From assembly GCF_000420145.1 (NCBI RefSeq), contig NZ_ATUJ01000001.1, positions 62,001-126,000 on the forward strand: DNA of 64,000 bases. Direction: 5' to 3'. Source of the stretch: Paracoccus zeaxanthinifaciens ATCC 21588 (lineage in GTDB: Bacteria > Pseudomonadota > Alphaproteobacteria > Rhodobacterales > Rhodobacteraceae). Positions 1-64,000 of the stretch are shown here, in pieces (positions within the stretch are counted from its first letter, which is position 1; every line of letters starts with the position of its first letter). Below the pieces are notes generated by a model. It was not told the DNA's origin and did no database searches. It worked only from the letters and a program-made list of their open reading frames with translations. A program made the position numbers and the translations under genes.

Positions 1-1
1 G

Positions 2-76
2 CTGAAGAAGCTGATCCATGGCCCTGTCCCCGCGCTTTTGCGCCAGACTGGACCAGCCGCGACCGGCGGGCAATAG
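2..76 (+). CDS. Possible C-terminal tail of an unidentified upstream gene
   Basis: The first 25 codons of one plus-strand frame run open from the window edge to a TAG stop, and their third positions are more often G or C than in the other forward frames, as expected of coding sequence here. The fragment is too short to name. An alternative is a minus-strand gene starting at an ATG near position 19 and running off the left edge. Neither is secure. Confidence 0.25.
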   Translation: MKKLIHGPVPALLRQTGPAATGGQ

Positions 77-155
77 CTGCATCCCGTGCAGTTCCCTAGA
101 CAGACAATACATCAAAAGGGTAGCATTCGGCATCCCGCGAAGGAGAATTGTTCCG

Positions 156-530
156 ATGCAGTTGCCATCCCGACGCGCCGTCATTGCCGGTCTGGCCCTG
201 GGGTTCCTGCCCCTTGCCGCCCGCGCCGCGACGGATCTGCGGCTGATGGTGATCACTGCGGACGACTGCCACGAAAGCGCGGCCTTCCGCCGCGAGGTGA
301 TGCACGCACCGGGTGCCAGCGCGGCCGCGCGCATGGCCCCCATGTTCGAGCAGCCGCTGGATGCGCCCTGGCCCGACGGGCTGGCCATCGGACGGACGCC
401 GCGCGTGACGCCCAGCTTCCTGCTGCTTGCGAACGGCATCGAGATCGACCGCTTCGAGGGATATTCCGACCCCGCTTCGTTCGACGCAAGGCTGCGCCAT
501 GTGCTGGACCGGGCCGCGGCCGGGGGTTGA
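156..530 (+). CDS. SoxS-like periplasmic thioredoxin-fold protein with degenerate CxxS site
   Basis: This 124-residue protein begins with a twin-arginine-like signal (SRR, then a hydrophobic stretch ending ARA near residue 24), so the mature part should be periplasmic. The remainder follows the SoxS pattern: a redox-site region, a TPSFLLL segment near residue 90 and a FEGY segment near residue 103. SoxS proteins normally carry a CxxC pair. Here the site reads C38-H-E-S41, so the second cysteine is missing. An AAGGAG ribosome site lies about 10 bases before the ATG, which decides the start over upstream in-frame codons. It sits directly before a SoxR/SqrR-type repressor gene and is probably cotranscribed with it. 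A dithiol reductase role is unlikely; persulfide carriage or binding by the single cysteine is inference. Confidence 0.7.
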   Translation: MQLPSRRAVIAGLALGFLPLAARAATDLRLMVITADDCHESAAFRREVMHAPGASAAARMAPMFEQPLDAPWPDGLAIGRTPRVTPSFLLLANGIEIDRFEGYSDPASFDARLRHVLDRAAAGG

Positions 531-544
531 ATGGGGGGAATTCC

Positions 545-907
545 ATGAATCAGATTGCATATATCGAACGTTCCGTACCCGGATCTGAACCGTCGCCCGT
601 CGCGATGGCCCGGACCGACATGGTCAAGCGCGCCGCCGAGGCCAGCAGCTTCATGAAGGCGCTGGCCCACGAGGGGCGCCTGATGATCCTGTGTCACCTG
701 TCTTCGGGCGAACGCACCGTCGGCGAGCTGGAACACCTGCTGGGGCTGCGCCAGGCCGCGGTCAGCCAGCAGCTTGCGCGCCTGCGCTCGGAGGGGCTGG
801 TGGAATGCCGGCGCGACGGCAAGGCGCGGCTCTATTCCGTGTCGGACCCCCGCGCCGCCGAGGTGGTGGGCCTGATGTACAAGCTGTTCTGCGATCCCGA
901 CCGCTAA
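545..907 (+). CDS. ArsR-family persulfide-sensing repressor (SoxR/SqrR/BigR type)
   Basis: A 120-residue winged-helix protein. It carries the ArsR signature in the recognition helix (RQAAVSQQLARLR, about residues 69-81) and two cysteines, C50 in the MILCHL segment and C116 in the C-terminal LFCD segment. This pair is the hallmark of the SqrR/BigR/SoxR branch, where persulfide exposure links the two cysteines and releases DNA. Family knowledge therefore suggests repression of sulfide or thiosulfate oxidation genes. The gene starts 14 bases after the SoxS-like gene. The perfect palindrome GGAATTCC lies immediately upstream of the ATG and could be part of an operator. No sox, sqr or dioxygenase genes are seen nearby; the regulated targets may lie left of the window. 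Confidence 0.85.
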   Translation: MNQIAYIERSVPGSEPSPVAMARTDMVKRAAEASSFMKALAHEGRLMILCHLSSGERTVGELEHLLGLRQAAVSQQLARLRSEGLVECRRDGKARLYSVSDPRAAEVVGLMYKLFCDPDR

Positions 908-973
908 GCGGGCTTTTGTCCTGCGCGGGCTTGGGTTAGGCATGCGGCGTTCCCAAGCGACAGGATCGACGCC

Positions 974-2266
974 ATGCATGATATCCGGGCCATCCGTGAA
1001 AATCCCGAAGCCTTCGAGCGCGCGCTGAACCGGCGCGGCCTCAGCGGGCTCAGCAACCAGATCCTGTCGCTGGATTCCGAACGCCGCGCCCGCATCAGCG
1101 CAGCCGAGACCGCGCAGGCCGAACAGAACAAGGCCAGCAAGGAAGTCGGCGCCGCCAAGGCCCGCGGCGACGAGGACGAGTTCCAGCGCCTCCGCGCCCT
1201 TGTGGGCGAGAAGAAGGCCGATATCGCGCGCATGCAGTCCGAGGCCGACGAGCTGGACGCCCGCCTGCGCGATCTGCTGATGGGCATTCCGAACCTGCCG
1301 CTGGACACCGTCCCCGACGGCGAGGACGAGGACGACAATGTCGAGCTGCGCCGTTGGGGCACCCCGCGCGCCTTCGATTTCAAGCCGCGCGAGCATTACG
1401 AGATCGCGGGCGTCGTCCCCGGCATGGATTTCGAGACCGGCGCCAAGCTGTCGGGCAGCCGCTTCGTCGTGCTTAAGGGCGCGGTCGCCCGCGTGCATCG
1501 CGCGCTGGCGCAGTTCATGATCGACCTCCACGTCGACGAACACGGCCTGCAGGAGACCTGGACCCCCGTGCTGGTCCTCGAGGACATGATGACCGGCACC
1601 GGCCAGCTGCCGAAATTCGGCGAGGACAGCTACAAGACCCGCGAGGGCTATTGGCTGATCCCCACCTCCGAGGTAACGCTGACGAACACCGTCCATGGCG
1701 ACCTGGTCGACCATTCCGCCCTGCCCCGCCGCATGGTGGCCCACAGCCAGTGCTTCCGCTCCGAGGCGGGCAGCGCGGGTCGCGACACCAGCGGCATGCT
1801 GCGCCAGCACCAGTTCGAGAAAGTCGAGATGGTCTCGATCACCGATGCCGAGAACGGCCTGGCCGAACACGAGCGCATGACCCGCTGCGCCGAGACGGTG
1901 CTGGAGAAGCTGGGCCTGCCCTATCGCACGATGATCCTCTGTGCGGGCGACATGGGCGCGGGCGCCCGCGTCACCTATGACATGGAGGTCTGGTTGCCGG
2001 GTCAGGACCGCTATCGCGAGATTTCCAGCGTCAGCTATTGCGGCGACTACCAGGCGCGGCGCATGAATGCCCGCTATCGCCCCGAGGGCGGCGGCAAGCC
2101 GGAATTCGTGCACACGCTGAACGGTTCGGGCCTGGCCGTGGGCCGCACGCTGATCGCGGTGCTGGAAAACGGCCAGCAGGCGGACGGTTCGGTCGCCCTG
2201 CCCGAAGTGCTCTGGCCCTATCTGGGCGGCAAGCGCAGCCTGACCGCCGACGGCCAGCTGGCCTAA
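974..2266 (+). CDS. serS: Serine--tRNA ligase
   Basis: Cytoplasmic class II aminoacyl-tRNA synthetase that charges tRNA-Ser and tRNA-Sec with serine. The 430-residue length is normal. Residues about 25-105 form the charged helical tRNA-binding arm. The catalytic core contains the TSEV segment, the motif 2 region ([20 protein letters not shown]) and a motif 3 region with [10 protein letters not shown] before the C-terminal [10 protein letters not shown] end. The ATG at 974 opens the standard N-terminus MHDIRAIRE. It stands alone downstream of the ArsR-type gene, with a 66-base gap. Confidence 0.97.
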
Positions 2267-2318
2267 GACGGTGTCGCACCCCGGTTGCAACCGGGGACGC
2301 CTTCGCGCGTTGGCCGGG

Positions 2319-3104
2319 ATGAAACTGGCCAACGCGATCATACAAAGCCTTGCCGCCGCGATCTTCGTGATCGGGGGCATCGTCTTTGCATGGCGCACGC
2401 ATCCGCCGGTCTTCACCCCGGCGCTGCTGCCGCTGCCAAGCTTCATGAACCCCTACAACGTCACCTCGGCCGAACTGAGCCCCGGCGCGCCGGAACTGGC
2501 CGAGGGGATGACGATCCCGCTTCTGTACCTCGATCCGGCGAATTTCCTGATGTGGGGGCTGCTGCTGACGATCTGGGCCGCGGTCGCGATGGACGCAGCG
2601 GGCCAGTGGTTGTTCCCGAGCGATCGCCGCGACATGCGCAACGGGCGCTGCCGCATCTGGCCGCAACTGGTCGCGGGTCTGGTCGTGCTGTCGGCGGCCC
2701 CGTGGTTCCTGCTGGATCAGCGCGACGCGCTGCTGGCGGCGAACGGGGCCGGAATGTTCCTGACGATATGGGCCGCGCGACGGGCAGCGGGACGCAAGCG
2801 CCCTGCGGTGGGCTTCGTCGCGGGTTGGGCCACGGCGCTGTTCTCGGCCACGCTGGCCGGTGCGCTGACAGGCGCGCTGAGCCTTCAGACGCAGGCGGTG
2901 GCGGCGCTGGCGATCCTGCCGGGCACGGCCATCGGGATGGCGGCGCAAATCTGGATCGGCCCCAGCATCGGCTATTCCACGGCGCTGATCTGGGCGTTCT
3001 GCGCCATCGCGCTGACCGCGATGGGCAGCGATCCGGTCATCGCATTCGCCGCCATCCTGGGGATTTCCGGGATGGCGGCGGTGCTGATCCGGGCGGCCAG
3101 CTGA
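2319..3104 (+). CDS. Polytopic inner-membrane protein of unknown function
   Basis: A 261-residue protein with about six or seven predicted transmembrane segments: residues 7-24, 85-103, 115-130, and several between about 165 and 260. A periplasmic-type loop rich in Pro lies between the first two. No family is recognised with confidence. The chosen ATG gives a normal membrane-protein N-terminus (MKLANAI); an upstream start would prepend an implausible Arg/Gly-rich stretch. It follows serS by 52 bases on the same strand. Its stop codon abuts the end of the convergent der gene with no intervening base. Confidence 0.7.
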   Translation: MKLANAIIQSLAAAIFVIGGIVFAWRTHPPVFTPALLPLPSFMNPYNVTSAELSPGAPELAEGMTIPLLYLDPANFLMWGLLLTIWAAVAMDAAGQWLFPSDRRDMRNGRCRIWPQLVAGLVVLSAAPWFLLDQRDALLAANGAGMFLTIWAARRAAGRKRPAVGFVAGWATALFSATLAGALTGALSLQTQAVAALAILPGTAIGMAAQIWIGPSIGYSTALIWAFCAIALTAMGSDPVIAFAAILGISGMAAVLIRAAS

Positions 3105-4589
3105 TCAGCCGCCCTTGGGCTTCTGCCGGTTCTTGTGCTTGGACAGCGCGCCCGACTGATTGATCTTCTGCGCCTTGGCCTTGTACGGGTTGTCCTGACC
3201 CTGGTCGCGGAAGAACAGCCGGATCGGCGTTCCGGGCATGTCGAAATCGATCCGCAACCCGTTGATCAGATACCGCTGATAGCTGTCGGGGATGTGATCC
3301 GTATGCGTCGCCTTGACGATGAAGGCCGGCGGGCGCGTCTTGACCTGCGTCATGTAGCGCAGGCGGATGCGGCGGCCGCCCGGCGCGGGGGGCGGGTGGC
3401 TCTCGGTCATCGCCTCCAGCCAGCGGTTCAGGCGGGCGGTGCTGACGCGGCGGTTCCAGACCTCGTGCGCCTTCAGGATGGCGTTGTGCAGGCGGTCCAG
3501 CCCCTTGCCCGTGCGGGCCGAGACGGTGACCAGCGGCGCACCCTTCAACTGCGGCAGCAGCTTTTCGAAGCTGGCGCGCAGCTCGTTCAGCTTGTGCGGC
3601 TTGTCGTCTTCGAGGTCCCACTTGTTCGCGGCGACGACGACGGCACGGCCCTCGGTCTCGGCGAAATCGGCGATGCGCAGGTCCTGCTGCTCGAACGGGA
3701 TGGCCACGTCCAGAAGGACGACCACCACCTCGGCAAAGCGGACGGCGCGGAGACCGTCGGCGACCGACAGCTTCTCGACCTTGTCGGTGACCTTGGCGCG
3801 CTTGCGCATCCCCGCAGTGTCGAAGATCCGCATCGGCGTATCCATGAACTGCGTGGTCACGCTGATGGAATCGCGGGTGATGCCGGCCTCGGGGCCGGTC
3901 AGCAGGCGATCCTCGCCGATGATCTTGTTGATCAGCGTGGACTTGCCCGCATTCGGGCGCCCGATCACGGCCAGCTGCAGGGGGCGCGCGGCGCTCGGAC
4001 GCCAGTCCTCCTCGCCCTCGCCGGTCTCGGCATCCTCGTCGGACAGGGTCACGTCGGTCTCGGCGGCGATGGGTGCGGGGCGCGCGGCCTCGACCTCGTC
4101 GGCCAGCGGAACCAGCGTGGAATAGAGATCGTCCATCCCCTCGCCATGTTCGGCCGAGATGCGCAGCGGTTCGCCCAGGCCCAGGCCATAGGCCTCGAGC
4201 GCGCCGGATTCGCCCGCGCGACCCTCGGCCTTGTTGGCGGCCAGGATCACGTGCTTGGCGCGGCGCCGCAGGATGTCGGCGAAATATTCGTCCGCCGCCG
4301 TGATGCCCGCACGGGCATCCACGACGAACAGGCAGATATCGGCCTCGTCCACGGCGCGTTCGGTCAGGCGGCGCATGCGCCCCTGCAGGCTGTCATCCTC
4401 GGCCATTTCAAGGCCGGCGCTGTCGATCACGACAAAGCGGAGATCGCCCAGGCGGCCCGCGCCTTCGCGCAGGTCGCGGGTCACCCCCGGCTGGTCGTCC
4501 ACAAGCGCCAGCTTCTTGCCGACGAGACGGTTGAATAGGGTCGACTTGCCCACGTTGGGTCTGCCGACGATGGCGAGTGTGAAGGTCAT
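3105..4589 (-). CDS. der: Ribosome-assembly GTPase Der (EngA)
   Basis: Essential tandem-GTPase acting in 50S ribosomal subunit maturation. Two P-loops are visible, GRPNVGKST at residues 9-17 and GRPNAGKST at about 210-218, each followed by DxxG and NKxD motifs. A KH-like domain (VKTRPPAF region) occupies the C-terminal part. A strongly acidic linker (about residues 180-200) joins the G domains, and the tail is Lys-rich. The 494-residue length is normal. The ATG overlaps the bamB stop by 4 bases (ATGA), so the two are probably translationally coupled in a yfgM-like/bamB/der operon. Confidence 0.97.
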
Positions 4590-5908
4590 CTGTATGCGTG
4601 CAACTGGCCGTCGCGTCCGACGACATAGAGGGTCTGTCCGGCGACCGCAGGAGCAGAGGCGGCCCCGCCGGGAATTTCAGCCTTCCCCGTCAGCGTGCCG
4701 GACGCCGGGTCGAAGACCCGCAGCACGCCATCCGAAGAGGCGACGAACAGCCGACCGCCTGCAAGGACGGGGCCGTAATGAGCGTGGATGCCGGACTGGC
4801 GGCGAACACGCTCGGTGGTGAAATAGGGCATGGGCTGGCGCCAGATGACGCCGCCGGTCGCGGCGTCGAGGCGGATCAGCTCTGCCTGGTCGTTGACGGC
4901 GAAGACGGACCCGCCCGCCACGACGACGGGGCTGGAGGCGCCGTCATCGGCGGACCAGCCGCGCAGGCCGCTGGCCAGGTCCACCGCGTCGATCCGCCCC
5001 GAGGACGTGCCGCCGAAGACCCGCCCGCCCGAGACGACCGGATCGCCCGTCACGTCGCGGATATAGCCGATGCTGCGCCCTGCCCGCTGCCCCGCGATCT
5101 GCGAGGTCCAGGTCGTCAGACCGCTGGCCGCATCCACGGCCACCAGCTGCCCCGACGAGAACGGGAAGATCACCGTGTCGCCCGCGACCGCCGGGGTCGA
5201 GACGCCCATCACCCCCGAGGTCGAGGGCGAACCCGAGGTCTGCCACATCACGCGACCGTCGCTGGCGCGCACGGCCCAGCCCACGCTGCTGCGCGAGGCG
5301 ACATAGACCATGCCGTTGCTGACGGCGGGCCCGCCGCCGATGGCGTTGTCCACGCGCTGGCGCCACAGCACCGCGCCGCTGGTGGCGTCCAGCGCGACCA
5401 GTTCGCCGAAGCCCGTGGTCGCGAAGATGCGCCCGCCTTCATAGGCGAGGCCCCCGCCCGAGGCGCTTGCCGGGTTTTCCTGCACCGGCGTGATGTCGGT
5501 CGACCAGGCACGCCCGCCCCCGACCGAGGTCGCGGTGACGCGCGCCTGCGCATCCAGCGTGAACACGAGGCCGCCCGCCACGACCGGATCGGCGGTGATG
5601 CGGTGGCGCTTGGACTGGGCCTGCCCGATGGGGGCCGACCAGATGCGGTTCGTGCCCTGCCCGATCGCGGCATGGACCGGCGCATGCGCGGCATTGCCCG
5701 CGCGTTGGGTCCATTCGGAATTGCCGCTGATGCCCGGCAGCGACAAGGCCGTGCCTGTGATCCCGGCCGCGCCCTCGTATCCCGGACCGTCGGGCGAGGT
5801 CACGGCAAGCGGGTCCAGCCGCTGGCCCGGCAGCTTCTCGTCGCGGTCGCAGGCTGCCAGCCCGAAGGCGGTGGCAATCGCCAGCGTCAGTCGCAAGGTC
5901 GCGGTCAT
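4586..5908 (-). CDS. bamB: Outer-membrane assembly lipoprotein BamB (PQQ-repeat beta-propeller)
   Basis: A 440-residue lipoprotein that should assist beta-barrel insertion as part of the BAM complex. The signal peptide ends in a lipobox (LAAC, lipidated Cys20). The rest consists of repeated beta-propeller blades with recurring G-x-V/I-F/Y and ATG-x-V-x-W motifs, for example [11 protein letters not shown]. The start at 5908 was chosen because it gives a clean lipoprotein signal and follows a GGGAG-type ribosome site; longer frames add an unlikely basic leader. It lies between a YfgM-like gene and der, the same relative order as in E. coli, which supports BamB over a generic PQQ dehydrogenase-like protein. 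Confidence 0.9.
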
Positions 5909-5951
5909 TCCCCGAATCTCCCTCGTCCGTTCTTGCTGCCAGGGCCGCGGA

Positions 5952-6620
5952 TCAGCTGCCCGAGGCCATGTCGTCATTCGGCGCGGGGTCCGCACCAAGG
6001 GCGATCATCATCTCGGTCAGGCGGTTGCGCAAGGCCTGGCTGAGCCCGTTCTTCTGCTGGATCTGGCGGATCAGCGTGATCGCATCCTCGGTCCGGCCCG
6101 CATCGACCAGCGCCACGGCCTTCTGTTCCAGGGCCAGCAGCTCGAACGGGGCGCCCGCGCGCGACAGGCGCGTCAGGATCTGGTCGCGTTCCGATGCATC
6201 CATCGAGTTGCCAGCCGCGATGACGCGCTTCAACTGCGCCAGATCGCGCAGGACGTCGCCTTCGGGGGCGGCGGTCGCGGCCTCTTGCAGCGCGGCGATG
6301 GCGGCTTCGTCATCGCCCTCGGCACGCCATGCGCCCGATGCCAGCAGCTGGATCAGGGCGGCGCGCGCGGCGCTGCCCTCGGGGTCCAGCTCCGCGATCT
6401 GGGCCGGGCCGGCATTCTCGGCAGCAAGGACCGCATCGCCGAATGCCTGCGCCGAGGCGCTGTCGCGGCTGCTGCTGTATTCGCGCCACGCAGCCCCGCC
6501 GACAATGGCAAGGATCACCACGCCGCCGATCCAGCCGAAACGGCGGAATGCACCATAGAGGCGGTCCCGGCGCAGTTCGTCGGTGACTTCGTCGATGAAG
6601 CTGTCGTTCTGGTTGGCCAT
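5952..6620 (-). CDS. YfgM-like membrane-anchored TPR protein
   Basis: A 222-residue protein with a short cytoplasmic N-terminus (FIDEVTDELRRDRLY), one transmembrane helix at about residues 30-46, and an Ala-rich helical periplasmic domain of tetratricopeptide type. This architecture and its place directly upstream of bamB match YfgM, the SecYEG-associated chaperone-network protein of E. coli. Homology at this distance is by domain and synteny. The C-terminus is acidic and ends PNDDMASGS. It is separated from bamB by 43 bases and is the likely first gene of the operon. Confidence 0.75.
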   Translation of the reverse strand: MANQNDSFIDEVTDELRRDRLYGAFRRFGWIGGVVILAIVGGAAWREYSSSRDSASAQAFGDAVLAAENAGPAQIAELDPEGSAARAALIQLLASGAWRAEGDDEAAIAALQEAATAAPEGDVLRDLAQLKRVIAAGNSMDASERDQILTRLSRAGAPFELLALEQKAVALVDAGRTEDAITLIRQIQQKNGLSQALRNRLTEMMIALGADPAPNDDMASGS

Positions 6621-6731
6621 GGCGGCGATTGTCCGATCTGGTGGCAGTCCGTCCGGTCATATACCGCGACGGGCGGAAAAGCCAATGCCGCACGGGCCTG
6701 CAGGCCATTCACGGTGTTGCAACCATGCAGA

Positions 6732-6758
6732 AGGGCCCGCCGCGATGCGACGGGCCCT
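6732..6758 (-). terminator. Hairpin downstream of sodB
   Basis: Eight-base perfect inverted repeat (AGGGCCCG at 6732-6739 and CGGGCCCT at 6751-6758) with an 11-base loop, 23 bases past the sodB stop. On the minus strand it is followed by TCTGC rather than a long T-run, so termination efficiency is uncertain. Confidence 0.55.
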
Positions 6759-6781
6759 GCCATGTGGGTGACGTGGGAGGA

Positions 6782-7381
6782 TCAGAGGCGCGAAGCCACG
6801 TTGTCCCAGTTCACCAGCTTCTCGAGGAAGTTCGACAGGTAGTTCGGACGCGCGTTGCGGAAGTCGATGTAGTAGCTGTGCTCCCACACGTCGCAGCCCA
6901 GAAGCGCGGTCTGACCGAAGCAGAGCGGGTTGACGCCGTTCTCGGTCTTGGTCACCTCGAGGCTGCCGTCGCTGTTCTTCACCAGCCAAACCCAGCCCGA
7001 ACCGAACTGGCCGACGCCGTTCTCGGTGAACTTCTTCTTGAACTCGTCGACCGAACCGAAGCTCTCGGTGATCGCGGCTTCCAGGTTGGCGGGCATCGGG
7101 CCGGGGTTCGGGCCCATCATTTCCCAGAACTGGCTGTGGTTCCAGTGCTGGCTGGCATTGTTGAAGATGCCGTTCTGGGCAACCGCGTCGGGCTGATAGG
7201 TGCCCTTGACGATCTCTTCCAGCGACTTGCCTTCCCATTCGGTGCCGGCGACCAGCTCGTTCAGCTTGGTGACATAGGCGTTGTGGTGCTTGTCGTGGTG
7301 GAATTCCAGCGTTTCCTTGGACATGCCACCTGCGGCAAGCGCGTCGTGTGCATAGGGAAGATCGGGAAGCGTGAAGGCCAT
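6782..7381 (-). CDS. sodB: Superoxide dismutase, Fe/Mn family (likely Fe)
   Basis: Cytoplasmic enzyme of 199 residues that dismutates superoxide. The N-terminal domain carries metal-ligand His in the HHDKHHNAYVTKLN segment (about residues 27-40) and a second in the QHWNHSQFW segment. The C-terminal domain has DVWEHSYYID, whose Asp and His complete the metal site. The sequence QFGSGWVWLV is typical of the iron branch. A strong ribosome site (AGAAAGGACGG) sits just before the ATG. The gene stands alone between the sarcosine oxidase operon and the yfgM-like gene. Confidence 0.95.
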   Translation of the reverse strand: MAFTLPDLPYAHDALAAGGMSKETLEFHHDKHHNAYVTKLNELVAGTEWEGKSLEEIVKGTYQPDAVAQNGIFNNASQHWNHSQFWEMMGPNPGPMPANLEAAITESFGSVDEFKKKFTENGVGQFGSGWVWLVKNSDGSLEVTKTENGVNPLCFGQTALLGCDVWEHSYYIDFRNARPNYLSNFLEKLVNWDNVASRL

Positions 7382-7456
7382 TTTCCGTCCTTTCTGAATA
7401 GGTTGGACCAGTCCGGGCGCACAGTCCCGTATTCGGCCCGTCAACGCAAGGGGTCA

Positions 7457-7474
7457 GGGCGGGGTTCCCCGCCC
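7457..7474 (-). terminator. Hairpin downstream of soxG
   Basis: Compact inverted repeat GGGCGGGG/CCCCGCCC located 14 bases after the soxG stop. There is no poly-T tail. It probably marks the 3' end of the sarcosine oxidase transcript or stabilises it against exonucleases, and it separates that operon from sodB. Confidence 0.45.
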
Positions 7475-7487
7475 GATCACCGCCCCA

Positions 7488-7994
7488 TCACCGCGGCGCC
7501 AGCCCGCTGCCGGCGATCGCGGCATTGCGCAGGATCAGTCCCAGGTAATCGCCGGTGGATCGGAACCCGATCACGCGGAAGCCGCCCTCGATGCGCCAGA
7601 TCGCGGTGGCGACCTGCGCCATGCGCGTGCGGCGCAGGTGGCCCTGCGGCATCGCCGCCGCATCGACCGGCGCCAGCTTGGCGATCACGTCGGCGGCCCC
7701 CGGCCCGATCACGTCGAAGACCGCGCGCGCATCCGACACGTCCGCGACCAGCGCGTGCTGGCCGTCCAGCGCCAGGGTCAGGGCCTCGACCGCCTCGGGT
7801 GTCTGCGGGGCGGGCAGGATCAGCAGCGCCTCGTCGGGGGACATCCAAGCCAGGCTGCGGGGGCCGTCGGTCGCGATGCCGGTCCGGTCGGGCGCGGCCA
7901 TCCCGGCGGCATCCGCGATCGCGGCCAGGTCGCCGCGCAGGGCGATCATGCCGAGATCGGTCACGGGGGAAATGCGGGCCAGATGCTCAGCCAT
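7488..7994 (-). CDS. soxG: Sarcosine oxidase gamma subunit
   Basis: Small subunit (168 residues) of heterotetrameric sarcosine oxidase, which oxidatively demethylates sarcosine to glycine with tetrahydrofolate as one-carbon acceptor. The C-terminal part carries family-typical segments (RRTRMAQVATAIWR and RSTGDYLGLIL). It starts inside the last codons of soxA (8-base overlap) and is the last gene of the operon, as usual for soxBDAG. Confidence 0.9.
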   Translation of the reverse strand: MAEHLARISPVTDLGMIALRGDLAAIADAAGMAAPDRTGIATDGPRSLAWMSPDEALLILPAPQTPEAVEALTLALDGQHALVADVSDARAVFDVIGPGAADVIAKLAPVDAAAMPQGHLRRTRMAQVATAIWRIEGGFRVIGFRSTGDYLGLILRNAAIAGSGLAPR

Positions 7995-10917
7995 TCAGGC
8001 GGCTCCCTTCCTTGTCGTAGAATACCGGATCGACGATCCGCGCCTTCATCACCGCCCCCGAGGGCATGGGGAATTCCAGCACCTGCCCCATCCGCGCGGG
8101 GCCGTGGCGCACCAGCCCCATCGCGACGGGGCGGTCCAGCGTGGGCGAGCGGTAGCTGGAGGTCACGCGCCCCTCGGTCACGCGCTGGCCATTGGCGTTG
8201 ACCTGGTCGGTCGCGGCATAGGCGCCGTCCGGCAGCACCTGCCCGTCGAGGCTTTGAAGGCCGACCAGCTTCCAGCGGGTGCCGTCGACCATGTGCAGGC
8301 GGCGCTGCGCCCGCTTGCCGATGTAATCCGCCTTCTTCTTCGAGATCGCCCAGTCCAGTCCCAGATCCTGCGGGATGATCGTGCCGTCCGTCTCGTCGCC
8401 GATCATGATGAAGCCCTTCTCGGCGCGCATGACATGCATCGCCTCGGTGCCATAGGGGGTGATCCCCAGATCGGCGCCCGCGTCGTGCAGCTTCTCCCAC
8501 AGTTCCAACCCGCGCGCGGCCGGGACCGCGATCTCGAAGCTCAGTTCCCCCGAGAAGCTGATGCGGAAGATCCGCGCGGGAATGCCCGCAAGGTCGCCCT
8601 CGGCCCAGGCCATGAAGGGCAGCGCATCCGCCGACAGGTCGATGCTGCCGTTCAGACGCTCCAGCAGGGTGCGCGCCTGCGGGCCGGCCACGGCGATCTG
8701 GGCATATTGCTCGGTCAGGTTGGCGGTGAAGACCTTCCAGTCCCACCACTCGCATTGCAGCCAATCCTCCATATGGGCATGGATGCGGTCGGCCCCGCCG
8801 GTCGTGGTGTGGCACAGCCAGGTGTCGTCGGACAGGCGCGCGACGACGCCGTCATCCATCAGGAAGCCGTTCTCGTTGCACATCAGCCCATAGCGGCAGC
8901 GCCCGACCTTCAGCGTGGACATCATGTTCGTGTACATCATGTCCATGAAGCGACCCGCATCCGGCCCCTTCACGACGATCTTGCCGAGGGTGGATGCATC
9001 AAGTGTGCCGACACCCTTGCGCACGGCCAGGATCTCTCGCGCGACGGCGGCCTCGCGGTCCTCGGCGCCCTGCGGATAGGCATAGGGCCTGCGCCAATGG
9101 CCGACAGGTTCCCAGGATGCCCCCTTCGCCTCGTGCCAGCCATGCATCGGGGTCTTGCGCAGCGGCTGGAACGCCTCGCCCCGCGCGTCGGCGGCGATGG
9201 TCGCAAGCGTCAGGGGCGTATAGGGCGGGCGGAAGGTCGTGGTCCCCGTGGCCGGGATCGGCTGGTCCAGCGCGCCCGACAGGACGGCCAGCCCGTTGAT
9301 GTTGCTCAGCTTGCCTTGATCGGTCGCCATCCCAAGGGTGGTGTATCGCTTGGTATGTTCGACCGAGGCATAGCCTTCGCGCGCGGCCAGTTCGACATCG
9401 GTGACCTTCACGTCATTCTGGTAATCCAGCCACATCTTGGCGCGCAGCTTGTGGGGCGCGCGGGCGGGCATGACCCAGACCGGCATGGTTGCGCCCTCGG
9501 GCCGCTCCAGGTCGCCCGCGCAGCACAGATCGCCATTCGCCGCGCCCACGGCCTGCGCGATCCCCTGCCCGTCCGCACCCAAAGGCGGGCGGTCCGGGTC
9601 GGGGCGGAACAGGGCCTGCGCATCGTCCCAAGTCAGCTTGCCGCCGCAGTGGCTGTAGAGATGGACGACCGGCGACCAGCCGCCCGACATCGCCACCGCG
9701 TCGCACTCGACGGTGCGGGTGATCTTCCCCTCGCCGTCCTGATCGCAGATGGCGACCGCCTCGACATGGCGGCGGCCCTTCACCTTGGCGATCGCGCTAC
9801 CGGTCAGCACCTCGATCCCGCGGTCGCGGACGGCCTGCGGCAGATCGCCCGTCGCCTGCGGGCGGGCATCGACGATGGCGGCCACGTCCAGCCCGGCATC
9901 GGCGGCGATCAGCGCCGTGCGATAGGCGTCATCGTTATTCGTCACCACCACGATGCGCTGCCCCGGCGCGACGCCGTGCAGGTCGATGAAATCGCGCATG
10001 GCCGAGGCCAGCATCACGCCCGGCACGTCGTTGCAGGCGAAGGACAGCGGGCGTTCCAGTGCGCCTGTCGCGGTGATCACGCGACCCGCGCGGATCCGCC
10101 ACAGGCGCTGGCGCGGGATGCCCTGGTTCGGATCGTGATCGGCCAGCGCCTCACGTGCGATCAGATAGCCGTGATCGTAAAGCCCCGTCGCCATGCAGTT
10201 TCGGCGCAGGGTAACGCCGGGCATGGCGCGCAGATCAGTCAGCAGCGCGTCGATGGCGTCCTGCCCGCCCGCATGGTCGATGGGCGTGCGCCCGCCCCAA
10301 TGAGGCGACTGTTCCAGCACGGTGACCGAGCCGCCCCCAGCCGCGGCGTCGCGCGCGGCCTGCAGCCCGGCGATGCCGCCGCCGACGACCACCACGTCGG
10401 CAAAGCCATAGGCCTGTTCATAGAGATCGGGATCGGGATCGGTCGGCGCCTTGCCCAGACCCGCGCTGCGCCGGATCACGGGTTCGAAGACATGCTTCCA
10501 GAAGGGGCGCGGATGGATGAAGGTCTTGTAGTAGAAGCCCGCCGGCAGCAGCGGCGACAGCCAGTCGTTCACCGCCCCGATATCGGCATCCAGCGACGGC
10601 CAGCAGTTCTGGCTGCGCGTCACCATGCCGGGCACCAGCGCGGTGGTCGTCGCGCGCTGGTTCGGCTCGAACCGGCCGCCCTGCCCCAGGCCCAGAAGGG
10701 CGTTCGGCTCCTCGGCCCCCGAAGCGACCGGGCCGCGCGGGCGGTGATACTTGAAGGACCGGCCCATCATCATCTGGCCGTTGGCCAGCAGCGCCGATGC
10801 CAGCGTGTCCCCGCGCAGCCCGCGCAGGTGGCGACCGTCGAAGCGGAACCCCAGCTGGTCCGAACGGTCGATCAGGCGGCCGCCCCGAGGCAGCCGGAAG
10901 GGGGGCACATGGGTCAT
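7987..10917 (-). CDS. soxA: Sarcosine oxidase alpha subunit
   Basis: Large subunit, 976 residues, close to the usual family length. The N-terminal region resembles a [2Fe-2S]-type fold (RSFKYHRPRGP, about residues 52-62) without the cluster cysteines, as known for this subunit. It is followed by a dinucleotide-binding Rossmann motif (VVVGGGIAGLQAARD). The C-terminal 400 residues form a GcvT-like tetrahydrofolate-binding domain (FSGELSFEIAVP, GIPARIFR). It uses NAD and shares FMN chemistry with SoxB. The ATG overlaps the soxD stop by 4 bases, and its own stop lies within soxG, so soxDAG are translationally chained. Confidence 0.95.
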   Translation of the reverse strand: MTHVPPFRLPRGGRLIDRSDQLGFRFDGRHLRGLRGDTLASALLANGQMMMGRSFKYHRPRGPVASGAEEPNALLGLGQGGRFEPNQRATTTALVPGMVTRSQNCWPSLDADIGAVNDWLSPLLPAGFYYKTFIHPRPFWKHVFEPVIRRSAGLGKAPTDPDPDLYEQAYGFADVVVVGGGIAGLQAARDAAAGGGSVTVLEQSPHWGGRTPIDHAGGQDAIDALLTDLRAMPGVTLRRNCMATGLYDHGYLIAREALADHDPNQGIPRQRLWRIRAGRVITATGALERPLSFACNDVPGVMLASAMRDFIDLHGVAPGQRIVVVTNNDDAYRTALIAADAGLDVAAIVDARPQATGDLPQAVRDRGIEVLTGSAIAKVKGRRHVEAVAICDQDGEGKITRTVECDAVAMSGGWSPVVHLYSHCGGKLTWDDAQALFRPDPDRPPLGADGQGIAQAVGAANGDLCCAGDLERPEGATMPVWVMPARAPHKLRAKMWLDYQNDVKVTDVELAAREGYASVEHTKRYTTLGMATDQGKLSNINGLAVLSGALDQPIPATGTTTFRPPYTPLTLATIAADARGEAFQPLRKTPMHGWHEAKGASWEPVGHWRRPYAYPQGAEDREAAVAREILAVRKGVGTLDASTLGKIVVKGPDAGRFMDMMYTNMMSTLKVGRCRYGLMCNENGFLMDDGVVARLSDDTWLCHTTTGGADRIHAHMEDWLQCEWWDWKVFTANLTEQYAQIAVAGPQARTLLERLNGSIDLSADALPFMAWAEGDLAGIPARIFRISFSGELSFEIAVPAARGLELWEKLHDAGADLGITPYGTEAMHVMRAEKGFIMIGDETDGTIIPQDLGLDWAISKKKADYIGKRAQRRLHMVDGTRWKLVGLQSLDGQVLPDGAYAATDQVNANGQRVTEGRVTSSYRSPTLDRPVAMGLVRHGPARMGQVLEFPMPSGAVMKARIVDPVFYDKEGSRLNG

Positions 10918-11252
10918 TCGGAGGCGCCTTCTTCGGTCGGGTTCCAGTCGGGACGCGCGGCGCGGACGGCCTGCACGATATGGTCGGGGGGCGTCGTCGT
11001 CTGCGCGGCATAGGTCCCGAAGACCTGCAGCGTCACCGTGCAGCGGGCGGCGATGAACCACTTGCCGCAGCCATAGGCGTGACGCCAGCGTTCCAGGTGG
11101 ACCCCGCGCGGGTTCCTGCGGGCGAACATGTAGCCCTCGAATTCCTCGTCGCTGCCATCCGGGCCGACGCGCTTCAGATGCGCCTCGCCGCCGTTGTGCA
11201 GTTCGGTTTCCTCGGCTTGGATGCCGCAATGCGGGCAGGTCAGGATCAGCAT
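10914..11252 (-). CDS. soxD: Sarcosine oxidase delta subunit (zinc-binding)
   Basis: A 112-residue subunit that binds zinc rather than taking part in catalysis. Likely zinc ligands are visible: C6 and C9 in TCPHCG, H58 and C62 in the WRHAYGCGKW segment. The middle contains the family segment GYMFARRNPRGVHLERW. The gene normally follows soxB directly, but here it is separated from soxB by a small membrane-protein gene and a hairpin. Confidence 0.93.
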   Translation of the reverse strand: MLILTCPHCGIQAEETELHNGGEAHLKRVGPDGSDEEFEGYMFARRNPRGVHLERWRHAYGCGKWFIAARCTVTLQVFGTYAAQTTTPPDHIVQAVRAARPDWNPTEEGASE

Positions 11253-11288
11253 GGGGCGGTCCTTGCAGGCAGGGTGTCGGAACGCGAA

Positions 11289-11322
11289 ACGGCACCGCGC
11301 GGGGGGACCCCGGCGGTGCCGT
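11289..11322 (-). terminator. Intra-operon hairpin between the small membrane ORF and soxD
   Basis: Ten-base perfect inverted repeat (ACGGCACCGC at 11289-11298, GCGGTGCCGT at 11313-11322) with a 14-base loop, 26 bases past the small ORF. On the minus strand it is followed by TTCGCGTTCC, so it may be a weak terminator or a stabilising stem that sets unequal expression of soxB and soxDAG. Confidence 0.45.
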
Positions 11323-11348
11323 TCGAAATCACGCGCGGTCGCGCGGTA

Positions 11349-11564
11349 TCAGTTCGCCGGTTCGGGCGATTCGGCCTCGACCGAGACGTCGGGCGCCTCG
11401 GCAGGCTCACCGCCGCCGGCATCCACGTTGACCTCGGTGTTGTCGCCGCCACCGGCTGCGGGCATCTCGGCATCGCCGCCCGCCAGGAAGAAGAACAGCA
11501 GTGCCACGACGACCACGAGGCCGCCGACGATGAAGTAAAGACCGTTGTTGTTGCGATCGGACAT
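11349..11564 (-). CDS. Small single-pass membrane protein within the sarcosine oxidase operon
   Basis: A 71-residue protein of unknown function. It has a short polar N-terminus (MSDRNNN), one strongly hydrophobic helix at about residues 9-27 and an acidic tail rich in Gly, Ala, Pro and Glu. The low-complexity tail should face the periplasm if the N-terminus stays inside. A strong ribosome site (AGAAAGGAAAG) precedes the ATG, so it is very likely translated. It lies between soxB and soxD on the same strand, where other sox operons have nothing. A role linked to sarcosine metabolism is only suggested by position. Confidence 0.75.
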   Translation of the reverse strand: MSDRNNNGLYFIVGGLVVVVALLFFFLAGGDAEMPAAGGGDNTEVNVDAGGGEPAEAPDVSVEAESPEPAN

Positions 11565-11655
11565 TGGCTTTCCTTTCTCCGTTCGGAGTTGCGAAAAGCT
11601 AATGCGGAAACCCCGCCTCGGGTTTCCGGGGGCGCGACACGTGGCGAAACCGTGC

Positions 11656-12921
11656 TCAATGTGCCACTCCTGCCGCGACGGATTCGTCGATGAAGCGCCC
11701 CTCGCGGAAGCGGTCCAGCCCGAAATCGGCGGCCAGCGGTCCGGGGCGGCCCTTGGCGACCAGTTCGGCCATGGCCCAGCCCGATCCGGGGATGGCCTTG
11801 AAGCCCCCCGTGCCCCAGCCGCAATTGACGAAGACCCCGCCCACGGGCGTCGTCGACAGGATGGGTGATCGGTCGCCCGTCATGTCCACGATCCCGCCCC
11901 ATTGGCGCAGCATCTTCAGGCGCCCGATCATGGGGAAGGTCTCGACCAGGGCGCGGACGGTTTCCTCGACATGGTGCCAGCTGCCGCGTTGGGTGAAGTT
12001 GTTGAAATGGTCGGTGCCGCCGCCGATGACCATTTCCCCCTTGTCGGATTGCGACAGGTATCCGTGGACGGTGTTGGCCATCACGACGACATCCATGCAG
12101 GGCTTGATCGGTTCGCTGACCAGGGCCTGCAGGGCGACGCTCTCGATGGGCAGGCGGAAGCCCGCCATTTCCGCAAGCTGGCTGGAATGACCGGCCACGA
12201 CCATCGCCAGCTTCTCGCAGCCGATGCGGCCCTTGCTGGTGTTGACGGCGCGGACCTGCCCGCCCTCGGTCTCGACCCCCGTCACCTCGCAGTTCTGGAT
12301 GATGTGCATGCCCATGTCGGAACAGGCGCGGGCATAGCCCCAGGCGACCGCGTCGTGCCGCGCGGTGCCGCCGCGTTCCTGGTACAGCCCGCCCAGCACG
12401 GGATAACGCGGCCCGTCGATATTGATGATCGGCACCAGCTCCTTCAGGCGCTGCGCGTCGATCCATTCGGTGCTGACGCCCTGCAGGTTGTTGGCATAGA
12501 CGGTGCGCTTGTAGCCGCGCACCTCGTGTTCGGTCTGGGCCAGCATGATCAACCCGCGCGGGCTGAACATGACGTTGTAGTTCAGGTCCTGGCTCAGGCC
12601 TTCATACAGCTTAAGGGCCTTGTCATAGATCGCCGCCGACGGATCCTGCAGATAGTTCGACCGGATGATCGTCGTGTTGCGGCCCGTGTTGCCGCCGCCC
12701 AGCCAGCCCTTGTCCAGCACCGCCACATCGGTGATGCCGAAGTTCTTGCCCAGGTAGTATGCGGTGGCCAGCCCGTGTCCGCCCGCCCCCACGACGATCA
12801 CCTTGTAGCGGTCGCGCGGTTCGGGGCTGGCCCATGCGCGGTTCCAGCCCTTGTGCTGGCGCAGCGCCTCGCGGGCGATGGCGAAGACGGAGTAGCGGCC
12901 GGAACGGGCGGTATCGGGCAT
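11656..12921 (-). CDS. soxB: Sarcosine oxidase beta subunit (flavoprotein)
   Basis: FAD/FMN-binding catalytic subunit, 421 residues, in the DAO family. The N-terminus YSVFAIAREAL is followed by a dinucleotide-binding motif (VIVVGAGGHGLATAYYLGK) and the family segment GWLGGGNTGRNTTIIRSNY. The C-terminal part carries the FAD-contact region NCGWGTGGFKAIPGSGWAMA. The start at 12921 matches the usual N-terminus; a longer frame would add an atypical leader. It is the first gene of the operon and is divergent from ccmI across 172 bases, so the promoter should lie there. Confidence 0.95.
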   Translation of the reverse strand: MPDTARSGRYSVFAIAREALRQHKGWNRAWASPEPRDRYKVIVVGAGGHGLATAYYLGKNFGITDVAVLDKGWLGGGNTGRNTTIIRSNYLQDPSAAIYDKALKLYEGLSQDLNYNVMFSPRGLIMLAQTEHEVRGYKRTVYANNLQGVSTEWIDAQRLKELVPIINIDGPRYPVLGGLYQERGGTARHDAVAWGYARACSDMGMHIIQNCEVTGVETEGGQVRAVNTSKGRIGCEKLAMVVAGHSSQLAEMAGFRLPIESVALQALVSEPIKPCMDVVVMANTVHGYLSQSDKGEMVIGGGTDHFNNFTQRGSWHHVEETVRALVETFPMIGRLKMLRQWGGIVDMTGDRSPILSTTPVGGVFVNCGWGTGGFKAIPGSGWAMAELVAKGRPGPLAADFGLDRFREGRFIDESVAAGVAH

Positions 12922-13093
12922 GGGGGCCTCATCGGTGTTTCGGGGCAGCATGGCGGCGCGCAGCCCCACGGGCAAGGCGGCGAACGGCAGATCGCGGCAA
13001 AATGCGACATCCCGCCGATGGGCGCGTCACGCCGCCGCTTTCGATCGGGCGGGAATGGCGATAGTCAGGGCAGCGAAGCCAAGGGGGACCCTC

Positions 13094-14317
13094 ATGTTCT
13101 GGATCGTCGGGACAGCCATGATCGCCGCGACCGCAGCCGCAATCGCGATGCCGCTGCGCCGTGCGGATGCGCATGCCGAACCGGCGGCGGCCTATGACCT
13201 GCGCGTCTATCGCGACCAGCTGCGAGAGGTGGAGCGCGACCTGGAACGCGGCGTGCTGGCCCCCGAGGATGCCGAGCGCCTGCGCCGCGAGATCGGCCGC
13301 AAGGTGCTGGATGCCGACCGCCGCATGACGGGGGCCGCGCCCTCGGGCGGCGCGGCGGGCGGGCGCGTCGCGGTGGCGGTGCTGGCCGTGCTGATGGCGG
13401 CAGGGGTCGGGCTGTATCTGTGGCAGGGCGTGCCCGGCGCGCGCGACCTGCCCCTGCAGGCGCGGTTCGAGGCCGCCGAGGACGCCTATCGCAACCGCCC
13501 GACGCAGGCGCAGGCCGAAAGGCTGGCCCCCGCCCCGCAGGTTCAGGCGGACCAGGATTACCGCGACCTGGTCGACCGGTTGCGCGACCGCGTGGCCGAA
13601 CGTCCCGACGACCCGCAGGGCCTTGCCCTTCTGGCCGAGAGCGAGGCGAACCTGGGCAACCTCGCCGCCGCGCGCGAGGCGCAGCAGCGGCTGACCGATC
13701 TGCAGCCCTCGGCCTTGAGCCACGCGCGGCTTGCCTCGGTCATGGTCGAGGCGGCGGGCGGCATCGTCACCCCCGAGGCCGAGGCCGAGCTGGCCCGCAG
13801 CCTGCGCGCCGATCCCGGCCAGCCGCAGGCGCGATACCTGCAGGGCGTGCTGATGGTTCAGAACGGGCGTCCCGACCGCGCCTTTCCGATCTGGCGCGAC
13901 CTGCTGGAGACCGGCCCCGAGGACGCGCCCTGGAACGATTTCCTGCGCGCGACCCTGCCGGAACTGGCCTGGCTTGCGGGCCAGCCCGATTACGAGCTGC
14001 CCGCCCGTCCCGGCCCCACCGCCGACGACATCGCCGCCGCAGGCGATCTGAGCGACGAGGAACGCGCGCAGATGATCGACGGCATGGTCGAGGGCCTGCG
14101 CGACCGCCTGGCCCGCGAAGGCGGCAGCCCCGCCGAATGGGCGCGGCTGATCGGCGCGCTGGCCGTGCAGGGCCGGACGGCGGACGCCAACGCGGTCCTG
14201 TCCGAGGCCCGCACGATATTCGAGGACAGCGCATCCGCGCTGGACAGCATCAACGCGGCAGCCAGCCGCGCGGGCCTTGACGCCCCCGACACGAAAGGGA
14301 CCCCGGATGGTCCATGA
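13094..14317 (+). CDS. ccmI: Cytochrome c maturation protein CcmI
   Basis: Membrane apocytochrome c chaperone, 407 residues. The usual architecture is visible: an N-terminal transmembrane helix (residues about 2-20), a short cytoplasmic leucine-zipper-like loop ([15 protein letters not shown]), a second transmembrane helix (about 93-112) and a long periplasmic TPR-like region. AAGGGGG lies 8 bases before the ATG. The next gene, ruvX, starts inside its last codons. CcmI delivers apocytochrome to the CcmFH heme ligase; other ccm genes are not in the window. Confidence 0.9.
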
Positions 14318-14777
14318 CGACATCGCCGATTTCATGACCGCCCTGCCGCCGATGGGCGCGATCGCGGGGCTCGACCTTGGCACCAAGACCATCGGGGTCG
14401 CGGTCAGCGACGGGCTGCGCTCGGTCGCGACGCCGATCACGGTGGTCCGCCGCAAGAAGTTCGGCCTGGACGCGCAGGCGCTGCTGGAGATCGTGGCCGA
14501 CCGCGACCTCAAGGGCCTGATCCTGGGCCTGCCGCGCAACATGGACGGGTCCGAAGGCCCGCGCTGCCAGTCCACCCGCGCCTTCGCGCGCAACCTGTCG
14601 CGGCTGACCGACCTGCCCATCGGGTTCTGGGACGAACGCCTGTCCACCGTCGCCGCCGAACGCGCCCTGCTCGAGGCCGACACCTCGCGCAGGAAGCGCG
14701 CCGAGGTGATCGACCAGGTCGCGGCGGGGTACATCCTGCAGGGCGCGCTGGACCGGCTGCGCCATCTGCGCGGATGA
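14307..14777 (+). CDS. ruvX: YqgF/RuvX-type RNase H-fold nuclease
   Basis: A 156-residue YqgF-family protein, described as a putative Holliday junction resolvase and implicated in 16S rRNA 5'-end processing. Family features include [17 protein letters not shown] with the first catalytic Asp (about residues 17-33), [15 protein letters not shown] and [13 protein letters not shown]. It overlaps the end of ccmI by 11 bases, and its TGA is shared with the ATG of the DUF1289 gene (ATGA). Confidence 0.92.
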
Positions 14778-14950
14778 CACGCAGCCCCTGCATCGGTACC
14801 TGCCGGATAGAACCGGACAGCCAGCTGTGCGCGGGATGCCTGCGCACCCTGTCCGAGATCGCGTCATGGGCGGGGATGTCGGATGCGGAACGCCGCGCGG
14901 TGATGGACGACCTGCCCGCGCGGCGGAAGGATCAGCCCCGCGGATCGTAG
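14774..14950 (+). CDS. DUF1289 (YdhL-like) small cysteine protein
   Basis: A 58-residue protein with the DUF1289 signature: SPCIGTC at residues 4-10, then [15 protein letters not shown] at about 18-32. The four cysteines (6, 10, 19, 22) suggest a metal site; the function is unknown. It overlaps ruvX by 4 bases and its last 19 bases overlap the end of the convergent DnaJ-like gene. It is easy to miss because it is short and buried in the antisense frame. Confidence 0.85.
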
Positions 14951-15828
14951 CCGCGGGTCTTGCGCCATTCGGTCAGGAAGGCCGCCAGTTCCTCGTCGGG
15001 TTCGGGCATCGCGACGCGCAGCTCGACATGCTGGTCGCCGCCGTTGATGCCGCGTCCGCGCAGGCGCATCTTCTGACCCGAGGTCGCGCCCGCCGGAATG
15101 GACAGCCGCACCGGACCGTCGATGGTGGGCGCGGCGACCTTCGCCCCCAGCACGGCCTCGTCGATGGTGATGGGCAGGATCACGTGCACGTCGTCGCCCT
15201 CGCGGCGGAACTGCGGATGCGGATCGACCGACACCTCGAGGTACAGGTCGCCCGCCGGGCCGCGGCCCATGCCCGGCTCTCCCTTGCCGCGCAGGCGGAT
15301 GGACTGACCGTCGCGCACGCCCTTGGGGATCGTCACCTCCAGCGTGCCGCCATCGGGCAGCGTGATGCGCTTGCGCCCGCCGGTGGCGGCGGTCATGAAA
15401 TCGACCCGCATGGCCATGCGCAGGTCCTCTCCGCGCCGGGTGCCGCCCCCGAAACCGCCGAAGCCCCCGAAGCCGCCACGACGCCCCTGCTGCGACTGCG
15501 CCTGCCCGAACAGGTCCGCGAAGATGTCCGACAGGTCGGGATCGCCATGCGACGGCCCCTGGCCGAAGGGGTTGCCGCCGCCACGGCCCCAGCCCGCCAT
15601 CTTCTCGTTGCCGTCGGCGTCGATCTCTCCGGCGTCGAAGCGTCGGCGGCGGTCCTCGTCCTTCAGCAGGTCATAGGCGGCGGTCGCCGCCTTGAAGCGC
15701 GCGGTCGCCTCCGGGTCCGGATTCACGTCCGGATGGTCGGTCTTGACGATACGGCGATAGGCGCTCTTGATGTCGCTGGTGCCGGCACCGCGCGACAGAC
15801 CAAGCGCCGCATATGGATCGCTTGCCAT
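14932..15828 (-). CDS. DnaJ/CbpA-like co-chaperone
   Basis: A 298-residue Hsp40 of type B. The J domain occupies residues about 3-70, with HPDVNPD at about 35-41, followed by a Gly-rich linker (GGFGGFGGFGGG) and the two C-terminal beta-sandwich domains (AATGGRKRITLPDGG). It has no zinc-finger CxxCxGxG repeats, so it is a CbpA-like protein rather than canonical DnaJ. The start at 15828 (MASDPYAAL) is preferred over an upstream ATG because it gives the standard J-domain N-terminus. Confidence 0.9.
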   Translation of the reverse strand: MASDPYAALGLSRGAGTSDIKSAYRRIVKTDHPDVNPDPEATARFKAATAAYDLLKDEDRRRRFDAGEIDADGNEKMAGWGRGGGNPFGQGPSHGDPDLSDIFADLFGQAQSQQGRRGGFGGFGGFGGGTRRGEDLRMAMRVDFMTAATGGRKRITLPDGGTLEVTIPKGVRDGQSIRLRGKGEPGMGRGPAGDLYLEVSVDPHPQFRREGDDVHVILPITIDEAVLGAKVAAPTIDGPVRLSIPAGATSGQKMRLRGRGINGGDQHVELRVAMPEPDEELAAFLTEWRKTRGYDPRG

Positions 15829-15853
15829 GCATGGTCCCCATTTGTGCAATCAA

Positions 15854-15884
15854 CCGGGCTGCACCCAAGATAGATGCAGCCCGG
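15854..15884 (-). terminator. Hairpin between the aldo/keto reductase and DnaJ-like genes
   Basis: Ten-base perfect stem (CCGGGCTGCA at 15854-15863, TGCAGCCCGG at 15875-15884) with an 11-base loop, starting 7 bases after the reductase stop. It is likely the reductase terminator. It also lies in the leader of the DnaJ-like gene. Confidence 0.55.
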
Positions 15885-15890
15885 CGGGTA

Positions 15891-16949
15891 TCAATAGGGC
15901 AACGGATGCGCGCGGTGAAGCCTGTCGATGCCGCGGACCAGATCCTCGGGCAGCTCGCGGCCCAGACCCTCGATCAGGTGCGTCAGCTGCGGCACCGTGG
16001 TCGCGCCGATGATCGGCACGACCTTGAAGGGGCGCGTCAGCTGCCACGCGGTCGCCATGTGGACCACGTCCCAGCCATGCTCGGCGGCCAGATCGACGTA
16101 ATCCTGCGCGGCGGCCATGCCCGCGGCGGTCTTGCGACCGCCCAGGTTGCCTTGCCCGCCGCTTGCCTTGTCCACCGAGGCGCGGCTGCCCTCGGGCATG
16201 GCGCCGCCGGCATATTTCCCCGTCAGCAGCCCCGCCGCCAGCGTGGAATAGGACAGCAGCGTCAGGTCCTCGTTCACGACCGTCTCGGCCAGATCGGTGT
16301 CGAACAGACGATAGAGCGGCGAATACTCGTTCTGGATCGCGGCCATGCGCGGCGCACCCGTGCGGTCGGCCACGTCGCACCAGCGGGCGGTGCCCCAGGC
16401 GCTCTCGTTCGAGAGGCCGATGGCGCGCAGCTTGCCCGCGCGGACGGCCTCGTGCAGGGCCTCCAGCACATCGGCCATGTGGTCCAGCGTGCGGGCCTTG
16501 TCCTGCCCCGAGGGATCGTAGCGCCAGTTCTGGCGGAACGCCCAGGATCCGCGCACCGGCCAGTGCAGCTGGTACAGGTCGATGCGGTCCGTCTGCAGCC
16601 GCGCCAGCGACGCATCGATGCATTCGCGCACCGTCGCCCCGTCATAGGGCCTGCCGTCGCGCAGGATCTGGCTGGGGCCGGTGATCTTGGTCGCGATCTC
16701 GACCCGGTCGCGATTGCCGGTGCGGGCCAGCCAGTTGCCGATGATCTGTTCAGACACGCCGATCGTCTCTCGGCGGACGGGGTTCACGGGATACATCTCG
16801 GCCACGTCCATGAAGGTCATGCCGGCATCCAGCGCGATGTCCATCTGGCGATGGGCCTCAGCCTCGGGGGTCTGGTTGCCGAAGGTCATGGTGCCCAGGC
16901 AGATCTCGCTGACCTCGACATCGCTGCCGCCAAGTTTCACGCGTTTCAT
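15891..16949 (-). CDS. Aldo/keto reductase, Tas-like
   Basis: A 352-residue NADPH-dependent oxidoreductase of TIM-barrel type. Visible features are the N-terminal CLGTMTFGNQTPE segment, catalytic Asp and Tyr in the FMDVAEMYPVNP segment, the active-site Lys in the EIATKI strand, the QLHWPVRG strand and the C-terminal IGATTVPQL cofactor loop. The combination is typical of the Tas group rather than the potassium-channel beta-subunit group. The physiological substrate cannot be read from sequence. Confidence 0.88.
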   Translation of the reverse strand: MKRVKLGGSDVEVSEICLGTMTFGNQTPEAEAHRQMDIALDAGMTFMDVAEMYPVNPVRRETIGVSEQIIGNWLARTGNRDRVEIATKITGPSQILRDGRPYDGATVRECIDASLARLQTDRIDLYQLHWPVRGSWAFRQNWRYDPSGQDKARTLDHMADVLEALHEAVRAGKLRAIGLSNESAWGTARWCDVADRTGAPRMAAIQNEYSPLYRLFDTDLAETVVNEDLTLLSYSTLAAGLLTGKYAGGAMPEGSRASVDKASGGQGNLGGRKTAAGMAAAQDYVDLAAEHGWDVVHMATAWQLTRPFKVVPIIGATTVPQLTHLIEGLGRELPEDLVRGIDRLHRAHPLPY

Positions 16950-17305
16950 GCTGCTCTCTCCGCAAATCCGTGTCGGAACGACGTTTCGGGGGGCAAGCTA
17001 GCGATCGCGGCGCGGAGCGCAAGCAGATCGCAGGCGGCACCGGGCGGACGCCGGCACCCCGCGATGGGGATGCCTGAACCAACAAAAACTGCCTAAACGG
17101 CAAAACCAATCAACGCCCGCGCCGGTGACGCACAGGTCAATTAAATAGACAAAACGGTCGTTTCCATAGCGCATTGGGGCTATGTTGCCTGTTGGACACG
17201 GGCCCACCGAATGATAGCTCTATTCCAAAGTATATTCTGGCTTCCCTGCGGCGGGAGGCGATCCATTCAATTACAACAAACGCGTGTATTCCAGGCGCTT
17301 ATTCA
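16950..17305. promoter_or_regulatory. AT-rich divergent intergenic region with two dyad elements
   Basis: This 356-base gap separates the aldo/keto reductase from the LuxR-family gene and is clearly more AT-rich than its surroundings in its right half. Two dyad-symmetric elements lie close together: an imperfect one, GTCAATTAAATAGAC at 17136-17150, and AAACG-GT-CGTTT at 17152-17163. Either could be an operator for the neighbouring regulator. No convincing -35/-10 pair or open reading frame was found. Confidence 0.45.
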
Positions 17306-17968
17306 ATGAACGAAATTCAGGATATCGAAGACAGGATCAGCACGCTGGCCCCGCGCGGCTTCATGTGCGGATACCATATCCGCTTCTCGCGGCCGGTGCG
17401 CAGGGTCACGACCTATGCCACGGAATGGACGCAGGAATATACCCGGCGGAACATGATCGTGGCCGACCCCTCGGTGATTTGGGGGATGATGAACGACGGT
17501 GCCCTGCGCTGGAGCACGCTTGAACGGCATTGCGACGATCCGATGGGTGTCATGGCGATGGCGCGCAGCTTCGGCGTCGCCTACGGCCTATCGATCGGGG
17601 TGGGCGATCCGCAGTCCCGGACGGTCTGCGGCGTCGCGCATGGCAGCCGCGAATTCACCGACGCCGAGGTCGAGGAACTGCTGGACCTGGTCCGTCGGGG
17701 CCACGAGATCGTGGGCCGCGACCTGCATCTGCGCCCCATCCTGATCGAGGCGCTGGAGGCCATCGCCTGCGGCATGACCCACGAACAGGCCTGCGCCCAT
17801 CTAGGCATCTCGCGCACCGCCCTGCGATACCGGCTGAACGCCGCCCGAGAGGCGCTGGACGCGCAGGACAATCGCCAGGCGATCCAGAAGGCAATCGAAT
17901 CCGGCCTGCTGTCCAGCGACAGCCCCGCCGGCATCGCGCATGGCCTACCGACGGGACCGGCGAAGTGA
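17306..17968 (+). CDS. LuxR-family regulator with autoinducer-binding domain (solo)
   Basis: A 220-residue quorum-sensing type regulator. The N-terminal domain keeps the acyl-homoserine-lactone pocket residues with the exact TraR spacing: W41, Y45, D54 and W69. A helix-turn-helix follows in the C-terminal third (HLGISRTALRYRLNAAREAL). The usual LTxRE opening of the helix-turn-helix domain is not evident. No luxI synthase lies in the window, so it is a solo here. No ribosome site is visible before the ATG, and other starts in frame are worse. Its 3' end overlaps the convergent phospholipase D-like gene by 24 bases. Confidence 0.85.
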   Translation: MNEIQDIEDRISTLAPRGFMCGYHIRFSRPVRRVTTYATEWTQEYTRRNMIVADPSVIWGMMNDGALRWSTLERHCDDPMGVMAMARSFGVAYGLSIGVGDPQSRTVCGVAHGSREFTDAEVEELLDLVRRGHEIVGRDLHLRPILIEALEAIACGMTHEQACAHLGISRTALRYRLNAAREALDAQDNRQAIQKAIESGLLSSDSPAGIAHGLPTGPAK

Positions 17969-19432
17969 CCGCAGCCTGCGGAACCAGCCCAGCCTGAGAC
18001 CGCGCCTGGCGGGGGCCTCGAATATCTGGTCGGGGCCATCGGGGTCCAGGATCTCGTTATCGGCCAGCCACTCGACGAAGCCGTTCAGGTCCGGGATCTG
18101 GTAAGGCACCAGCGTGCGCCCCTGCCCGCGCGGACGCAGCTGCGCCTCGATCGCGGGGATCAGGCCGCCATGATCCCGAATGGCCGCAGTCATTTCATCC
18201 GTGGACAGGCCCAGATGTTCGGCAAGCAGGTCGTCGCGCAGCGCGGTGATGCGCGGGCCGATACCCTCGGCCCCGGGTCGATCCGCCGCCAGCACGACGT
18301 CGCATTCCGTATCCAGCCGCATCGAGCGGTTGTTGAAGTTCGACGACCCGACCCGCAGGTACAGATCGTCCACGACCGTCACCTTGGCATGGACATAGAT
18401 GTCCTCGCCCCCGTCCGTCACCGGATGGTACAGCCGCAGCCGGTCGCGGTGATCCAGCCGCTTCAGCGCCTCGAACAACTTGGCGCGGGCGCTGTCCATC
18501 GCGATGGGCTCCAACCAGCCCTGGGCCGAGACCGGGTTCACGATCACGATCTCGGGCGGATCGTCCTCGATCAGGCGGCGCGCGATGGCCTGCGCCACGC
18601 GGCGGGACGCGAAATACTGGCTCTCGGCATAGATCGTGCGCCGCGCGCGCGCGATCAGGTCCAGGTACATCTGCTCGATCTCGAAGCTGGGATGCACGTC
18701 GGGCATGTCGGGCCGCGTTCGCGCGATGGCAAGCGGCATGTCGCGGAACTCGGGGGTCAGGATCTGCGGCCAGCAGCCCTGCGCATCCGTCACGGGCGCA
18801 AGGTCCTGCCCCGTCGCGATCCGCCAACGGTCCCGCGCCAGATCCCCAAGCGCCCGCGCCGCAGGTCCGTCGAAGGCCGAGGTCGCGTCGTGCCAGGGCT
18901 TCAGCGCCGCCCCCGAGGGCGCCACGCGGCGCGGATCGTCGTCGCGGTGCTCGCGCGTGTCCCACCGCCCCTCGGTCATGTCGATCCCGCCGCAGAAGGC
19001 CAGGCAATCGTCGATCACCACGATCTTGTGGTGATGCGAACTGGCGATCGGATGCTTGCCGTCCAGCCGCAGCGTGATGCGCGGATGCGCCTTCCAGCGC
19101 AGGATGGTCAGCAGCGTGTTGCCCCGGAACATCGCCTTGAGCGCGCCCGTGTCCCACCGCAGCAGCCGGATCTGCAACCCGTCGTTCCGATCCGCCAGCC
19201 AGCGCACGAAATCGCCCAGCTTCGCGGGGCCGCCATCCTCGGGGTTGCCCAGTTCGATCCGCGCGTCGAAATCCCAGCCTATCATCAGGATGCTGCGGCG
19301 CGCCTGCAGCATCGCCTGCCGCACGGCGGTGAAATAGGTGTCGGCATCGACGATGAAGGCAAAGCGGTTCGACTGCTCGATCCGCCAGCAATTGTGACCG
19401 GGACGCGTAAGGCGGGTCGTCGAACCTTCCAT
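17945..19432 (-). CDS. Phospholipase D-like protein (cardiolipin synthase family)
   Basis: A 495-residue protein with two HKD motifs: HHHKIVVID in the first half and HAKVTVVDD in the second. Each is followed by the G-G/S-x-N/D segment (CGGIDMT; GSSNFNNRS). No transmembrane helices are seen, unlike classical ClsA. The N-terminal motif RIEQSNRFAFIVDADTYF resembles bacterial PLD proteins that act on phospholipids. Whether it transfers phosphatidyl groups or hydrolyses lipids cannot be decided. The start at 19432 is the first reasonable ATG; the upstream open frame is Arg-rich and unlikely. Confidence 0.85.
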   Translation of the reverse strand: MEGSTTRLTRPGHNCWRIEQSNRFAFIVDADTYFTAVRQAMLQARRSILMIGWDFDARIELGNPEDGGPAKLGDFVRWLADRNDGLQIRLLRWDTGALKAMFRGNTLLTILRWKAHPRITLRLDGKHPIASSHHHKIVVIDDCLAFCGGIDMTEGRWDTREHRDDDPRRVAPSGAALKPWHDATSAFDGPAARALGDLARDRWRIATGQDLAPVTDAQGCWPQILTPEFRDMPLAIARTRPDMPDVHPSFEIEQMYLDLIARARRTIYAESQYFASRRVAQAIARRLIEDDPPEIVIVNPVSAQGWLEPIAMDSARAKLFEALKRLDHRDRLRLYHPVTDGGEDIYVHAKVTVVDDLYLRVGSSNFNNRSMRLDTECDVVLAADRPGAEGIGPRITALRDDLLAEHLGLSTDEMTAAIRDHGGLIPAIEAQLRPRGQGRTLVPYQIPDLNGFVEWLADNEILDPDGPDQIFEAPARRGLRLGWFRRLRSLRRSRR

Positions 19433-19809
19433 GCAGCTGTCTTGCGCCCCCTCGTCCGTGTGCGTGCAATTCGCGCGCAGGATGCCGCGTCCCGCGCGGC
19501 GTGACAACGTCTGCCGCGCAAGGGTCGTTCCCGCGACCGTCAGCCGCGATGTTGGGCGGGTATCGCGGCGCAATCCGCGATGATGGCCTGCGCGCCGCCT
19601 TGCGGACAGGAAACGCGACCGAACGAGGCGATGGTTCAGCAACCCCCGCAGCGCATCGGCGCAAGGCGCGCAATGCGATTGCCTGCGCGATCGGGGGGGG
19701 GGGGCGACGGGCTGTTCTGCCCCACCGACATGGCACATAGCCCGATCACGATATTCGGCAGGCGGCATGCCACCAGCCGTGTGGCGCGTATCAACGATGC
19801 TGGGGGAAA
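19433..19809. other. Intergenic region containing a 12-G homopolymer
   Basis: A 377-base stretch between the phospholipase D-like gene and tRNA-Met. It holds a run of 12 consecutive G residues at 19693-19704. Several open frames cross it, but none has a ribosome site, a recognisable product or typical codon use, so no gene is called. The promoter of the phospholipase D-like gene should lie at its left end. Confidence 0.6.
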
Positions 19810-19886
19810 TGGTAGCGGAGGAGGGACTTGAACCCCCGACACGCGGATTATGATTCCGCTGCTCTAACCAACTGAGCTACTCCGCC
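19810..19886 (-). tRNA. tRNA-Met (anticodon CAT), likely elongator
   Basis: A 77-base tRNA read on the minus strand. It has a 7-bp acceptor stem (first pair G-U), D arm TAGCTCAGTTGGTTAGAGC, anticodon stem GCGGA/TCCGC with loop ATCATAA (anticodon CAT), T arm with GGTTCAAGTCC and an encoded 3' CCA. It is not initiator-like, since the first pair is G-U rather than unpaired C-A and the anticodon stem lacks three G-C pairs next to the loop. A lysidine-modified tRNA-Ile2 also has CAT and cannot be fully excluded. Confidence 0.9.
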
Positions 19887-19899
19887 ACGGAGTGCGGGC

Positions 19900-19928
19900 G
19901 ATGTACGGCGTGCCGCGAACAAGGTCAA
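19900..19928 (-). promoter_or_regulatory. Promoter of the tRNA-Met gene
   Basis: On the minus strand, TTGACC (19928-19923) is separated by 17 bases from TACATC (19905-19900). The implied start lies near 19893, about 7 bases before the mature tRNA 5' end. This is a good sigma-70-type promoter. Confidence 0.65.
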
Positions 19929-19998
19929 GCGCATTCGGCACGAAATCTGCGCCCCCGGTGCATTTTTCCGGCGCGCCCCCTGCGGGGCTTGAAACGGC

Positions 19999-20037
19999 CG
20001 GGGGGTGCGGGGGGCAGGCAGCCCCCCGCACCCCCCG
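19999..20037. repeat. 17-bp GC-rich perfect palindrome between gltX and tRNA-Met
   Basis: Inverted repeat with arms 19999-20015 and 20021-20037 and loop AGGCA, made almost only of G and C around a GGGGGGCAG core. It sits 35 bases after the gltX stop and probably ends that transcript. There is no T-tail. A similar GGGGGGCAG...CCCCC hairpin occurs at 33756-33779. Confidence 0.7.
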
Positions 20038-20071
20038 CGGGACGCAAGAAATCGCGACCGTTCTTCCTGGC

Positions 20072-21394
20072 TCAGCCGCGTGCCTTGACCACTTCCAGAA
20101 GCGGCATGACATCCGACATGTCGGGACCGTGCGCCTGGCCCGTCAGCGCCTTGCGCAGCGGCATGAACAGCCCCTTGCCCTTGCGGCCGGTCGCCTCCTT
20201 CACCTTGGCGGTGAATTCGGACCAGGTCGCCTCGTCATAGGGCGGCGGCGGCAGCAGGGTCATCGCCTGGGCGATGAAATCGGCATCCTCGGGGGCGATA
20301 TCGGGCTCGGCGCCCTTGCTGAAGATCTCCCACCAGGGGCCCAGATCGTCCAGCACCGTGATGTTCTGCGAAGCCACGCGCCAGAAGCGCTCGACCTTGT
20401 CGGCAGGCACGCCAAGCGCCACGATCCGGTCGCGCACCGCGTCCAGCGGCAGCGCCTGGTTGCGTTCGCGCGTCAGCGGCCAAAGATCCTCGGCATCGAA
20501 CTTGGTGGGCGATGCGCCGAACTGCGACAGGTCGAACGCCTGGGCCAGCTCGTCCAGCGAGGACAGCTCGACCGGCTGCCCCGAGCCCAGCCGCGCCATC
20601 AGCGAGATCAGCGCCTCGGGGGCCACGCCCGCCTCGCGCAGATCCTTCAGCGACAGCGCGCCGATGCGCTTGGACAGCTCCTCGCCCTTGGCGCCGGTCA
20701 GCAGCGAATGATGCGCGAAGGACGGCGGCGTCCCGCCAAGCGCCTGGATGATCTGGATCTGGGTCGCCGTGTTCGTGACATGGTCCGATCCGCGAACGAT
20801 ATGGGTCACGCCCATGTCGGTATCGTCCACGCTGCTGGCGAAGGTGTACAGCACCTGCCCGTCCGCGCGGATCAGCACCGGGTCGCTGACCGACGCCGCG
20901 TCGATCGAGATGTCGCCCAGGATGCCGTCGTTCCACTCGATCCGTTCCAGGTCCAGCCGGAAGCGCCAGTAACCCTGGCGGCCCTCGGCGCGCAGGCGTT
21001 CCTTGTCGGCATCGCTCAGGTTCAGGCCGGTGCGGTCATAGACCGGCGGCTTGCCCATGTTCAGCTGCTTCTTGCGCTTCAGGTCCAGCTCGGTCGGGGT
21101 CTCGAACACCTCGTAGAGCCGGCCCGACGCCTTCAGCGCCTCGGCCTCGGCGCGATAGCGTTCCAGCCGCAGCGACTGGCGTTCCTCGCGGTCCCAGGTC
21201 AGCCCCAGCCATTCGAGGTCGCGCTTGATGCCGTCCACGTATTCCTGCTTGCTGCGTTCCTGATCGGTATCGTCCAGCCGCAGGATGAACGTGCCGCCAT
21301 GCTTGCGGGCGATCAGATGGTTGAACAGCGCGGTGCGCAGGTTGCCCACATGGATATGGCCGGTGGGCGACGGCGCGAAGCGGGTGATGGTCAT
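20072..21394 (-). CDS. gltX: Glutamate--tRNA ligase
   Basis: Class I synthetase of 440 residues. The HIGH-equivalent APSPTGHIHVGN is at about residues 7-18 and the KMSKS-equivalent is ELSKRIG. The length is somewhat shorter than E. coli GltX, as is usual in alphaproteobacteria, which often carry two paralogues; one of these may charge tRNA-Gln for later amidation. Which paralogue this is cannot be determined here. It is monocistronic and is followed by a large palindrome and tRNA-Met on the same strand. Confidence 0.95.
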   Translation of the reverse strand: MTITRFAPSPTGHIHVGNLRTALFNHLIARKHGGTFILRLDDTDQERSKQEYVDGIKRDLEWLGLTWDREERQSLRLERYRAEAEALKASGRLYEVFETPTELDLKRKKQLNMGKPPVYDRTGLNLSDADKERLRAEGRQGYWRFRLDLERIEWNDGILGDISIDAASVSDPVLIRADGQVLYTFASSVDDTDMGVTHIVRGSDHVTNTATQIQIIQALGGTPPSFAHHSLLTGAKGEELSKRIGALSLKDLREAGVAPEALISLMARLGSGQPVELSSLDELAQAFDLSQFGASPTKFDAEDLWPLTRERNQALPLDAVRDRIVALGVPADKVERFWRVASQNITVLDDLGPWWEIFSKGAEPDIAPEDADFIAQAMTLLPPPPYDEATWSEFTAKVKEATGRKGKGLFMPLRKALTGQAHGPDMSDVMPLLEVVKARG

Positions 21395-21478
21395 TGCGGT
21401 CTCCTGTCGGGGCTTGCTCTTTCACAACGGGCGTTTTTTGTCCATATCGAGGACGGATCACATGGCAGGGCGGACGCG

Positions 21479-21886
21479 ATGAACGACTGGACCGGATGCG
21501 AGGCCCCCGCGGTCTCCGAGATCGAGGCCATTGCCCGAAAGGCGATCGCCAACCTTCCCGTGGCCTTCGCGGGGCCGGCGGCGGATGTGGCGATCCGCGT
21601 GGCGGAATTCGCCGACGAGGACATGCTGGACGAATTGCAGATCGACGACGCGTTCGAACTGACGGGTCTCTATGACGGGATCCCGATGACGCAGAAATCG
21701 GTGTCGGACCAGATGGCGCTGCCGGACACGATCTGGCTGTTCCGCCGTCCCATCATCGACGAATGGGCCGCGCGCGGGGATGTGGGCCTGGCCGAGCTGG
21801 TGCACCATGTCGTCATCCACGAGATGGCGCATCATTTCGGCTGGTCCGACGACGACATCGCCGCCATCGACCGCTGGTGGGAATGA
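21479..21886 (+). CDS. MpN-type zincin-like metallopeptidase
   Basis: A 135-residue protein of the small zincin-like family often annotated as metallopeptidase. The HExxH motif is HEMAHHFG (about residues 117-124), followed by a W and acidic residues. The middle carries the family-typical GLYDGIPMT segment. The start chosen is the ATG at 21479. It is likely cotranscribed with pfkB, which begins 4 bases after its stop. The substrate is unknown. Confidence 0.85.
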   Translation: MNDWTGCEAPAVSEIEAIARKAIANLPVAFAGPAADVAIRVAEFADEDMLDELQIDDAFELTGLYDGIPMTQKSVSDQMALPDTIWLFRRPIIDEWAARGDVGLAELVHHVVIHEMAHHFGWSDDDIAAIDRWWE

Positions 21887-21890
21887 CGCC

Positions 21891-22847
21891 ATGAGCGGCC
21901 AGACCCCGATCCTGACCGTCACGCTGAACCCCGCGCTGGATGTCAGCACCGCCGCGGACGAGGTGCGTCCCGACCTCAAGCTGCGCTGCGACAAGCCGGT
22001 CTTCGATCCGGGTGGCGGCGGCATCAATGTCAGCCGCGCGATCAAGCTGATCGGCGGGCAGTCCCGCGCGATGGTCGCGCTTGGCGGGGCGACCGGCATC
22101 CGCATGGGCGAGATGCTGAAGGCCGCGGGCCTCGACGTGTTGCGCCTGACCGCCCCCGGCGAGACCCGCCAGTCCCTGGCCGTCACCGACCGCGCGACCG
22201 GCGGGCAGTACCGCTTCGTCATGCCCGGCCCCGAATGGCACATGGCGCAGGTCGGCACCGCGATGGCCTCGATCGCCGAGGCCGCGCTGGCGGGGGGCTG
22301 GGTCGTCGTGTCCGGATCGAACCCGCCCGGCATCGCCCCCGGGTTCGAGCAGATGCTGACGGTTCGCCTGAAGGACGGACGCGCCAAGCTGATGGTCGAC
22401 ACCTCGGGCGATGCGCTTATGGCGATGGCGGGGTCGTCGATCCCGGTCGACGTGCTGCGCATGGACAGCCACGAGGCCGAGACCCTTGCGGGCCGCCCCC
22501 TGCCTGCCCGCGCAGACAGCGCGGAATTTGCGGCAGGGCTGGTCCGCAACGGGGCCGCGCGGGCCGTGATCGTGGCGCGTGGCGCCGACGGATCGGTCAT
22601 CGCCGACGAACGCGGCGCATGGCACGCCGAGGCAGCCCCCGTGCAGGTCGTCAGCGCGGTCGGCGCGGGCGACAGCTTCGTGGCGGGCTTCGTCCTTGCG
22701 ATGGCCCGCGGATGGCCCGCCGAAGAGGCGCTGGCCCTTGGCGCCGCCGCGGCCTCGGCTGCCGTGATGACACCCGCGACCGAGCTTTGCCGCGCGGACG
22801 ACGTGCGCCACTTCTATTCGCAGCGCGTCGTCACCCGCCTCGCCTGA
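21891..22847 (+). CDS. pfkB: 6-phosphofructokinase II (PfkB family)
   Basis: A 318-residue ribokinase-family sugar kinase. It resembles E. coli PfkB: the PVFDPGGGGINVSRAI segment (about residues 36-51), GGQYRFVMPGPEW in the middle, and the catalytic anion hole GAGDSFVAGF near residue 262. This makes 6-phosphofructokinase more likely than 1-phosphofructokinase, although the family also includes tagatose-6-phosphate kinases. It follows the zincin gene by 4 bases. Confidence 0.85.
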   Translation: MSGQTPILTVTLNPALDVSTAADEVRPDLKLRCDKPVFDPGGGGINVSRAIKLIGGQSRAMVALGGATGIRMGEMLKAAGLDVLRLTAPGETRQSLAVTDRATGGQYRFVMPGPEWHMAQVGTAMASIAEAALAGGWVVVSGSNPPGIAPGFEQMLTVRLKDGRAKLMVDTSGDALMAMAGSSIPVDVLRMDSHEAETLAGRPLPARADSAEFAAGLVRNGAARAVIVARGADGSVIADERGAWHAEAAPVQVVSAVGAGDSFVAGFVLAMARGWPAEEALALGAAAASAAVMTPATELCRADDVRHFYSQRVVTRLA

Positions 22848-22865
22848 TCGCAGCACTGCCGATCG

Positions 22866-22895
22866 CAACAAAAGAGGCCGCCCCGAAGGACGGCC
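22866..22895 (-). terminator. Terminator of the DUF6280-like gene
   Basis: On the minus strand, GGCCG and CGGCC arms (22876-22880 and 22891-22895) enclose a TTCG-capped inner stem, and the stem is followed by TCTTTTGTTG at 22875-22866. This is a convincing intrinsic terminator, 28 bases after the stop. It lies in a convergent gap and may also serve pfkB. Confidence 0.7.
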
Positions 22896-22923
22896 CTAGG
22901 GCAACCGGCGTGATGAACCGGTA

Positions 22924-23250
22924 TCAGGCGGCCTCGGCCTCGTCGGCCTCTGCGGCCATGCGGCGCTCGCTCTCTTCGCGCGACAGCGCGACCGAGGTGC
23001 GCACACCCTTCGCCACGAATTCCATGAGGCCTTTCACCACGCGCTCGTTCGGGTCGATCCCGGCGCAGGACAGCACCTCGCGACCGTCGCGCGACCGCGC
23101 CCAACGGGCGATCTGCTCGGGGCCGTTGCCGTATTTCTTGTCATCCGCAATCGCGTCATCCAGCGCGGCAAGAACCACGGCCGCGAACAGCTTGCGGGCA
23201 CGTTGGCCTTGTTCGAAATTGAAAGCGGAGCCGTCAACAAAATCGCGCAT
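22924..23250 (-). CDS. Conserved DUF6280-type protein of Rhodobacterales
   Basis: A 108-residue soluble protein of unknown function. It has an N-terminal MRDFVDGSAF segment, a helix-rich centre (RKLFAAVVLAALDDAIADDK), a WARSRDGREVLSCAG segment and a charged C-terminal helix ending in an Ala/Glu-rich tail. I recognise it as the strongly conserved family usually labelled DUF6280 in this order; that label is from memory and not verified. There is no membrane segment or signal peptide. Confidence 0.7.
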   Translation of the reverse strand: MRDFVDGSAFNFEQGQRARKLFAAVVLAALDDAIADDKKYGNGPEQIARWARSRDGREVLSCAGIDPNERVVKGLMEFVAKGVRTSVALSREESERRMAAEADEAEAA

Positions 23251-23609
23251 ATTATTTGTCCATCACTTGCGGTCACTGCCCGAAAAGCAGGACCATCGGG
23301 AAAACTGGACGCTTTCCCTTGTTTCTTACTTCCGTTTCTCCGACGGTGCCGCACTGCTTACGCCGCCGGCACCCCGATTCGATATGCCCTGCACCGCATG
23401 GCAGCCATTCGTGCCGTGCATGACACGCAAAAGGTGGGGTAATCCCGTCCCGATCACGCAAATGTCAAACGCGGTTGCCGACAAGCGTCGACTTGACAAC
23501 GCCACAACTGCCTTTTGGTTGCCTGAGGGGTTCCAGCCCGATATAGGGGCGCCATCCCGCCGTTCAATGATGCAACCGGCGGCACCCCCTCAGAATCGTG
23601 AGAATCCTG
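23251..23609 (+). promoter_or_regulatory. Intergenic region with candidate efp promoter
   Basis: This 359-base gap lies between two divergent genes. Near its right end, TTGCCT (23519-23524) and TATAGG (23542-23547) are spaced by 17 bases, a plausible efp promoter about 60 bases from the ATG. A TTGACA at 23493-23498 has no matching -10 at proper distance. No gene was found in the gap. Confidence 0.4.
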
Positions 23610-24173
23610 ATGCCCAAGATCAACGGCAACGAAATCCGCCCCGGCAACGTGCTGGAACATGACGGGGGCCTGTGGGCTGCCGTCAAGGTCAACCACGTCA
23701 AGCCCGGCAAGGGCGGCGCCTTCGCCCAGGTCGAGATGAAGAACCTGCGCGACGGCCGCAAGCTGAACGAGCGTTTCCGCAGCGAGGACAAGGTCGAGCG
23801 CGTGCGCCTGGACCAGAAGGACCAGCAGTTCCTGTACGAGACCGACGGCAAGCTGGTCTTCATGGACAGCGAGACCTTCGAGCAGACCGAGCTTGATTCC
23901 GACCTGCTGGGCGAGCGTCGCCCCTTCCTGCAGGACGGCATGACCGCGACCATCGAATATTACGGCGAGGAGCCGCTGTCGGTCGCCCTGCCCCAGAAGG
24001 TCACCTGCACCATCGCCGAGACCGAGCCGGTTGTGAAGGGCCAGACGGCTGCCAACAGCTACAAGCCCGCGATCCTCGACAACGGCGTGCGCATCATGGT
24101 CCCCCCCTTCGTCGGCGAAGGCGAGGCGATCATCGTGAACACCGAACTGTTCGAATACAGCGAACGCGCCTGA
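23610..24173 (+). CDS. efp: Elongation factor P
   Basis: A 187-residue translation factor that rescues ribosomes stalled at polyproline stretches. The N-terminal KOW-like domain carries KPGKGGAF, whose Lys (residue 34) is the site modified by lysylation in the EpmA branch. Two OB domains follow, ending [16 protein letters not shown]. The start at 23610 ([12 protein letters not shown]) is standard, although a nearby upstream in-frame start exists. It is monocistronic with its own terminator. Confidence 0.96.
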
Positions 24174-24199
24174 GTTCGCGCACCGCAGGACGATGAAAT

Positions 24200-24226
24200 G
24201 GCCGCGCGTCCAGCGCGGCCCTTTTT
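24200..24226 (+). terminator. Intrinsic terminator of efp
   Basis: GGCCGCGC at 24200-24207 pairs with GCGCGGCC at 24213-24220, followed by C and five T. It is a textbook rho-independent terminator, 26 bases after the stop, in a convergent gap with the SGNH-like gene. Confidence 0.85.
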
Positions 24227-24231
24227 GCATC

Positions 24232-25233
24232 CTATCTCTCGACCAGGATGCCGATCAGCGCCTCGCGTTCGCCGGTCTTGCCTGCATCGTGCCTGGCAAA
24301 GCTGGTCTGGGCGACGACACGCCCCCAGCCGCGCTTGCGACGAACCGAGAATTCCTGCGCAGCCGCGGCATCCTCTCGACGCCCGCCAAGCAGGACGACA
24401 TGCTTCATGAGCCGCTTCAGCGCACGCCCCTCGGCGGGGAACTGCATGGAGAAATGGCCCGCCTTGCGACCATCCGTCCTCATGGTCATCGGCTGCCCGC
24501 CCTCGGAGGCGATCACATAGGCGCAGATCACCTTGCCATCGGCACGGATCGTGGTTTCCTCGTCGACGGCATAGAGGTCCGCCTTGATGACGCGGTTCTC
24601 GAAACGCTCGTCGGGGGCACGGTCGGGCCTGAGAAGGTGCAGCGTCGATCCGTCGAAGCACGGGTCCGACACCGGCACGCGCGCCTGTCCAAGGCGGTTG
24701 TTCACGGCTGTCGCGATGCGGCGGGGAAAGCCGGTCCCCAGCTTGTAATGCTGCGGGTCCGAGTAGAAGAAACCCGGCATTCGTCCGCGTTTCGAGGCGA
24801 ATTCGTCTAGGACAGGACGCATGTCCACGGCGTGAAGCCCCCGCGCCTCGATGAGGGCGAACATCGCATCGCGGTAACCCCGCCTTGCATCGGCCCGCAA
24901 TTCGGGCTGGTTCCAGAAGATGAGCGGCAGAACCCGGATGTCGCGCCGGGCGGCCAGTTCGAGGAACCACGCAAGGTTGTCCATCAGGCTTTCAAGGGAC
25001 TGCCCCACCGCCCAGTGCGTCTGCTCGTTCAGCGAATATTCCCAGATGACGGTCGCGCCGTCGGGGATCTCGCCCGACAGCAGGCGATAGGTCGCCATCA
25101 GGCTGGTCGATCCCCCGACCGCGAGGTTTGTCACGGCAAGTTCGGGCGCGATCTCGGACCATTGCGCGACCCAGCCGTTGGTCATCAGGCAGTTCGAGCC
25201 GCCCACGACATAAACCGTGTCGGGCCTGCTCAT
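24232..25233 (-). CDS. SGNH/GDSL hydrolase-like protein
   Basis: A 333-residue protein whose N-terminal 210 residues fit an SGNH fold: a GGSN nucleophile block near residue 12, a VGGSTS block near 40, an EYSLNEQ block with the family Asn near 69, and DPQHYK near 160 that would supply Asp and His. The C-terminal 120 residues form a beta-rich part of unknown type. No signal peptide is seen, so it should be cytoplasmic. Similar proteins occur beside polysaccharide genes and may act on acyl groups; that is inference. Its ATG overlaps the pdxY stop (ATGA). The sequence looks slightly less GC-rich than its neighbours. Confidence 0.6.
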   Translation of the reverse strand: MSRPDTVYVVGGSNCLMTNGWVAQWSEIAPELAVTNLAVGGSTSLMATYRLLSGEIPDGATVIWEYSLNEQTHWAVGQSLESLMDNLAWFLELAARRDIRVLPLIFWNQPELRADARRGYRDAMFALIEARGLHAVDMRPVLDEFASKRGRMPGFFYSDPQHYKLGTGFPRRIATAVNNRLGQARVPVSDPCFDGSTLHLLRPDRAPDERFENRVIKADLYAVDEETTIRADGKVICAYVIASEGGQPMTMRTDGRKAGHFSMQFPAEGRALKRLMKHVVLLGGRREDAAAAQEFSVRRKRGWGRVVAQTSFARHDAGKTGEREALIGILVER

Positions 25234-26081
25234 GCCAGCGTCTCGGCGGCGAAGGTTCGGGTGGGGGTCACGAATTCCTCCTGCGCGGCGATCAGGCGGA
25301 TCTCTCGGGTGCCGGCGCGGGCGGTTTCGGACAGCACGCCATGGACCGAGGCCGCGGCGCGGGACAGGGCCTCGGACGGGTTGCCGCTGCGCAGGTGGTG
25401 GACGAAGAATAGGGCCGCGACCATGTCGCCCGTGCCGTTGGCGTTCAGCTCCAGCCGGGGGGTGCGGACGCGCCACTGGCCTTGGGCGGTGCTGGCCACC
25501 ATGTCGATGGCATCGGCGGGCGTATCCTCCAGCAGGACCGAGGTCGCCAGAACGACGCTCGGCCCCATCGCGTGCAGCGCCCCGAGCGCGCGACGCAGCG
25601 CGGCCAGGTCGCGGACGGGGGTGCCGGTCAGGAACTCCAGCTCGAAATGGTTGGGGGTCACGATGTCGGCGGCGGGAACGGCGATGTCGCGCATGAATTC
25701 GGGGATGCCGGGACGCACGAAGATGCCGCGCCCCACATCGCCGATCACCGGATCGCAGCACCACATGGCCCTGGGGTTCGCCGCGCGCACGGCCTCGGCC
25801 GCGTGGATCACCGCGTTGCCGATGTCGGACGACCCCATATAGCCCGAGATCACCCCGTCGCAGCCCGCCAGCACGCCGCGATCGGCGATGCCCTCGACGA
25901 TCTCCTCGACGGCGGGACCGTCGAAGACGCGGCCCTTCCAGTCGCCATATCCGGTATGGTTGGAGAACTGCACCGTGTGGACGGGCCAGACCTCGACGCC
26001 CAGGCGCTGCATCGGAAAGACCGCCGCGGCGTTTCCGGCATGGCCGTAGGCCACGTGCGACTGGATCGACAGGATGTTCAT
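25230..26081 (-). CDS. pdxY: Pyridoxal kinase PdxY
   Basis: A 283-residue PfkB/ribokinase-type kinase that phosphorylates pyridoxal in vitamin B6 salvage. The N-terminus SIQSHVAYGHAGNAAAVFPM and the strand SNHTGYGDW are characteristic, as are DPVIGD and TPNHFELE in the middle and the NGTGDMVAALF anion-hole region. The length equals that of E. coli PdxY. It is translationally coupled to the SGNH-like gene. Confidence 0.93.
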   Translation of the reverse strand: MNILSIQSHVAYGHAGNAAAVFPMQRLGVEVWPVHTVQFSNHTGYGDWKGRVFDGPAVEEIVEGIADRGVLAGCDGVISGYMGSSDIGNAVIHAAEAVRAANPRAMWCCDPVIGDVGRGIFVRPGIPEFMRDIAVPAADIVTPNHFELEFLTGTPVRDLAALRRALGALHAMGPSVVLATSVLLEDTPADAIDMVASTAQGQWRVRTPRLELNANGTGDMVAALFFVHHLRSGNPSEALSRAAASVHGVLSETARAGTREIRLIAAQEEFVTPTRTFAAETLA

Positions 26082-26160
26082 GGCGGCCCCCTTCGGATGA
26101 TCGGCTTGCCCTTCGATAGGGCGCGCGCGAAGTTTTGAAAAGCACGAACGGAGAGGTTGC

Positions 26161-26511
26161 ATGAACCGATACCTGAACATCGCGGGACGCGTGCTGATCG
26201 CGATCCTGTTCGCGGGCGGCGCCCTGCAGAAGATCGCGGACCCCGCCCCCGTCGCGCGGATGATCGCGGGGATCGGGCTGCCGGGCGGGCTGGTCTGGAC
26301 GGTCGCCGCGTTCAACGCGCTGGCAGCGGTCTGCCTGGTCTTCGGGCCCTATGTGCGGGCATGGGCGCTGCTGCTGGCGATCTATTGCATCGGGACCAGC
26401 TGGTTCCACTGGCAGCTGCGGGTCGATCCCTGGCAGGTCAGCATCATGGTCAAGAACTGGGCCATTGCCGGCGGGCTGCTGATCCTGGCCTCGCAGCCGA
26501 AGGGGCGCTAG
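26161..26511 (+). CDS. DoxX-family membrane protein
   Basis: A 116-residue four-helix membrane protein with the DoxX signature (GRVLIAILFAGGALQKI at about residues 9-25, then hydrophobic spans near 45-60, 65-85 and 97-110). DoxX proteins are loosely linked to redox chemistry, and no specific reaction can be assigned. The gene is divergent from pdxY and its end overlaps the convergent dinB by 4 bases. Confidence 0.85.
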   Translation: MNRYLNIAGRVLIAILFAGGALQKIADPAPVARMIAGIGLPGGLVWTVAAFNALAAVCLVFGPYVRAWALLLAIYCIGTSWFHWQLRVDPWQVSIMVKNWAIAGGLLILASQPKGR

Positions 26512-27596
26512 GGGAACAGGTCCAGCTGCTCGGGGCCGCTGTCCGGCGCGTCGAAGCCCGACAGGGTGATGCCCAGAAGCCGCGCCCCGCGCGGATCGGG
26601 CAGCACGCCCCGCGCCAGCTCGCGCGCGATGGACAGCAGTTCGCCCTCGGACGCGACGGGATGGGACAGGCTGCGCGCCCGCGTGATCTGCCGGAAGTCC
26701 GAGAACTTGACCTTGAGCGTCACCGTCCGCCCGTGCAGGTCGTGCCGCCCGACCGAGGTCCAGACCTTGGCCGCCAGCGGCACCAGCGCCTCATCCGCCT
26801 GATCCAGCGTCATCAGGTCGGCGGCAAAGGTGTTCTCGGCGCCCACCGACTTGCGCACGCGTTCGTTGCTGACGCGCCGATGATCCACCCCGCGAGAGAT
26901 GTTCCAGTAATACCGCCCCGCCTTGCCGAAGCGCCGCGTCAGGAAATCCAGCGTCTGCGCGCGCAGGTCCGCGCCGGTATGGATGCCCATCGCCTGCATC
27001 TTGGCGGCGGTGGCGGGACCGATGCCGTGGAACTTGCCCACCGGCAGGCCCAGCACGAATTCGGGACCGCGCTCGGGGGTGATGACGCACAGCCCGTCGG
27101 GCTTGTTCTGGTCCGATGCCAGCTTGGCCAGGAACTTGTTGTAGCTTACGCCCGCGCTGGCGGTCAGCCCGGTCGCCTGCCGGATGCGCGCGCGGATCTG
27201 CTTGGCGATGGCGGTGGCCGTCACGCCCTCGGGCAGATGGTCGGTCACGTCCAGATAGGCCTCGTCCAGGGACAGCGGCTCGATCAGGGGGGTATAATCG
27301 GCGAAGATCTCGCGGATCTGCTGGCTGACGGCGCGATAGACCTCGAAGCGGTGACGCACGAAGATCAGGTCGGGGCACAGCCGCGCCGCCGTGACCGACG
27401 GCATGGCCGAGCGCACGCCGAAGACCCGCGCCTCGTAGCTGGCGGCGGCCACGACGCCCCGCTGGCTGGAGCCGCCGACCGCCACCGGCTTGCCGCGCAG
27501 TTCGGGGTTGTCGCGCTGTTCGACCGAGGCAAAGAACGCATCCATGTCCACGTGGATGATCCGGCGCGGGGGCGGATCATCCGGTCCGGGGGTCAT
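26508..27596 (-). CDS. dinB: DNA polymerase IV (Y family)
   Basis: Translesion polymerase of 362 residues. The catalytic palm shows HVDMDAFFASVEQRD (about residues 15-29, first metal Asp) and SLDEAYLDVT (third acidic motif). Little-finger and helix-hairpin-helix segments follow (GIGPATAAKMQAMGIHT). The C-terminus ends with a beta-clamp-binding-like QLDLFP. The ATG overlaps the ygfZ stop by 4 bases, so dinB ends an ABC exporter/ygfZ/dinB operon. A LexA site was not looked for exhaustively and none stood out. Confidence 0.94.
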   Translation of the reverse strand: MTPGPDDPPPRRIIHVDMDAFFASVEQRDNPELRGKPVAVGGSSQRGVVAAASYEARVFGVRSAMPSVTAARLCPDLIFVRHRFEVYRAVSQQIREIFADYTPLIEPLSLDEAYLDVTDHLPEGVTATAIAKQIRARIRQATGLTASAGVSYNKFLAKLASDQNKPDGLCVITPERGPEFVLGLPVGKFHGIGPATAAKMQAMGIHTGADLRAQTLDFLTRRFGKAGRYYWNISRGVDHRRVSNERVRKSVGAENTFAADLMTLDQADEALVPLAAKVWTSVGRHDLHGRTVTLKVKFSDFRQITRARSLSHPVASEGELLSIARELARGVLPDPRGARLLGITLSGFDAPDSGPEQLDLFP

Positions 27597-28308
27597 TCCG
27601 CGGCGACCGCCACGCCATCCGCCTCCATCCCCTCGCCCATGCGGTCGAAGCGCAGATAGGCGATGGCCCGCCCGCCCGATTGCGTGAGGACGCGCCCGAC
27701 CTCTCGGCCGTCGCGGGTGATGGGCGTGCCGGGGTCGACGGGACCGTCGATGGCGACGGTGCGTAGTCCCTTGCGCAGCTCGGTCTTGTGCTTCATCCGG
27801 GCGGTGACCTCCTGCCCGACATAGCAGCCCTTGCGGAAATCGACGCCGTTCAGACGCTCGAACCCGACCTCGAGGATGAAGGTCTCGTTCGGGACCAGCT
27901 CGACCAGGGTCTCGGGGATGCAATGGGCCACGCGGATCGCGTCCCAGTCGCTGCCGTCATCGCCCGAGGCGCCGTAATGGCGCCAGCCCATCGCCGGATC
28001 GCGCGGATCGGTCACGGCGCCTTCGGGGGCGGGACCGGTGCCGCGCGCGACGTCCATCTCCACGGGTTCCAGCGCCACCTTGGATCGCAGCTTGTACATG
28101 GACAGGCGGCGGGTCACGTCCTCGGCCAGCCGCGCATCGACGTCGATCAGCAGCGCGTCGCCATCGGGGATCACGAAGAAATCGGCCAGGTACTTGCCCT
28201 GCGGCGTCAGCAGCGCGGTCCAGCAGGGCGCGCGCCGGATGTCGTTCGTGACCAGCCCCTGCAGGAACTCGACCCGGTCCTCGCCGGTCACGCGGATGAT
28301 CTGGCGGC

Positions 28309-28312
<4 letters not shown>
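27593..28312 (-). CDS. ygfZ: YgfZ/GcvT-domain folate-binding protein (Fe-S cluster maintenance)
   Basis: A 239-residue protein with the KGCYVGQEVTARM signature (about residues 160-172), whose cysteine is essential in the family. Such proteins bind tetrahydrofolate and support maturation of some iron-sulfur enzymes. It is shorter than E. coli YgfZ (326 residues), as is common in alphaproteobacteria. It overlaps both neighbours by 4 bases. Confidence 0.88.
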
Positions 28313-30078
<1,766 letters not shown>

Positions 30079-30259
30079 GCGGGTCGGGCTTTGGGTCTTG
30101 GGGTCCACGTGATGATCGTGCCTTCGGTGGTGGATGTTTCCGCCCACAGGCTTACCCCCCTTGGCGGGGGTGCCACAAGTGCGGCCCCTTGCGGTTGACC
30201 GGCGCGGGCAAGCTGCCTACCGATTGCGGGTCAGAAACCACCGCGCCCGAGATCCGAAG

Positions 30260-31432
30260 ATGACCCTTGCCCACGGCCACGAGCTGATCGCCATTCCCGG
30301 CCCCTCGCCCCTGCCCGCAAGGGTCATGAACGCCGCCCACCGCGCATCCCCCGACATCTATGGCGAGCCGCTGGCGCAGGTGAACCTGGCGCTGATGGCG
30401 CAGCTGAAGCGGCTGGCGGGGACGCGGGCGAACCTTGCGACCTATATCGGCAACGGCCATGCGGGATGGGAGGCCGTCGCCGCGAACCTGCTGGAGCGCG
30501 GCGACCCGGTGCTGGTCGTGACCTCGGGGCATTTCGGCCGGTCCTGGGCCGACATGCTGGAACGCACGGGCATCGCGGTCGAGCGGCTGGATTCCGGCAA
30601 CCTGCCCCCCGAGCCTGACCGCCTGCGCGACCGGCTGGCGCAGGATGCGGACGGCGCCATCCGCGCCGTGATGATCTGCCAGACCGACACGGCCACCGGC
30701 ACCATGGCCGACATCCCGGCCTTCCGCGCGGCGATGGGGGAGCACCCCGCGCTGCTGGTCGTCGATGCGATCGCGTCCCTCGGATGCGCGCCGATGCGGA
30801 TGGACGACTGGGGCGTGGACGTGCTGATCTCGGCCAGCCAGAAGGGTCTGATGTCGCCGCCGGGCCTGTCCTTCGTCTGGTTCTCGGACAGGGCGGCGGC
30901 GCGGGGGCGGACGGGCCTGACGACGCCCTGGTGGGACTGGCACGGCCGCGCGAATGCGGGGGCGCTGTGGCAGTTCTGGGGCGGCACCCCGCCCGTGCAG
31001 TCCATCTTCGCCCTGTCCGAGGCCCTGACCATGATCCTGGACGAGGAAGGGCTGGAGGCCGTCTGGCACCGCCATGCGCGGCTGGCCCGCGCCGTCTGGG
31101 CGGCGGTCGATGCCTGGGGCGCGAATGGCAGCGGCATCCGCCTGACGGTCGCGGATCCCGAACGCCGCGCGGCATCGGTCACGGCGGTGACGCTGCCCGG
31201 CGCGGCACGGCTGCGCGAATGGGTGACGCGGGAATGCGGCGTGACCCTGGGCGTGGGCATCGGGTCGGACACGCCCGAGGACGCGCTGCGCATCGCCCAT
31301 ATGGGCCATACCGGCGCGGGAACGATCATGGGCGTGCTGGGCGCGATGCAGGCGGGGCTGATAGCGCTGGACATCCCCCACGGGCCGGGCGCGCTGGAGG
31401 CCGCGGCCGCCAGCATCGCCGCCTCAGCCTAG
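30260..31432 (+). CDS. Class V aminotransferase (serine/alanine--glyoxylate type)
   Basis: A 390-residue PLP enzyme of the alanine--glyoxylate/serine--glyoxylate aminotransferase family. The N-terminus contains IPGPSPLPARVM, the middle has the cofactor Asp in LLVVDAIASLG, and the PLP lysine lies in SASQKGLMSPPGLSF (about residues 195-209). The C-terminal domain ends AHMGHTGAG. It could serve glycine/serine or glyoxylate metabolism, which would complement sarcosine oxidation, but the substrate is not decided by sequence. Its end overlaps convergent rsmD by 9 bases. Confidence 0.85.
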   Translation: MTLAHGHELIAIPGPSPLPARVMNAAHRASPDIYGEPLAQVNLALMAQLKRLAGTRANLATYIGNGHAGWEAVAANLLERGDPVLVVTSGHFGRSWADMLERTGIAVERLDSGNLPPEPDRLRDRLAQDADGAIRAVMICQTDTATGTMADIPAFRAAMGEHPALLVVDAIASLGCAPMRMDDWGVDVLISASQKGLMSPPGLSFVWFSDRAAARGRTGLTTPWWDWHGRANAGALWQFWGGTPPVQSIFALSEALTMILDEEGLEAVWHRHARLARAVWAAVDAWGANGSGIRLTVADPERRAASVTAVTLPGAARLREWVTRECGVTLGVGIGSDTPEDALRIAHMGHTGAGTIMGVLGAMQAGLIALDIPHGPGALEAAAASIAASA

Positions 31433-31990
31433 GGGCAGCCGCGCCAGCGTCACCACGGTATCGCCATAGCTGCGCTGGTCCAGCAGGGTCAGCGCGGCGG
31501 GCAGCAGCGGCGGGCGGGCCTCTTCCCACAGGACGGTCGCGCCGGGTGCCAGCCAGCCGCCCTCCAGCGCGGATGCGATCGCCAGTTCACCCTTGCCCTG
31601 CCCATAGGGCGGATCGAGAAAGACCATCCCGAAGGGCTTGCCCCGGATCTCTCCCAGCTTGGTCGCATCGCGCCGCCACAGGTCGGTCGTGCCCTGCGCG
31701 CGGGCCTTCTCCACGTTCTGCCGGATCAGCGCGCGCGACTTCACCCCGTCATCGACGAAGGTGACATGGGACGCCCCCCGCGACAGCGCCTCGAGGCCCA
31801 GTGCCCCCGTCCCCGCGAACAGGTCCAGCACCCGCGCGCCGGGCAGCGGGTTTCCGTGGGTGCCGTTGATCAGCAGGTTGAAGATCGATTCCCGCACGCG
31901 GTCGGTCGTCGGGCGCAGATGGGCGGCCATGTCCCCCTCGCCCAGATCGGCCAGCTTGAGGCCGCGCAGGCTGCCGCCGACGATCCTCAC
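31424..31990 (-). CDS. rsmD: 16S rRNA (guanine966-N2)-methyltransferase
   Basis: A 188-residue SAM-dependent rRNA methyltransferase. Motif I is VLDLFAGTGALGLEA and the catalytic motif is FLDPPYG. The N-terminus RIVGGSLRGLKL matches the family only if translation starts at a GTG (31990), which also gives a GTGA overlap with the upstream reductase gene. Confidence 0.92.
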   Translation of the reverse strand: MRIVGGSLRGLKLADLGEGDMAAHLRPTTDRVRESIFNLLINGTHGNPLPGARVLDLFAGTGALGLEALSRGASHVTFVDDGVKSRALIRQNVEKARAQGTTDLWRRDATKLGEIRGKPFGMVFLDPPYGQGKGELAIASALEGGWLAPGATVLWEEARPPLLPAALTLLDQRSYGDTVVTLARLPLG

Positions 31991-33186
31991 AGCAGCACCT
32001 TCAGGTCGGGCGCGGACGGGATCGCGTCGGGGTCGGGGCTGCGACCGGCCTCGATCAGGCGCTTGCCGATCATGTAGGCGCGGGCGTCGTTCAGCGCATC
32101 GACCGCGATCAGGCGGCCGTCGCGGAAATACCAGACCGAGCCCGCGTGATCGCCCTGCCCCGCCCGCGTCACGATCCGGTCGTGGCCCGCGCCGATGCCC
32201 GCGATCTGCAGCTTGGCGTCGAACTGGTCGGACCAGAACCACGGCTTGGGGGCATAGTCGCGATCCGCGCCCAGCATGTTCTCGGCCACGCATTCGGCCA
32301 TGTCGATGGCGTTGCCGACGCTTTCCAGCCGCATCCGGCCCGCGGGGGTGGCGAAGCTTGCGCAATCGCCCGCGGCCCAGATGGCCGGATCGGACGTGCG
32401 CCCCTGCGCATCGGTCGCGATGCCGTCATCCAGCGCCAGACCCGCCGCGCCCGCCAGCGCGGTCTCGGGCAGGACGCCGATGCCCTGGATCACGATGTCG
32501 GCGGGGATGCCGCGCCCGTCGGTCAGGTGCACGCCGGTCGCGCGGTCGGCCCCCTCGATGGCGGCGATGCCCGTGCCCTCCAGGATCTCGACCCCGTGGG
32601 CGCGGTGCAGGTCGCGGATCATGTCCGCCGTCTCGGGGGCGGCGACGCGGCCCAGGATGCGGGGCGCGGCCTCGATCAGGGTGACGTTCAGGCCCAGCTT
32701 GCGCGCCACCGCCGCAGCCTCCAGCCCGATATAGCCGCCGCCGATCACCACGAGGTTGCGCCCGGCCTGCATCGCGGGCGCCAGCGCGTCCACGTCGGCC
32801 AGGTTGCGGATGACATGGGTGCCGGGCAGATCGCCCCCCATCGCGGCGGGCAGCCTGCGCGGCGCGGCGCCCAGTGCCAAGGCCAGCGCATCGTATTCAT
32901 GCACCCCCGCATCGGTCGTGACGGTCCGGGCCGCACGGTCGATGGACAGCGCGCGTTCGCCGGTCCGCAGGTCGATCCGCTGGTCGGTCCACCATTCGGG
33001 CCCGCGCAGCGTCAGGCGGTCCAGCGCCATCTCGCCCAGCAGATAGGCCTTGGACAGCGGTGGCCGCTGATAGGGGGCGGCGGCCTCGTCGCCGATCACG
33101 GTCAACGGGCCGTCATGGCCCTTCGCCCGCAGACGTGCCGCCATCGAGGCCGCCGCCTGCCCCGCCCCCAAGATGACGATGCGCAT
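31987..33186 (-). CDS. FAD-dependent ferredoxin reductase
   Basis: A 399-residue flavoprotein of the putidaredoxin/rhodocoxin reductase group. It has an N-terminal FAD motif (VILGAGQAAASMAARLR), an NAD motif in the middle (VVIGGGYIGLEAAAVARKLG) and the C-terminal WAAGDCASF and WFWSDQFDAKLQIAG segments. It should pass electrons from NAD(P)H to a ferredoxin for an oxygenase or P450; no such partner is nearby. Its stop is shared with the rsmD start codon. Confidence 0.88.
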   Translation of the reverse strand: MRIVILGAGQAAASMAARLRAKGHDGPLTVIGDEAAAPYQRPPLSKAYLLGEMALDRLTLRGPEWWTDQRIDLRTGERALSIDRAARTVTTDAGVHEYDALALALGAAPRRLPAAMGGDLPGTHVIRNLADVDALAPAMQAGRNLVVIGGGYIGLEAAAVARKLGLNVTLIEAAPRILGRVAAPETADMIRDLHRAHGVEILEGTGIAAIEGADRATGVHLTDGRGIPADIVIQGIGVLPETALAGAAGLALDDGIATDAQGRTSDPAIWAAGDCASFATPAGRMRLESVGNAIDMAECVAENMLGADRDYAPKPWFWSDQFDAKLQIAGIGAGHDRIVTRAGQGDHAGSVWYFRDGRLIAVDALNDARAYMIGKRLIEAGRSPDPDAIPSAPDLKVLL

Positions 33187-33200
33187 TTCTTCCCGCCTTC

Positions 33201-33229
33201 TGGTCTGTGTCAGGCACGCACCCTATATT
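33201..33229 (+). promoter_or_regulatory. Candidate promoter of the peroxiredoxin gene
   Basis: TATATT at 33224-33229 lies 17 bases after TGGTCT (33201-33206), which matches the -35 consensus only in part. It is about 33 bases from the ATG, in the 76-base divergent gap. Confidence 0.4.
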
Positions 33230-33262
33230 CCCTGCGAATCCGTTGCAATTCAGGAGCGTTAC

Positions 33263-33748
33263 ATGACCATCGCCGCCGGAGACAAACTGCCCGAGGGCAA
33301 CCTGCTGCGCATCGGCGCGGAAGGGCCCGAAGCCGTTTCCACGACCGAGCTGAGCACGGGCCGCGTCGCCCTGTTCGGCCTGCCGGGCGCCTATACCGGC
33401 ACCTGCACCAACGCGCATATGCCCAGCTTCGTGCGCACCGCCGACGCCTTCCGCGACAAGGGCATCGACCGCATCGTCTGCGTGACCGTGAACGACCCCT
33501 TCGTGGCCGCCGCATGGGCCGAATCCACCGGCGCGACCGCTGCGGGGATCGAGGTCCTGGCCGATGCCGACGGCAGCGTGACCAAGGCGATGGGCCTCGA
33601 TTTCGACGCGCCCCCGGTCGGCTTCTTCGGCCGCTGCAAGCGTTTCGCGTCGCTGGTCAAGGATGGCACGGTCGAGACGATCGAGGTCGAGGACAGCCCG
33701 GGCACCTGCAGCGTCAGCGCGGGCGAGAGCCTGCTGGAAAAGGCCTGA
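33263..33748 (+). CDS. Peroxiredoxin of the Prx5 group
   Basis: A 161-residue thiol peroxidase. The peroxidatic cysteine is C48 in PGAYTGTCTNAHMPSF. A second cysteine lies in GRCKRF and a third in PGTCSV near the C-terminus, so an intramolecular disulfide is possible. Start chosen at the ATG after CAGGAG. It is monocistronic and followed by a GC-rich hairpin. Confidence 0.92.
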   Translation: MTIAAGDKLPEGNLLRIGAEGPEAVSTTELSTGRVALFGLPGAYTGTCTNAHMPSFVRTADAFRDKGIDRIVCVTVNDPFVAAAWAESTGATAAGIEVLADADGSVTKAMGLDFDAPPVGFFGRCKRFASLVKDGTVETIEVEDSPGTCSVSAGESLLEKA

Positions 33749-33755
33749 TCCGGTC

Positions 33756-33779
33756 CGGTCGGGGGGCAGCCCCCGACCG
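33756..33779. terminator. GC-rich hairpin between convergent peroxiredoxin and FemAB-like genes
   Basis: Ten-base perfect stem (CGGTCGGGGG at 33756-33765, CCCCCGACCG at 33770-33779) with loop GCAG. It directly abuts the stop codon of the convergent gene and shares the GGGGGGCAG core with the palindrome at 19999-20037. Confidence 0.6.
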
Positions 33780-34913
33780 TCAGCCGCCCTTGCGGAAGGG
33801 CGTGAAATCCGCCAGCGCCGCAATTTCGCGGCCCATCGCGTCGCGTTCCTCGTCCAGGTAGTTCTCCAGCGCCCGCAGGAAACCCGGATCGCGCACCCAG
33901 TGCAGCGAATGGATGGGGACGGCCTCGTATCCGCGCGCCAGCTTGTGTTCGCCCTGCGCCCCGGCCTCGACCCGGCTCAGCCCGTGGGCGATCGCATGGT
34001 CGATGGCCTGATGATAGCACAGCTCGAAATGCAGGAAGGCGTGGTCCTGCACGCAGCCCCAGTATCGGCCATAGACCGCATCCGGCCCGAGGAAGTTCAG
34101 CGCCCCGGCGATGGGGCGTCCGTCATCCTCGGCCATGACCAGCAGCATGTCGTCGCGCATCGTCTCCTGCACGCGGTCGAAAAAGGCCCGCGTCAGGTAG
34201 GGCTGGCCCCATTTGCGCGCGCCGGTATCCTGGTAGAATTCCCAGAACGCGTCCCAATGTTCGGGCCGCAGATCGTCGCCCGTCAGGTGCCTGATGGTGC
34301 CGCCGAAGCCCTGCGCCTTCGCGCGTTCCTTGCGCAGGTCCTTGCGCTTGCGCGAGGACAGCGCGGCCAGGAAATCGTCATAGCTGCCATATCCGCGGTT
34401 CAGCCAGTGATACTGCTGCGTGACCCGCGGCAGAAAGCCCGCATCGGCACCCAAAGCGGCCTCGGACGCGGTGCAGAAGGTGACATGCGCGCCCGAACAT
34501 TCGGCGCGGTCGGTCAGCTGCATCAGCGCCTGCAGCAGCGCCGCGCGGTCGCGGTTGTCGCGCGCCAGAAGCCGCTGGCCCGTGGCGGGGGTGAAGGGCA
34601 CGGTGGCCTGCAGCTTGGGGTAATACCGCCCGCCCGCGCGCATGTATGCGTCGGCCCAGGCATGGTCGAAGATGTATTCGCCCTGGCTGTGCGATTTCGC
34701 ATAGAGCGGCATGGCCGCCACGACCTCGCCCCCACGCTCCAGCGTAAGGTGCAGCGGCTGCCAGCCCGTGCCGGTGCCGACGGAGCGCGAATCCTCCAGC
34801 GCGGCCAGAAAGCGGTGGGTCGTGAAGGGGTTGCCGTCGCCAAGGCCGTCCCAGATCTCGGGCGCGACCTTGTGGATCGAATCATGGGTGGACAGCGTCA
34901 GCGCATCGGTCAT
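33780..34913 (-). CDS. FemAB-like/GNAT-fold acyltransferase (PF04339 type)
   Basis: A 377-residue cytoplasmic protein of the family annotated as GNAT N-acetyltransferase or FemAB-like. Typical segments are NPFTTHRFLAALEDS near the N-terminus, a basic RKRKDLRKER stretch in the middle, and ARKWGQPYL, YGRYWGC and FELCYHQAIDHAIAHG in the C-terminal half. The reaction is unknown. The start at 34913 gives the standard N-terminus. Confidence 0.8.
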   Translation of the reverse strand: MTDALTLSTHDSIHKVAPEIWDGLGDGNPFTTHRFLAALEDSRSVGTGTGWQPLHLTLERGGEVVAAMPLYAKSHSQGEYIFDHAWADAYMRAGGRYYPKLQATVPFTPATGQRLLARDNRDRAALLQALMQLTDRAECSGAHVTFCTASEAALGADAGFLPRVTQQYHWLNRGYGSYDDFLAALSSRKRKDLRKERAKAQGFGGTIRHLTGDDLRPEHWDAFWEFYQDTGARKWGQPYLTRAFFDRVQETMRDDMLLVMAEDDGRPIAGALNFLGPDAVYGRYWGCVQDHAFLHFELCYHQAIDHAIAHGLSRVEAGAQGEHKLARGYEAVPIHSLHWVRDPGFLRALENYLDEERDAMGREIAALADFTPFRKGG

Positions 34914-34995
34914 GGCCCGAAGATAGGGGGCGATGCCGCCGATGTCAGGGGGGCCGGGGCGGACAGGGTGCCACATGCACCCTGCCCCTGTTCAC

Positions 34996-35742
34996 TTACG
35001 CGGCATAGCCTTCGAAGGTGATGTTCTGCGCGACCTTGCGGGCCTCGGCCTCCTGTTCCGGGGACCGGATGGTCCATGTCAGGACCGCCGCGCCATCGGC
35101 ACGCAGCGCATCGACGCGCGGATTGCCCAGATCGCCCCGCGCATGCGAGATGAAGCAGGCGCCCACGCGGTCGTAATCGACGATCAGCGACAGCGCCTCG
35201 CGGCGCTCGGCGGGCACCTGCGGCCAGTCGGCCTCGGCATAGTCGCAGGTCGTCAGCCCCACGGGCACGGCGGGTGCCGCCGCATGGAAGGCCGCGACCG
35301 TGTCCGGGCTGAAGGACATCAGCGCGACCGGCCCGTCATAGCCCTCGAGCGCCTGCGCCACGCGCGCGGGCAGATCGCCCACATCCGGGCCCAGCCTGCC
35401 GTCCTGGTCTTTGATCTCAATCAGCAGGGGCACGCGGCCCGCCACCAGGTCCAGGAACTCGGCCAGGGTCGGGATCTTCTCGTCGCTGCCGGTCAGGGGC
35501 AGGGCCGCCAGATCGGCGGGCGAGGTCCTGGCGATGAAGCCCGCCTGCCCCGTCAGCCGCGCCATGTCATAGTCGTGAAAGACCATCGGCGTGCCGTCGG
35601 CCGCCGGCTGGATGTCGCATTCGATCCCGTATCCGGCCTCGATCGCGGCACGCGCGGCGGCAAGGCTGTTTTCCGGGACGCCCGGGGCATGGAAGCCCCG
35701 ATGCGCGATGGGCGTGGTCAGGAAGACCTGCGGCAGGGTCAT
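34996..35742 (-). CDS. Glycerophosphodiester phosphodiesterase
   Basis: A 248-residue enzyme that hydrolyses glycerophosphodiesters to glycerol-3-phosphate and an alcohol. The active-site signature is intact: AHRGFH (catalytic His and Arg), ENSLAA, ECDIQ and FHDYD; LLIEIKD lies in the middle. No signal peptide, so the cytoplasmic UgpQ type is likely. Its ATG overlaps the ridA stop by 1 base (TGATG), so they form a two-gene operon. Confidence 0.9.
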   Translation of the reverse strand: MTLPQVFLTTPIAHRGFHAPGVPENSLAAARAAIEAGYGIECDIQPAADGTPMVFHDYDMARLTGQAGFIARTSPADLAALPLTGSDEKIPTLAEFLDLVAGRVPLLIEIKDQDGRLGPDVGDLPARVAQALEGYDGPVALMSFSPDTVAAFHAAAPAVPVGLTTCDYAEADWPQVPAERREALSLIVDYDRVGACFISHARGDLGNPRVDALRADGAAVLTWTIRSPEQEAEARKVAQNITFEGYAA

Positions 35743-36197
35743 CAGGCGATCTCGAAGATGGCCTCGATCTCGACCGCGACGCCGAAGGGCAGCGAGGGGG
35801 CCGAGACGGCGGCACGCGAATGGCGCCCGGCATCGCCGAACACCTCGACCATCAGGTCCGAACAGCCGTTGATCACCTTGGGCTGGTCCGTGAAGTCGGG
35901 GGTCGAGTTCACGAAGCCGGTCAGCTTGACCACGCGTGTCACGCGGTCCAGATCGCCGATGGCGGCCTTCAGCTGCGCGATCAGGGCCAGCCCGCAGCGG
36001 CGCGCGGCGGCGGCACCATCCTCGACGCTGGTGCCGTCGCCCACCTTGCCGGTGATCAGGCCGTTCTCGTCGGCGCTGATCTGCCCCGAGATGAAGACAA
36101 GGTTGCCGGTCTGCACGAAGGGCACGTAATTCGCGGCGGGCATGGGTGCTTCGGGAAGGGTGATGCCCTTGTCGGCCAGGGTCTGTTCGACGCTCAT
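35742..36197 (-). CDS. RidA-family protein (reactive enamine/imine deaminase family)
   Basis: A 151-residue member of the YjgF/YER057c/UK114 family. The N-terminus SVEQTLADKGITLPE and the segments FISGQISAD and RAAVSAPSLPFGVAVEIEAI are typical of the longer RidA subgroup. It should remove 2-aminoacrylate or related species, although the archetypal Arg of RidA (R105 in E. coli) is not clearly present, since the corresponding region reads HSRAAVS. It is coupled to the phosphodiesterase gene. Confidence 0.85.
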   Translation of the reverse strand: MSVEQTLADKGITLPEAPMPAANYVPFVQTGNLVFISGQISADENGLITGKVGDGTSVEDGAAAARRCGLALIAQLKAAIGDLDRVTRVVKLTGFVNSTPDFTDQPKVINGCSDLMVEVFGDAGRHSRAAVSAPSLPFGVAVEIEAIFEIA

Positions 36198-36244
36198 GAT
36201 GTCCTCGCGGTTGGGATTCGCGGGCGACCCTAGCGCGGGCGGCC

Positions 36245-39200
36245 TCAGGCGACCAGAGCCTCGGCGCGCTTGAGGTCCACGCTGACCAGCTGGCTGACGC
36301 CCTGTTCGACCATCGTGACGCCGAACAGCCGGTCCATCCGCGCCATCGTCACCGCATGGTGGGTGATGATCAGGAATCGCGTCTCGGTCCGGCGTGTCAT
36401 CTCGTCCAGCAGATCGCAGAAGCGGCTGACATTGGCGTCGTCCAAGGGCGCGTCGACCTCGTCCAGAACGCAGATCGGGGCGGGGTTCGCCAGGAAGACC
36501 GCGAAGATCAGCGCCATCGCGGTCAGCGTCTGCTCGCCCCCCGACAGAAGCGACAGCGTCGACAGGCGCTTGCCCGGCGGCTGGCACATGATCTCCAGCC
36601 CCGCCTCCAGCGGATCGTCGGATTCGACCATGACCAGGCGTGCCTCGCCCCCGCCGAACAGCGTGGTGAACAGCGTGCCGAAATTGGCGTTCACCGTCTC
36701 GAAGGCCGCAAGCAGGCGTTCGCGACCCTCGCGGTTCAGGCTGCCGATGCCCGCACGAAGCTTGCGGATGGCCTCTTCCAGGTCGGTTTTCTCGGCGGCA
36801 AGGCGGTCGCGCTCGGTCTCCAGCTCCTGCTTGTCCTCGTCGGCGCGCAGGTTCACGGCCCCGAGCGCGTCGCGGCTGGACCGCAGCCTCGCGATCTGCG
36901 CCTCGAGCGTGTCCGCGGCCACGTCGTCCGGGATGTCGCCAAGCGCGTCGCGCAGCTCGGCGGGGGTCTTCTCGGTCTCCTCGTGGATGCGCAGGCGGGC
37001 GGCTTCTTCCAGGTCGCGGGCGGCCTCGGCGCGGGCCTCGCGGGCGGCGCGGGTCTCGCGTGCATCCGAGGCAAGGCGCTCGGCCTCGCGGGCGGCAAGG
37101 GCGGCGCTGCGGGCGGCATCGTCGGCGGCGGCCAGCGCGTCGCGGGCGCGGGACAGGCGGGTCTCGGCCTCGGCCTCGCGTTCGGCCATGGCACGGCGGC
37201 GTTCGGCCAGGATGGCGGGCTGGCCACGGGCGCCGACCAGCTGATCGCGGGCCTCGTCGCGGCGCTGGATCAGTTCGGCGGCGCGGGTGCCGGCCTGCTG
37301 CAGGCGCAGACGCCAGCCGGATTCTTCCTTGGCGATCTCCTGCAGGCGCTTCAGGCGGGCATTCGCCTCTCGGCGCAGCTCGTCCAGCGCGGCGCGGCGG
37401 GTCATGGTGGCGATGCGCGCGGCCTCGACGCCCGTGCGGGCATGTTCGACGGCATCGGCGGCGGCCCCGCGATCGGGCAGCGCGGCCAGCTGGCCCTCGG
37501 CCTCGGACAGGCGCGCGGTGGCGTCGGCGGCATCGGCGCGGTGACGGGCCAGTTCGCCTCGCGCGCTTTCGGCACGGCTGCTGGCCATCGCCAGGTCGGA
37601 TTCGGCGCGGGTCGCGGCGCGGGCGGCCTCGGACAGCAGGCGCTCGGCCTCCCGGCGGGCATCGCGGGCGGATTTCTCGGCCTCGGAGGCCGCCGCCAGC
37701 GCGCCGCGCGCATCCTCATGCGCCTCGGTCGCGGCCTCGGCGCGGGCCTGCGCGGTCTCGGACTGGCGCGTGATCTCGGCCAGCTCGTTGACCTTCTGCA
37801 GGTGCAGCGCGGCGGATGAGGACGCCTCGCCCGCCATGACGCGCATCCCGTCCCACCGGAACAGATCGCCCGCAGGGGTCACCAGGCGCTGGCCCGGCAG
37901 CAGCGAAGGCTGCAGCGACGCGGCGCGGTCGGCGTCGACGGCCAGCCCCGTCTGCGACAGGCGGCGGGCCAGTTCGCGCGGTCCCTGCACATGCGGCGAC
38001 AGGGGCTGAGCCCCTTCGGGCAGGGGCTGCGGGGCATCCCAGAAGGGCAGCATGTGCCACCCCGAGCCGTCATCCGTGACGCCCGCGCGCAGATCGTCGC
38101 CAAGCGCCGCCCCGAAGGCGGTCTCGTAGCCGCGGGCGACCTCGACCCGGTCCAGCAGCGTGCCTCCCCCCTGGCTGCCCCGCTCGACCAGCCGCTTCAG
38201 GGCGGCCATCTCGGCGGCAAGGGCGCTTGCCTCGCCCTCGGCCTCGGCGCGGGCGGAACGCGCGGCGCTCTCGATGCCCTCGCGGTCGGCGCGGGATTCC
38301 TCGGCGGCGGCCAGCGCCTCTTCGGCGGCCTCGACGCGGTCGCGGGCCTGGCCCTGCGCGGCATCGGCCCGTTCCAGCGCCTGCTGCGCATCCGTGCCGG
38401 ACGCGGTGGCGCGGGCGACGGCCTCCTCGGCCTCGGACGCGGCGTGGGTCGCGCGGTCGGACATGGCGCGCAGATCCGCGACCAGGCGTTCGGCGGATTG
38501 GTGGCGCGCGGCAAGACGGGCGGATTCGTCGGTCAGCTCGGCCAGCCGCTGCTCGACCTCGCGCAGCGCCTCCGAGGCCTGTTCGGCGGCCTCGGCTGCG
38601 GCGTCCAGCCGGTCGTCATGGCCCTCGGCGGCCTTTTCCAGCTCGGCCTGTTCCCAGGCCAGCCTCTCGACCACCTCGCCCGCGTCGCGGTTCAGCGATT
38701 CCTCGCGGTCGATATCGCGCTCCAGCTGGGCGATACGCGATTCCAGCGCGGCGATGGCCTCGGTGGCGCGGGTCTCGGCATCCAGCAGCGCGTCGCGTTC
38801 GACGGTCAGGCGCGACAGGATCGCGGCGGCGATCTGCTCTTCCTCGCGCAGGGGGGGCAGCGATTCCTCGGCCAGGGCGCGGCGTTCCTCGGCCTCGGTC
38901 GCGGCATGGCCGGCCTCGGTCGCGGCGCGGATGGCGGCGGACAGCGCTTCGGAAGCGGCAAGGCGGGCGGCCTCGGCCTCGGACCAGCGGCGGAACAGCA
39001 GCACGCCCTCGGCCTGGCGCAGGGCGGCGCCGATCTCTCGGTATTTCGCGGCGGCGCGGGCCTGCCGCGCCAGCGTCGCCGCCTGCGAGGACAGCTGGTC
39101 CAGCGTGTCATCCAGCCGCGACAGGTTCGTCTCGGCCCCGTTCAGCTTCAGCTCGGCCTCGTGGCGGCGGGCATAGAGCCCCGAGATCCCGGCAGCCTCC

Positions 39201-39694
39201 TCGAGGATGCGGCGGCGGCTTTTGGGCTTGGCGTTGATCAGTTCGCTGATCTGGCCCTGCCGCACCAGCGCCGGGCTGTGCGCCCCGGTCGAGGCATCTG
39301 CGAACAGCATCTGCACGTCGCGGGCCCGCACGTCCTTGCCCGCGATCTTGTAGGCGCTGCCCGCGTCGCGGGTGATGCGGCGGGTGATGTCGAAGCCGTC
39401 ATCCTCGTTGAAGCCCGCGGGCGCCAGCCGGTCGCGGTTGTCCACCGACAGCGACACCTCGGCATGGGCGCGGGCGGGGCGGCGCGCGGTGCCCGCGAAG
39501 ATCACGTCCTCCATCCCGTCGCCGCGCATGGCGGTGGGGCGGTTCTCGCCCATGACCCAGCGCAGGGCCTCAAGCAGGTTAGACTTGCCGCAGCCGTTCG
39601 GACCGACCACGCCGGTCAGCCCCTCGCGGATGACAAGATCCGTGGGGTCGACGAAGCTCTTGAAGCCGTTGAGCCGCAGCCTGTCGAAGCGCAA
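36245..39694 (-). CDS. smc: Chromosome segregation protein SMC (TTG start)
   Basis: A 1149-residue condensin ATPase. The N-terminus RFDRLRLNGFKSFVDP is followed by Walker A (GPNGCGKSNLL, about residues 31-41) and QGQISELI; two long coiled coils flank a hinge near residues 500-620, and the C-terminus has the LSGGEQ signature and Walker B (CVLDEVDAPLDD). No ATG lies near the conserved N-terminus. A TTG at 39694, preceded by AAGGTGG at good spacing, gives exactly the family start. Upstream sequence in frame looks noncoding. Confidence 0.95.
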   Translation of the reverse strand: MRFDRLRLNGFKSFVDPTDLVIREGLTGVVGPNGCGKSNLLEALRWVMGENRPTAMRGDGMEDVIFAGTARRPARAHAEVSLSVDNRDRLAPAGFNEDDGFDITRRITRDAGSAYKIAGKDVRARDVQMLFADASTGAHSPALVRQGQISELINAKPKSRRRILEEAAGISGLYARRHEAELKLNGAETNLSRLDDTLDQLSSQAATLARQARAAAKYREIGAALRQAEGVLLFRRWSEAEAARLAASEALSAAIRAATEAGHAATEAEERRALAEESLPPLREEEQIAAAILSRLTVERDALLDAETRATEAIAALESRIAQLERDIDREESLNRDAGEVVERLAWEQAELEKAAEGHDDRLDAAAEAAEQASEALREVEQRLAELTDESARLAARHQSAERLVADLRAMSDRATHAASEAEEAVARATASGTDAQQALERADAAQGQARDRVEAAEEALAAAEESRADREGIESAARSARAEAEGEASALAAEMAALKRLVERGSQGGGTLLDRVEVARGYETAFGAALGDDLRAGVTDDGSGWHMLPFWDAPQPLPEGAQPLSPHVQGPRELARRLSQTGLAVDADRAASLQPSLLPGQRLVTPAGDLFRWDGMRVMAGEASSSAALHLQKVNELAEITRQSETAQARAEAATEAHEDARGALAAASEAEKSARDARREAERLLSEAARAATRAESDLAMASSRAESARGELARHRADAADATARLSEAEGQLAALPDRGAAADAVEHARTGVEAARIATMTRRAALDELRREANARLKRLQEIAKEESGWRLRLQQAGTRAAELIQRRDEARDQLVGARGQPAILAERRRAMAEREAEAETRLSRARDALAAADDAARSAALAAREAERLASDARETRAAREARAEAARDLEEAARLRIHEETEKTPAELRDALGDIPDDVAADTLEAQIARLRSSRDALGAVNLRADEDKQELETERDRLAAEKTDLEEAIRKLRAGIGSLNREGRERLLAAFETVNANFGTLFTTLFGGGEARLVMVESDDPLEAGLEIMCQPPGKRLSTLSLLSGGEQTLTAMALIFAVFLANPAPICVLDEVDAPLDDANVSRFCDLLDEMTRRTETRFLIITHHAVTMARMDRLFGVTMVEQGVSQLVSVDLKRAEALVA

Positions 39695-39842
39695 TGGGTC
39701 CACCTTGGTCGGGGTCGGTCGGGAATTGTCCCAATCCCGCATCGGCAAGTCAACCGCAACCCCATATCTGGCGGGGTTTCGCCGGCCCCTCCACAAGATG
39801 AACGGGGCTGGCGCAGGGCAATGTGGCGCAGTATCCTGCGGC

Positions 39843-40226
39843 ATGATCCCCGGCCTTGCCATCATCCTCTGCTTCCAGCTTGCGGGCGAGATCGCGACCC
39901 GCGCCCTTGGCCTTCCCGTGCCCGGCCCCGTGCTGGGCATGATCCTGATGGTGGCCGCCTGCGCGATGCGGCCACGGCTGACCGCCCGCATCCGCCCCGT
40001 CGCCGAAGGCCTGCTGGCAAACCTGTCGCTGTTCTTCGTGCCCGCGGGCGTGGGGGTGGTGGCGCATCTGGCGCTGATCCGCGAACAGGGCGTCGCGCTG
40101 GCCGTGGCGATCGCGGTTTCGACCGTGCTGGCCATCGCGATCGGGGCGCTGGTCTTTCAATGGGTGTCGCGACTGACCGGCACGACCGACCCGAACGCCG
40201 TGAAATCCGGGTGGGGGGCGCGATGA
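39843..40226 (+). CDS. lrgA: CidA/LrgA-family holin-like protein
   Basis: A 127-residue protein with four hydrophobic segments and the family-typical LPVPGPVLGMILM stretch (about residues 24-36) and FFVPAGVGVV. LrgA/CidA proteins form membrane oligomers linked to murein hydrolase export and autolysis control, and some lrgAB systems take part in pyruvate or glycolate transport. It overlaps the lrgB gene by 4 bases and is divergent from smc. Confidence 0.9.
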   Translation: MIPGLAIILCFQLAGEIATRALGLPVPGPVLGMILMVAACAMRPRLTARIRPVAEGLLANLSLFFVPAGVGVVAHLALIREQGVALAVAIAVSTVLAIAIGALVFQWVSRLTGTTDPNAVKSGWGAR

Positions 40227-40924
40227 TCTGGTCCTACCTGACGCAGGAACCCCTGATCTGGCTGACCGCCACGCTTCTGGCCTATCTTGCCGGGACCGCC
40301 TGTTCGCGCGCGACCGGCGGCCAGAGCTGGGCGAACCCGGTGATGATCGCGGTGATCCTGCTGGGGGCGCTGCTGTCCCTGACGGGCACGGATTACGCGA
40401 CCTATTTCGAGGGCGCGCAGTTCGTGCATTTCATGCTGGGCCCCGCGACGGTCGCCCTGGGCCTGCCGCTGCTGGACAACCTGCACCGCCTGCGCCGCGC
40501 GGCCCTGCCGATGATCGCGGCGCTGCTGGCGGGGTCGGGAACGGCGGTGATCAGCGCACTGGCCATCGCCCGCGCCATGGGCGTCGAGGGCACCGTGCTG
40601 GCATCGCTTGCGCCGAAATCCACGACCGCCCCCGTTGCCATCGGCATCGCCGAGCGGTTGGGAGGGGAGCCCACGCTGACCGCCGTGATGGTCCTGCTGA
40701 CCGGCATCTTCGGCGCGGTGGTAGTCACGCCGCTTCTGGACCTGCTGCGCATCCGCGACTGGCGTGCGCGCGGCTTCGCCATCGGCGTCGCGGCCCACGG
40801 GATCGGGACCGCCCGCGCATTCCAGGTGAACCAGACCGCCGGCGCGTTCTCGGGCATCGGGATGGGGCTGAACGCCGTGCTGACGGCGATCATCGCCCCC
40901 CTGGCGCTGGCCGTCTTCGGCTGA
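40223..40924 (+). CDS. lrgB: LrgB/CidB-family membrane protein
   Basis: A 233-residue polytopic protein with the LrgB signature LAPKSTTAPVAIGIAE in the middle and AAHGIGTARAFQVN near the C-terminus. It forms the partner of LrgA in this widespread pair. The ATG overlaps the lrgA stop, which fixes the start. The role in lysis control versus organic acid transport is undecided. Confidence 0.92.
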   Translation: MIWSYLTQEPLIWLTATLLAYLAGTACSRATGGQSWANPVMIAVILLGALLSLTGTDYATYFEGAQFVHFMLGPATVALGLPLLDNLHRLRRAALPMIAALLAGSGTAVISALAIARAMGVEGTVLASLAPKSTTAPVAIGIAERLGGEPTLTAVMVLLTGIFGAVVVTPLLDLLRIRDWRARGFAIGVAAHGIGTARAFQVNQTAGAFSGIGMGLNAVLTAIIAPLALAVFG

Positions 40925-40988
40925 GTTTGCCCCGGCGGCGATTTGACGCCGAGACAGCCCCGACCTTTCCGCACCCGGCTCAAGATGC

Positions 40989-41016
40989 GTGACATGCAAG
41001 GGAATTGGGGTATAGT
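40989..41016 (+). promoter_or_regulatory. Promoter of the GT61 glycosyltransferase gene
   Basis: GTGACA (40989-40994) and TATAGT (41011-41016), spacer 16 bases, are close to the sigma-70 consensus. The implied start near 41022 gives a leader of about 23 bases before the ATG at 41045 and argues against starts further upstream. Confidence 0.6.
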
Positions 41017-41044
41017 TCGCAGGTACGGTTCCCGGTTCCCTGTC

Positions 41045-42103
41045 ATGATGTCTTTTGTTCCACTGACCCACCGCGTCAAGCGCATCGCCGGAAGATCACG
41101 CGGGCTTGCCGAGGCCGCAGCCGAGGTCGTGGTCCTTGCCCCGTCCGAGGTTTCGCGGCGCAGCAGGGCGTTATACCTTCCCGGCCAGCTGGACAGGATT
41201 GTCGCCGCGCAGGCCGACACATCGATTGCCTATGAATTGCTGCGCATCGATTGCTCGGAGGTCGTTCACGATCCGACACTGGCCTTTCGTCTTGTCGATG
41301 CACAGCTTCTGGGCGGAACGCTGTTCGCCGCCGGGACGATGCACCAGATGGTCGGGCGACACTCTCCGCGCATCCGGGGCCGCACCCAGCAACGGATCGA
41401 GGATACGGTCGCGCTTGTCGGCACGCCCGTCAGCGACCTCTATTTCGGGCACCGCGTCGTCGACGACAATGTGACGGCGCTGATGGCCGCGGAATTCGGT
41501 CTGGTCTGCCGCCCCAAGGCTGTCCAGCGACCGGACTGGCCTCATGTCCGCGCCTATGGGCAGGCCCTGGGCGCGACCTGCCACGAGATCGGCGATGTCG
41601 ATCTTGCCGAGGCTTGGGTCTTTCAGGACCACGGTATGACCGATCACCGCCGCCAGCGGATGAAGCGGCTGCGGGACAGTCTGCGGTTGGATACGGGCGG
41701 CGGCCAAGGCGTCGTGATCACGCGCGGATCGTCGGGCCAAGCGAGGCGATTGCGCAACGAAGGCGAAATGGTCGACATGCTTAGCGCAAAGGGATTCGAA
41801 GTGGTCGACCCGCAACGCGACAACCTGGGCGCCATCCGCCAGAAGCTGTCCAACGCTTCCACCGTTGTCGGGGTCGAGGGCAGCGCGCTTGCCCATGCGC
41901 TGCTGCTGGGCGCAGACGACATGATGCTTCTGACGATCCAGCCCCCCAGCAGGTTCAACAACCTGTGGAAGGATTTCACCGACCTGATGGGAATGCATTA
42001 CGGCTTCGTCGTGGCCGAGGGCCAAGGAGAGGATTTCACCGTCGATTGCGACGACATCCTCCGGACCCTCGACCTGAGGCCGGTCACTTCGCCCTGGGCC
42101 TGA
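41045..42103 (+). CDS. GT61-family glycosyltransferase
   Basis: A 352-residue protein of the DUF563/GT61 family, whose members transfer sugars such as xylose to glycans. Typical segments are ITRGSSGQARRLRNEGEMV, GFEVVDPQRDNLGAIRQKL and the GVEGSALAHALLLGAD region near the C-terminus. No signal peptide is evident. It is alone here, not part of a polysaccharide cluster. Base composition is visibly less GC-rich than in the neighbouring genes. The 3' end overlaps convergent mog by 20 bases. Confidence 0.75.
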   Translation: MMSFVPLTHRVKRIAGRSRGLAEAAAEVVVLAPSEVSRRSRALYLPGQLDRIVAAQADTSIAYELLRIDCSEVVHDPTLAFRLVDAQLLGGTLFAAGTMHQMVGRHSPRIRGRTQQRIEDTVALVGTPVSDLYFGHRVVDDNVTALMAAEFGLVCRPKAVQRPDWPHVRAYGQALGATCHEIGDVDLAEAWVFQDHGMTDHRRQRMKRLRDSLRLDTGGGQGVVITRGSSGQARRLRNEGEMVDMLSAKGFEVVDPQRDNLGAIRQKLSNASTVVGVEGSALAHALLLGADDMMLLTIQPPSRFNNLWKDFTDLMGMHYGFVVAEGQGEDFTVDCDDILRTLDLRPVTSPWA

Positions 42104-42623
42104 ACGCCTCGATCCGGGCGGGGTCGGTCTCGATACGGGCAGCGCCCAGCAGGTCCAGGCAATAGGGGACGGCGGCGAAGACCGCGTCCAGACAGGTCGC
42201 GATGGCCGAGGGCTTGCCGGGGATGGTGATGATCAGCGTCCGGCCGCGACTGACGGCGGTCTGGCGCGACAGGATCGCGGTCGGCACCTCGCGCAGCGAT
42301 GCACGGCGCATTTCCTCGCCAAAGCCCGGATATTCGCGCTCGGCCACTTCGGACACGGCCTCGGGGGTCAGGTCGCGCGGCGCGGGGCCGGTCCCGCCGG
42401 TCACAAGGATCAGGTCCGCGCCGCCTTCCCCGTCCGCAAGTTCGCGCAGCTTCGCGGCCACGATCTCTCGGCCGTCGGGGACGACATGCCGGTCGATTGC
42501 CATGTCCGAGGTGATAACCCCGCGCAGCCAGGCCTCGGCCCCGGGACCGCCCTTGTCCTCGTATTCGCCGCTGGCGGCGCGGTCGCTGACGGTCAGGATG
42601 GCGATGCGGGCGGGACGGGTCAT
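42084..42623 (-). CDS. mog: Molybdopterin adenylyltransferase MogA
   Basis: A 179-residue MoaB/Mog-fold protein that adenylylates molybdopterin for molybdenum insertion. It carries LILVTGGTGPAPRDLTPEA (about residues 71-89) and TLIITIPGKPSAI, the nucleotide and substrate loops. The length fits MogA rather than MoaB. It has no molybdenum gene neighbours here and lies downstream of argG with an intervening terminator. Confidence 0.9.
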   Translation of the reverse strand: MTRPARIAILTVSDRAASGEYEDKGGPGAEAWLRGVITSDMAIDRHVVPDGREIVAAKLRELADGEGGADLILVTGGTGPAPRDLTPEAVSEVAEREYPGFGEEMRRASLREVPTAILSRQTAVSRGRTLIITIPGKPSAIATCLDAVFAAVPYCLDLLGAARIETDPARIEAFRPRAK

Positions 42624-42670
42624 GGGGCGGCCTTTCGATGATGCGCGGCCAATCTGACGAGGCGCGGCGC

Positions 42671-42705
42671 AAAAGGAAACCCCGCCGGACGAAGGTCCGA
42701 CGGGG
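42671..42705 (-). terminator. Terminator of argG
   Basis: On the minus strand, CCCCGTCGGAC and GTCCGGCGGGG arms (42705-42695 and 42690-42680) pair across a CTTC loop with one mismatch, followed by TTTCCTTTT. It is a good intrinsic terminator between argG and mog. Confidence 0.8.
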
Positions 42706-42729
42706 CCGTGCAAACGCGTTTCGCGGCGC

Positions 42730-43956
42730 TTATTTGAAGCGGGCGTTGCGGTTCGCGACCAGCTTCAGGCGCAGGGCGTTCAGCTTGATGAAGCCCGCCG
42801 CGTCCTTCTGGTCGTAGGCGCCGGCGTCATCCTCGAAGGTGACATGCGCCTCGGAATAGAGCGAATGATCCGACCAGCGGCCCACGCAGGTCGCGCTGCC
42901 CTTGTACAGTTTCAGGCGGACGGTGCCGCTGACATGTTCCTGCGACTTGTCGATGGCGGCCTGCAGCATCTCGCGCTCGGGGCTGAACCAGAAACCGTTA
43001 TAAATCAGCTCGGCATAGCGGGGCATCAGGCTGTCCTTGAGGTGGCCTGCGCCGCTGTCCAGCGTGATCTGCTCGATCCCGCGATGGGCCTCCAGCAGGA
43101 CGGTGCCGCCGGGCGTCTCGTAGATGCCGCGCGACTTCATGCCGACAAAGCGGTTTTCCACGAAGTCCAGGCGACCGATGCCGTGCTTGCCGCCCAGCTC
43201 GTTCAGCTTGGTCAGGATCGTGGCGGGCGACATCGCCTCGCCGTCGATGGCGACCGCATCGCCCTTCTCGAAGGTCACCTCGATGAACTCGGGCGTCTCG
43301 GGGGCATCCTCGGGGGCGACGGTGCGCTGATAGACATATTCGGGCGCGGCATCGGCGGGGTTCTCCAGCGCCTTGCCCTCGCTGCTGGTGTGCAGCAGGT
43401 TCGCGTCCACGCTGAAGGGCGCCTCGCCGCGCTTGTCCTTGGCGATCGGGATCTGGTTCTGTTCGGCGAACTCGATCAGCTTGGTGCGGCTGGTCAGGTC
43501 CCATTCACGCCAGGGCGCAATGACCTTGATCGACGGGTCCAGCGCATAGGCCGACAGCTCGAACCGGACCTGATCGTTGCCCTTGCCGGTCGCGCCATGG
43601 GCCACGGCATCGGCACCATGCTTCTTCGCCAGCTCGACCAGGCGCTGCGAGATCAGCGGCCGCGCGATCGAGGTGCCCAGCAGGTACAGCCCCTCGTACA
43701 GCGCATTGGCGCGGAACATCGGGAAGACGAAATCGCGCACGAATTCCTCGCGCAGATCCTCGATATGGATGTTCTCGGGGGCGATGCCCAGCATCTCGGC
43801 CTTGGCGCGGGCCGGCTCCAGTTCCTCGCCCTGCCCCAGATCGGCAGTGAAGGTGATGACCTCGCAGCCGTATTCGGTCTGCAGCCATTTCAGGATGATC
43901 GAGGTGTCCAATCCGCCCGAATAGGCTAGGACGACTTTTTTCGGCGCGTCGGTCAT
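42730..43956 (-). CDS. argG: Argininosuccinate synthase
   Basis: A 408-residue ATP-dependent ligase that joins citrulline and aspartate in arginine biosynthesis. The ATP loop is [16 protein letters not shown] (about residues 10-25), and [28 protein letters not shown] and the C-terminal [17 protein letters not shown] are family hallmarks. It is a single gene with its own terminator. Confidence 0.97.
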
Positions 43957-43985
43957 GCGGTTAACCCTTCATCGAATTTTCGCAG

Positions 43986-44014
43986 GGAATACGGCGTTCC
44001 GCGCGTTGTCACAA
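43986..44014 (-). promoter_or_regulatory. Candidate promoter of argG
   Basis: On the minus strand, TTGTGA (44014-44009) and TATTCC (43991-43986) are spaced by 17 bases, about 30 bases from the argG ATG. A TTGTCA on the plus strand overlaps it but has only a weak -10. Confidence 0.45.
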
Positions 44015-44062
44015 GGGTTCGACACGGATTACGGTCGGACGGCATTCAATAAGGGCATTTTC

Positions 44063-44833
44063 ATGCTGGCCTTCCGCCTTCTGCGCCATTCGGTGCCGAT
44101 GCTGTTCCGCGACCCGCGCGCCACCCTGCGGATTGGGCTGCCCTACCTGGTCGTCGTGGCGGCCACGCAGATCATCACGGCCAAGACGCAGGCCGTCGAG
44201 GCGCAGTTCGGTCTTCTGGAGGCATCGCAGTGGAGGGACGCAAAGACGTTTGCCGATCTGCTGATCTGGCTGGTCCTGCTGCCGACCGCCGTGTCCTGGC
44301 ACCGGCATGTCCTGCTGGGCGAACCGCCCCGGTTGATTGCGCGCGGGCGTTGGCGGCAGGTGCTTTCCTATGCCCTGACGGGCCTTCTGTTCAGCCTGCT
44401 GTTGGTCATGACGGTGGTGATGGGCGTGCTTGCGGCCTCGCAGCTTTTCGCGCTGTTCGGAGATGTCACCATCAGTCTCTCCGCCGGCATCCCCCTGCTG
44501 GCGTTCATGTTGCTGGGCCTCACGCTGGCCGCCGCCTTCGCCCTTCGGTTGGCCACCGCCTTTCCCGGTGCGGCGCTTGGCCAGATCCCGGCGATCAAGA
44601 CGGCATGGCGGGCCACCCGCGGTCACATGCGCAGCTTCCTGGCGCTCGGCCTTGTCTACGTGATGGCGCAGGGGGGCCTTGCGCTGCTTTCCGCACGGGT
44701 GATGTCCCCGACTCAGCCGAATGTCGGGGGCGTGCTGGCATTCGGCGTGATGTCATGGGCCACCTTCATGCTGTCGCTTTCGGTGCTGACCACGCTCTGG
44801 GGTCATTTCGTCGAAGGTCGCGATCTGCGCTGA
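44063..44833 (+). CDS. Polytopic membrane protein of unknown function
   Basis: A 256-residue protein with about six transmembrane segments: around residues 23-40, 70-85, 108-135, 145-170, 200-220 and 228-248. A W-rich, short amphipathic stretch (KTAWRATRGHMRSF) precedes the fifth. No catalytic motif is seen and I do not recognise the family with confidence. AAGGG lies 7 bases before the ATG. It is divergent from argG and 28 bases upstream of ilvA. Confidence 0.7.
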   Translation: MLAFRLLRHSVPMLFRDPRATLRIGLPYLVVVAATQIITAKTQAVEAQFGLLEASQWRDAKTFADLLIWLVLLPTAVSWHRHVLLGEPPRLIARGRWRQVLSYALTGLLFSLLLVMTVVMGVLAASQLFALFGDVTISLSAGIPLLAFMLLGLTLAAAFALRLATAFPGAALGQIPAIKTAWRATRGHMRSFLALGLVYVMAQGGLALLSARVMSPTQPNVGGVLAFGVMSWATFMLSLSVLTTLWGHFVEGRDLR

Positions 44834-44861
44834 GCCCTTGCCAAGCGCCCTCTTTCGCGGC

Positions 44862-46115
44862 ATGGCCTTGGCCATGGAAAATTTTGTCGCCTCCGTCCAG
44901 AAAGCCGAGGCCGCGCTTCGCGACCTGTTCGAGCCCACGCCCCTGCAGCGCAACGACCACCTGTCTGCCAAGTTCGGTGCCGACATCTGGCTGAAGCGCG
45001 AGGATCTGACACCGGTGCGCAGCTACAAGCTGCGCGGCGCGTTCAACGCCATGCGCAAGCTGGTCCGCCCCGGCGCACCCGGCCATTTCGTCTGCGCCAG
45101 CGCGGGCAACCACGCGCAGGGCGTGGCCTATGCCTGCCGCCATTTCGGCGCCAAGGGCACGATCTTCATGCCCGTCACCACCCCCCAGCAGAAGATCCAG
45201 AAGACGCGCGTCTTCGGCGGCGACGCCATCGAGATCGTGCTGACCGGCGACTATTTCGACCAGACGCTGGCGGCGGCCCAGGCCTTCTGCGCCGAACAGG
45301 GCGCGGCCTTCCTGTCACCCTTCGACGCGCCAGACGTGATCGAGGGTCAGGCGACCGTCGGGATGGAGATGCTGGACCAGCTGGGCTGCGCGCCCGACCT
45401 GGTGGTGCTGCCCGTGGGCGGCGGCGGCCTTGCATCGGGCGTCACCCGCTATCTTCGCGGGCTGTGCCCTGAAACGCAGTTCGCATTCGCCGAACCCGAA
45501 GGCGGCGCCAGCCTGCAGGCCGCCCTGCAGACCGGCAAGCCGGTCGCGCTGAACGCGGTCGACAGCTTCGTCGACGGGGCCGCCGTGGCCAAGCTGGGCG
45601 CCTTGCCCTACGAGCACCTGTCGCATTTCTCGTCCGATCAGGTCTTCCTGGCACCCGAGGACCGCATCTGCGGCACCATGCTGGAGATGCTGAACGCCGA
45701 GGGCATCGTGCTGGAACCCGCGGGCGCGCTGGCGCTGGACGTGCTGGCCGACATGGGCGATCTGACCGACAAGACCGTGGTCGTAGTCTGCTCGGGCGGG
45801 AATTTCGACTTCGAGCGCCTGCCCGAGGTCAAGGAACGCGCGCAGCGCTTCTCGGGGCTGAAGAAATATTTCGTCCTGCGCATGCCGCAGCGTCCGGGTG
45901 CGCTGCGCGACCTGTTGCAGCTTCTGGGCCCCGACGACGACATCGCCCGCTTCGAATACCTAAAGAAATCCGCGCGGAACTTCGGCTCGGTCCTGATCGG
46001 GATCGAGACGACGGCCCCCGCGAACCTGACATCGCTGATGGAGCGCCTGACCGAGGGCGGGTTCAACTTCCGCGACATCACCAATGACGGCATCCTGTCC
46101 GAGCTTCTGGTCTGA
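44862..46115 (+). CDS. ilvA: Threonine ammonia-lyase
   Basis: A 417-residue PLP enzyme that converts threonine to 2-oxobutanoate in isoleucine biosynthesis. The PLP lysine is in SYKLRGAFNAMRKL (about residues 57-70), followed by SAGNHAQGVAYACRHFGAKG, the glycine-rich loop VVLPVGGGGLASG, and a C-terminal ACT-like regulatory domain (FVLRMPQRPGALRDLLQLL). Only one ACT-like domain is present. The start is uncertain: ATG at 44862 or at 44874; no ribosome site decides between them. Confidence 0.93.
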   Translation: MALAMENFVASVQKAEAALRDLFEPTPLQRNDHLSAKFGADIWLKREDLTPVRSYKLRGAFNAMRKLVRPGAPGHFVCASAGNHAQGVAYACRHFGAKGTIFMPVTTPQQKIQKTRVFGGDAIEIVLTGDYFDQTLAAAQAFCAEQGAAFLSPFDAPDVIEGQATVGMEMLDQLGCAPDLVVLPVGGGGLASGVTRYLRGLCPETQFAFAEPEGGASLQAALQTGKPVALNAVDSFVDGAAVAKLGALPYEHLSHFSSDQVFLAPEDRICGTMLEMLNAEGIVLEPAGALALDVLADMGDLTDKTVVVVCSGGNFDFERLPEVKERAQRFSGLKKYFVLRMPQRPGALRDLLQLLGPDDDIARFEYLKKSARNFGSVLIGIETTAPANLTSLMERLTEGGFNFRDITNDGILSELLV

Positions 46116-46122
46116 CGCGTCC

Positions 46123-46147
46123 TCGGCGGCGCGACCCGCGCCGCCGA
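46123..46147 (+). terminator. GC-rich hairpin downstream of ilvA
   Basis: Eleven-base perfect stem (TCGGCGGCGCG at 46123-46133, CGCGCCGCCGA at 46137-46147) with a three-base loop, 8 bases after the stop. There is no T-run. Confidence 0.5.
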
Positions 46148-46222
46148 AATCCGCGCAAGTTTAGCGGTCGTCTGTTGCGCGCTTTACGGCTTCTTTACGC
46201 CGAACGCGCTAGAGACGATGCC

Positions 46223-47521
46223 ATGAAAGCCGCGAATCCCTCATCACGCACCAAGGCGACCGCGCCAGCCCCGCTGCGACGGCAGGCATTGCTTGCGGGG
46301 CCGAACGGGGTCTGCCGCAAGGCGCTGGCCGACCTGCTGGACGCGGCGGGGGTCGATTGCACGCTGGTCGATACCGGCGCCGATGCCCTGCGATCCGTCG
46401 ATGCCCGCCAGCCCGACATCCTTCTGTCCGCGGCGGCCCTGCCCGACATGACGGGGCTGGACCTGTGCCGCGACTTCCGCTCTCGGCCGGGGCCGCATTA
46501 CGGCTATTTCCTGCTGCTGACGCCCGACCGCAGCGATGACGGGATGGCTGCGGGGCTTGCCGCCGGGGTGGACGATTTCCTGTCGCTTCCCGTCGCGCGC
46601 CCCGAACTGCTCGCGCGTCTTGCCGCCGCCGAACGCATGCGCCGGATCGAGGACGACCTGCGCGCCACCAACTCCCGTCTGCGCAGCGCGATGGCCCAGC
46701 TGTCGGAAACCCAGGCCGCGATGGAACGCGACCTGCGCGAGGCACGCAAGCTGCAGCAGGGCCTGGTGCGCGAACGGTCGGGCCGCTTCGGCCAGATCGA
46801 CATCAGCCTGCTTCTGCGTCCGGCGGGCCATATCGGCGGCGACCTCGTCGGGTTCTTTCCGATCGCGGGGGACTGGATCGGGGTCTATGCGCTGGACGTG
46901 TCGGGGCATGGCGTCACGGCCGCGCTGCTGACCGCGCAGCTGTCGGTGCACCTGTCGGGATCGTCGGACCTGAACGTCGCGCTGCGCGCCGCGCAGGGCG
47001 GGGTCGATCCGCGCGGCCCCGGCGCGCTGGCGCATTTCTTCAACGGCATGATGCTCGAGGAGATGAACACCGACAGCTACTTCACGATGATCTATGCCGA
47101 ACTGAACCACGTCACGGGGCAACTGCGCATGGTGCAGGCGGGCCACCCCCATCCCGTGCTGCAACGCGCCGACGGCCGGGTCGAGCATCTGGGCCAAGGC
47201 GGCATGCCCATCGGCGTCTTCGAACGCCCGATCTTCGACGAGATGGAGCTGCGGCTGGAACCGGGGGACCGCCTTCTGATCACCTCGGACGGGGTGACCG
47301 AGGCCGCGTCCCCGAACGGCGTGCAGCTGGGCGACGAGGGGCTGGAGGCGATCCTGCGCACCAACGCCTTCCTATCGGGTCACGGGTTCCTGGAATCGAT
47401 GGCCTGGTCGGTGTCGGAATACAGCCGCGGCGAAAGGCTGGACGACGTGTCCGCCGTCCTGATCGAGATGCGGGGCGACAGCCGCGTCACCCCCATGCCC
47501 GTCAGGCCAGCCAGGCCCTGA
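46223..47521 (+). CDS. PP2C-type (RsbU/SpoIIE) phosphatase with degenerate receiver domain
   Basis: A 432-residue signalling protein. Residues about 20-140 have a receiver fold (LPDMTGLDLCRDFRS, LLLTPDRSDDG), but the phosphoacceptor Asp is replaced by A70, the acidic pair by G26/P27, and the conserved Lys by L122. A short coiled coil follows (about 145-185). The C-terminal PP2C domain is intact: GGDLVGFFPI, YALDVSGHG and LITSDGVTEA supply the metal-binding Asp residues. It likely dephosphorylates an anti-anti-sigma factor. No RsbV, RsbW or sigma factor is nearby, so it is an orphan. Its end overlaps the convergent NUDIX gene by 20 bases. Confidence 0.85.
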   Translation: MKAANPSSRTKATAPAPLRRQALLAGPNGVCRKALADLLDAAGVDCTLVDTGADALRSVDARQPDILLSAAALPDMTGLDLCRDFRSRPGPHYGYFLLLTPDRSDDGMAAGLAAGVDDFLSLPVARPELLARLAAAERMRRIEDDLRATNSRLRSAMAQLSETQAAMERDLREARKLQQGLVRERSGRFGQIDISLLLRPAGHIGGDLVGFFPIAGDWIGVYALDVSGHGVTAALLTAQLSVHLSGSSDLNVALRAAQGGVDPRGPGALAHFFNGMMLEEMNTDSYFTMIYAELNHVTGQLRMVQAGHPHPVLQRADGRVEHLGQGGMPIGVFERPIFDEMELRLEPGDRLLITSDGVTEAASPNGVQLGDEGLEAILRTNAFLSGHGFLESMAWSVSEYSRGERLDDVSAVLIEMRGDSRVTPMPVRPARP

Positions 47522-47939
47522 GCGCGGCCAGCGAACCCGCATCCTCCAGCAGGTCCAGCGCCTCGTGGGGGGTGACCCAATGCGCGCTGTGGCCCGGTTC
47601 GGTCGGCGGTCCGATGCGCAGCGTCGGGCGCGCGGCCCAGATCTCGCAGCGCTTCTCGGCGTGGAAGCCAAGTTCGGGCATGTGGCAGAACCGGCGATAG
47701 GCACCGATCCGCTGCGCGTGCCCGATCCGCCAGCCGGTTTCCTCGAAGACCTCGCGATGCAGCGCGCGGATTGGGGATTCGCCCGGATCGATCCCCCCGC
47801 CGGGCAGCTGGAATTCATGTTCGGGCTGCCGCTGGAAGGTCAGCAGGATCCGCCCCTCGCGCCACAGGATCGCATAGGCCCCCGCCCGCCTGCGATAGCG
47901 GCGCGTGGCAAGCGGCGGCGGTCCGAAACGCGGAATCAT
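47502..47939 (-). CDS. NUDIX hydrolase
   Basis: A 145-residue protein with a canonical Nudix box, GGGIDPGESPIRALHREVF followed by EETGW (about residues 47-70), and an N-terminal RRYRRRAGAYAILWRE strand. The substrate is not identifiable; length and layout resemble MutT-like or diadenosine hydrolases. It is divergent from hslO across 150 bases and ends inside the convergent phosphatase gene. Confidence 0.85.
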   Translation of the reverse strand: MIPRFGPPPLATRRYRRRAGAYAILWREGRILLTFQRQPEHEFQLPGGGIDPGESPIRALHREVFEETGWRIGHAQRIGAYRRFCHMPELGFHAEKRCEIWAARPTLRIGPPTEPGHSAHWVTPHEALDLLEDAGSLAALRAWLA

Positions 47940-48089
47940 GGCTTGTTCCCCCTGGCGGCGATATGCGCCCCGGTGATACCGCGCATGTCCTGCGGGCGAA
48001 AGCCGGGCCCTTGGGATCGCCGCAAAATCGCCTATATTGGGCCCCGACCCGGCGCTTCGCCCCCCGGACAAGAATTTCAAGGAAGCCTG

Positions 48090-49118
48090 ATGAACAAGAT
48101 CAACCAGATAGCCTGGGACGATACGGTCCTGCCGTTTCAGCTGGACCGCTCGGACATCCGCGGCCGCGTGGCCCGGCTGGACGGCGTTCTGGACCACATC
48201 CTCACCCGCCACGACTATCCCGCGCCCGTCGCCGCGCTGGTGGCCGAGATCGCGCTGCTGACCGCGCTGATCGGCCCCACCATGAAGCTGCGCTGGAAGC
48301 TGAGCCTGCAGGTCCGCGGCACCGGCGCGATCCGCACGCTGGCGGCGGATTACTATGCCCCGGAATCCGACGGCAAGCCCGCGCGCATCCGCGCCTGGGC
48401 CAGCTTCGACGAGGATCGGCTCGACGCCTCGCAGCCCTTCGAGCAGATCGGCGACGGGTATTTCGCGATCCTGATCGACCAGGGCCAGGGCAGCACGCCC
48501 TATCAGGGGATCACGCCCCTGGCGGGCGGGTCGCTGTCAGCCTGTGCACAGACCTATTTCGCGCAGTCTGAACAGCTTCCGACGCGCTTCAGCCTGGCCT
48601 CGGGCCATTCGCACCTGCCGGGCAGCGACGCGCAGTGGCGCGCGGGCGGCGTGATGCTGCAGACCCTGCCCGCCCAGCCGCAGGTCGGCCCCGAGGGCGG
48701 CAGCGGCAAGGACGGCCTGATCGAGGCCGCCGACATCCTGCAGGGCGGCGAATCCGAGGACTGGAACCGCGCCAACATGCTGCTGGACACCGTCGAGACG
48801 CTGGAGCTGATCGGCCCCTCGGTCGGGCCGACCGACCTGCTGGTGCGCCTGTTCCACGAAGAGGCCCCGCGCGTCTACGACCCCCAGCCGGTCGAGTTCG
48901 GCTGCTCGTGCAGCTCGGACCGGGTGCGCGGCACGCTGTCGATCTATTCCGCCAAGGATATCGATCACATGACCACCGACGAGGGGATCGTGACCGCCGA
49001 TTGCCAGTTCTGCGGCGCGCATTACGAATTCGACCCCAGCAGCCTGGGGTTCGAGGCGACCGTCGATCACGAAGGCAACCCCGTGGAGGCCCAGCCGGAC
49101 CCGAAGGAGGGGCAGTGA
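48090..49118 (+). CDS. hslO: Redox-regulated chaperone Hsp33
   Basis: A 342-residue holdase activated by oxidation. The C-terminal zinc center is complete: FGCSCSSDRV and DCQFCGAHYEF supply four cysteines in the CxC...CxxC pattern. An insertion-free N-terminal domain begins DDTVLPFQLDRSDIRGR. It is the first gene of a tightly coupled chain running to the RNA methyltransferase at 53920, and an oxidative stress link with the other members is not obvious. Confidence 0.93.
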   Translation: MNKINQIAWDDTVLPFQLDRSDIRGRVARLDGVLDHILTRHDYPAPVAALVAEIALLTALIGPTMKLRWKLSLQVRGTGAIRTLAADYYAPESDGKPARIRAWASFDEDRLDASQPFEQIGDGYFAILIDQGQGSTPYQGITPLAGGSLSACAQTYFAQSEQLPTRFSLASGHSHLPGSDAQWRAGGVMLQTLPAQPQVGPEGGSGKDGLIEAADILQGGESEDWNRANMLLDTVETLELIGPSVGPTDLLVRLFHEEAPRVYDPQPVEFGCSCSSDRVRGTLSIYSAKDIDHMTTDEGIVTADCQFCGAHYEFDPSSLGFEATVDHEGNPVEAQPDPKEGQ

Positions 49119-49708
49119 TTCCCGACTGGTCCGGCGATACCCTGCGCCGGGCCCTTGCCGCGTCGGGCGCGGCCAGTTCGGATTACGACCTGAACCCCGA
49201 CGCGACCCCGCCCGATGCGCCCCTGCGCCGGGCGGGGGTCCTGGCCGCCTTTCACGCAGATGACGGGCGGCTGGTGCTGACCAAGCGCGCATCGGGCCTG
49301 CGCCATCATCCGGGCCAGATCGCCCTGCCCGGCGGCAAGGTCGATCCATCCGATGCCGACGAGACCGCCGCCGCCCTGCGCGAGGCCCGGGAGGAAGTCG
49401 GCCTCGACCCTGCATCCGTCACCATCCTCGGCACGCTTCCCATGCACCGCACGGTGACGGGCTTCGCCGTCACGCCCATCGTCGGGCTGATCACCGGCCC
49501 CTTCGATCCGCGCCCCGAACCCGGAGAGGTGCAGGAAGTCTTCACCCTGCCCTTCGCCCATGTCGCCGATCCCGACCGCTATGTCATTCATCGCAGGCGC
49601 TGGCGCGGCGGGTGGCGGGCCTATCAGGCAGCGCCCTTCGGGCCGTATTACCTGTGGGGCGCGACCGCGCGCATCCTGTTCGGCCTGTCCGAAAGGCTGG
49701 CGCGATGA
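49115..49708 (+). CDS. NudL-type NUDIX hydrolase (CoA pyrophosphatase)
   Basis: A 197-residue NUDIX protein. The coenzyme A hydrolase motif LTKRASGLRHHPGQIALPGG (about residues 53-72) precedes the Nudix box with ALREAREEVGL. This points to cleavage of CoA or related thioesters. The start is a GTG that shares its bases with the hslO stop (GTGA) and follows AAGGAGGGGCA, one of the strongest ribosome sites in the window. Confidence 0.88.
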   Translation: MIPDWSGDTLRRALAASGAASSDYDLNPDATPPDAPLRRAGVLAAFHADDGRLVLTKRASGLRHHPGQIALPGGKVDPSDADETAAALREAREEVGLDPASVTILGTLPMHRTVTGFAVTPIVGLITGPFDPRPEPGEVQEVFTLPFAHVADPDRYVIHRRRWRGGWRAYQAAPFGPYYLWGATARILFGLSERLAR

Positions 49709-50858
49709 CCCGGATGCCCGCCCGCATCATGGACGATCCCGACCTGCGCCGCGTGCTGGGCGTGCTGACCCGTGACGGCGCGCGCGCCTGGCTGGTCGGC
49801 GGCGCGGTGCGCAACGCGCTGCTGGATCAGCCGGTGGACGATATCGACATCGCGACCGACGCGCTGCCGCAGCGGGTCATGGCGATGGCAGCGGATGCGG
49901 GCCTGCGCGCGGTTCCGACCGGCATCGACCACGGCACCGTCACGCTGGTCGCGGGCGGCAAGGGATACGAGATCACGACCCTGCGCCGCGACGTGGAAAC
50001 CGATGGCCGCCACGCGGTCGTCAGCTTCTCGGACGACCTGGCCGAGGATGCGGCGCGGCGCGACTTCACGATGAACGCGCTGTATGCGGGCCCCGACGGC
50101 GCGGTGCTGGATCCGATGGGCGGGCTGCCCGACCTTGCGGCGCGGCGGCTGCGCTTCGTGGGCGATCCCGAACGCCGCATCGCCGAGGATTACCTGCGCA
50201 TCCTGCGCTTCTTCCGCTTCCTGGCCTGGTATGGCGACGATGCGGACCCGCAGGCCGTCGATGCCTGCGCCGCGCTGGCGGGCGGGCTGGACCGCATCGC
50301 CCGCGAACGCATCGGCGCCGAGATGCGCAAGCTGCTGGCCGCACCGGATCCGCGCGCCTCGGTCGCGCTGATGGCGCGGACGGGGGTGCTGGCGCATCTG
50401 CTGCCGGACGCCGATGCCGATGCGCTGGCCGACCTGGTCGCGACCGAGATCGCGCTGGAGGAACCGCCCCGCTGGCCGCGCCGGCTGGCCGCGCTTGGCA
50501 CCGATGCCGCCGATGCCCTGCGCCTGTCCAAGGCCGAGGCCCGCCACCAGCAGGCCCTGCGCGCCGCCGCCGACTGGTCCCTGGACGAGGCCGGTTACCG
50601 CATGGACCCCGATGCCGCGCGCGACCATGCCGTGCTGACCGCCGCGCGCGGCATGCCCCTGCCCCCAGAATGGCGTGCGCAGCTGGAACGGGCGCGATCC
50701 GCGCGCCTGCCGATCGCCGCGGCGGATCTTGCCCCCCTGCGCGGCCCCGCCATCGGGCGCGGCCTTCGCGCCGCCGAGGCCGCCTGGATCGCCTCGGGCT
50801 TCGTGCTGCCCGCACCCGCCCTGATCGACACCGCCATCGCCGCCGCCGAGGAGACCGC

Positions 50859-50862
<4 letters not shown>
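49705..50862 (+). CDS. CCA-adding/polyA polymerase family nucleotidyltransferase
   Basis: A 385-residue tRNA nucleotidyltransferase-family protein. The catalytic loop is LVGGAVRNALLDQPVDDIDI (about residues 30-49, with the metal Asp pair), followed by RRDFTMNALY and the RNA-binding helix DYLRILRFFRFLAWYG. It could be a CCA-adding enzyme or an A-adding partner. The ATG overlaps the NUDIX stop by 4 bases. Confidence 0.88.
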
Positions 50863-52699
<1,837 letters not shown>

Positions 52700-52703
<4 letters not shown>

Positions 52704-53920
52704 ACTGGACCATCGAACGGCTGGGCCGTCGCGGCGACGGCGTGGCCCTGCGTGGCGACGAACGCGCGCTGGCACCCCTGACCCTGCCGGGCGAAGAAAT
52801 CGCGGGCGAGGTCGCGGACGGCCGGATCGCGCAACCGAAGATCGTCACGCCCTCGCCCGACCGGGTCCGCCCGATCTGCACGCATTACCGCGCCTGCGGG
52901 GGCTGCTCGCTGATGCACGCCTCCGAGGGATTCACCGCGGAATGGAAGGCGCAGGTGGTCGCCGCCGCCCTTGCCGCCCACGGGATCGAGGCGCGGGTGG
53001 ACGGGGTCGACACCTCTCCGCTGCAATCGCGCAGGCGCGCGGTCCTGTCGGGCAAGCGCACGAAGAAGGGCGCGCTGCTGGGCTTCCACGCCCGTGCATC
53101 CGACGTGATCGTGGACCTGGCCGAATGCCACATCCTGCACCCTGCGATCATGGCCGCCCTGCCGCTGCTGAGGCGGGTGGTCGTGACGGGGGCGTCCCGG
53201 CAGGCCGAACTGACGCTGACGGTCATCCACACCCCCGAGGGGTTGGACGTGACCGTCACCGGCGGCAAGCCGATGGAGCCTGCGCTGTTCGCGGCACTGG
53301 CGGCCTTGGCCGAAGAGGGCGATCTTGCGCGCCTGACATGGGACGGCGAATCAATCACCCGTCGCGCCCCCGCCCTGCCGATGGGTCGCGCCCGCATGGT
53401 TCCGCCGCCCGCCGCCTTCCTGCAGGCCACCGCCGAGGGCGAGGCCGCGCTGTTGTCCGAGGTGCGCCGCATCACGCAGGGCGCATCGCGGATCGCGGAT
53501 CTCTTTTCCGGCTGCGGGACCTTCACCCTGCCCCTTGCGGAAACCGCCGAGATGCACGCGGTCGAGGGGCTGGACGCGCCACTGCGCGCGCTTGATTCGG
53601 CCTGGCGCGCGGCCAGCGGCCTGCGCCGCGTCACGACCGAGCTGCGCGACCTGGCCCGCCGCCCGCTTCTGCCCGACGAGCTGACGGAATTTGACGCGAT
53701 CGTGATCGATCCGCCACGGGCCGGTGCCGCGGCACAGGTGGCCCAGATCGCCCATGCGCGCGTGCCCCGACTGGCCTTCGTCGCCTGTGATCCGGTGAAT
53801 TTCTCCAAGGATGCGCGCATCTTGGTCGATGCGGGATACCGGATCGAATCGCTGCGCGTGATCGACCAGTTCCGCTTTTCGCCACATGTCGAAATTGTCG
53901 CGCATTTAACGCTGGCTTAA
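52700..53920 (+). CDS. RlmD/RumA-like 23S rRNA (uracil-5-)-methyltransferase
   Basis: A 406-residue RNA m5U methyltransferase. Four cysteines for an iron-sulfur cluster are visible (CTHYRACGGCSLMH and the LAECHILHP segment). The SAM-binding motif is ADLFSGCGTFTLPLAE and the catalytic cysteine is in FVACDPVNFSKD. The N-terminal TRAM-like domain is short. It is the last gene of the hslO-led chain. Whether it methylates rRNA position 1939 or tRNA is not decided by sequence. Confidence 0.88.
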
Positions 53921-53996
53921 GGCGCGGCTAGGCACGATACGGCAGCTTGTGGTATCCAGATATCTCAACAAACAAGAACACGTCTCAGAGGCAGTG

Positions 53997-54518
53997 ATGG
54001 GCAGAACGACTCGTCGGAGTTTCACCTTGTCGGCGCTTGCGCTGCTGGCCGCTTGCGGCAAGCCGCAGGAGCCCAGCAAGTTCCAGCGCTATTCCGGGCC
54101 GCCGGTGACGCAGATCAACGTGAACAAGGGTGCGCGCAAGCTGTACCTTGTCAGCGGCAATACCGTCGTCAAATCCTACGATGTCAGCCTGGGCTTCGCG
54201 CCCATGGGCCACAAGCAGTTCGAAGGCGACGGCAAGACCCCTGAGGGCGTGTACTATATCGACCGGTTCAACCCGCGCAGCGCGTTCCACCTGTCGGTCG
54301 GCGTGTCCTATCCCAACCCGAACGACCGCGCCTTTGCCGAATCCCAGGGCCGCAGCCCCGGTGGCGACATCTTCATCCATGGCCGCGGCCCCGAGGGGAA
54401 CAACCTGTTCCCGCGCCGCCGCGACTGGACGGCCGGCTGCATCGCCGTCACCGACGAGGAGATCGAGGAGATCTATGCGATGGTCCCGCCGGGCATCCCC
54501 ATCGTGATCACCGCCTGA
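53997..54518 (+). CDS. L,D-transpeptidase (YkuD domain), probable lipoprotein
   Basis: A 173-residue envelope enzyme. The N-terminus has a TTRRSFTL twin-arginine-like stretch and a lipobox (LAAC, Cys20), suggesting a lipoprotein. The YkuD domain carries the catalytic motifs IFIHGRGPEG and DWTAGCIAVTDEEI, with the active-site Cys. It should form 3-3 crosslinks in peptidoglycan or attach proteins to it. Its start at 53997 was chosen for the signal; there is no clear ribosome site. A second YkuD protein is encoded 0.75 kb downstream. Confidence 0.88.
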   Translation: MGRTTRRSFTLSALALLAACGKPQEPSKFQRYSGPPVTQINVNKGARKLYLVSGNTVVKSYDVSLGFAPMGHKQFEGDGKTPEGVYYIDRFNPRSAFHLSVGVSYPNPNDRAFAESQGRSPGGDIFIHGRGPEGNNLFPRRRDWTAGCIAVTDEEIEEIYAMVPPGIPIVITA

Positions 54519-54525
54519 CCCCGAC

Positions 54526-54550
54526 GGCCCCGCCACTCGCGGGGCCTTTT
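54526..54550. terminator. Bidirectional terminator between the L,D-transpeptidase and CAP genes
   Basis: GGCCCCGC (54526-54533) pairs with GCGGGGCC (54539-54546), loop CACTC, followed by TTTT. It lies 8 bases past one stop and 12 bases before the other stop in a convergent pair. Confidence 0.8.
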
Positions 54551-54561
54551 CACATCCGGGC

Positions 54562-55071
54562 TCAGCTGCCGGTCAGCAGAACCCACCACAGCTTGCCCGA
54601 CGGCTCCTTGTACCAGTCGAAGCCAAGCTGCGTCGCGCCCGGGTCCATGATGACATCGCGGGTGTCGCGCGTGCTCATCCAGGCCGACAGGGTCTCGATC
54701 TCGTTCTCATAGGTCTCCGAGATGTTCTCGCCCACCAGCGATCCCTGGAACCCCGCCCTGCGCGCACGGTCCAGCGGCGACGACCCGTCCGAGCCCCAGT
54801 GCCATGCCCGGTTCTGGGCCGACATGTCGCGGGCATGGGCCAGCGCCGCAGCCTTCAGCTGGTCGTTCGGCGTCAGGGGCGGCTGGCCGATATTGCCGCG
54901 CAGCGTGTTGATCTGCTGCAACACCCGGTCACCGATCGCGGCCCTGTCATCGACCGGTGCGACGGGTGCCGCAACGGGCTGCGGCGCCTGCGGAAGCTGC
55001 TGCTGCAGGTGATACGGCGTGCAGCCCGATGCCAGCAGCATGCCTGCGACGGCGATCGCCTTGAATTGCAT
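54562..55071 (-). CDS. CAP (SCP/PR1-like) domain lipoprotein
   Basis: A 169-residue lipoprotein (lipobox ASGC, Cys17) with a Pro/Gln-rich spacer and a CAP domain: NTLRGNIGQPPLTPNDQL, ALAHARDMSAQN, GENISETYENE and GFDWYKEPSGKLWWVLLTG. CAP proteins are exported and loosely tied to envelope integrity in bacteria. Lying between two L,D-transpeptidases suggests a cell-wall connection, by position only. Confidence 0.85.
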   Translation of the reverse strand: MQFKAIAVAGMLLASGCTPYHLQQQLPQAPQPVAAPVAPVDDRAAIGDRVLQQINTLRGNIGQPPLTPNDQLKAAALAHARDMSAQNRAWHWGSDGSSPLDRARRAGFQGSLVGENISETYENEIETLSAWMSTRDTRDVIMDPGATQLGFDWYKEPSGKLWWVLLTGS

Positions 55072-55266
55072 GGTTTTCCTCGCGTCCCTCGAAGATTGTC
55101 GTCCCGAGCATTATCCAAACCCGGCCCGCGCATCAAACGCAACTTCACGTGACCGCGAGCGTGACGCCCCCGCGACCTTCGGGGTTTGTGGCGAATCGAG
55201 CGGCGGGCTATTCTGCGGGCAGACAACCCGCCCGTGAAGCGGGAACCAAGCAACGGATCAGAGCAG

Positions 55267-55905
55267 ATGAGCAGATCGTCCTTCGACCGCCGGGCCTTTC
55301 TCGGTTCGGCCGCCGCATTCGGCGCCGCGGCGCTTGCCGTTCCGGCGCGCGCGCAGCAATACGACCCCTATACCGGCCAGCCCCTGCCCGCGGCCGAGGC
55401 CGTTCCGGCGACGCCCGCCGCACCGGTGAACAGCGGCCCGCAGCACAACATCTCCAGCTTCCGCATGCAGGACTGGCGCCCCCATTTCGAGACGCTGGCC
55501 AATGGCGCGATCCTGTGCGACCTGACCTCGCGCGCGGTGCATTACTGGTCCGAGGACGGGAACACCTATCGCGTCTATCCCAGCTCGATCCCGGTCAGCG
55601 CGGAACTGACCCGCACCGGCCGGACCGAGATCATCAAGAAGGTCGACGGTCCCAGCTGGGCACCGACGCCGGACATGAAGAAGCGCAACCCCGAATGGCC
55701 GGATTTCGTGCCGCCTGGGCCGGACAACCCCCTGGGGACGCATGCGCTGTGGCTGTCCTGGCAGTATTACCGCATCCACGGCACGCATGACACGCGCAAG
55801 ATCGGGCGCAAATCCTCGAACGGGTGCATCGGTCTCTATAACGAACACATCGCCGAGCTGTTCGGCTTCGCCAAGCTTGGCACCCAGGTCCTGGTCATGG
55901 CCTGA
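55267..55905 (+). CDS. L,D-transpeptidase (YkuD domain), Tat-exported
   Basis: A 212-residue exported enzyme. The signal peptide has a twin-arginine motif (DRRAFLGS) and an AxA cleavage site (ARAQQ, near residue 29), so it should be released in the periplasm or outer-membrane space. The catalytic motifs are RIHGTHD and SSNGCIGLYNE with the active-site Cys. It has no lipobox, unlike the paralogue at 53997. A short spacer rich in Ala and Pro follows the signal. Confidence 0.88.
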   Translation: MSRSSFDRRAFLGSAAAFGAAALAVPARAQQYDPYTGQPLPAAEAVPATPAAPVNSGPQHNISSFRMQDWRPHFETLANGAILCDLTSRAVHYWSEDGNTYRVYPSSIPVSAELTRTGRTEIIKKVDGPSWAPTPDMKKRNPEWPDFVPPGPDNPLGTHALWLSWQYYRIHGTHDTRKIGRKSSNGCIGLYNEHIAELFGFAKLGTQVLVMA

Positions 55906-55913
55906 ATCCGGAG

Positions 55914-55937
55914 GGGGGCGGCAGCGATGCCGCCCCC
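55914..55937. terminator. GCGA-tetraloop hairpin between convergent L,D-transpeptidase and hemH
   Basis: Ten-base perfect stem (GGGGGCGGCA at 55914-55923, TGCCGCCCCC at 55928-55937) with a GNRA-type loop, GCGA. It lies 8 bases after one stop and 6 before the other. There is no extended T-run, so it may serve as a weak bidirectional terminator. Confidence 0.6.
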
Positions 55938-55943
55938 TTCGCG

Positions 55944-56972
55944 TCACACCCAGCCGTGGATGTTCTCGCGCACGATCTCCAGCATCATGCGGACATGCGC
56001 CTCGTCGTCGTTCAGGCAGGGGATATAGGTGAAGCCGTGGCCGCCGGCCTCTTCGTAGGCTTCGAAGATCTCGCCGTTGATCTCCTCCAGCGTCTCGATG
56101 CAGTCCGACGAGAAGGCGGGCGAGATGACGGCGATGTCGCTGTGGCCCTGCCTTGCCAGTTCGGCCACATGCTCGACCGTATAGGGGCGCAGCCATTCCT
56201 CCTTGCCGAAGACCGACTGGAAGGTCGTGTCGATCACGCCCTCGGGCCAGCCCAGCGCCTCGCGCAGCAGGCGAGAGGTCTTCTGGCACTGGCAGTGATA
56301 CGGGTCGCCCTGCATCAGGTAACGCTTGGGCATGCCGTGATAGGACGCGACCAGCTTGGACGGGATGCGGTCGCCCAGCGTGCGCCGCACGCTGTCGGCC
56401 AGCGCCGCGATATAGTCGGGGCGGTCCACATAGGGCTCGCAGGTGCGGATGGCGGGCTGCCAGGTCTGCTCCATCGCGGCGCGGAACAGCTGGTCGTTCG
56501 CCGTGGCCGAGGTCGGCCCCGCATATTGCGGATAGAGCGGCAGGAACACGATCCGCCGGCACCCCGCCTTCACCATCCGGTCCAGCACGTCATGCGTCGA
56601 GGGGTTCCCGTAGCGCATGCAGTAATCGACCATCACCCGGTCGCCCCATTCCGCCTCGGCCATCTGGGCCAGCATGCGGGTCTGGGACTTGGTGATCGTG
56701 GCCAGCGGGCTCTCGTTCGCTTCCTCGTTCCAGATCGACTTGTAGTTCTTGCCGGAACTGAAGGGCCGGAAGGTCAGGATGATCCCCTGCAGCAGCGGCT
56801 GCCATTTCCAGCGCGGCAGGTCGATCACCCGGCGGTCGGACAGGAACTCGTTCAGGTATCGCCGCATCGACCAGTAGTCGTAATTGTCCGGCGTCCCCAG
56901 GTTCGCGATGAGGATGCCGGTCTTGCCGGGCTTGATGCCGGGGTGGTCCGCGGGCGCGTGGGTCGGTTTCAT
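55944..56972 (-). CDS. hemH: Ferrochelatase
   Basis: A 342-residue enzyme that inserts ferrous iron into protoporphyrin IX, the last step of heme synthesis. Typical segments are LIANLGTPDN, FLPLYPQYAGPTSATAND, VASYHGMPKRYL with the metal-handling His, and SPAFSSDCIETLEEI. The start at 56972 overlaps the stop of the methyltransferase gene by 4 bases (ATGA), and longer frames would add unrelated residues. Confidence 0.95.
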   Translation of the reverse strand: MKPTHAPADHPGIKPGKTGILIANLGTPDNYDYWSMRRYLNEFLSDRRVIDLPRWKWQPLLQGIILTFRPFSSGKNYKSIWNEEANESPLATITKSQTRMLAQMAEAEWGDRVMVDYCMRYGNPSTHDVLDRMVKAGCRRIVFLPLYPQYAGPTSATANDQLFRAAMEQTWQPAIRTCEPYVDRPDYIAALADSVRRTLGDRIPSKLVASYHGMPKRYLMQGDPYHCQCQKTSRLLREALGWPEGVIDTTFQSVFGKEEWLRPYTVEHVAELARQGHSDIAVISPAFSSDCIETLEEINGEIFEAYEEAGGHGFTYIPCLNDDEAHVRMMLEIVRENIHGWV

Positions 56973-57811
56973 TCGTCGTTCTTCCTGAACTGGTTCAGCG
57001 CATCGGCCAACGAGGTCTTGGCCGAGCCGGGCCTGAGGGGTTTCTGCTGGTTTTCGGCCGGGGCCCATCCGGTCAGAAAGACCAGATCGAAGGTGACTGC
57101 GACACGGGACGGATCGTCGCGGTCGGCATGGTGTTCGGCCATGATCGCCCCCGCCCGCGCGAAGACCGCCCGAGAGGTCGGCCGCCGCAACCGGGCCGCC
57201 ATCGCGTTCCCCTCGCCCATGGCCCGCAGGTCGTGGGCAAGGTGCAGGATGTCGCGATAGCTGGCACGCTGGCTCAACAGGTCGGCCACCGGCAGCGCCA
57301 GCCCGCCCCGCTGCAGCAGGCCGCCCAGATCGCGGATCTCACCCATGGGCAGGATGCGGGGGGCAAGGCCACCCGTCACCTCGGCCTCGGCCTGGGCCAG
57401 CGCGCCGCGCAGTTCCTGCAGGGTCTGGTTCCCGAAGGCCACGCCCATGAAAAGCCCATCCGGCATCAGCGCCCGGCGGCATTGCGCGATCTGGCCCACC
57501 GGATCGTCGGCCCAGTGCAGCGCCATCGCGTGGATCACCAGGTCATGCGCAGCGGGTTCAAGATCCAGCACCGCGTCGTCCGCGACGACCCGCGGCCCCG
57601 GAAAGCGTGCCTGCCACAGGTCCGGAAAGCCCGTCACGATCGCGATGCGCGTAAAACTTCTGTTAACCTCGATCAGCCTATCCTCGATCTCGTCGGCGGC
57701 GATCTGGTGGAACAGATCGACCATGCCCTGGGCCTGCGCGCGCGCACGCTGGCGCAGCAGGGCGTCTCGGTCGGTCAGGTTCGGTCGGGTCCGGGGATCG
57801 GGAATTTTCAT
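56969..57811 (-). CDS. NDUFAF5/BioC-like methyltransferase-fold protein lacking motif I
   Basis: A 280-residue protein of the NDUFAF5-like group, from the LFHQIAADEIEDRLIEV and IHAMALHWADDPVGQI segments, PDGLFMGVAFGNQTLQELR and a C-terminal part with the family RDILHLAHDLRAMGEGNAM. The usual SAM-binding DxGxGxG motif is missing; its position reads AIVTGFPDLW. In NDUFAF5 the family hydroxylates an Arg of complex I subunit NDUFS7 rather than methylating. Its start codon overlaps that of divergent comF (CATG). It is coupled to hemH. Confidence 0.75.
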   Translation of the reverse strand: MKIPDPRTRPNLTDRDALLRQRARAQAQGMVDLFHQIAADEIEDRLIEVNRSFTRIAIVTGFPDLWQARFPGPRVVADDAVLDLEPAAHDLVIHAMALHWADDPVGQIAQCRRALMPDGLFMGVAFGNQTLQELRGALAQAEAEVTGGLAPRILPMGEIRDLGGLLQRGGLALPVADLLSQRASYRDILHLAHDLRAMGEGNAMAARLRRPTSRAVFARAGAIMAEHHADRDDPSRVAVTFDLVFLTGWAPAENQQKPLRPGSAKTSLADALNQFRKNDE

Positions 57812-58571
57812 GACGCTTCAACATAGGGCGCTTTCGGGGGCGGTTAAAGCCGCGCTGGCGCTGATATATCCGCCCCAATGCCTGTGCTGCGGCGCGGCCG
57901 TCGCCCCCACGGGCGACGTGCAGCTGTGCCCCGACTGCTGGCCCGGGGCCGAATTCCTGTGGCGGTCGGTCTGTGACTGCTGCGGGGTGCCCCTGCCCGA
58001 TGACGGCCTGGCCGAGGCGTCGGGCATCGTCTGCGACGACTGCCTCGATGCCCCGCGCCCCTGGTCGCGCGGACGGGCGGCGATGGTCTATGGCGGGACG
58101 GCACGGCGGCTGATCCTGGGGCTGAAGCATGGCGACAGGCTGGACATGGTGCCGCCGCTTGCGGGCTGGCTGGCCCGCGCCGCCCTGCCACTGGTCGAGC
58201 CCGACCAGATCGTCGTGCCCATCCCCATCCATCCGCGCAGGCTGCTCAGGCGGCGCTACAACCAGGCGGCGCAGCTGGCCGCGCGGCTGGCGCGGGACCT
58301 GGACCTGCCGCATCACCCGACGATGCTGCGCAGGACGCGCCACACGCAGTCGCAGGACCGGCGCGGCAGGCTGGAGCGCATCGCCAACCAGACCGACGCC
58401 TTTGCCGTCGCGCAGGGGCAGATCGCGGCGTTGCAGGACAGGCCGGTGCTGCTGGTCGACGACGTGATGGCCTCGGGGGGGACGATCTCGGCGGCGTCGC
58501 ATGCGCTGCTGCAGGCCGGCTCGGGGCCTGTTTCGGTGGTGGTTCTGGCAAGGTCGCTCAAGGAACACTAG
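57810..58571 (+). CDS. comF: ComF-family phosphoribosyltransferase-like protein
   Basis: A 253-residue protein. The N-terminal zinc-finger region has paired cysteines (CLCC, CPDC, CDCC, CDDC, about residues 25-75), and the PRTase-like loop is LLVDDVMASGGT near the C-terminus. ComF takes part in DNA uptake for transformation in competent bacteria; no other com gene is in the window. Start is the only reasonable ATG and shares the CATG tetranucleotide with the divergent methyltransferase gene. Confidence 0.88.
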   Translation: MTLQHRALSGAVKAALALIYPPQCLCCGAAVAPTGDVQLCPDCWPGAEFLWRSVCDCCGVPLPDDGLAEASGIVCDDCLDAPRPWSRGRAAMVYGGTARRLILGLKHGDRLDMVPPLAGWLARAALPLVEPDQIVVPIPIHPRRLLRRRYNQAAQLAARLARDLDLPHHPTMLRRTRHTQSQDRRGRLERIANQTDAFAVAQGQIAALQDRPVLLVDDVMASGGTISAASHALLQAGSGPVSVVVLARSLKEH

Positions 58572-58599
58572 ATAAGGCGTCCAGACAGAAAGGACCGAC

Positions 58600-58866
58600 A
58601 TGACCCAACCCCGGATCGAGATCTTCACCACCCGCACCTGCCCCTTCTGCATCCGCGCCAAGCAGCTGCTGAACCAGAAGGGCGTGTCCTACGAGGAAAC
58701 CGACGTGGGCGCCGATCCCGCCCTGCGCGAGGCGATGACCAAGCGCGCGGGCAAGCGCAGCGTCCCGCAGATCTTCGTGGGCGATTTCCATGTCGGCGGC
58801 TGCGACGAGCTGTATGCCATGGACCGCGCGGGCAAGCTGGACCCGCTGCTGAAGGGCGCGGCCTGA
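58600..58866 (+). CDS. grxC: Glutaredoxin 3
   Basis: An 88-residue dithiol glutaredoxin with the active site C14-P-F-C17, the RSVPQIFVG cis-Pro segment and HVGGCDEL. It reduces protein and glutathione disulfides in the cytoplasm. AAAGGA lies 8 bases before the ATG. The TGA and the next ATG overlap by 1 base (TGATG), linking it to the nitrilase-family gene, a common pairing in this order. Confidence 0.95.
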   Translation: MTQPRIEIFTTRTCPFCIRAKQLLNQKGVSYEETDVGADPALREAMTKRAGKRSVPQIFVGDFHVGGCDELYAMDRAGKLDPLLKGAA

Positions 58867-59750
58867 TGGCCCCTGCCTCGCTGACGGTGGGGCTGGTGCA
58901 GCTGAGCGTGGGGGACGACCCCGCAGCGAACCTGCAGACCACGATCCCGCTGATCCGCGAGGCCGCAGCCTCGGGCGCAGGGCTGATCCTGACGCCCGAG
59001 GCCACGAACATCCTGTCGCCCTCGCGCGACCGGCAGCGTGCGGTCCTGGAACCCGAACATCGCGACCGGACCCTGGCCGCCCTGCGGACCGAGGCGCGGC
59101 GCGCGCGCGCATGGCTGATGGTCGGATCGCTGGCGCTGCTGACGGACGATCCCGACGGCCGCTTTGCCAATCGCAGCCTGCTGATCGCCCCGGACGGCAC
59201 CGTCGCCGCGCGATACGACAAGCTGCACATGTTCGACGTCACCATCAGCCCGACCGAGAGCTTTCGCGAAAGCGCGGCCTATCGCCCCGGCGACAGGGCC
59301 GTCGTCGCGGATGCGGGCGGGGTGCGGCTGGGCATGACCGTGTGCTACGACCTGCGCTTTCCGCACCTGTACCGGCGGCTGGCGCAGGCCGGCGCGCAAC
59401 TGCTGACGGTGCCCTCGGCCTTCCACCCCGAAACCGGCGCCGCCCATTGGGAGGTGCTGCTGCGTGCCCGCGCGATCGAGACGGGCTGCTTCGTGCTGGC
59501 GCCCGCGCAATGCGGCACCCATCCCTGCCCGCACAGCCCAGACCGGACACCCCGCCGCAGCCATGGCCGCAGCCTGGTCGTCGACCCCTGGGGCAAGGTG
59601 CTTGCGGATGGCGGGACGGAACCCGGCGTCACGACGGTTTCGCTTGACCTTCAGGCGGTTGGCGATGCACGTTCCCGCATCCCTTCCCTGACGCATGACC
59701 GTCCCTTTGCGGGACCCCGAGGCTATGACGAAACCTGTGAACCGCAATGA
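58866..59750 (+). CDS. Carbon-nitrogen hydrolase (Nit-type amidase)
   Basis: A 294-residue nitrilase-superfamily enzyme. The Glu-Lys-Cys triad is visible: ILTPEATN (about residue 43), YDKLHMFD (about 119) and TVCYDLRFP (about 160). The overall form resembles Nit1/Nit2, which hydrolyse deaminated glutathione or 2-oxoglutaramate. Coupling with a glutaredoxin gene fits the deaminated-glutathione role, but that is inference. It overlaps the MarR-type gene by 26 bases. Confidence 0.88.
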   Translation: MAPASLTVGLVQLSVGDDPAANLQTTIPLIREAAASGAGLILTPEATNILSPSRDRQRAVLEPEHRDRTLAALRTEARRARAWLMVGSLALLTDDPDGRFANRSLLIAPDGTVAARYDKLHMFDVTISPTESFRESAAYRPGDRAVVADAGGVRLGMTVCYDLRFPHLYRRLAQAGAQLLTVPSAFHPETGAAHWEVLLRARAIETGCFVLAPAQCGTHPCPHSPDRTPRRSHGRSLVVDPWGKVLADGGTEPGVTTVSLDLQAVGDARSRIPSLTHDRPFAGPRGYDETCEPQ

Positions 59751-60237
59751 TGCCGGCCACCTGAACGGCGGGCTGGCCGCAAGCCTGTTCGCCGAGGTGC
59801 TGATCGCGGATCAGCTCTCTCGCAACCTGATCGGCAAGGCGTTGCCGCGCGGGATGCAGATTTCGCATTTCTCGGTCCTGAACCTACTGGCCCATGTGAA
59901 CGAGGAACGCACCCCCGCCCAGCTGGCCGAGGCGTTCCACGTCACCCGCGGCGCGATGACGAACACGCTGTCGCGGCTGGAATGGGCGGGGCATATCCAT
60001 ATCCGCCCCGACTGGGACGATGCGCGGCGCAAGTTCGTGTCGATCAGCCGCACGGGGCGCGAGGCCCGCGACCAGGCGATCGCGGCCTTCATGCCGCTGA
60101 TCGCGGGCGTGGTCCGCGACATCGGCGCCGACCGGGTCCGCAGCGCCCTGCCCGTCCTGCGCGAATTGCGCAGCCGGCTGGAGGAGGATCCGCCCAGCGC
60201 CGAGGACGCTCAGGGCGCGCGCGACGTCAGCAGATAG
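59725..60237 (+). CDS. MarR-family transcriptional regulator
   Basis: A 170-residue winged-helix protein. The HTH region is [21 protein letters not shown] (about residues 63-83) with wing [16 protein letters not shown]. The family is usually an aromatic- or drug-responsive repressor; no ligand is suggested here. The start at 59725 gives a usual N-terminus; an ATG at 59695 is an alternative. It lies wholly downstream of the nitrilase-family gene and its end overlaps convergent ubiG by 28 bases. Confidence 0.85.
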
Positions 60238-60944
60238 TTCACCGACAGGTCGGTCGCGGACAGCCGCCAGCCGAAGCTGACGGGGTTGAACACCATCCCG
60301 CAGCGATCGACGGGCAGCAGCCCGCCGCGTTCGGCCATCGCGGCCAACTCGTCCGGCGTCGGGAACCGCTGCCAGTCATGCGTGCCGCGCGGCAGCCAGC
60401 GCATCACCCATTCCGCGCCCACAATCGCCGCAAGGAAGCTTTTGGTCGTGCGGTTCAGCGTGGACAGGATCACCAACCCGCCGGGACGGACCAGCCTGCG
60501 GCAGGTGGCGACGAACTCGGCCGGATCGGCGACATGCTCGACGATCTCCAGCGCCAGGACCACGTCGAAGACCTCGCCCGCCTCGACCAGCGCCTCGGCG
60601 GTGGTCGCGCGATAGTCGATGTCCAGACCCTGCGCCTCGGCATGGGTGCGGGCGACGTTGATGTTCAGCTCGGCCGCGTCGGCGCCGACGACCGTGGCGC
60701 CCAGCCGGGTCATCGGTTCCGCGACCAGCCCGCCGCCGCAGCCGATATCCAGCACGCGCAGCCCCTCGAAGGGGCGCGCCTCGCGGCGGTCGCGTCCGAA
60801 CTCGGTCCCGATCTGGGTGGTGATGTAGTCCAGCCGGATGGGGTTCATCAGGTGCAGCGGGCGGAACTTGCCCTTCGGGTCCCACCATTCGGCGGCCATG
60901 GCCTCGAACTTGGCGATCTCGGCGGGGTCGATGCTGGCGCTCAT
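60210..60944 (-). CDS. ubiG: Ubiquinone biosynthesis O-methyltransferase
   Basis: A 244-residue SAM-dependent enzyme for both O-methylations of ubiquinone synthesis. Motif I is [14 protein letters not shown]; the N-terminus [20 protein letters not shown] and the C-terminal segments [15 protein letters not shown] and NYLLTSRAP are characteristic. AAGGACG precedes the ATG. It is divergent from pip. Confidence 0.96.
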
Positions 60945-60956
60945 GCGGGCGTCCTT

Positions 60957-60986
60957 CTGGCAGGCGTCGTCTGTCTGTCTTATATA
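60957..60986 (+). promoter_or_regulatory. Candidate promoter of pip with little or no leader
   Basis: CTGGCA (60957-60962) and TATATA (60981-60986) are spaced by 18 bases. The implied start is within a base or two of the pip ATG (60993), which would give a leaderless transcript. TATATA is self-complementary and could also serve ubiG. Confidence 0.45.
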
Positions 60987-60992
60987 GGGGGC

Positions 60993-61997
60993 ATGGACCG
61001 ATTGGCAGGACAAATCACCGCGTCACATGGACGCCTTCACCCGGCCTCCGAGCCCTTCGCCCGCCACATGCTGGAGGTGGGCGACGGACATACCCTGTAT
61101 GTCGAGGAATGCGGCAACCCCGCCGGACGACCCGTCGTCGTGCTGCATGGCGGACCGGGGGGCGGGTGCAGCCCGTTCATGCGCCGCTTCTTCGACCCTA
61201 GGCATTTCCGCGTCATCCTGTTCGACCAACGCGGCTGCGGGCGGTCCCGGCCCCAGGCCTCGGTCGAGGCCAACACCACCCCCCACCTGGTCGCCGATAT
61301 CGAAACGATTCGCACGCGCCTGGGCATCGACCGCTGGCTGCTGTTCGGCGGCAGCTGGGGCGCGACCCTTGCCGTCGCCTATGCCGAGGCGCATCCCGAC
61401 CGGGTGACGGGCCTCGTGCTGCGCGGCGTGTTCCTGGGCATGCAGACCGAGCTGGACTGGTTCTATGGCGGCGGCGCGGGGCGGTTCTTCCCCGACCTGT
61501 GGGCGCAGTTCCAGGAACCGATCCCTGAAGCCGAACGCGGCGACATGATCGCGGCCTATCACAAGCGGCTGTTCGATCCCGACGCCTCGCGGCAGGCGCG
61601 TTACGCGCAGCCCTGGCTGATGTGGGAAAACGCGCTGGCGGGGCTGCAATCGTCGGGGGGCAGCCACGCGCCCGCCGATTACGCCCGCGCCTTCGCCCGG
61701 CTCGAGAATCACTTCTTCAGCAATGCCTGCTTCTTGGAAGAAGGCCAGCTGCTGCGCGACCGCCACCGGATCGAGCATCTTCCCGCCGTGATCGTTCAGG
61801 GCCGCTATGACATGGTCTGCCCACCCGCCAGCGCATGGCGGCTGGCCGATGGCTGGGGGCGCTGCCAGCTGCGGCTGGTGCCCGCATCGGGCCATGCCCT
61901 GTCCGAACCCCGCATCACCGCGGAACTGGCGGGCGTGATGGACCAGATCCGCGACGACGACCGCGCCAGGGCCGGCACAGAAGGACGCGACGCATGA
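60993..61997 (+). CDS. pip: Proline iminopeptidase
   Basis: A 334-residue alpha/beta-hydrolase that removes N-terminal proline. The oxyanion region [28 protein letters not shown], and the nucleophile elbow GGSWGATLA (Ser about residue 121) are those of the S33 family; the catalytic Asp and His are in the C-terminal half ([15 protein letters not shown]). It is followed by tspO with a 4-base overlap, and appears to be the first gene of a two-gene operon. Confidence 0.93.
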
Positions 61998-62437
61998 ACC
62001 TGTTCCTCGTGTTCCTGCTGGCAAGCGCGGCCGCCGCGACGACCGGCATCGTGTTCAAGCCCGGCGCCTGGTATGACGGGCTGCGCAAGCCCGGCTTCAC
62101 CCCGCCGAAATGGGCGTTTCCCGTGGCCTGGACCGCGATCTATCTTCTGTCGGCCTATGCCGCATCGCGCATCGCTCCGCTGCCCGGGGCGGGCATGGCC
62201 TTGGCGCTGTGGGCCGCGCAGATCGCGCTGAACACGCTGTGGACGCCGCTGTTCTTCGGGGCGCACCGGATGGCGCTGGCGATGGTCTGCATGCTGACCC
62301 TGCTGGTGACGGTGCTGGCCATGACGCTGGCCTTCTGGCGGCTGGACTGGCTGTCGGGGCTGATGATCCTGCCCTATCTGGGCTGGCTGGTCGTGGCGGC
62401 GGGGCTGAACTGGCGGATCTGGCGCGACAACGCCTGA
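61994..62437 (+). CDS. tspO: TspO/MBR-family tryptophan-rich sensory protein
   Basis: A 147-residue five-helix membrane protein. Typical segments are [20 protein letters not shown] (about residues 35-54), [20 protein letters not shown] and the C-terminal [16 protein letters not shown]. TspO in Rhodobacter represses photosynthesis genes by exporting or sensing porphyrin intermediates; here the same role is possible, and hemH lies 5 kb upstream. The ATG overlaps the pip stop by 4 bases. Confidence 0.92.
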
Positions 62438-62449
62438 TCGCGGTCGCGC

Positions 62450-62478
62450 TTGCATTTGGGGGGAAGCGGCGCTATATG
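62450..62478 (+). promoter_or_regulatory. Promoter of the rimP-nusA operon
   Basis: TTGCAT (62450-62455) and TATATG (62473-62478), spacer 17 bases, form a near-consensus promoter. The predicted start near 62485 gives a leader of about 90 bases before rimP. Confidence 0.6.
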
Positions 62479-62484
62479 CCCAGC

Positions 62485-62574
62485 AAGACAGCGGTGCAGG
62501 GGTCCAAACCCTGCCCACCGGAAATTCCGCATGGGGGCCGCTGACGGCCCCTTTTTCATGTCCGAGAGGATCTC
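62485..62574 (+). promoter_or_regulatory. Structured leader with attenuator-like terminator before rimP
   Basis: The leader contains a first stem (GCAGGG 62496-62501 with CCCTGC 62509-62514, extended by CGGT/ACCG arms at 62492-62495 and 62517-62520). A second hairpin follows, with GGGGCCG 62534-62540 and CGGCCCC 62545-62551, loop CTGA, and then five T (62552-62556). The second is an intrinsic terminator located between the promoter and the rimP ATG. This is the arrangement of an attenuator. It may also end the upstream pip-tspO transcript. Confidence 0.5.
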
Positions 62575-63210
62575 ATGTCGAACGATCTGCCCGTCTCGAA
62601 CGACCTCATCGCCAAGACCGCGATCGACCGTCGCCTGGCCGAGATCATCATTCCGGTGATCGAGGATATGGGCTTCGAACTGGTGCGCGTGCGCCTGCAG
62701 GGCGGCAAGACGCCGCTGCTGCAGATCATGGCCGACCGCCCCGAGGGCGGCATCAACGTGGACGACTGCGCCGAGATCTCGACCGCGGTCAGCGCCACGC
62801 TGGACGTCGAGGATCCGGTCGAGGACGCCTACAACCTCGAGGTCAGCAGCCCCGGCATCGACCGGCCGCTGACCCGCATGAAGGATTTCGAGACCTTCGA
62901 GGGCTACGAGGTCAAGCTGGAGACGAACCAGCAGATCGACGGCCGCAAGCGCTGGAAGGGCATCCTTGCAGGCACCGAGGGCAACGAGGTCCTGATCAAC
63001 ATCGAGGAAGCCGGCGAGACGCACACGATCGGCCTGGATTTCGACTGGCTGTCGGATGCCAAGCTGGTGCTGACCGACGAGCTGATCAAGGAAATGCTGC
63101 GTCAGAAGAAGGAAGCCGGGGTCGAGATCGACAACCTGGACGAAACCGCCTTCGACGAGATCGAAACCGACGACCAAGATGGCGCAGACGGCGCCGAAAC
63201 GAAGGAGTGA
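62575..63210 (+). CDS. rimP: Ribosome maturation factor RimP
   Basis: A 211-residue 30S assembly factor. It has the N-terminal domain ([20 protein letters not shown]), [19 protein letters not shown] and [12 protein letters not shown], then a C-terminal SH3-like domain and an acidic tail rich in Asp and Glu (about residues 185-211), typical of alphaproteobacteria. It is followed by nusA after 3 bases. It starts the conserved rimP-nusA-infB operon. Confidence 0.95.
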
Positions 63211-63213
63211 GCG

Positions 63214-64000
63214 ATGGCGATCACCTCTGCCAATCAGCTGGAACTGCTGCAGACGGCCGAAGCCGTCGCACGCGAGAAGATGATCGACCCCGAGCTGGTC
63301 ATCGAAGCCATGGAGGACAGCCTCGCCCGTGCCGCCAAGTCGCGCTACGGGGCCGAGATGGACATCCGCGTGAAGATCGACCGCCGCAACGGCAACGCGA
63401 CCTTTACCCGCGTCCGCACCGTCGTCGCCGATGACGAGGTCGAGAACTACCAGGCGCAACTGACCGTCGAGCAGGCCCGCCCCTATCTGGACGAGCCCAA
63501 GGTCGGCGACGAGATCACCGACCAGGTCCCGCCCGTGGAACTGGGCCGCATCGCCGCCCAGTCGGCCAAGCAGGTCATCCTGCAGCGCGTCCGCGAGGCC
63601 GAGCGCGACCGCCAGTACGAGGAATTCAAGGATCGTGCCGGCACCATCATCAACGGCATCGTCAAGCGCGAGGAATACGGCAACATCATCGTCGATGTGG
63701 GCCGTGGCGAGGCGATCCTGCGCCGCAACGAGAAGATCGGCCGCGAAAGCTATCGCCCGAACGACCGCATCCGCGCCTATGTGAAGGATGTCCGCCGCGA
63801 GAACCGCGGCCCGCAGATCTTCCTGTCGCGCACCGATCCGCAGTTCATGGCCGAGCTGTTCAAGATGGAAGTGCCGGAAATCTATGACGGCGTCATCGAA
63901 ATCAAGGCCGTGGCCCGCGACCCCGGTTCGCGCGCGAAGATCGCCGTCATCAGCTATGACAACTCGATCGACCCGGTCGGCGCCTGCGTCGGCATGCGCG
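63214..64000 (+). CDS. nusA: Transcription factor NusA (partial, continues beyond the window)
   Basis: The first 262 codons of NusA, which binds RNA polymerase and acts in pausing, termination and antitermination. Visible are the N-terminal RNAP-binding domain ([20 protein letters not shown]), [19 protein letters not shown], the S1 domain (about residues 133-200) with [20 protein letters not shown], and the start of the first KH domain ([14 protein letters not shown]). The remaining KH domains lie beyond the window. It follows rimP by 3 bases. Confidence 0.95.

Follow-up and report, generated by a model that had tools for sequence, protein, structure and literature searches.

The DNA upstream of rimP in Paracoccus zeaxanthinifaciens raises the question of whether the operon that encodes NusA is preceded by an attenuator, and, if so, which factor sets it. 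The window, i.e., the whole stretch of 64,000 nucleotides analysed here, contains rimP (62575..63210, ATG at 62575) and, on the same plus strand, the 5' part of nusA (63214..64000), which runs off the window. The closest RimP among the matches listed is that of Paracoccus sp. C2R09 (L001, 99% identity). The upstream gene, tspO, has its end at 62437 and is read in the same direction as rimP, and a likely Shine-Dalgarno sequence of rimP, GAGAGGA, is found at 62564..62570. The sole tRNA in the window, tRNA-Met (anticodon CAT), is located at 19810-19886 on the minus strand. We propose that the segment before rimP, all features of which are on the plus strand, acts on the rimP-nusA operon as an attenuator in which two RNA folds compete, with feedback by NusA, and we assign to this reading, allowing for a regulator that is only partly right, a probability of about 0.6.

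The predicted promoter consists of the -35 element TTGCAT (62450..62455) and the -10 element TATATG (62473..62478), separated by a 17-nt spacer. An earlier, sequence-only reading of this locus called the promoter near-consensus, which is overstated, because the two hexamers match the E. coli consensus at 7 of 12 positions and a sigma-70 scan returned no promoter sites. The promoter pair is still conserved across the leaders of the family and is seen again at fixed spacing in relatives: the best-placed -10 hexamer starts with TAT in 154 of the 169 family leaders, and its distance to the leader start is 6 or 7 nt in 148 of them (8 nt in the window). The distance to the -10 element places the predicted transcription start at 62485..62487.

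A conserved leader RNA of 70 nt (62487..62556) follows. The leader was found in all 110 rimP loci that were read (the best 80 of 503 found, plus 30 further loci), which represent 88 distinct leaders; the pattern used for cutting out leaders was widened after a narrower version missed several of these loci. Alignment A1 was built from the leaders of the 110 loci, and covariance model R1 was built from A1. In its own genome, R1 has a single clear site, at rimP (60 bits), and the next match scores 21 bits. Matches with E<=1e-3 are present in 369 of 394 Rhodobacteraceae genomes and in 334 of the 347 good-quality ones, these counts being of model matches irrespective of the neighbouring gene. Of the 25 family genomes that R1 did not match, 20 were examined by name, and 10 of the 20 have no RimP match in the assembly. 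Among 289 genomes drawn from the class, the four of the same family, our own included, all matched at E<=1.4e-11, and none outside the family fell below 4.6e-4; four weak matches from outside the family are nevertheless upstream of rimP. Among the weak matches elsewhere (27.9-35.6 bits), the 13 second sites examined (L386-L398) look like ordinary GC-rich terminators or chance matches at other genes and were set aside. We are almost certain that rimP is preceded by a conserved cis-acting leader.

Two hairpins are recognized in this leader. Hairpin A (62496..62514) has the arms GCAGGG and CCCUGC and the loop GUCCAAA (62502-62508), in which UCCA is often conserved. The second is an intrinsic terminator, a G+C-rich stem-loop of 8 bp (62533..62552), followed by a U-run (62552..62556) that ends 18 nt before the rimP ATG. 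Fold z-scores against dinucleotide shuffles are about -2.6 for hairpin A and -2.8 for the terminator, with 1 of 200 shuffles equally good in each case, and a terminator scan of 60000-64000 found four sites vs 1.7 expected (sd 1.5), the one in the rimP leader being the longest. Recurrence across loci and covariation of hairpin A are far stronger support than any such single-sequence test. In alignment A1, all 8 pairs of hairpin A have changes on both sides. In a second alignment, made of 100 leaders (59 of them weak matches) and fitted to the R1 structure, 95.2% of cells are paired, and 152 cells contain a double change, compared to 36.7 (sd 4.7) after shuffling (0/500). Comparative evidence of this kind indicates that hairpin A is a real RNA helix. 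The earlier description of one stem and then an intrinsic terminator before rimP holds, as both hairpins are found at their places in the window and recur in 110 of 110 rimP loci; of the two stems, hairpin A covaries strongly, and that of the terminator is retained in 98.7% of cells. A likeness of hairpin A to a tRNA anticodon arm was dropped because its stem and loop vary too much.

The description of the leader as attenuator-like is also upheld, by the family-wide promoter, the covarying hairpin, the terminator, and a covarying antiterminator that the sequence-only reading missed. Transcription is predicted to begin with (A)ACAGCGGY, a sequence that can pair with RCCGCUG(U) in the 5' arm and loop of the terminator. 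In the window, the antiterminator would form between the 5' strand CAGCGGU (62489..62495) and the 3' strand GCCGCUG (62537..62543), and the second part of the same fold pairs CCCA (62514-62517), from the conserved CCCACCGG element (62514..62521), with UGGG (62532-62535). In family leaders, a changed 5' element often comes with a changed terminator apex that restores the pairing; the combinations include CAGCGG/CCGCUG, CAGAGG/CCUCUG (L355 and L362), CAACGG/CCGUUG (L371), ACAGG/CCUGU (L065 and L329), GCGCGG/CCGCGC, and ACGGC/GCCGU (L303). Seven leaders (L299, L318, L332, L336, L339, L366, and L372) do not fit, and a group with AACAG/CUGUU pairs weakly, at about -5 kcal/mol. An outer stem CGGY/ACCG around hairpin A was rejected as a conserved helix, as it is lost when the 5' element changes and ACCG stays; it may form in some species.

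Folding of growing transcripts, computed for 10 leaders with the polymerase footprint and kinetics left out and with a program that cannot form pseudoknots, gives, for the leader in the window, the antiterminator as the best fold from 54 to 62 nt (-28.3 kcal/mol at 58-62 nt) and the terminator as the best fold from 64 nt onwards (-34.5 at full length). With the RNA cut before the 3' arm of the terminator, 141 of 147 distinct leaders form at least 4 antiterminator pairs; shuffling of the first 38 nt lowers this number to about 56 of 147. The complete leader still prefers the antiterminator in 22 of the 147, and the median gap is 5.0 kcal/mol.

In the mechanism that we envisage, the conserved promoter would start a leader of about 70 nt, with the terminator standing before rimP. 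In the computed folds, as long as RNA synthesis has passed the terminator loop and not yet its 3' arm, the 5' element and CCCA pair with the terminator 5' arm to give the antiterminator, a three-way junction to which hairpin A contributes one arm; synthesis of the 3' arm then makes the terminator the more stable fold by a few kcal/mol. The choice of fold would be kinetic, set by the dwell time of RNA polymerase at the terminator. Abundant NusA, by slowing polymerase and favouring intrinsic termination, would lead to the terminator fold and lower expression of its own operon, and with scarce NusA the antiterminator would persist and allow read-through.

The idea that NusA controls the operon encoding it has been under discussion since 1985 (see the papers cited in PMC2965389), and in Bacillus subtilis NusA is described as autoregulating by NusA-stimulated termination in its own leader (Mondal 2016, as presented in PMC12288461). 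The site studied here is located before the nusA operon, as in NusA-autoregulated attenuators, with rimP and then nusA following. By analogy with B. subtilis, Streptococcus agalactiae, and the rimP-leader, NusA feedback is plausible as the best-supported regulation, and we give NusA an even chance of being the regulator. A natural case bears on the target: in 251 loci where both genes were found, the rimP-nusA gap exceeds 110 nt in three entries (L105, L376, and L385), the last two from the same genome, G568. In this draft genome, the only one of its genus in the set, a 233-nt gap separates rimP from nusA and contains, immediately in front of nusA, a leader of 77 bits with a complete promoter of its own; the copy at rimP is degenerate (39.6 bits). 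The two copies are about 680 nt apart (contig C122, 5472-5544 and 6221-6288, minus strand). The complete promoter and leader directly before nusA suggest that the element serves nusA.

The same two folds might respond to another effector, such as an RNA chaperone of the cold-shock type, a factor encoded in the operon that acts in ribosome assembly or translation, or a small molecule, which would bind the UCCA loop of hairpin A or CCACCG. We keep this in consideration, as a rather doubtful alternative, because the UCCA loop (62502-62508), with TCC in 103 of 149 distinct hairpin A loops, and the CCACCG that follows hairpin A (62514-62521) are both conserved and have no pairing partner that explains their conservation; moreover, antitermination by CspA has been proposed at the nusA-infB operon of E. 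coli, a proposal cited and disputed in the relevant passage of PMC6511841. Against this reading, UCCA is missing from many leaders, and outside the family it occurs in 11 of 93 leaders vs 11.3 expected, i.e., with no enrichment. A base-paired contact between the UCCA loop and the Shine-Dalgarno region was also considered and rejected (native -4.92 vs permuted -5.09, with 8848 of 10000 permutations as good).

A simpler account would do without the antiterminator: a plain NusA-stimulated terminator, tuned by its strength, with the complementarity of the 5' end a by-product of two separately conserved sequences. This would agree with the general rimP-leader, in which Naville found no antiterminator (PMC2965389), and with S. 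agalactiae, where such a hairpin is reported to end transcription 31 nt from the start site (PMC4448216). It would also agree with the weak outcome of a fixed-register test of the antiterminator, where 75.8% of cells are paired vs 74.4 (sd 0.5; 1/500), four pairs with a double change are equalled in 103 of 500 shuffles, and the covariation score stands at 23/500; the antiterminator core is nearly invariant, and its register slips between leaders. What speaks against the plain terminator, besides the distinct compensatory combinations between leaders, is that the 5' end and the terminator apex co-vary when no register is imposed. For 105 distinct combinations from 185 leaders (L297 left out), the mean duplex energy of 5' element and apex is -9.29 vs -8.47 (sd 0.12) for permuted partners (0/20000), and for the 29 combinations without AGCGG it is -7.13 vs -5.19 (sd 0.31; 0/20000), in tests that ignore the tree and with the start of the 5' element set by eye in 17 loci. 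The thinned sets are drawn from the 169 leaders that were cut out with the pattern or with the model: with leaders differing by more than 15, 25, and 30% (82, 32, and 14 leaders), 0, 4, and 39 of 20000 permutations were as good, whereas a control segment (nt 28-36) in the same sets gave no signal (4574, 1970, and 4017 of 5000). We regard the plain terminator as unlikely, and an antiterminator formed by the 5' end of the leader as probable on this comparative evidence.

The complementary bases include the terminator loop, so that the 5' end could instead pair with the loop of the formed terminator, in a pseudoknot that would stabilise a short, trans-acting RNA released at the terminator. To judge from the sequence, this pairing would also take bases of the stem and leave 0-1 nt to cross the helix, and the computed nascent folds, albeit from a program blind to pseudoknots, are mutually exclusive; we hold such a structure to be very improbable. 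The sequence-only reading had itself pointed out that the hairpin might only end the pip-tspO transcript. In that case rimP would be served by another promoter, and in the window the terminator stem does end as close as 115 nt downstream of tspO. This is disfavoured and, in our estimate, highly unlikely: 31 of 80 leader loci have no pip or tspO match in the upstream DNA examined (for two of the 31, L007 and L009, only 990 and 398 nt), the promoter is downstream of tspO and conserved at fixed spacing together with the 5' element, and G568 has a second leader copy before nusA. Some read-in from tspO may be ended by the same hairpin. A leader-peptide attenuator, for which a 22-aa frame is open in the window from the ATG of the -10 box (62476) to a stop in the terminator loop (62542-62544), has a negligible chance of being correct, as this ATG is inside the -10 element and upstream of the predicted start, 91 of 169 family leaders have no ATG and 40 of them no ATG, GTG, or TTG, which led us to reject a conserved translated leader ORF, and indels between relatives break any common frame.

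The two-fold attenuator is thus favoured for the family, and its reach beyond it is a separate matter. A search of the class gave 209 genomes with RimP, of which a part, 30 loci and 100 regions, was examined. Of 169 loci inspected, the majority belonging to other alphaproteobacterial families, 142 have a hairpin followed by a T-run (-7 kcal/mol or better) before rimP. In 93 non-redundant leaders from those families, complementarity of the terminator to the upstream region is slightly above permutation (z -0.95 to -3.2), with 2 of 5000 permutations as good for 5' arm plus loop and 134 of 5000 for the apex, vs 491 of 5000 in a promoter-side control (z -1.3). Because this signal is small, the antiterminator is not claimed as a general feature of Alphaproteobacteria. 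Of the same 93 leaders (loci L145-L293), 19 have TCCCA or CCCAT within 80 nt upstream of the rimP terminator, vs 9.8 (sd 3.0) after shuffling, an excess that would fit pairing with UGGG of the terminator arm.

In one other family, f93 (17 of 18 genomes with RimP), the leader 5' end GCUGGCYC and the terminator arm GGGCCAGC form a helix of up to 10 bp (L180 and L399-L414). The energy of this counterpart helix, computed from hand-chosen pieces and with no permutation, is -14.0 to -20.2 kcal/mol in 13 leaders. One genus of f93 has an extra CGUCCG/CGGACG match upstream. It is a tentative idea, on which we would sooner bet against than for, that there is an undescribed class of alphaproteobacterial attenuators in which the antiterminator strand is made up of the very nucleotides transcribed first, with a sequence that each family has re-invented and that is always complementary to the terminator 5' arm. 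If this is true, NusA-controlled polymerase pausing could set RimP and NusA expression together with the choice of start nucleotide, or trimming of the 5' end, since the antiterminator strand begins at the start site.

Among known systems, the closest in kind is the rimP-leader (Naville and Gautheret 2010, PMC2965389), which was described in many bacteria, with NusA suggested as its regulator. According to that description, it is a 5' UTR of rimP-nusA whose terminator, GGGc..gCCC followed by a T stretch, lies 4-130 nt upstream of the start codon; the window has this motif, GGGGGCCG..CGGCCCC and then TTTTT, at a distance of 18 nt from the ATG. The main text of that paper uses neither the word Alphaproteobacteria nor the word Rhodobacter. 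Unlike the general rimP-leader, presented there as having no larger conserved element and no visible antiterminator, the leader studied here has hairpin A, CCACCG, and a predicted antiterminator at its 5' end. It differs also from the gammaproteobacterial tandem form, in which a second terminator, CCCg(...)cGGG, is reported upstream, in that there is one terminator in the leader and hairpin A has neither U-run nor motif. In the passages covered by our literature search, no rimP-leader antiterminator outside Naville's gammaproteobacterial form was found, and the search returned no published start sites or terminated leader RNA for Rhodobacteraceae. The Rfam family RF01770, rimP (102 positions), is named for the leader of the same gene, and at E<=10 it does not match the leader in the window; its best match in this genome, elsewhere, scores 17.8 bits vs a cut-off of 47. 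Nothing else relevant in Rfam was found at the leader at the same threshold, and Bp2_287, on the other strand (19.6 bits vs a cut-off of 70), was taken as chance.

In B. subtilis, NusA-stimulated termination likewise takes place in the leader of its own operon, and NusA dependence was measured there, whereas the window leader is known from sequence; the passage on B. subtilis in PMC12288461 makes no mention of a 5'-end antiterminator of the type proposed here. In S. agalactiae (gbs0413-gbs0418), PMC4448216 places a terminator between the start site and rimP-nusA-infB, with short and long RNAs from one start. Termination at 31 nt, unlike in the leader of about 70 nt in the window, leaves no room there for an architecture of our type. 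The leader described here is a genuine attenuator-like leader, known in kind, as a rimP-leader, and new in form: it is family-wide, falls outside RF01770, and combines an upstream covarying hairpin with a putative 5'-terminal antiterminator. It would add to Rfam a well-conserved RNA family, currently absent from it, of a large group of marine and soil bacteria. For the study of NusA autocontrol by leaders outside Bacillus, it provides a testable switch that is compact and shared by the family, together with a covariance model able to detect it and a naturally occurring copy placed before nusA.
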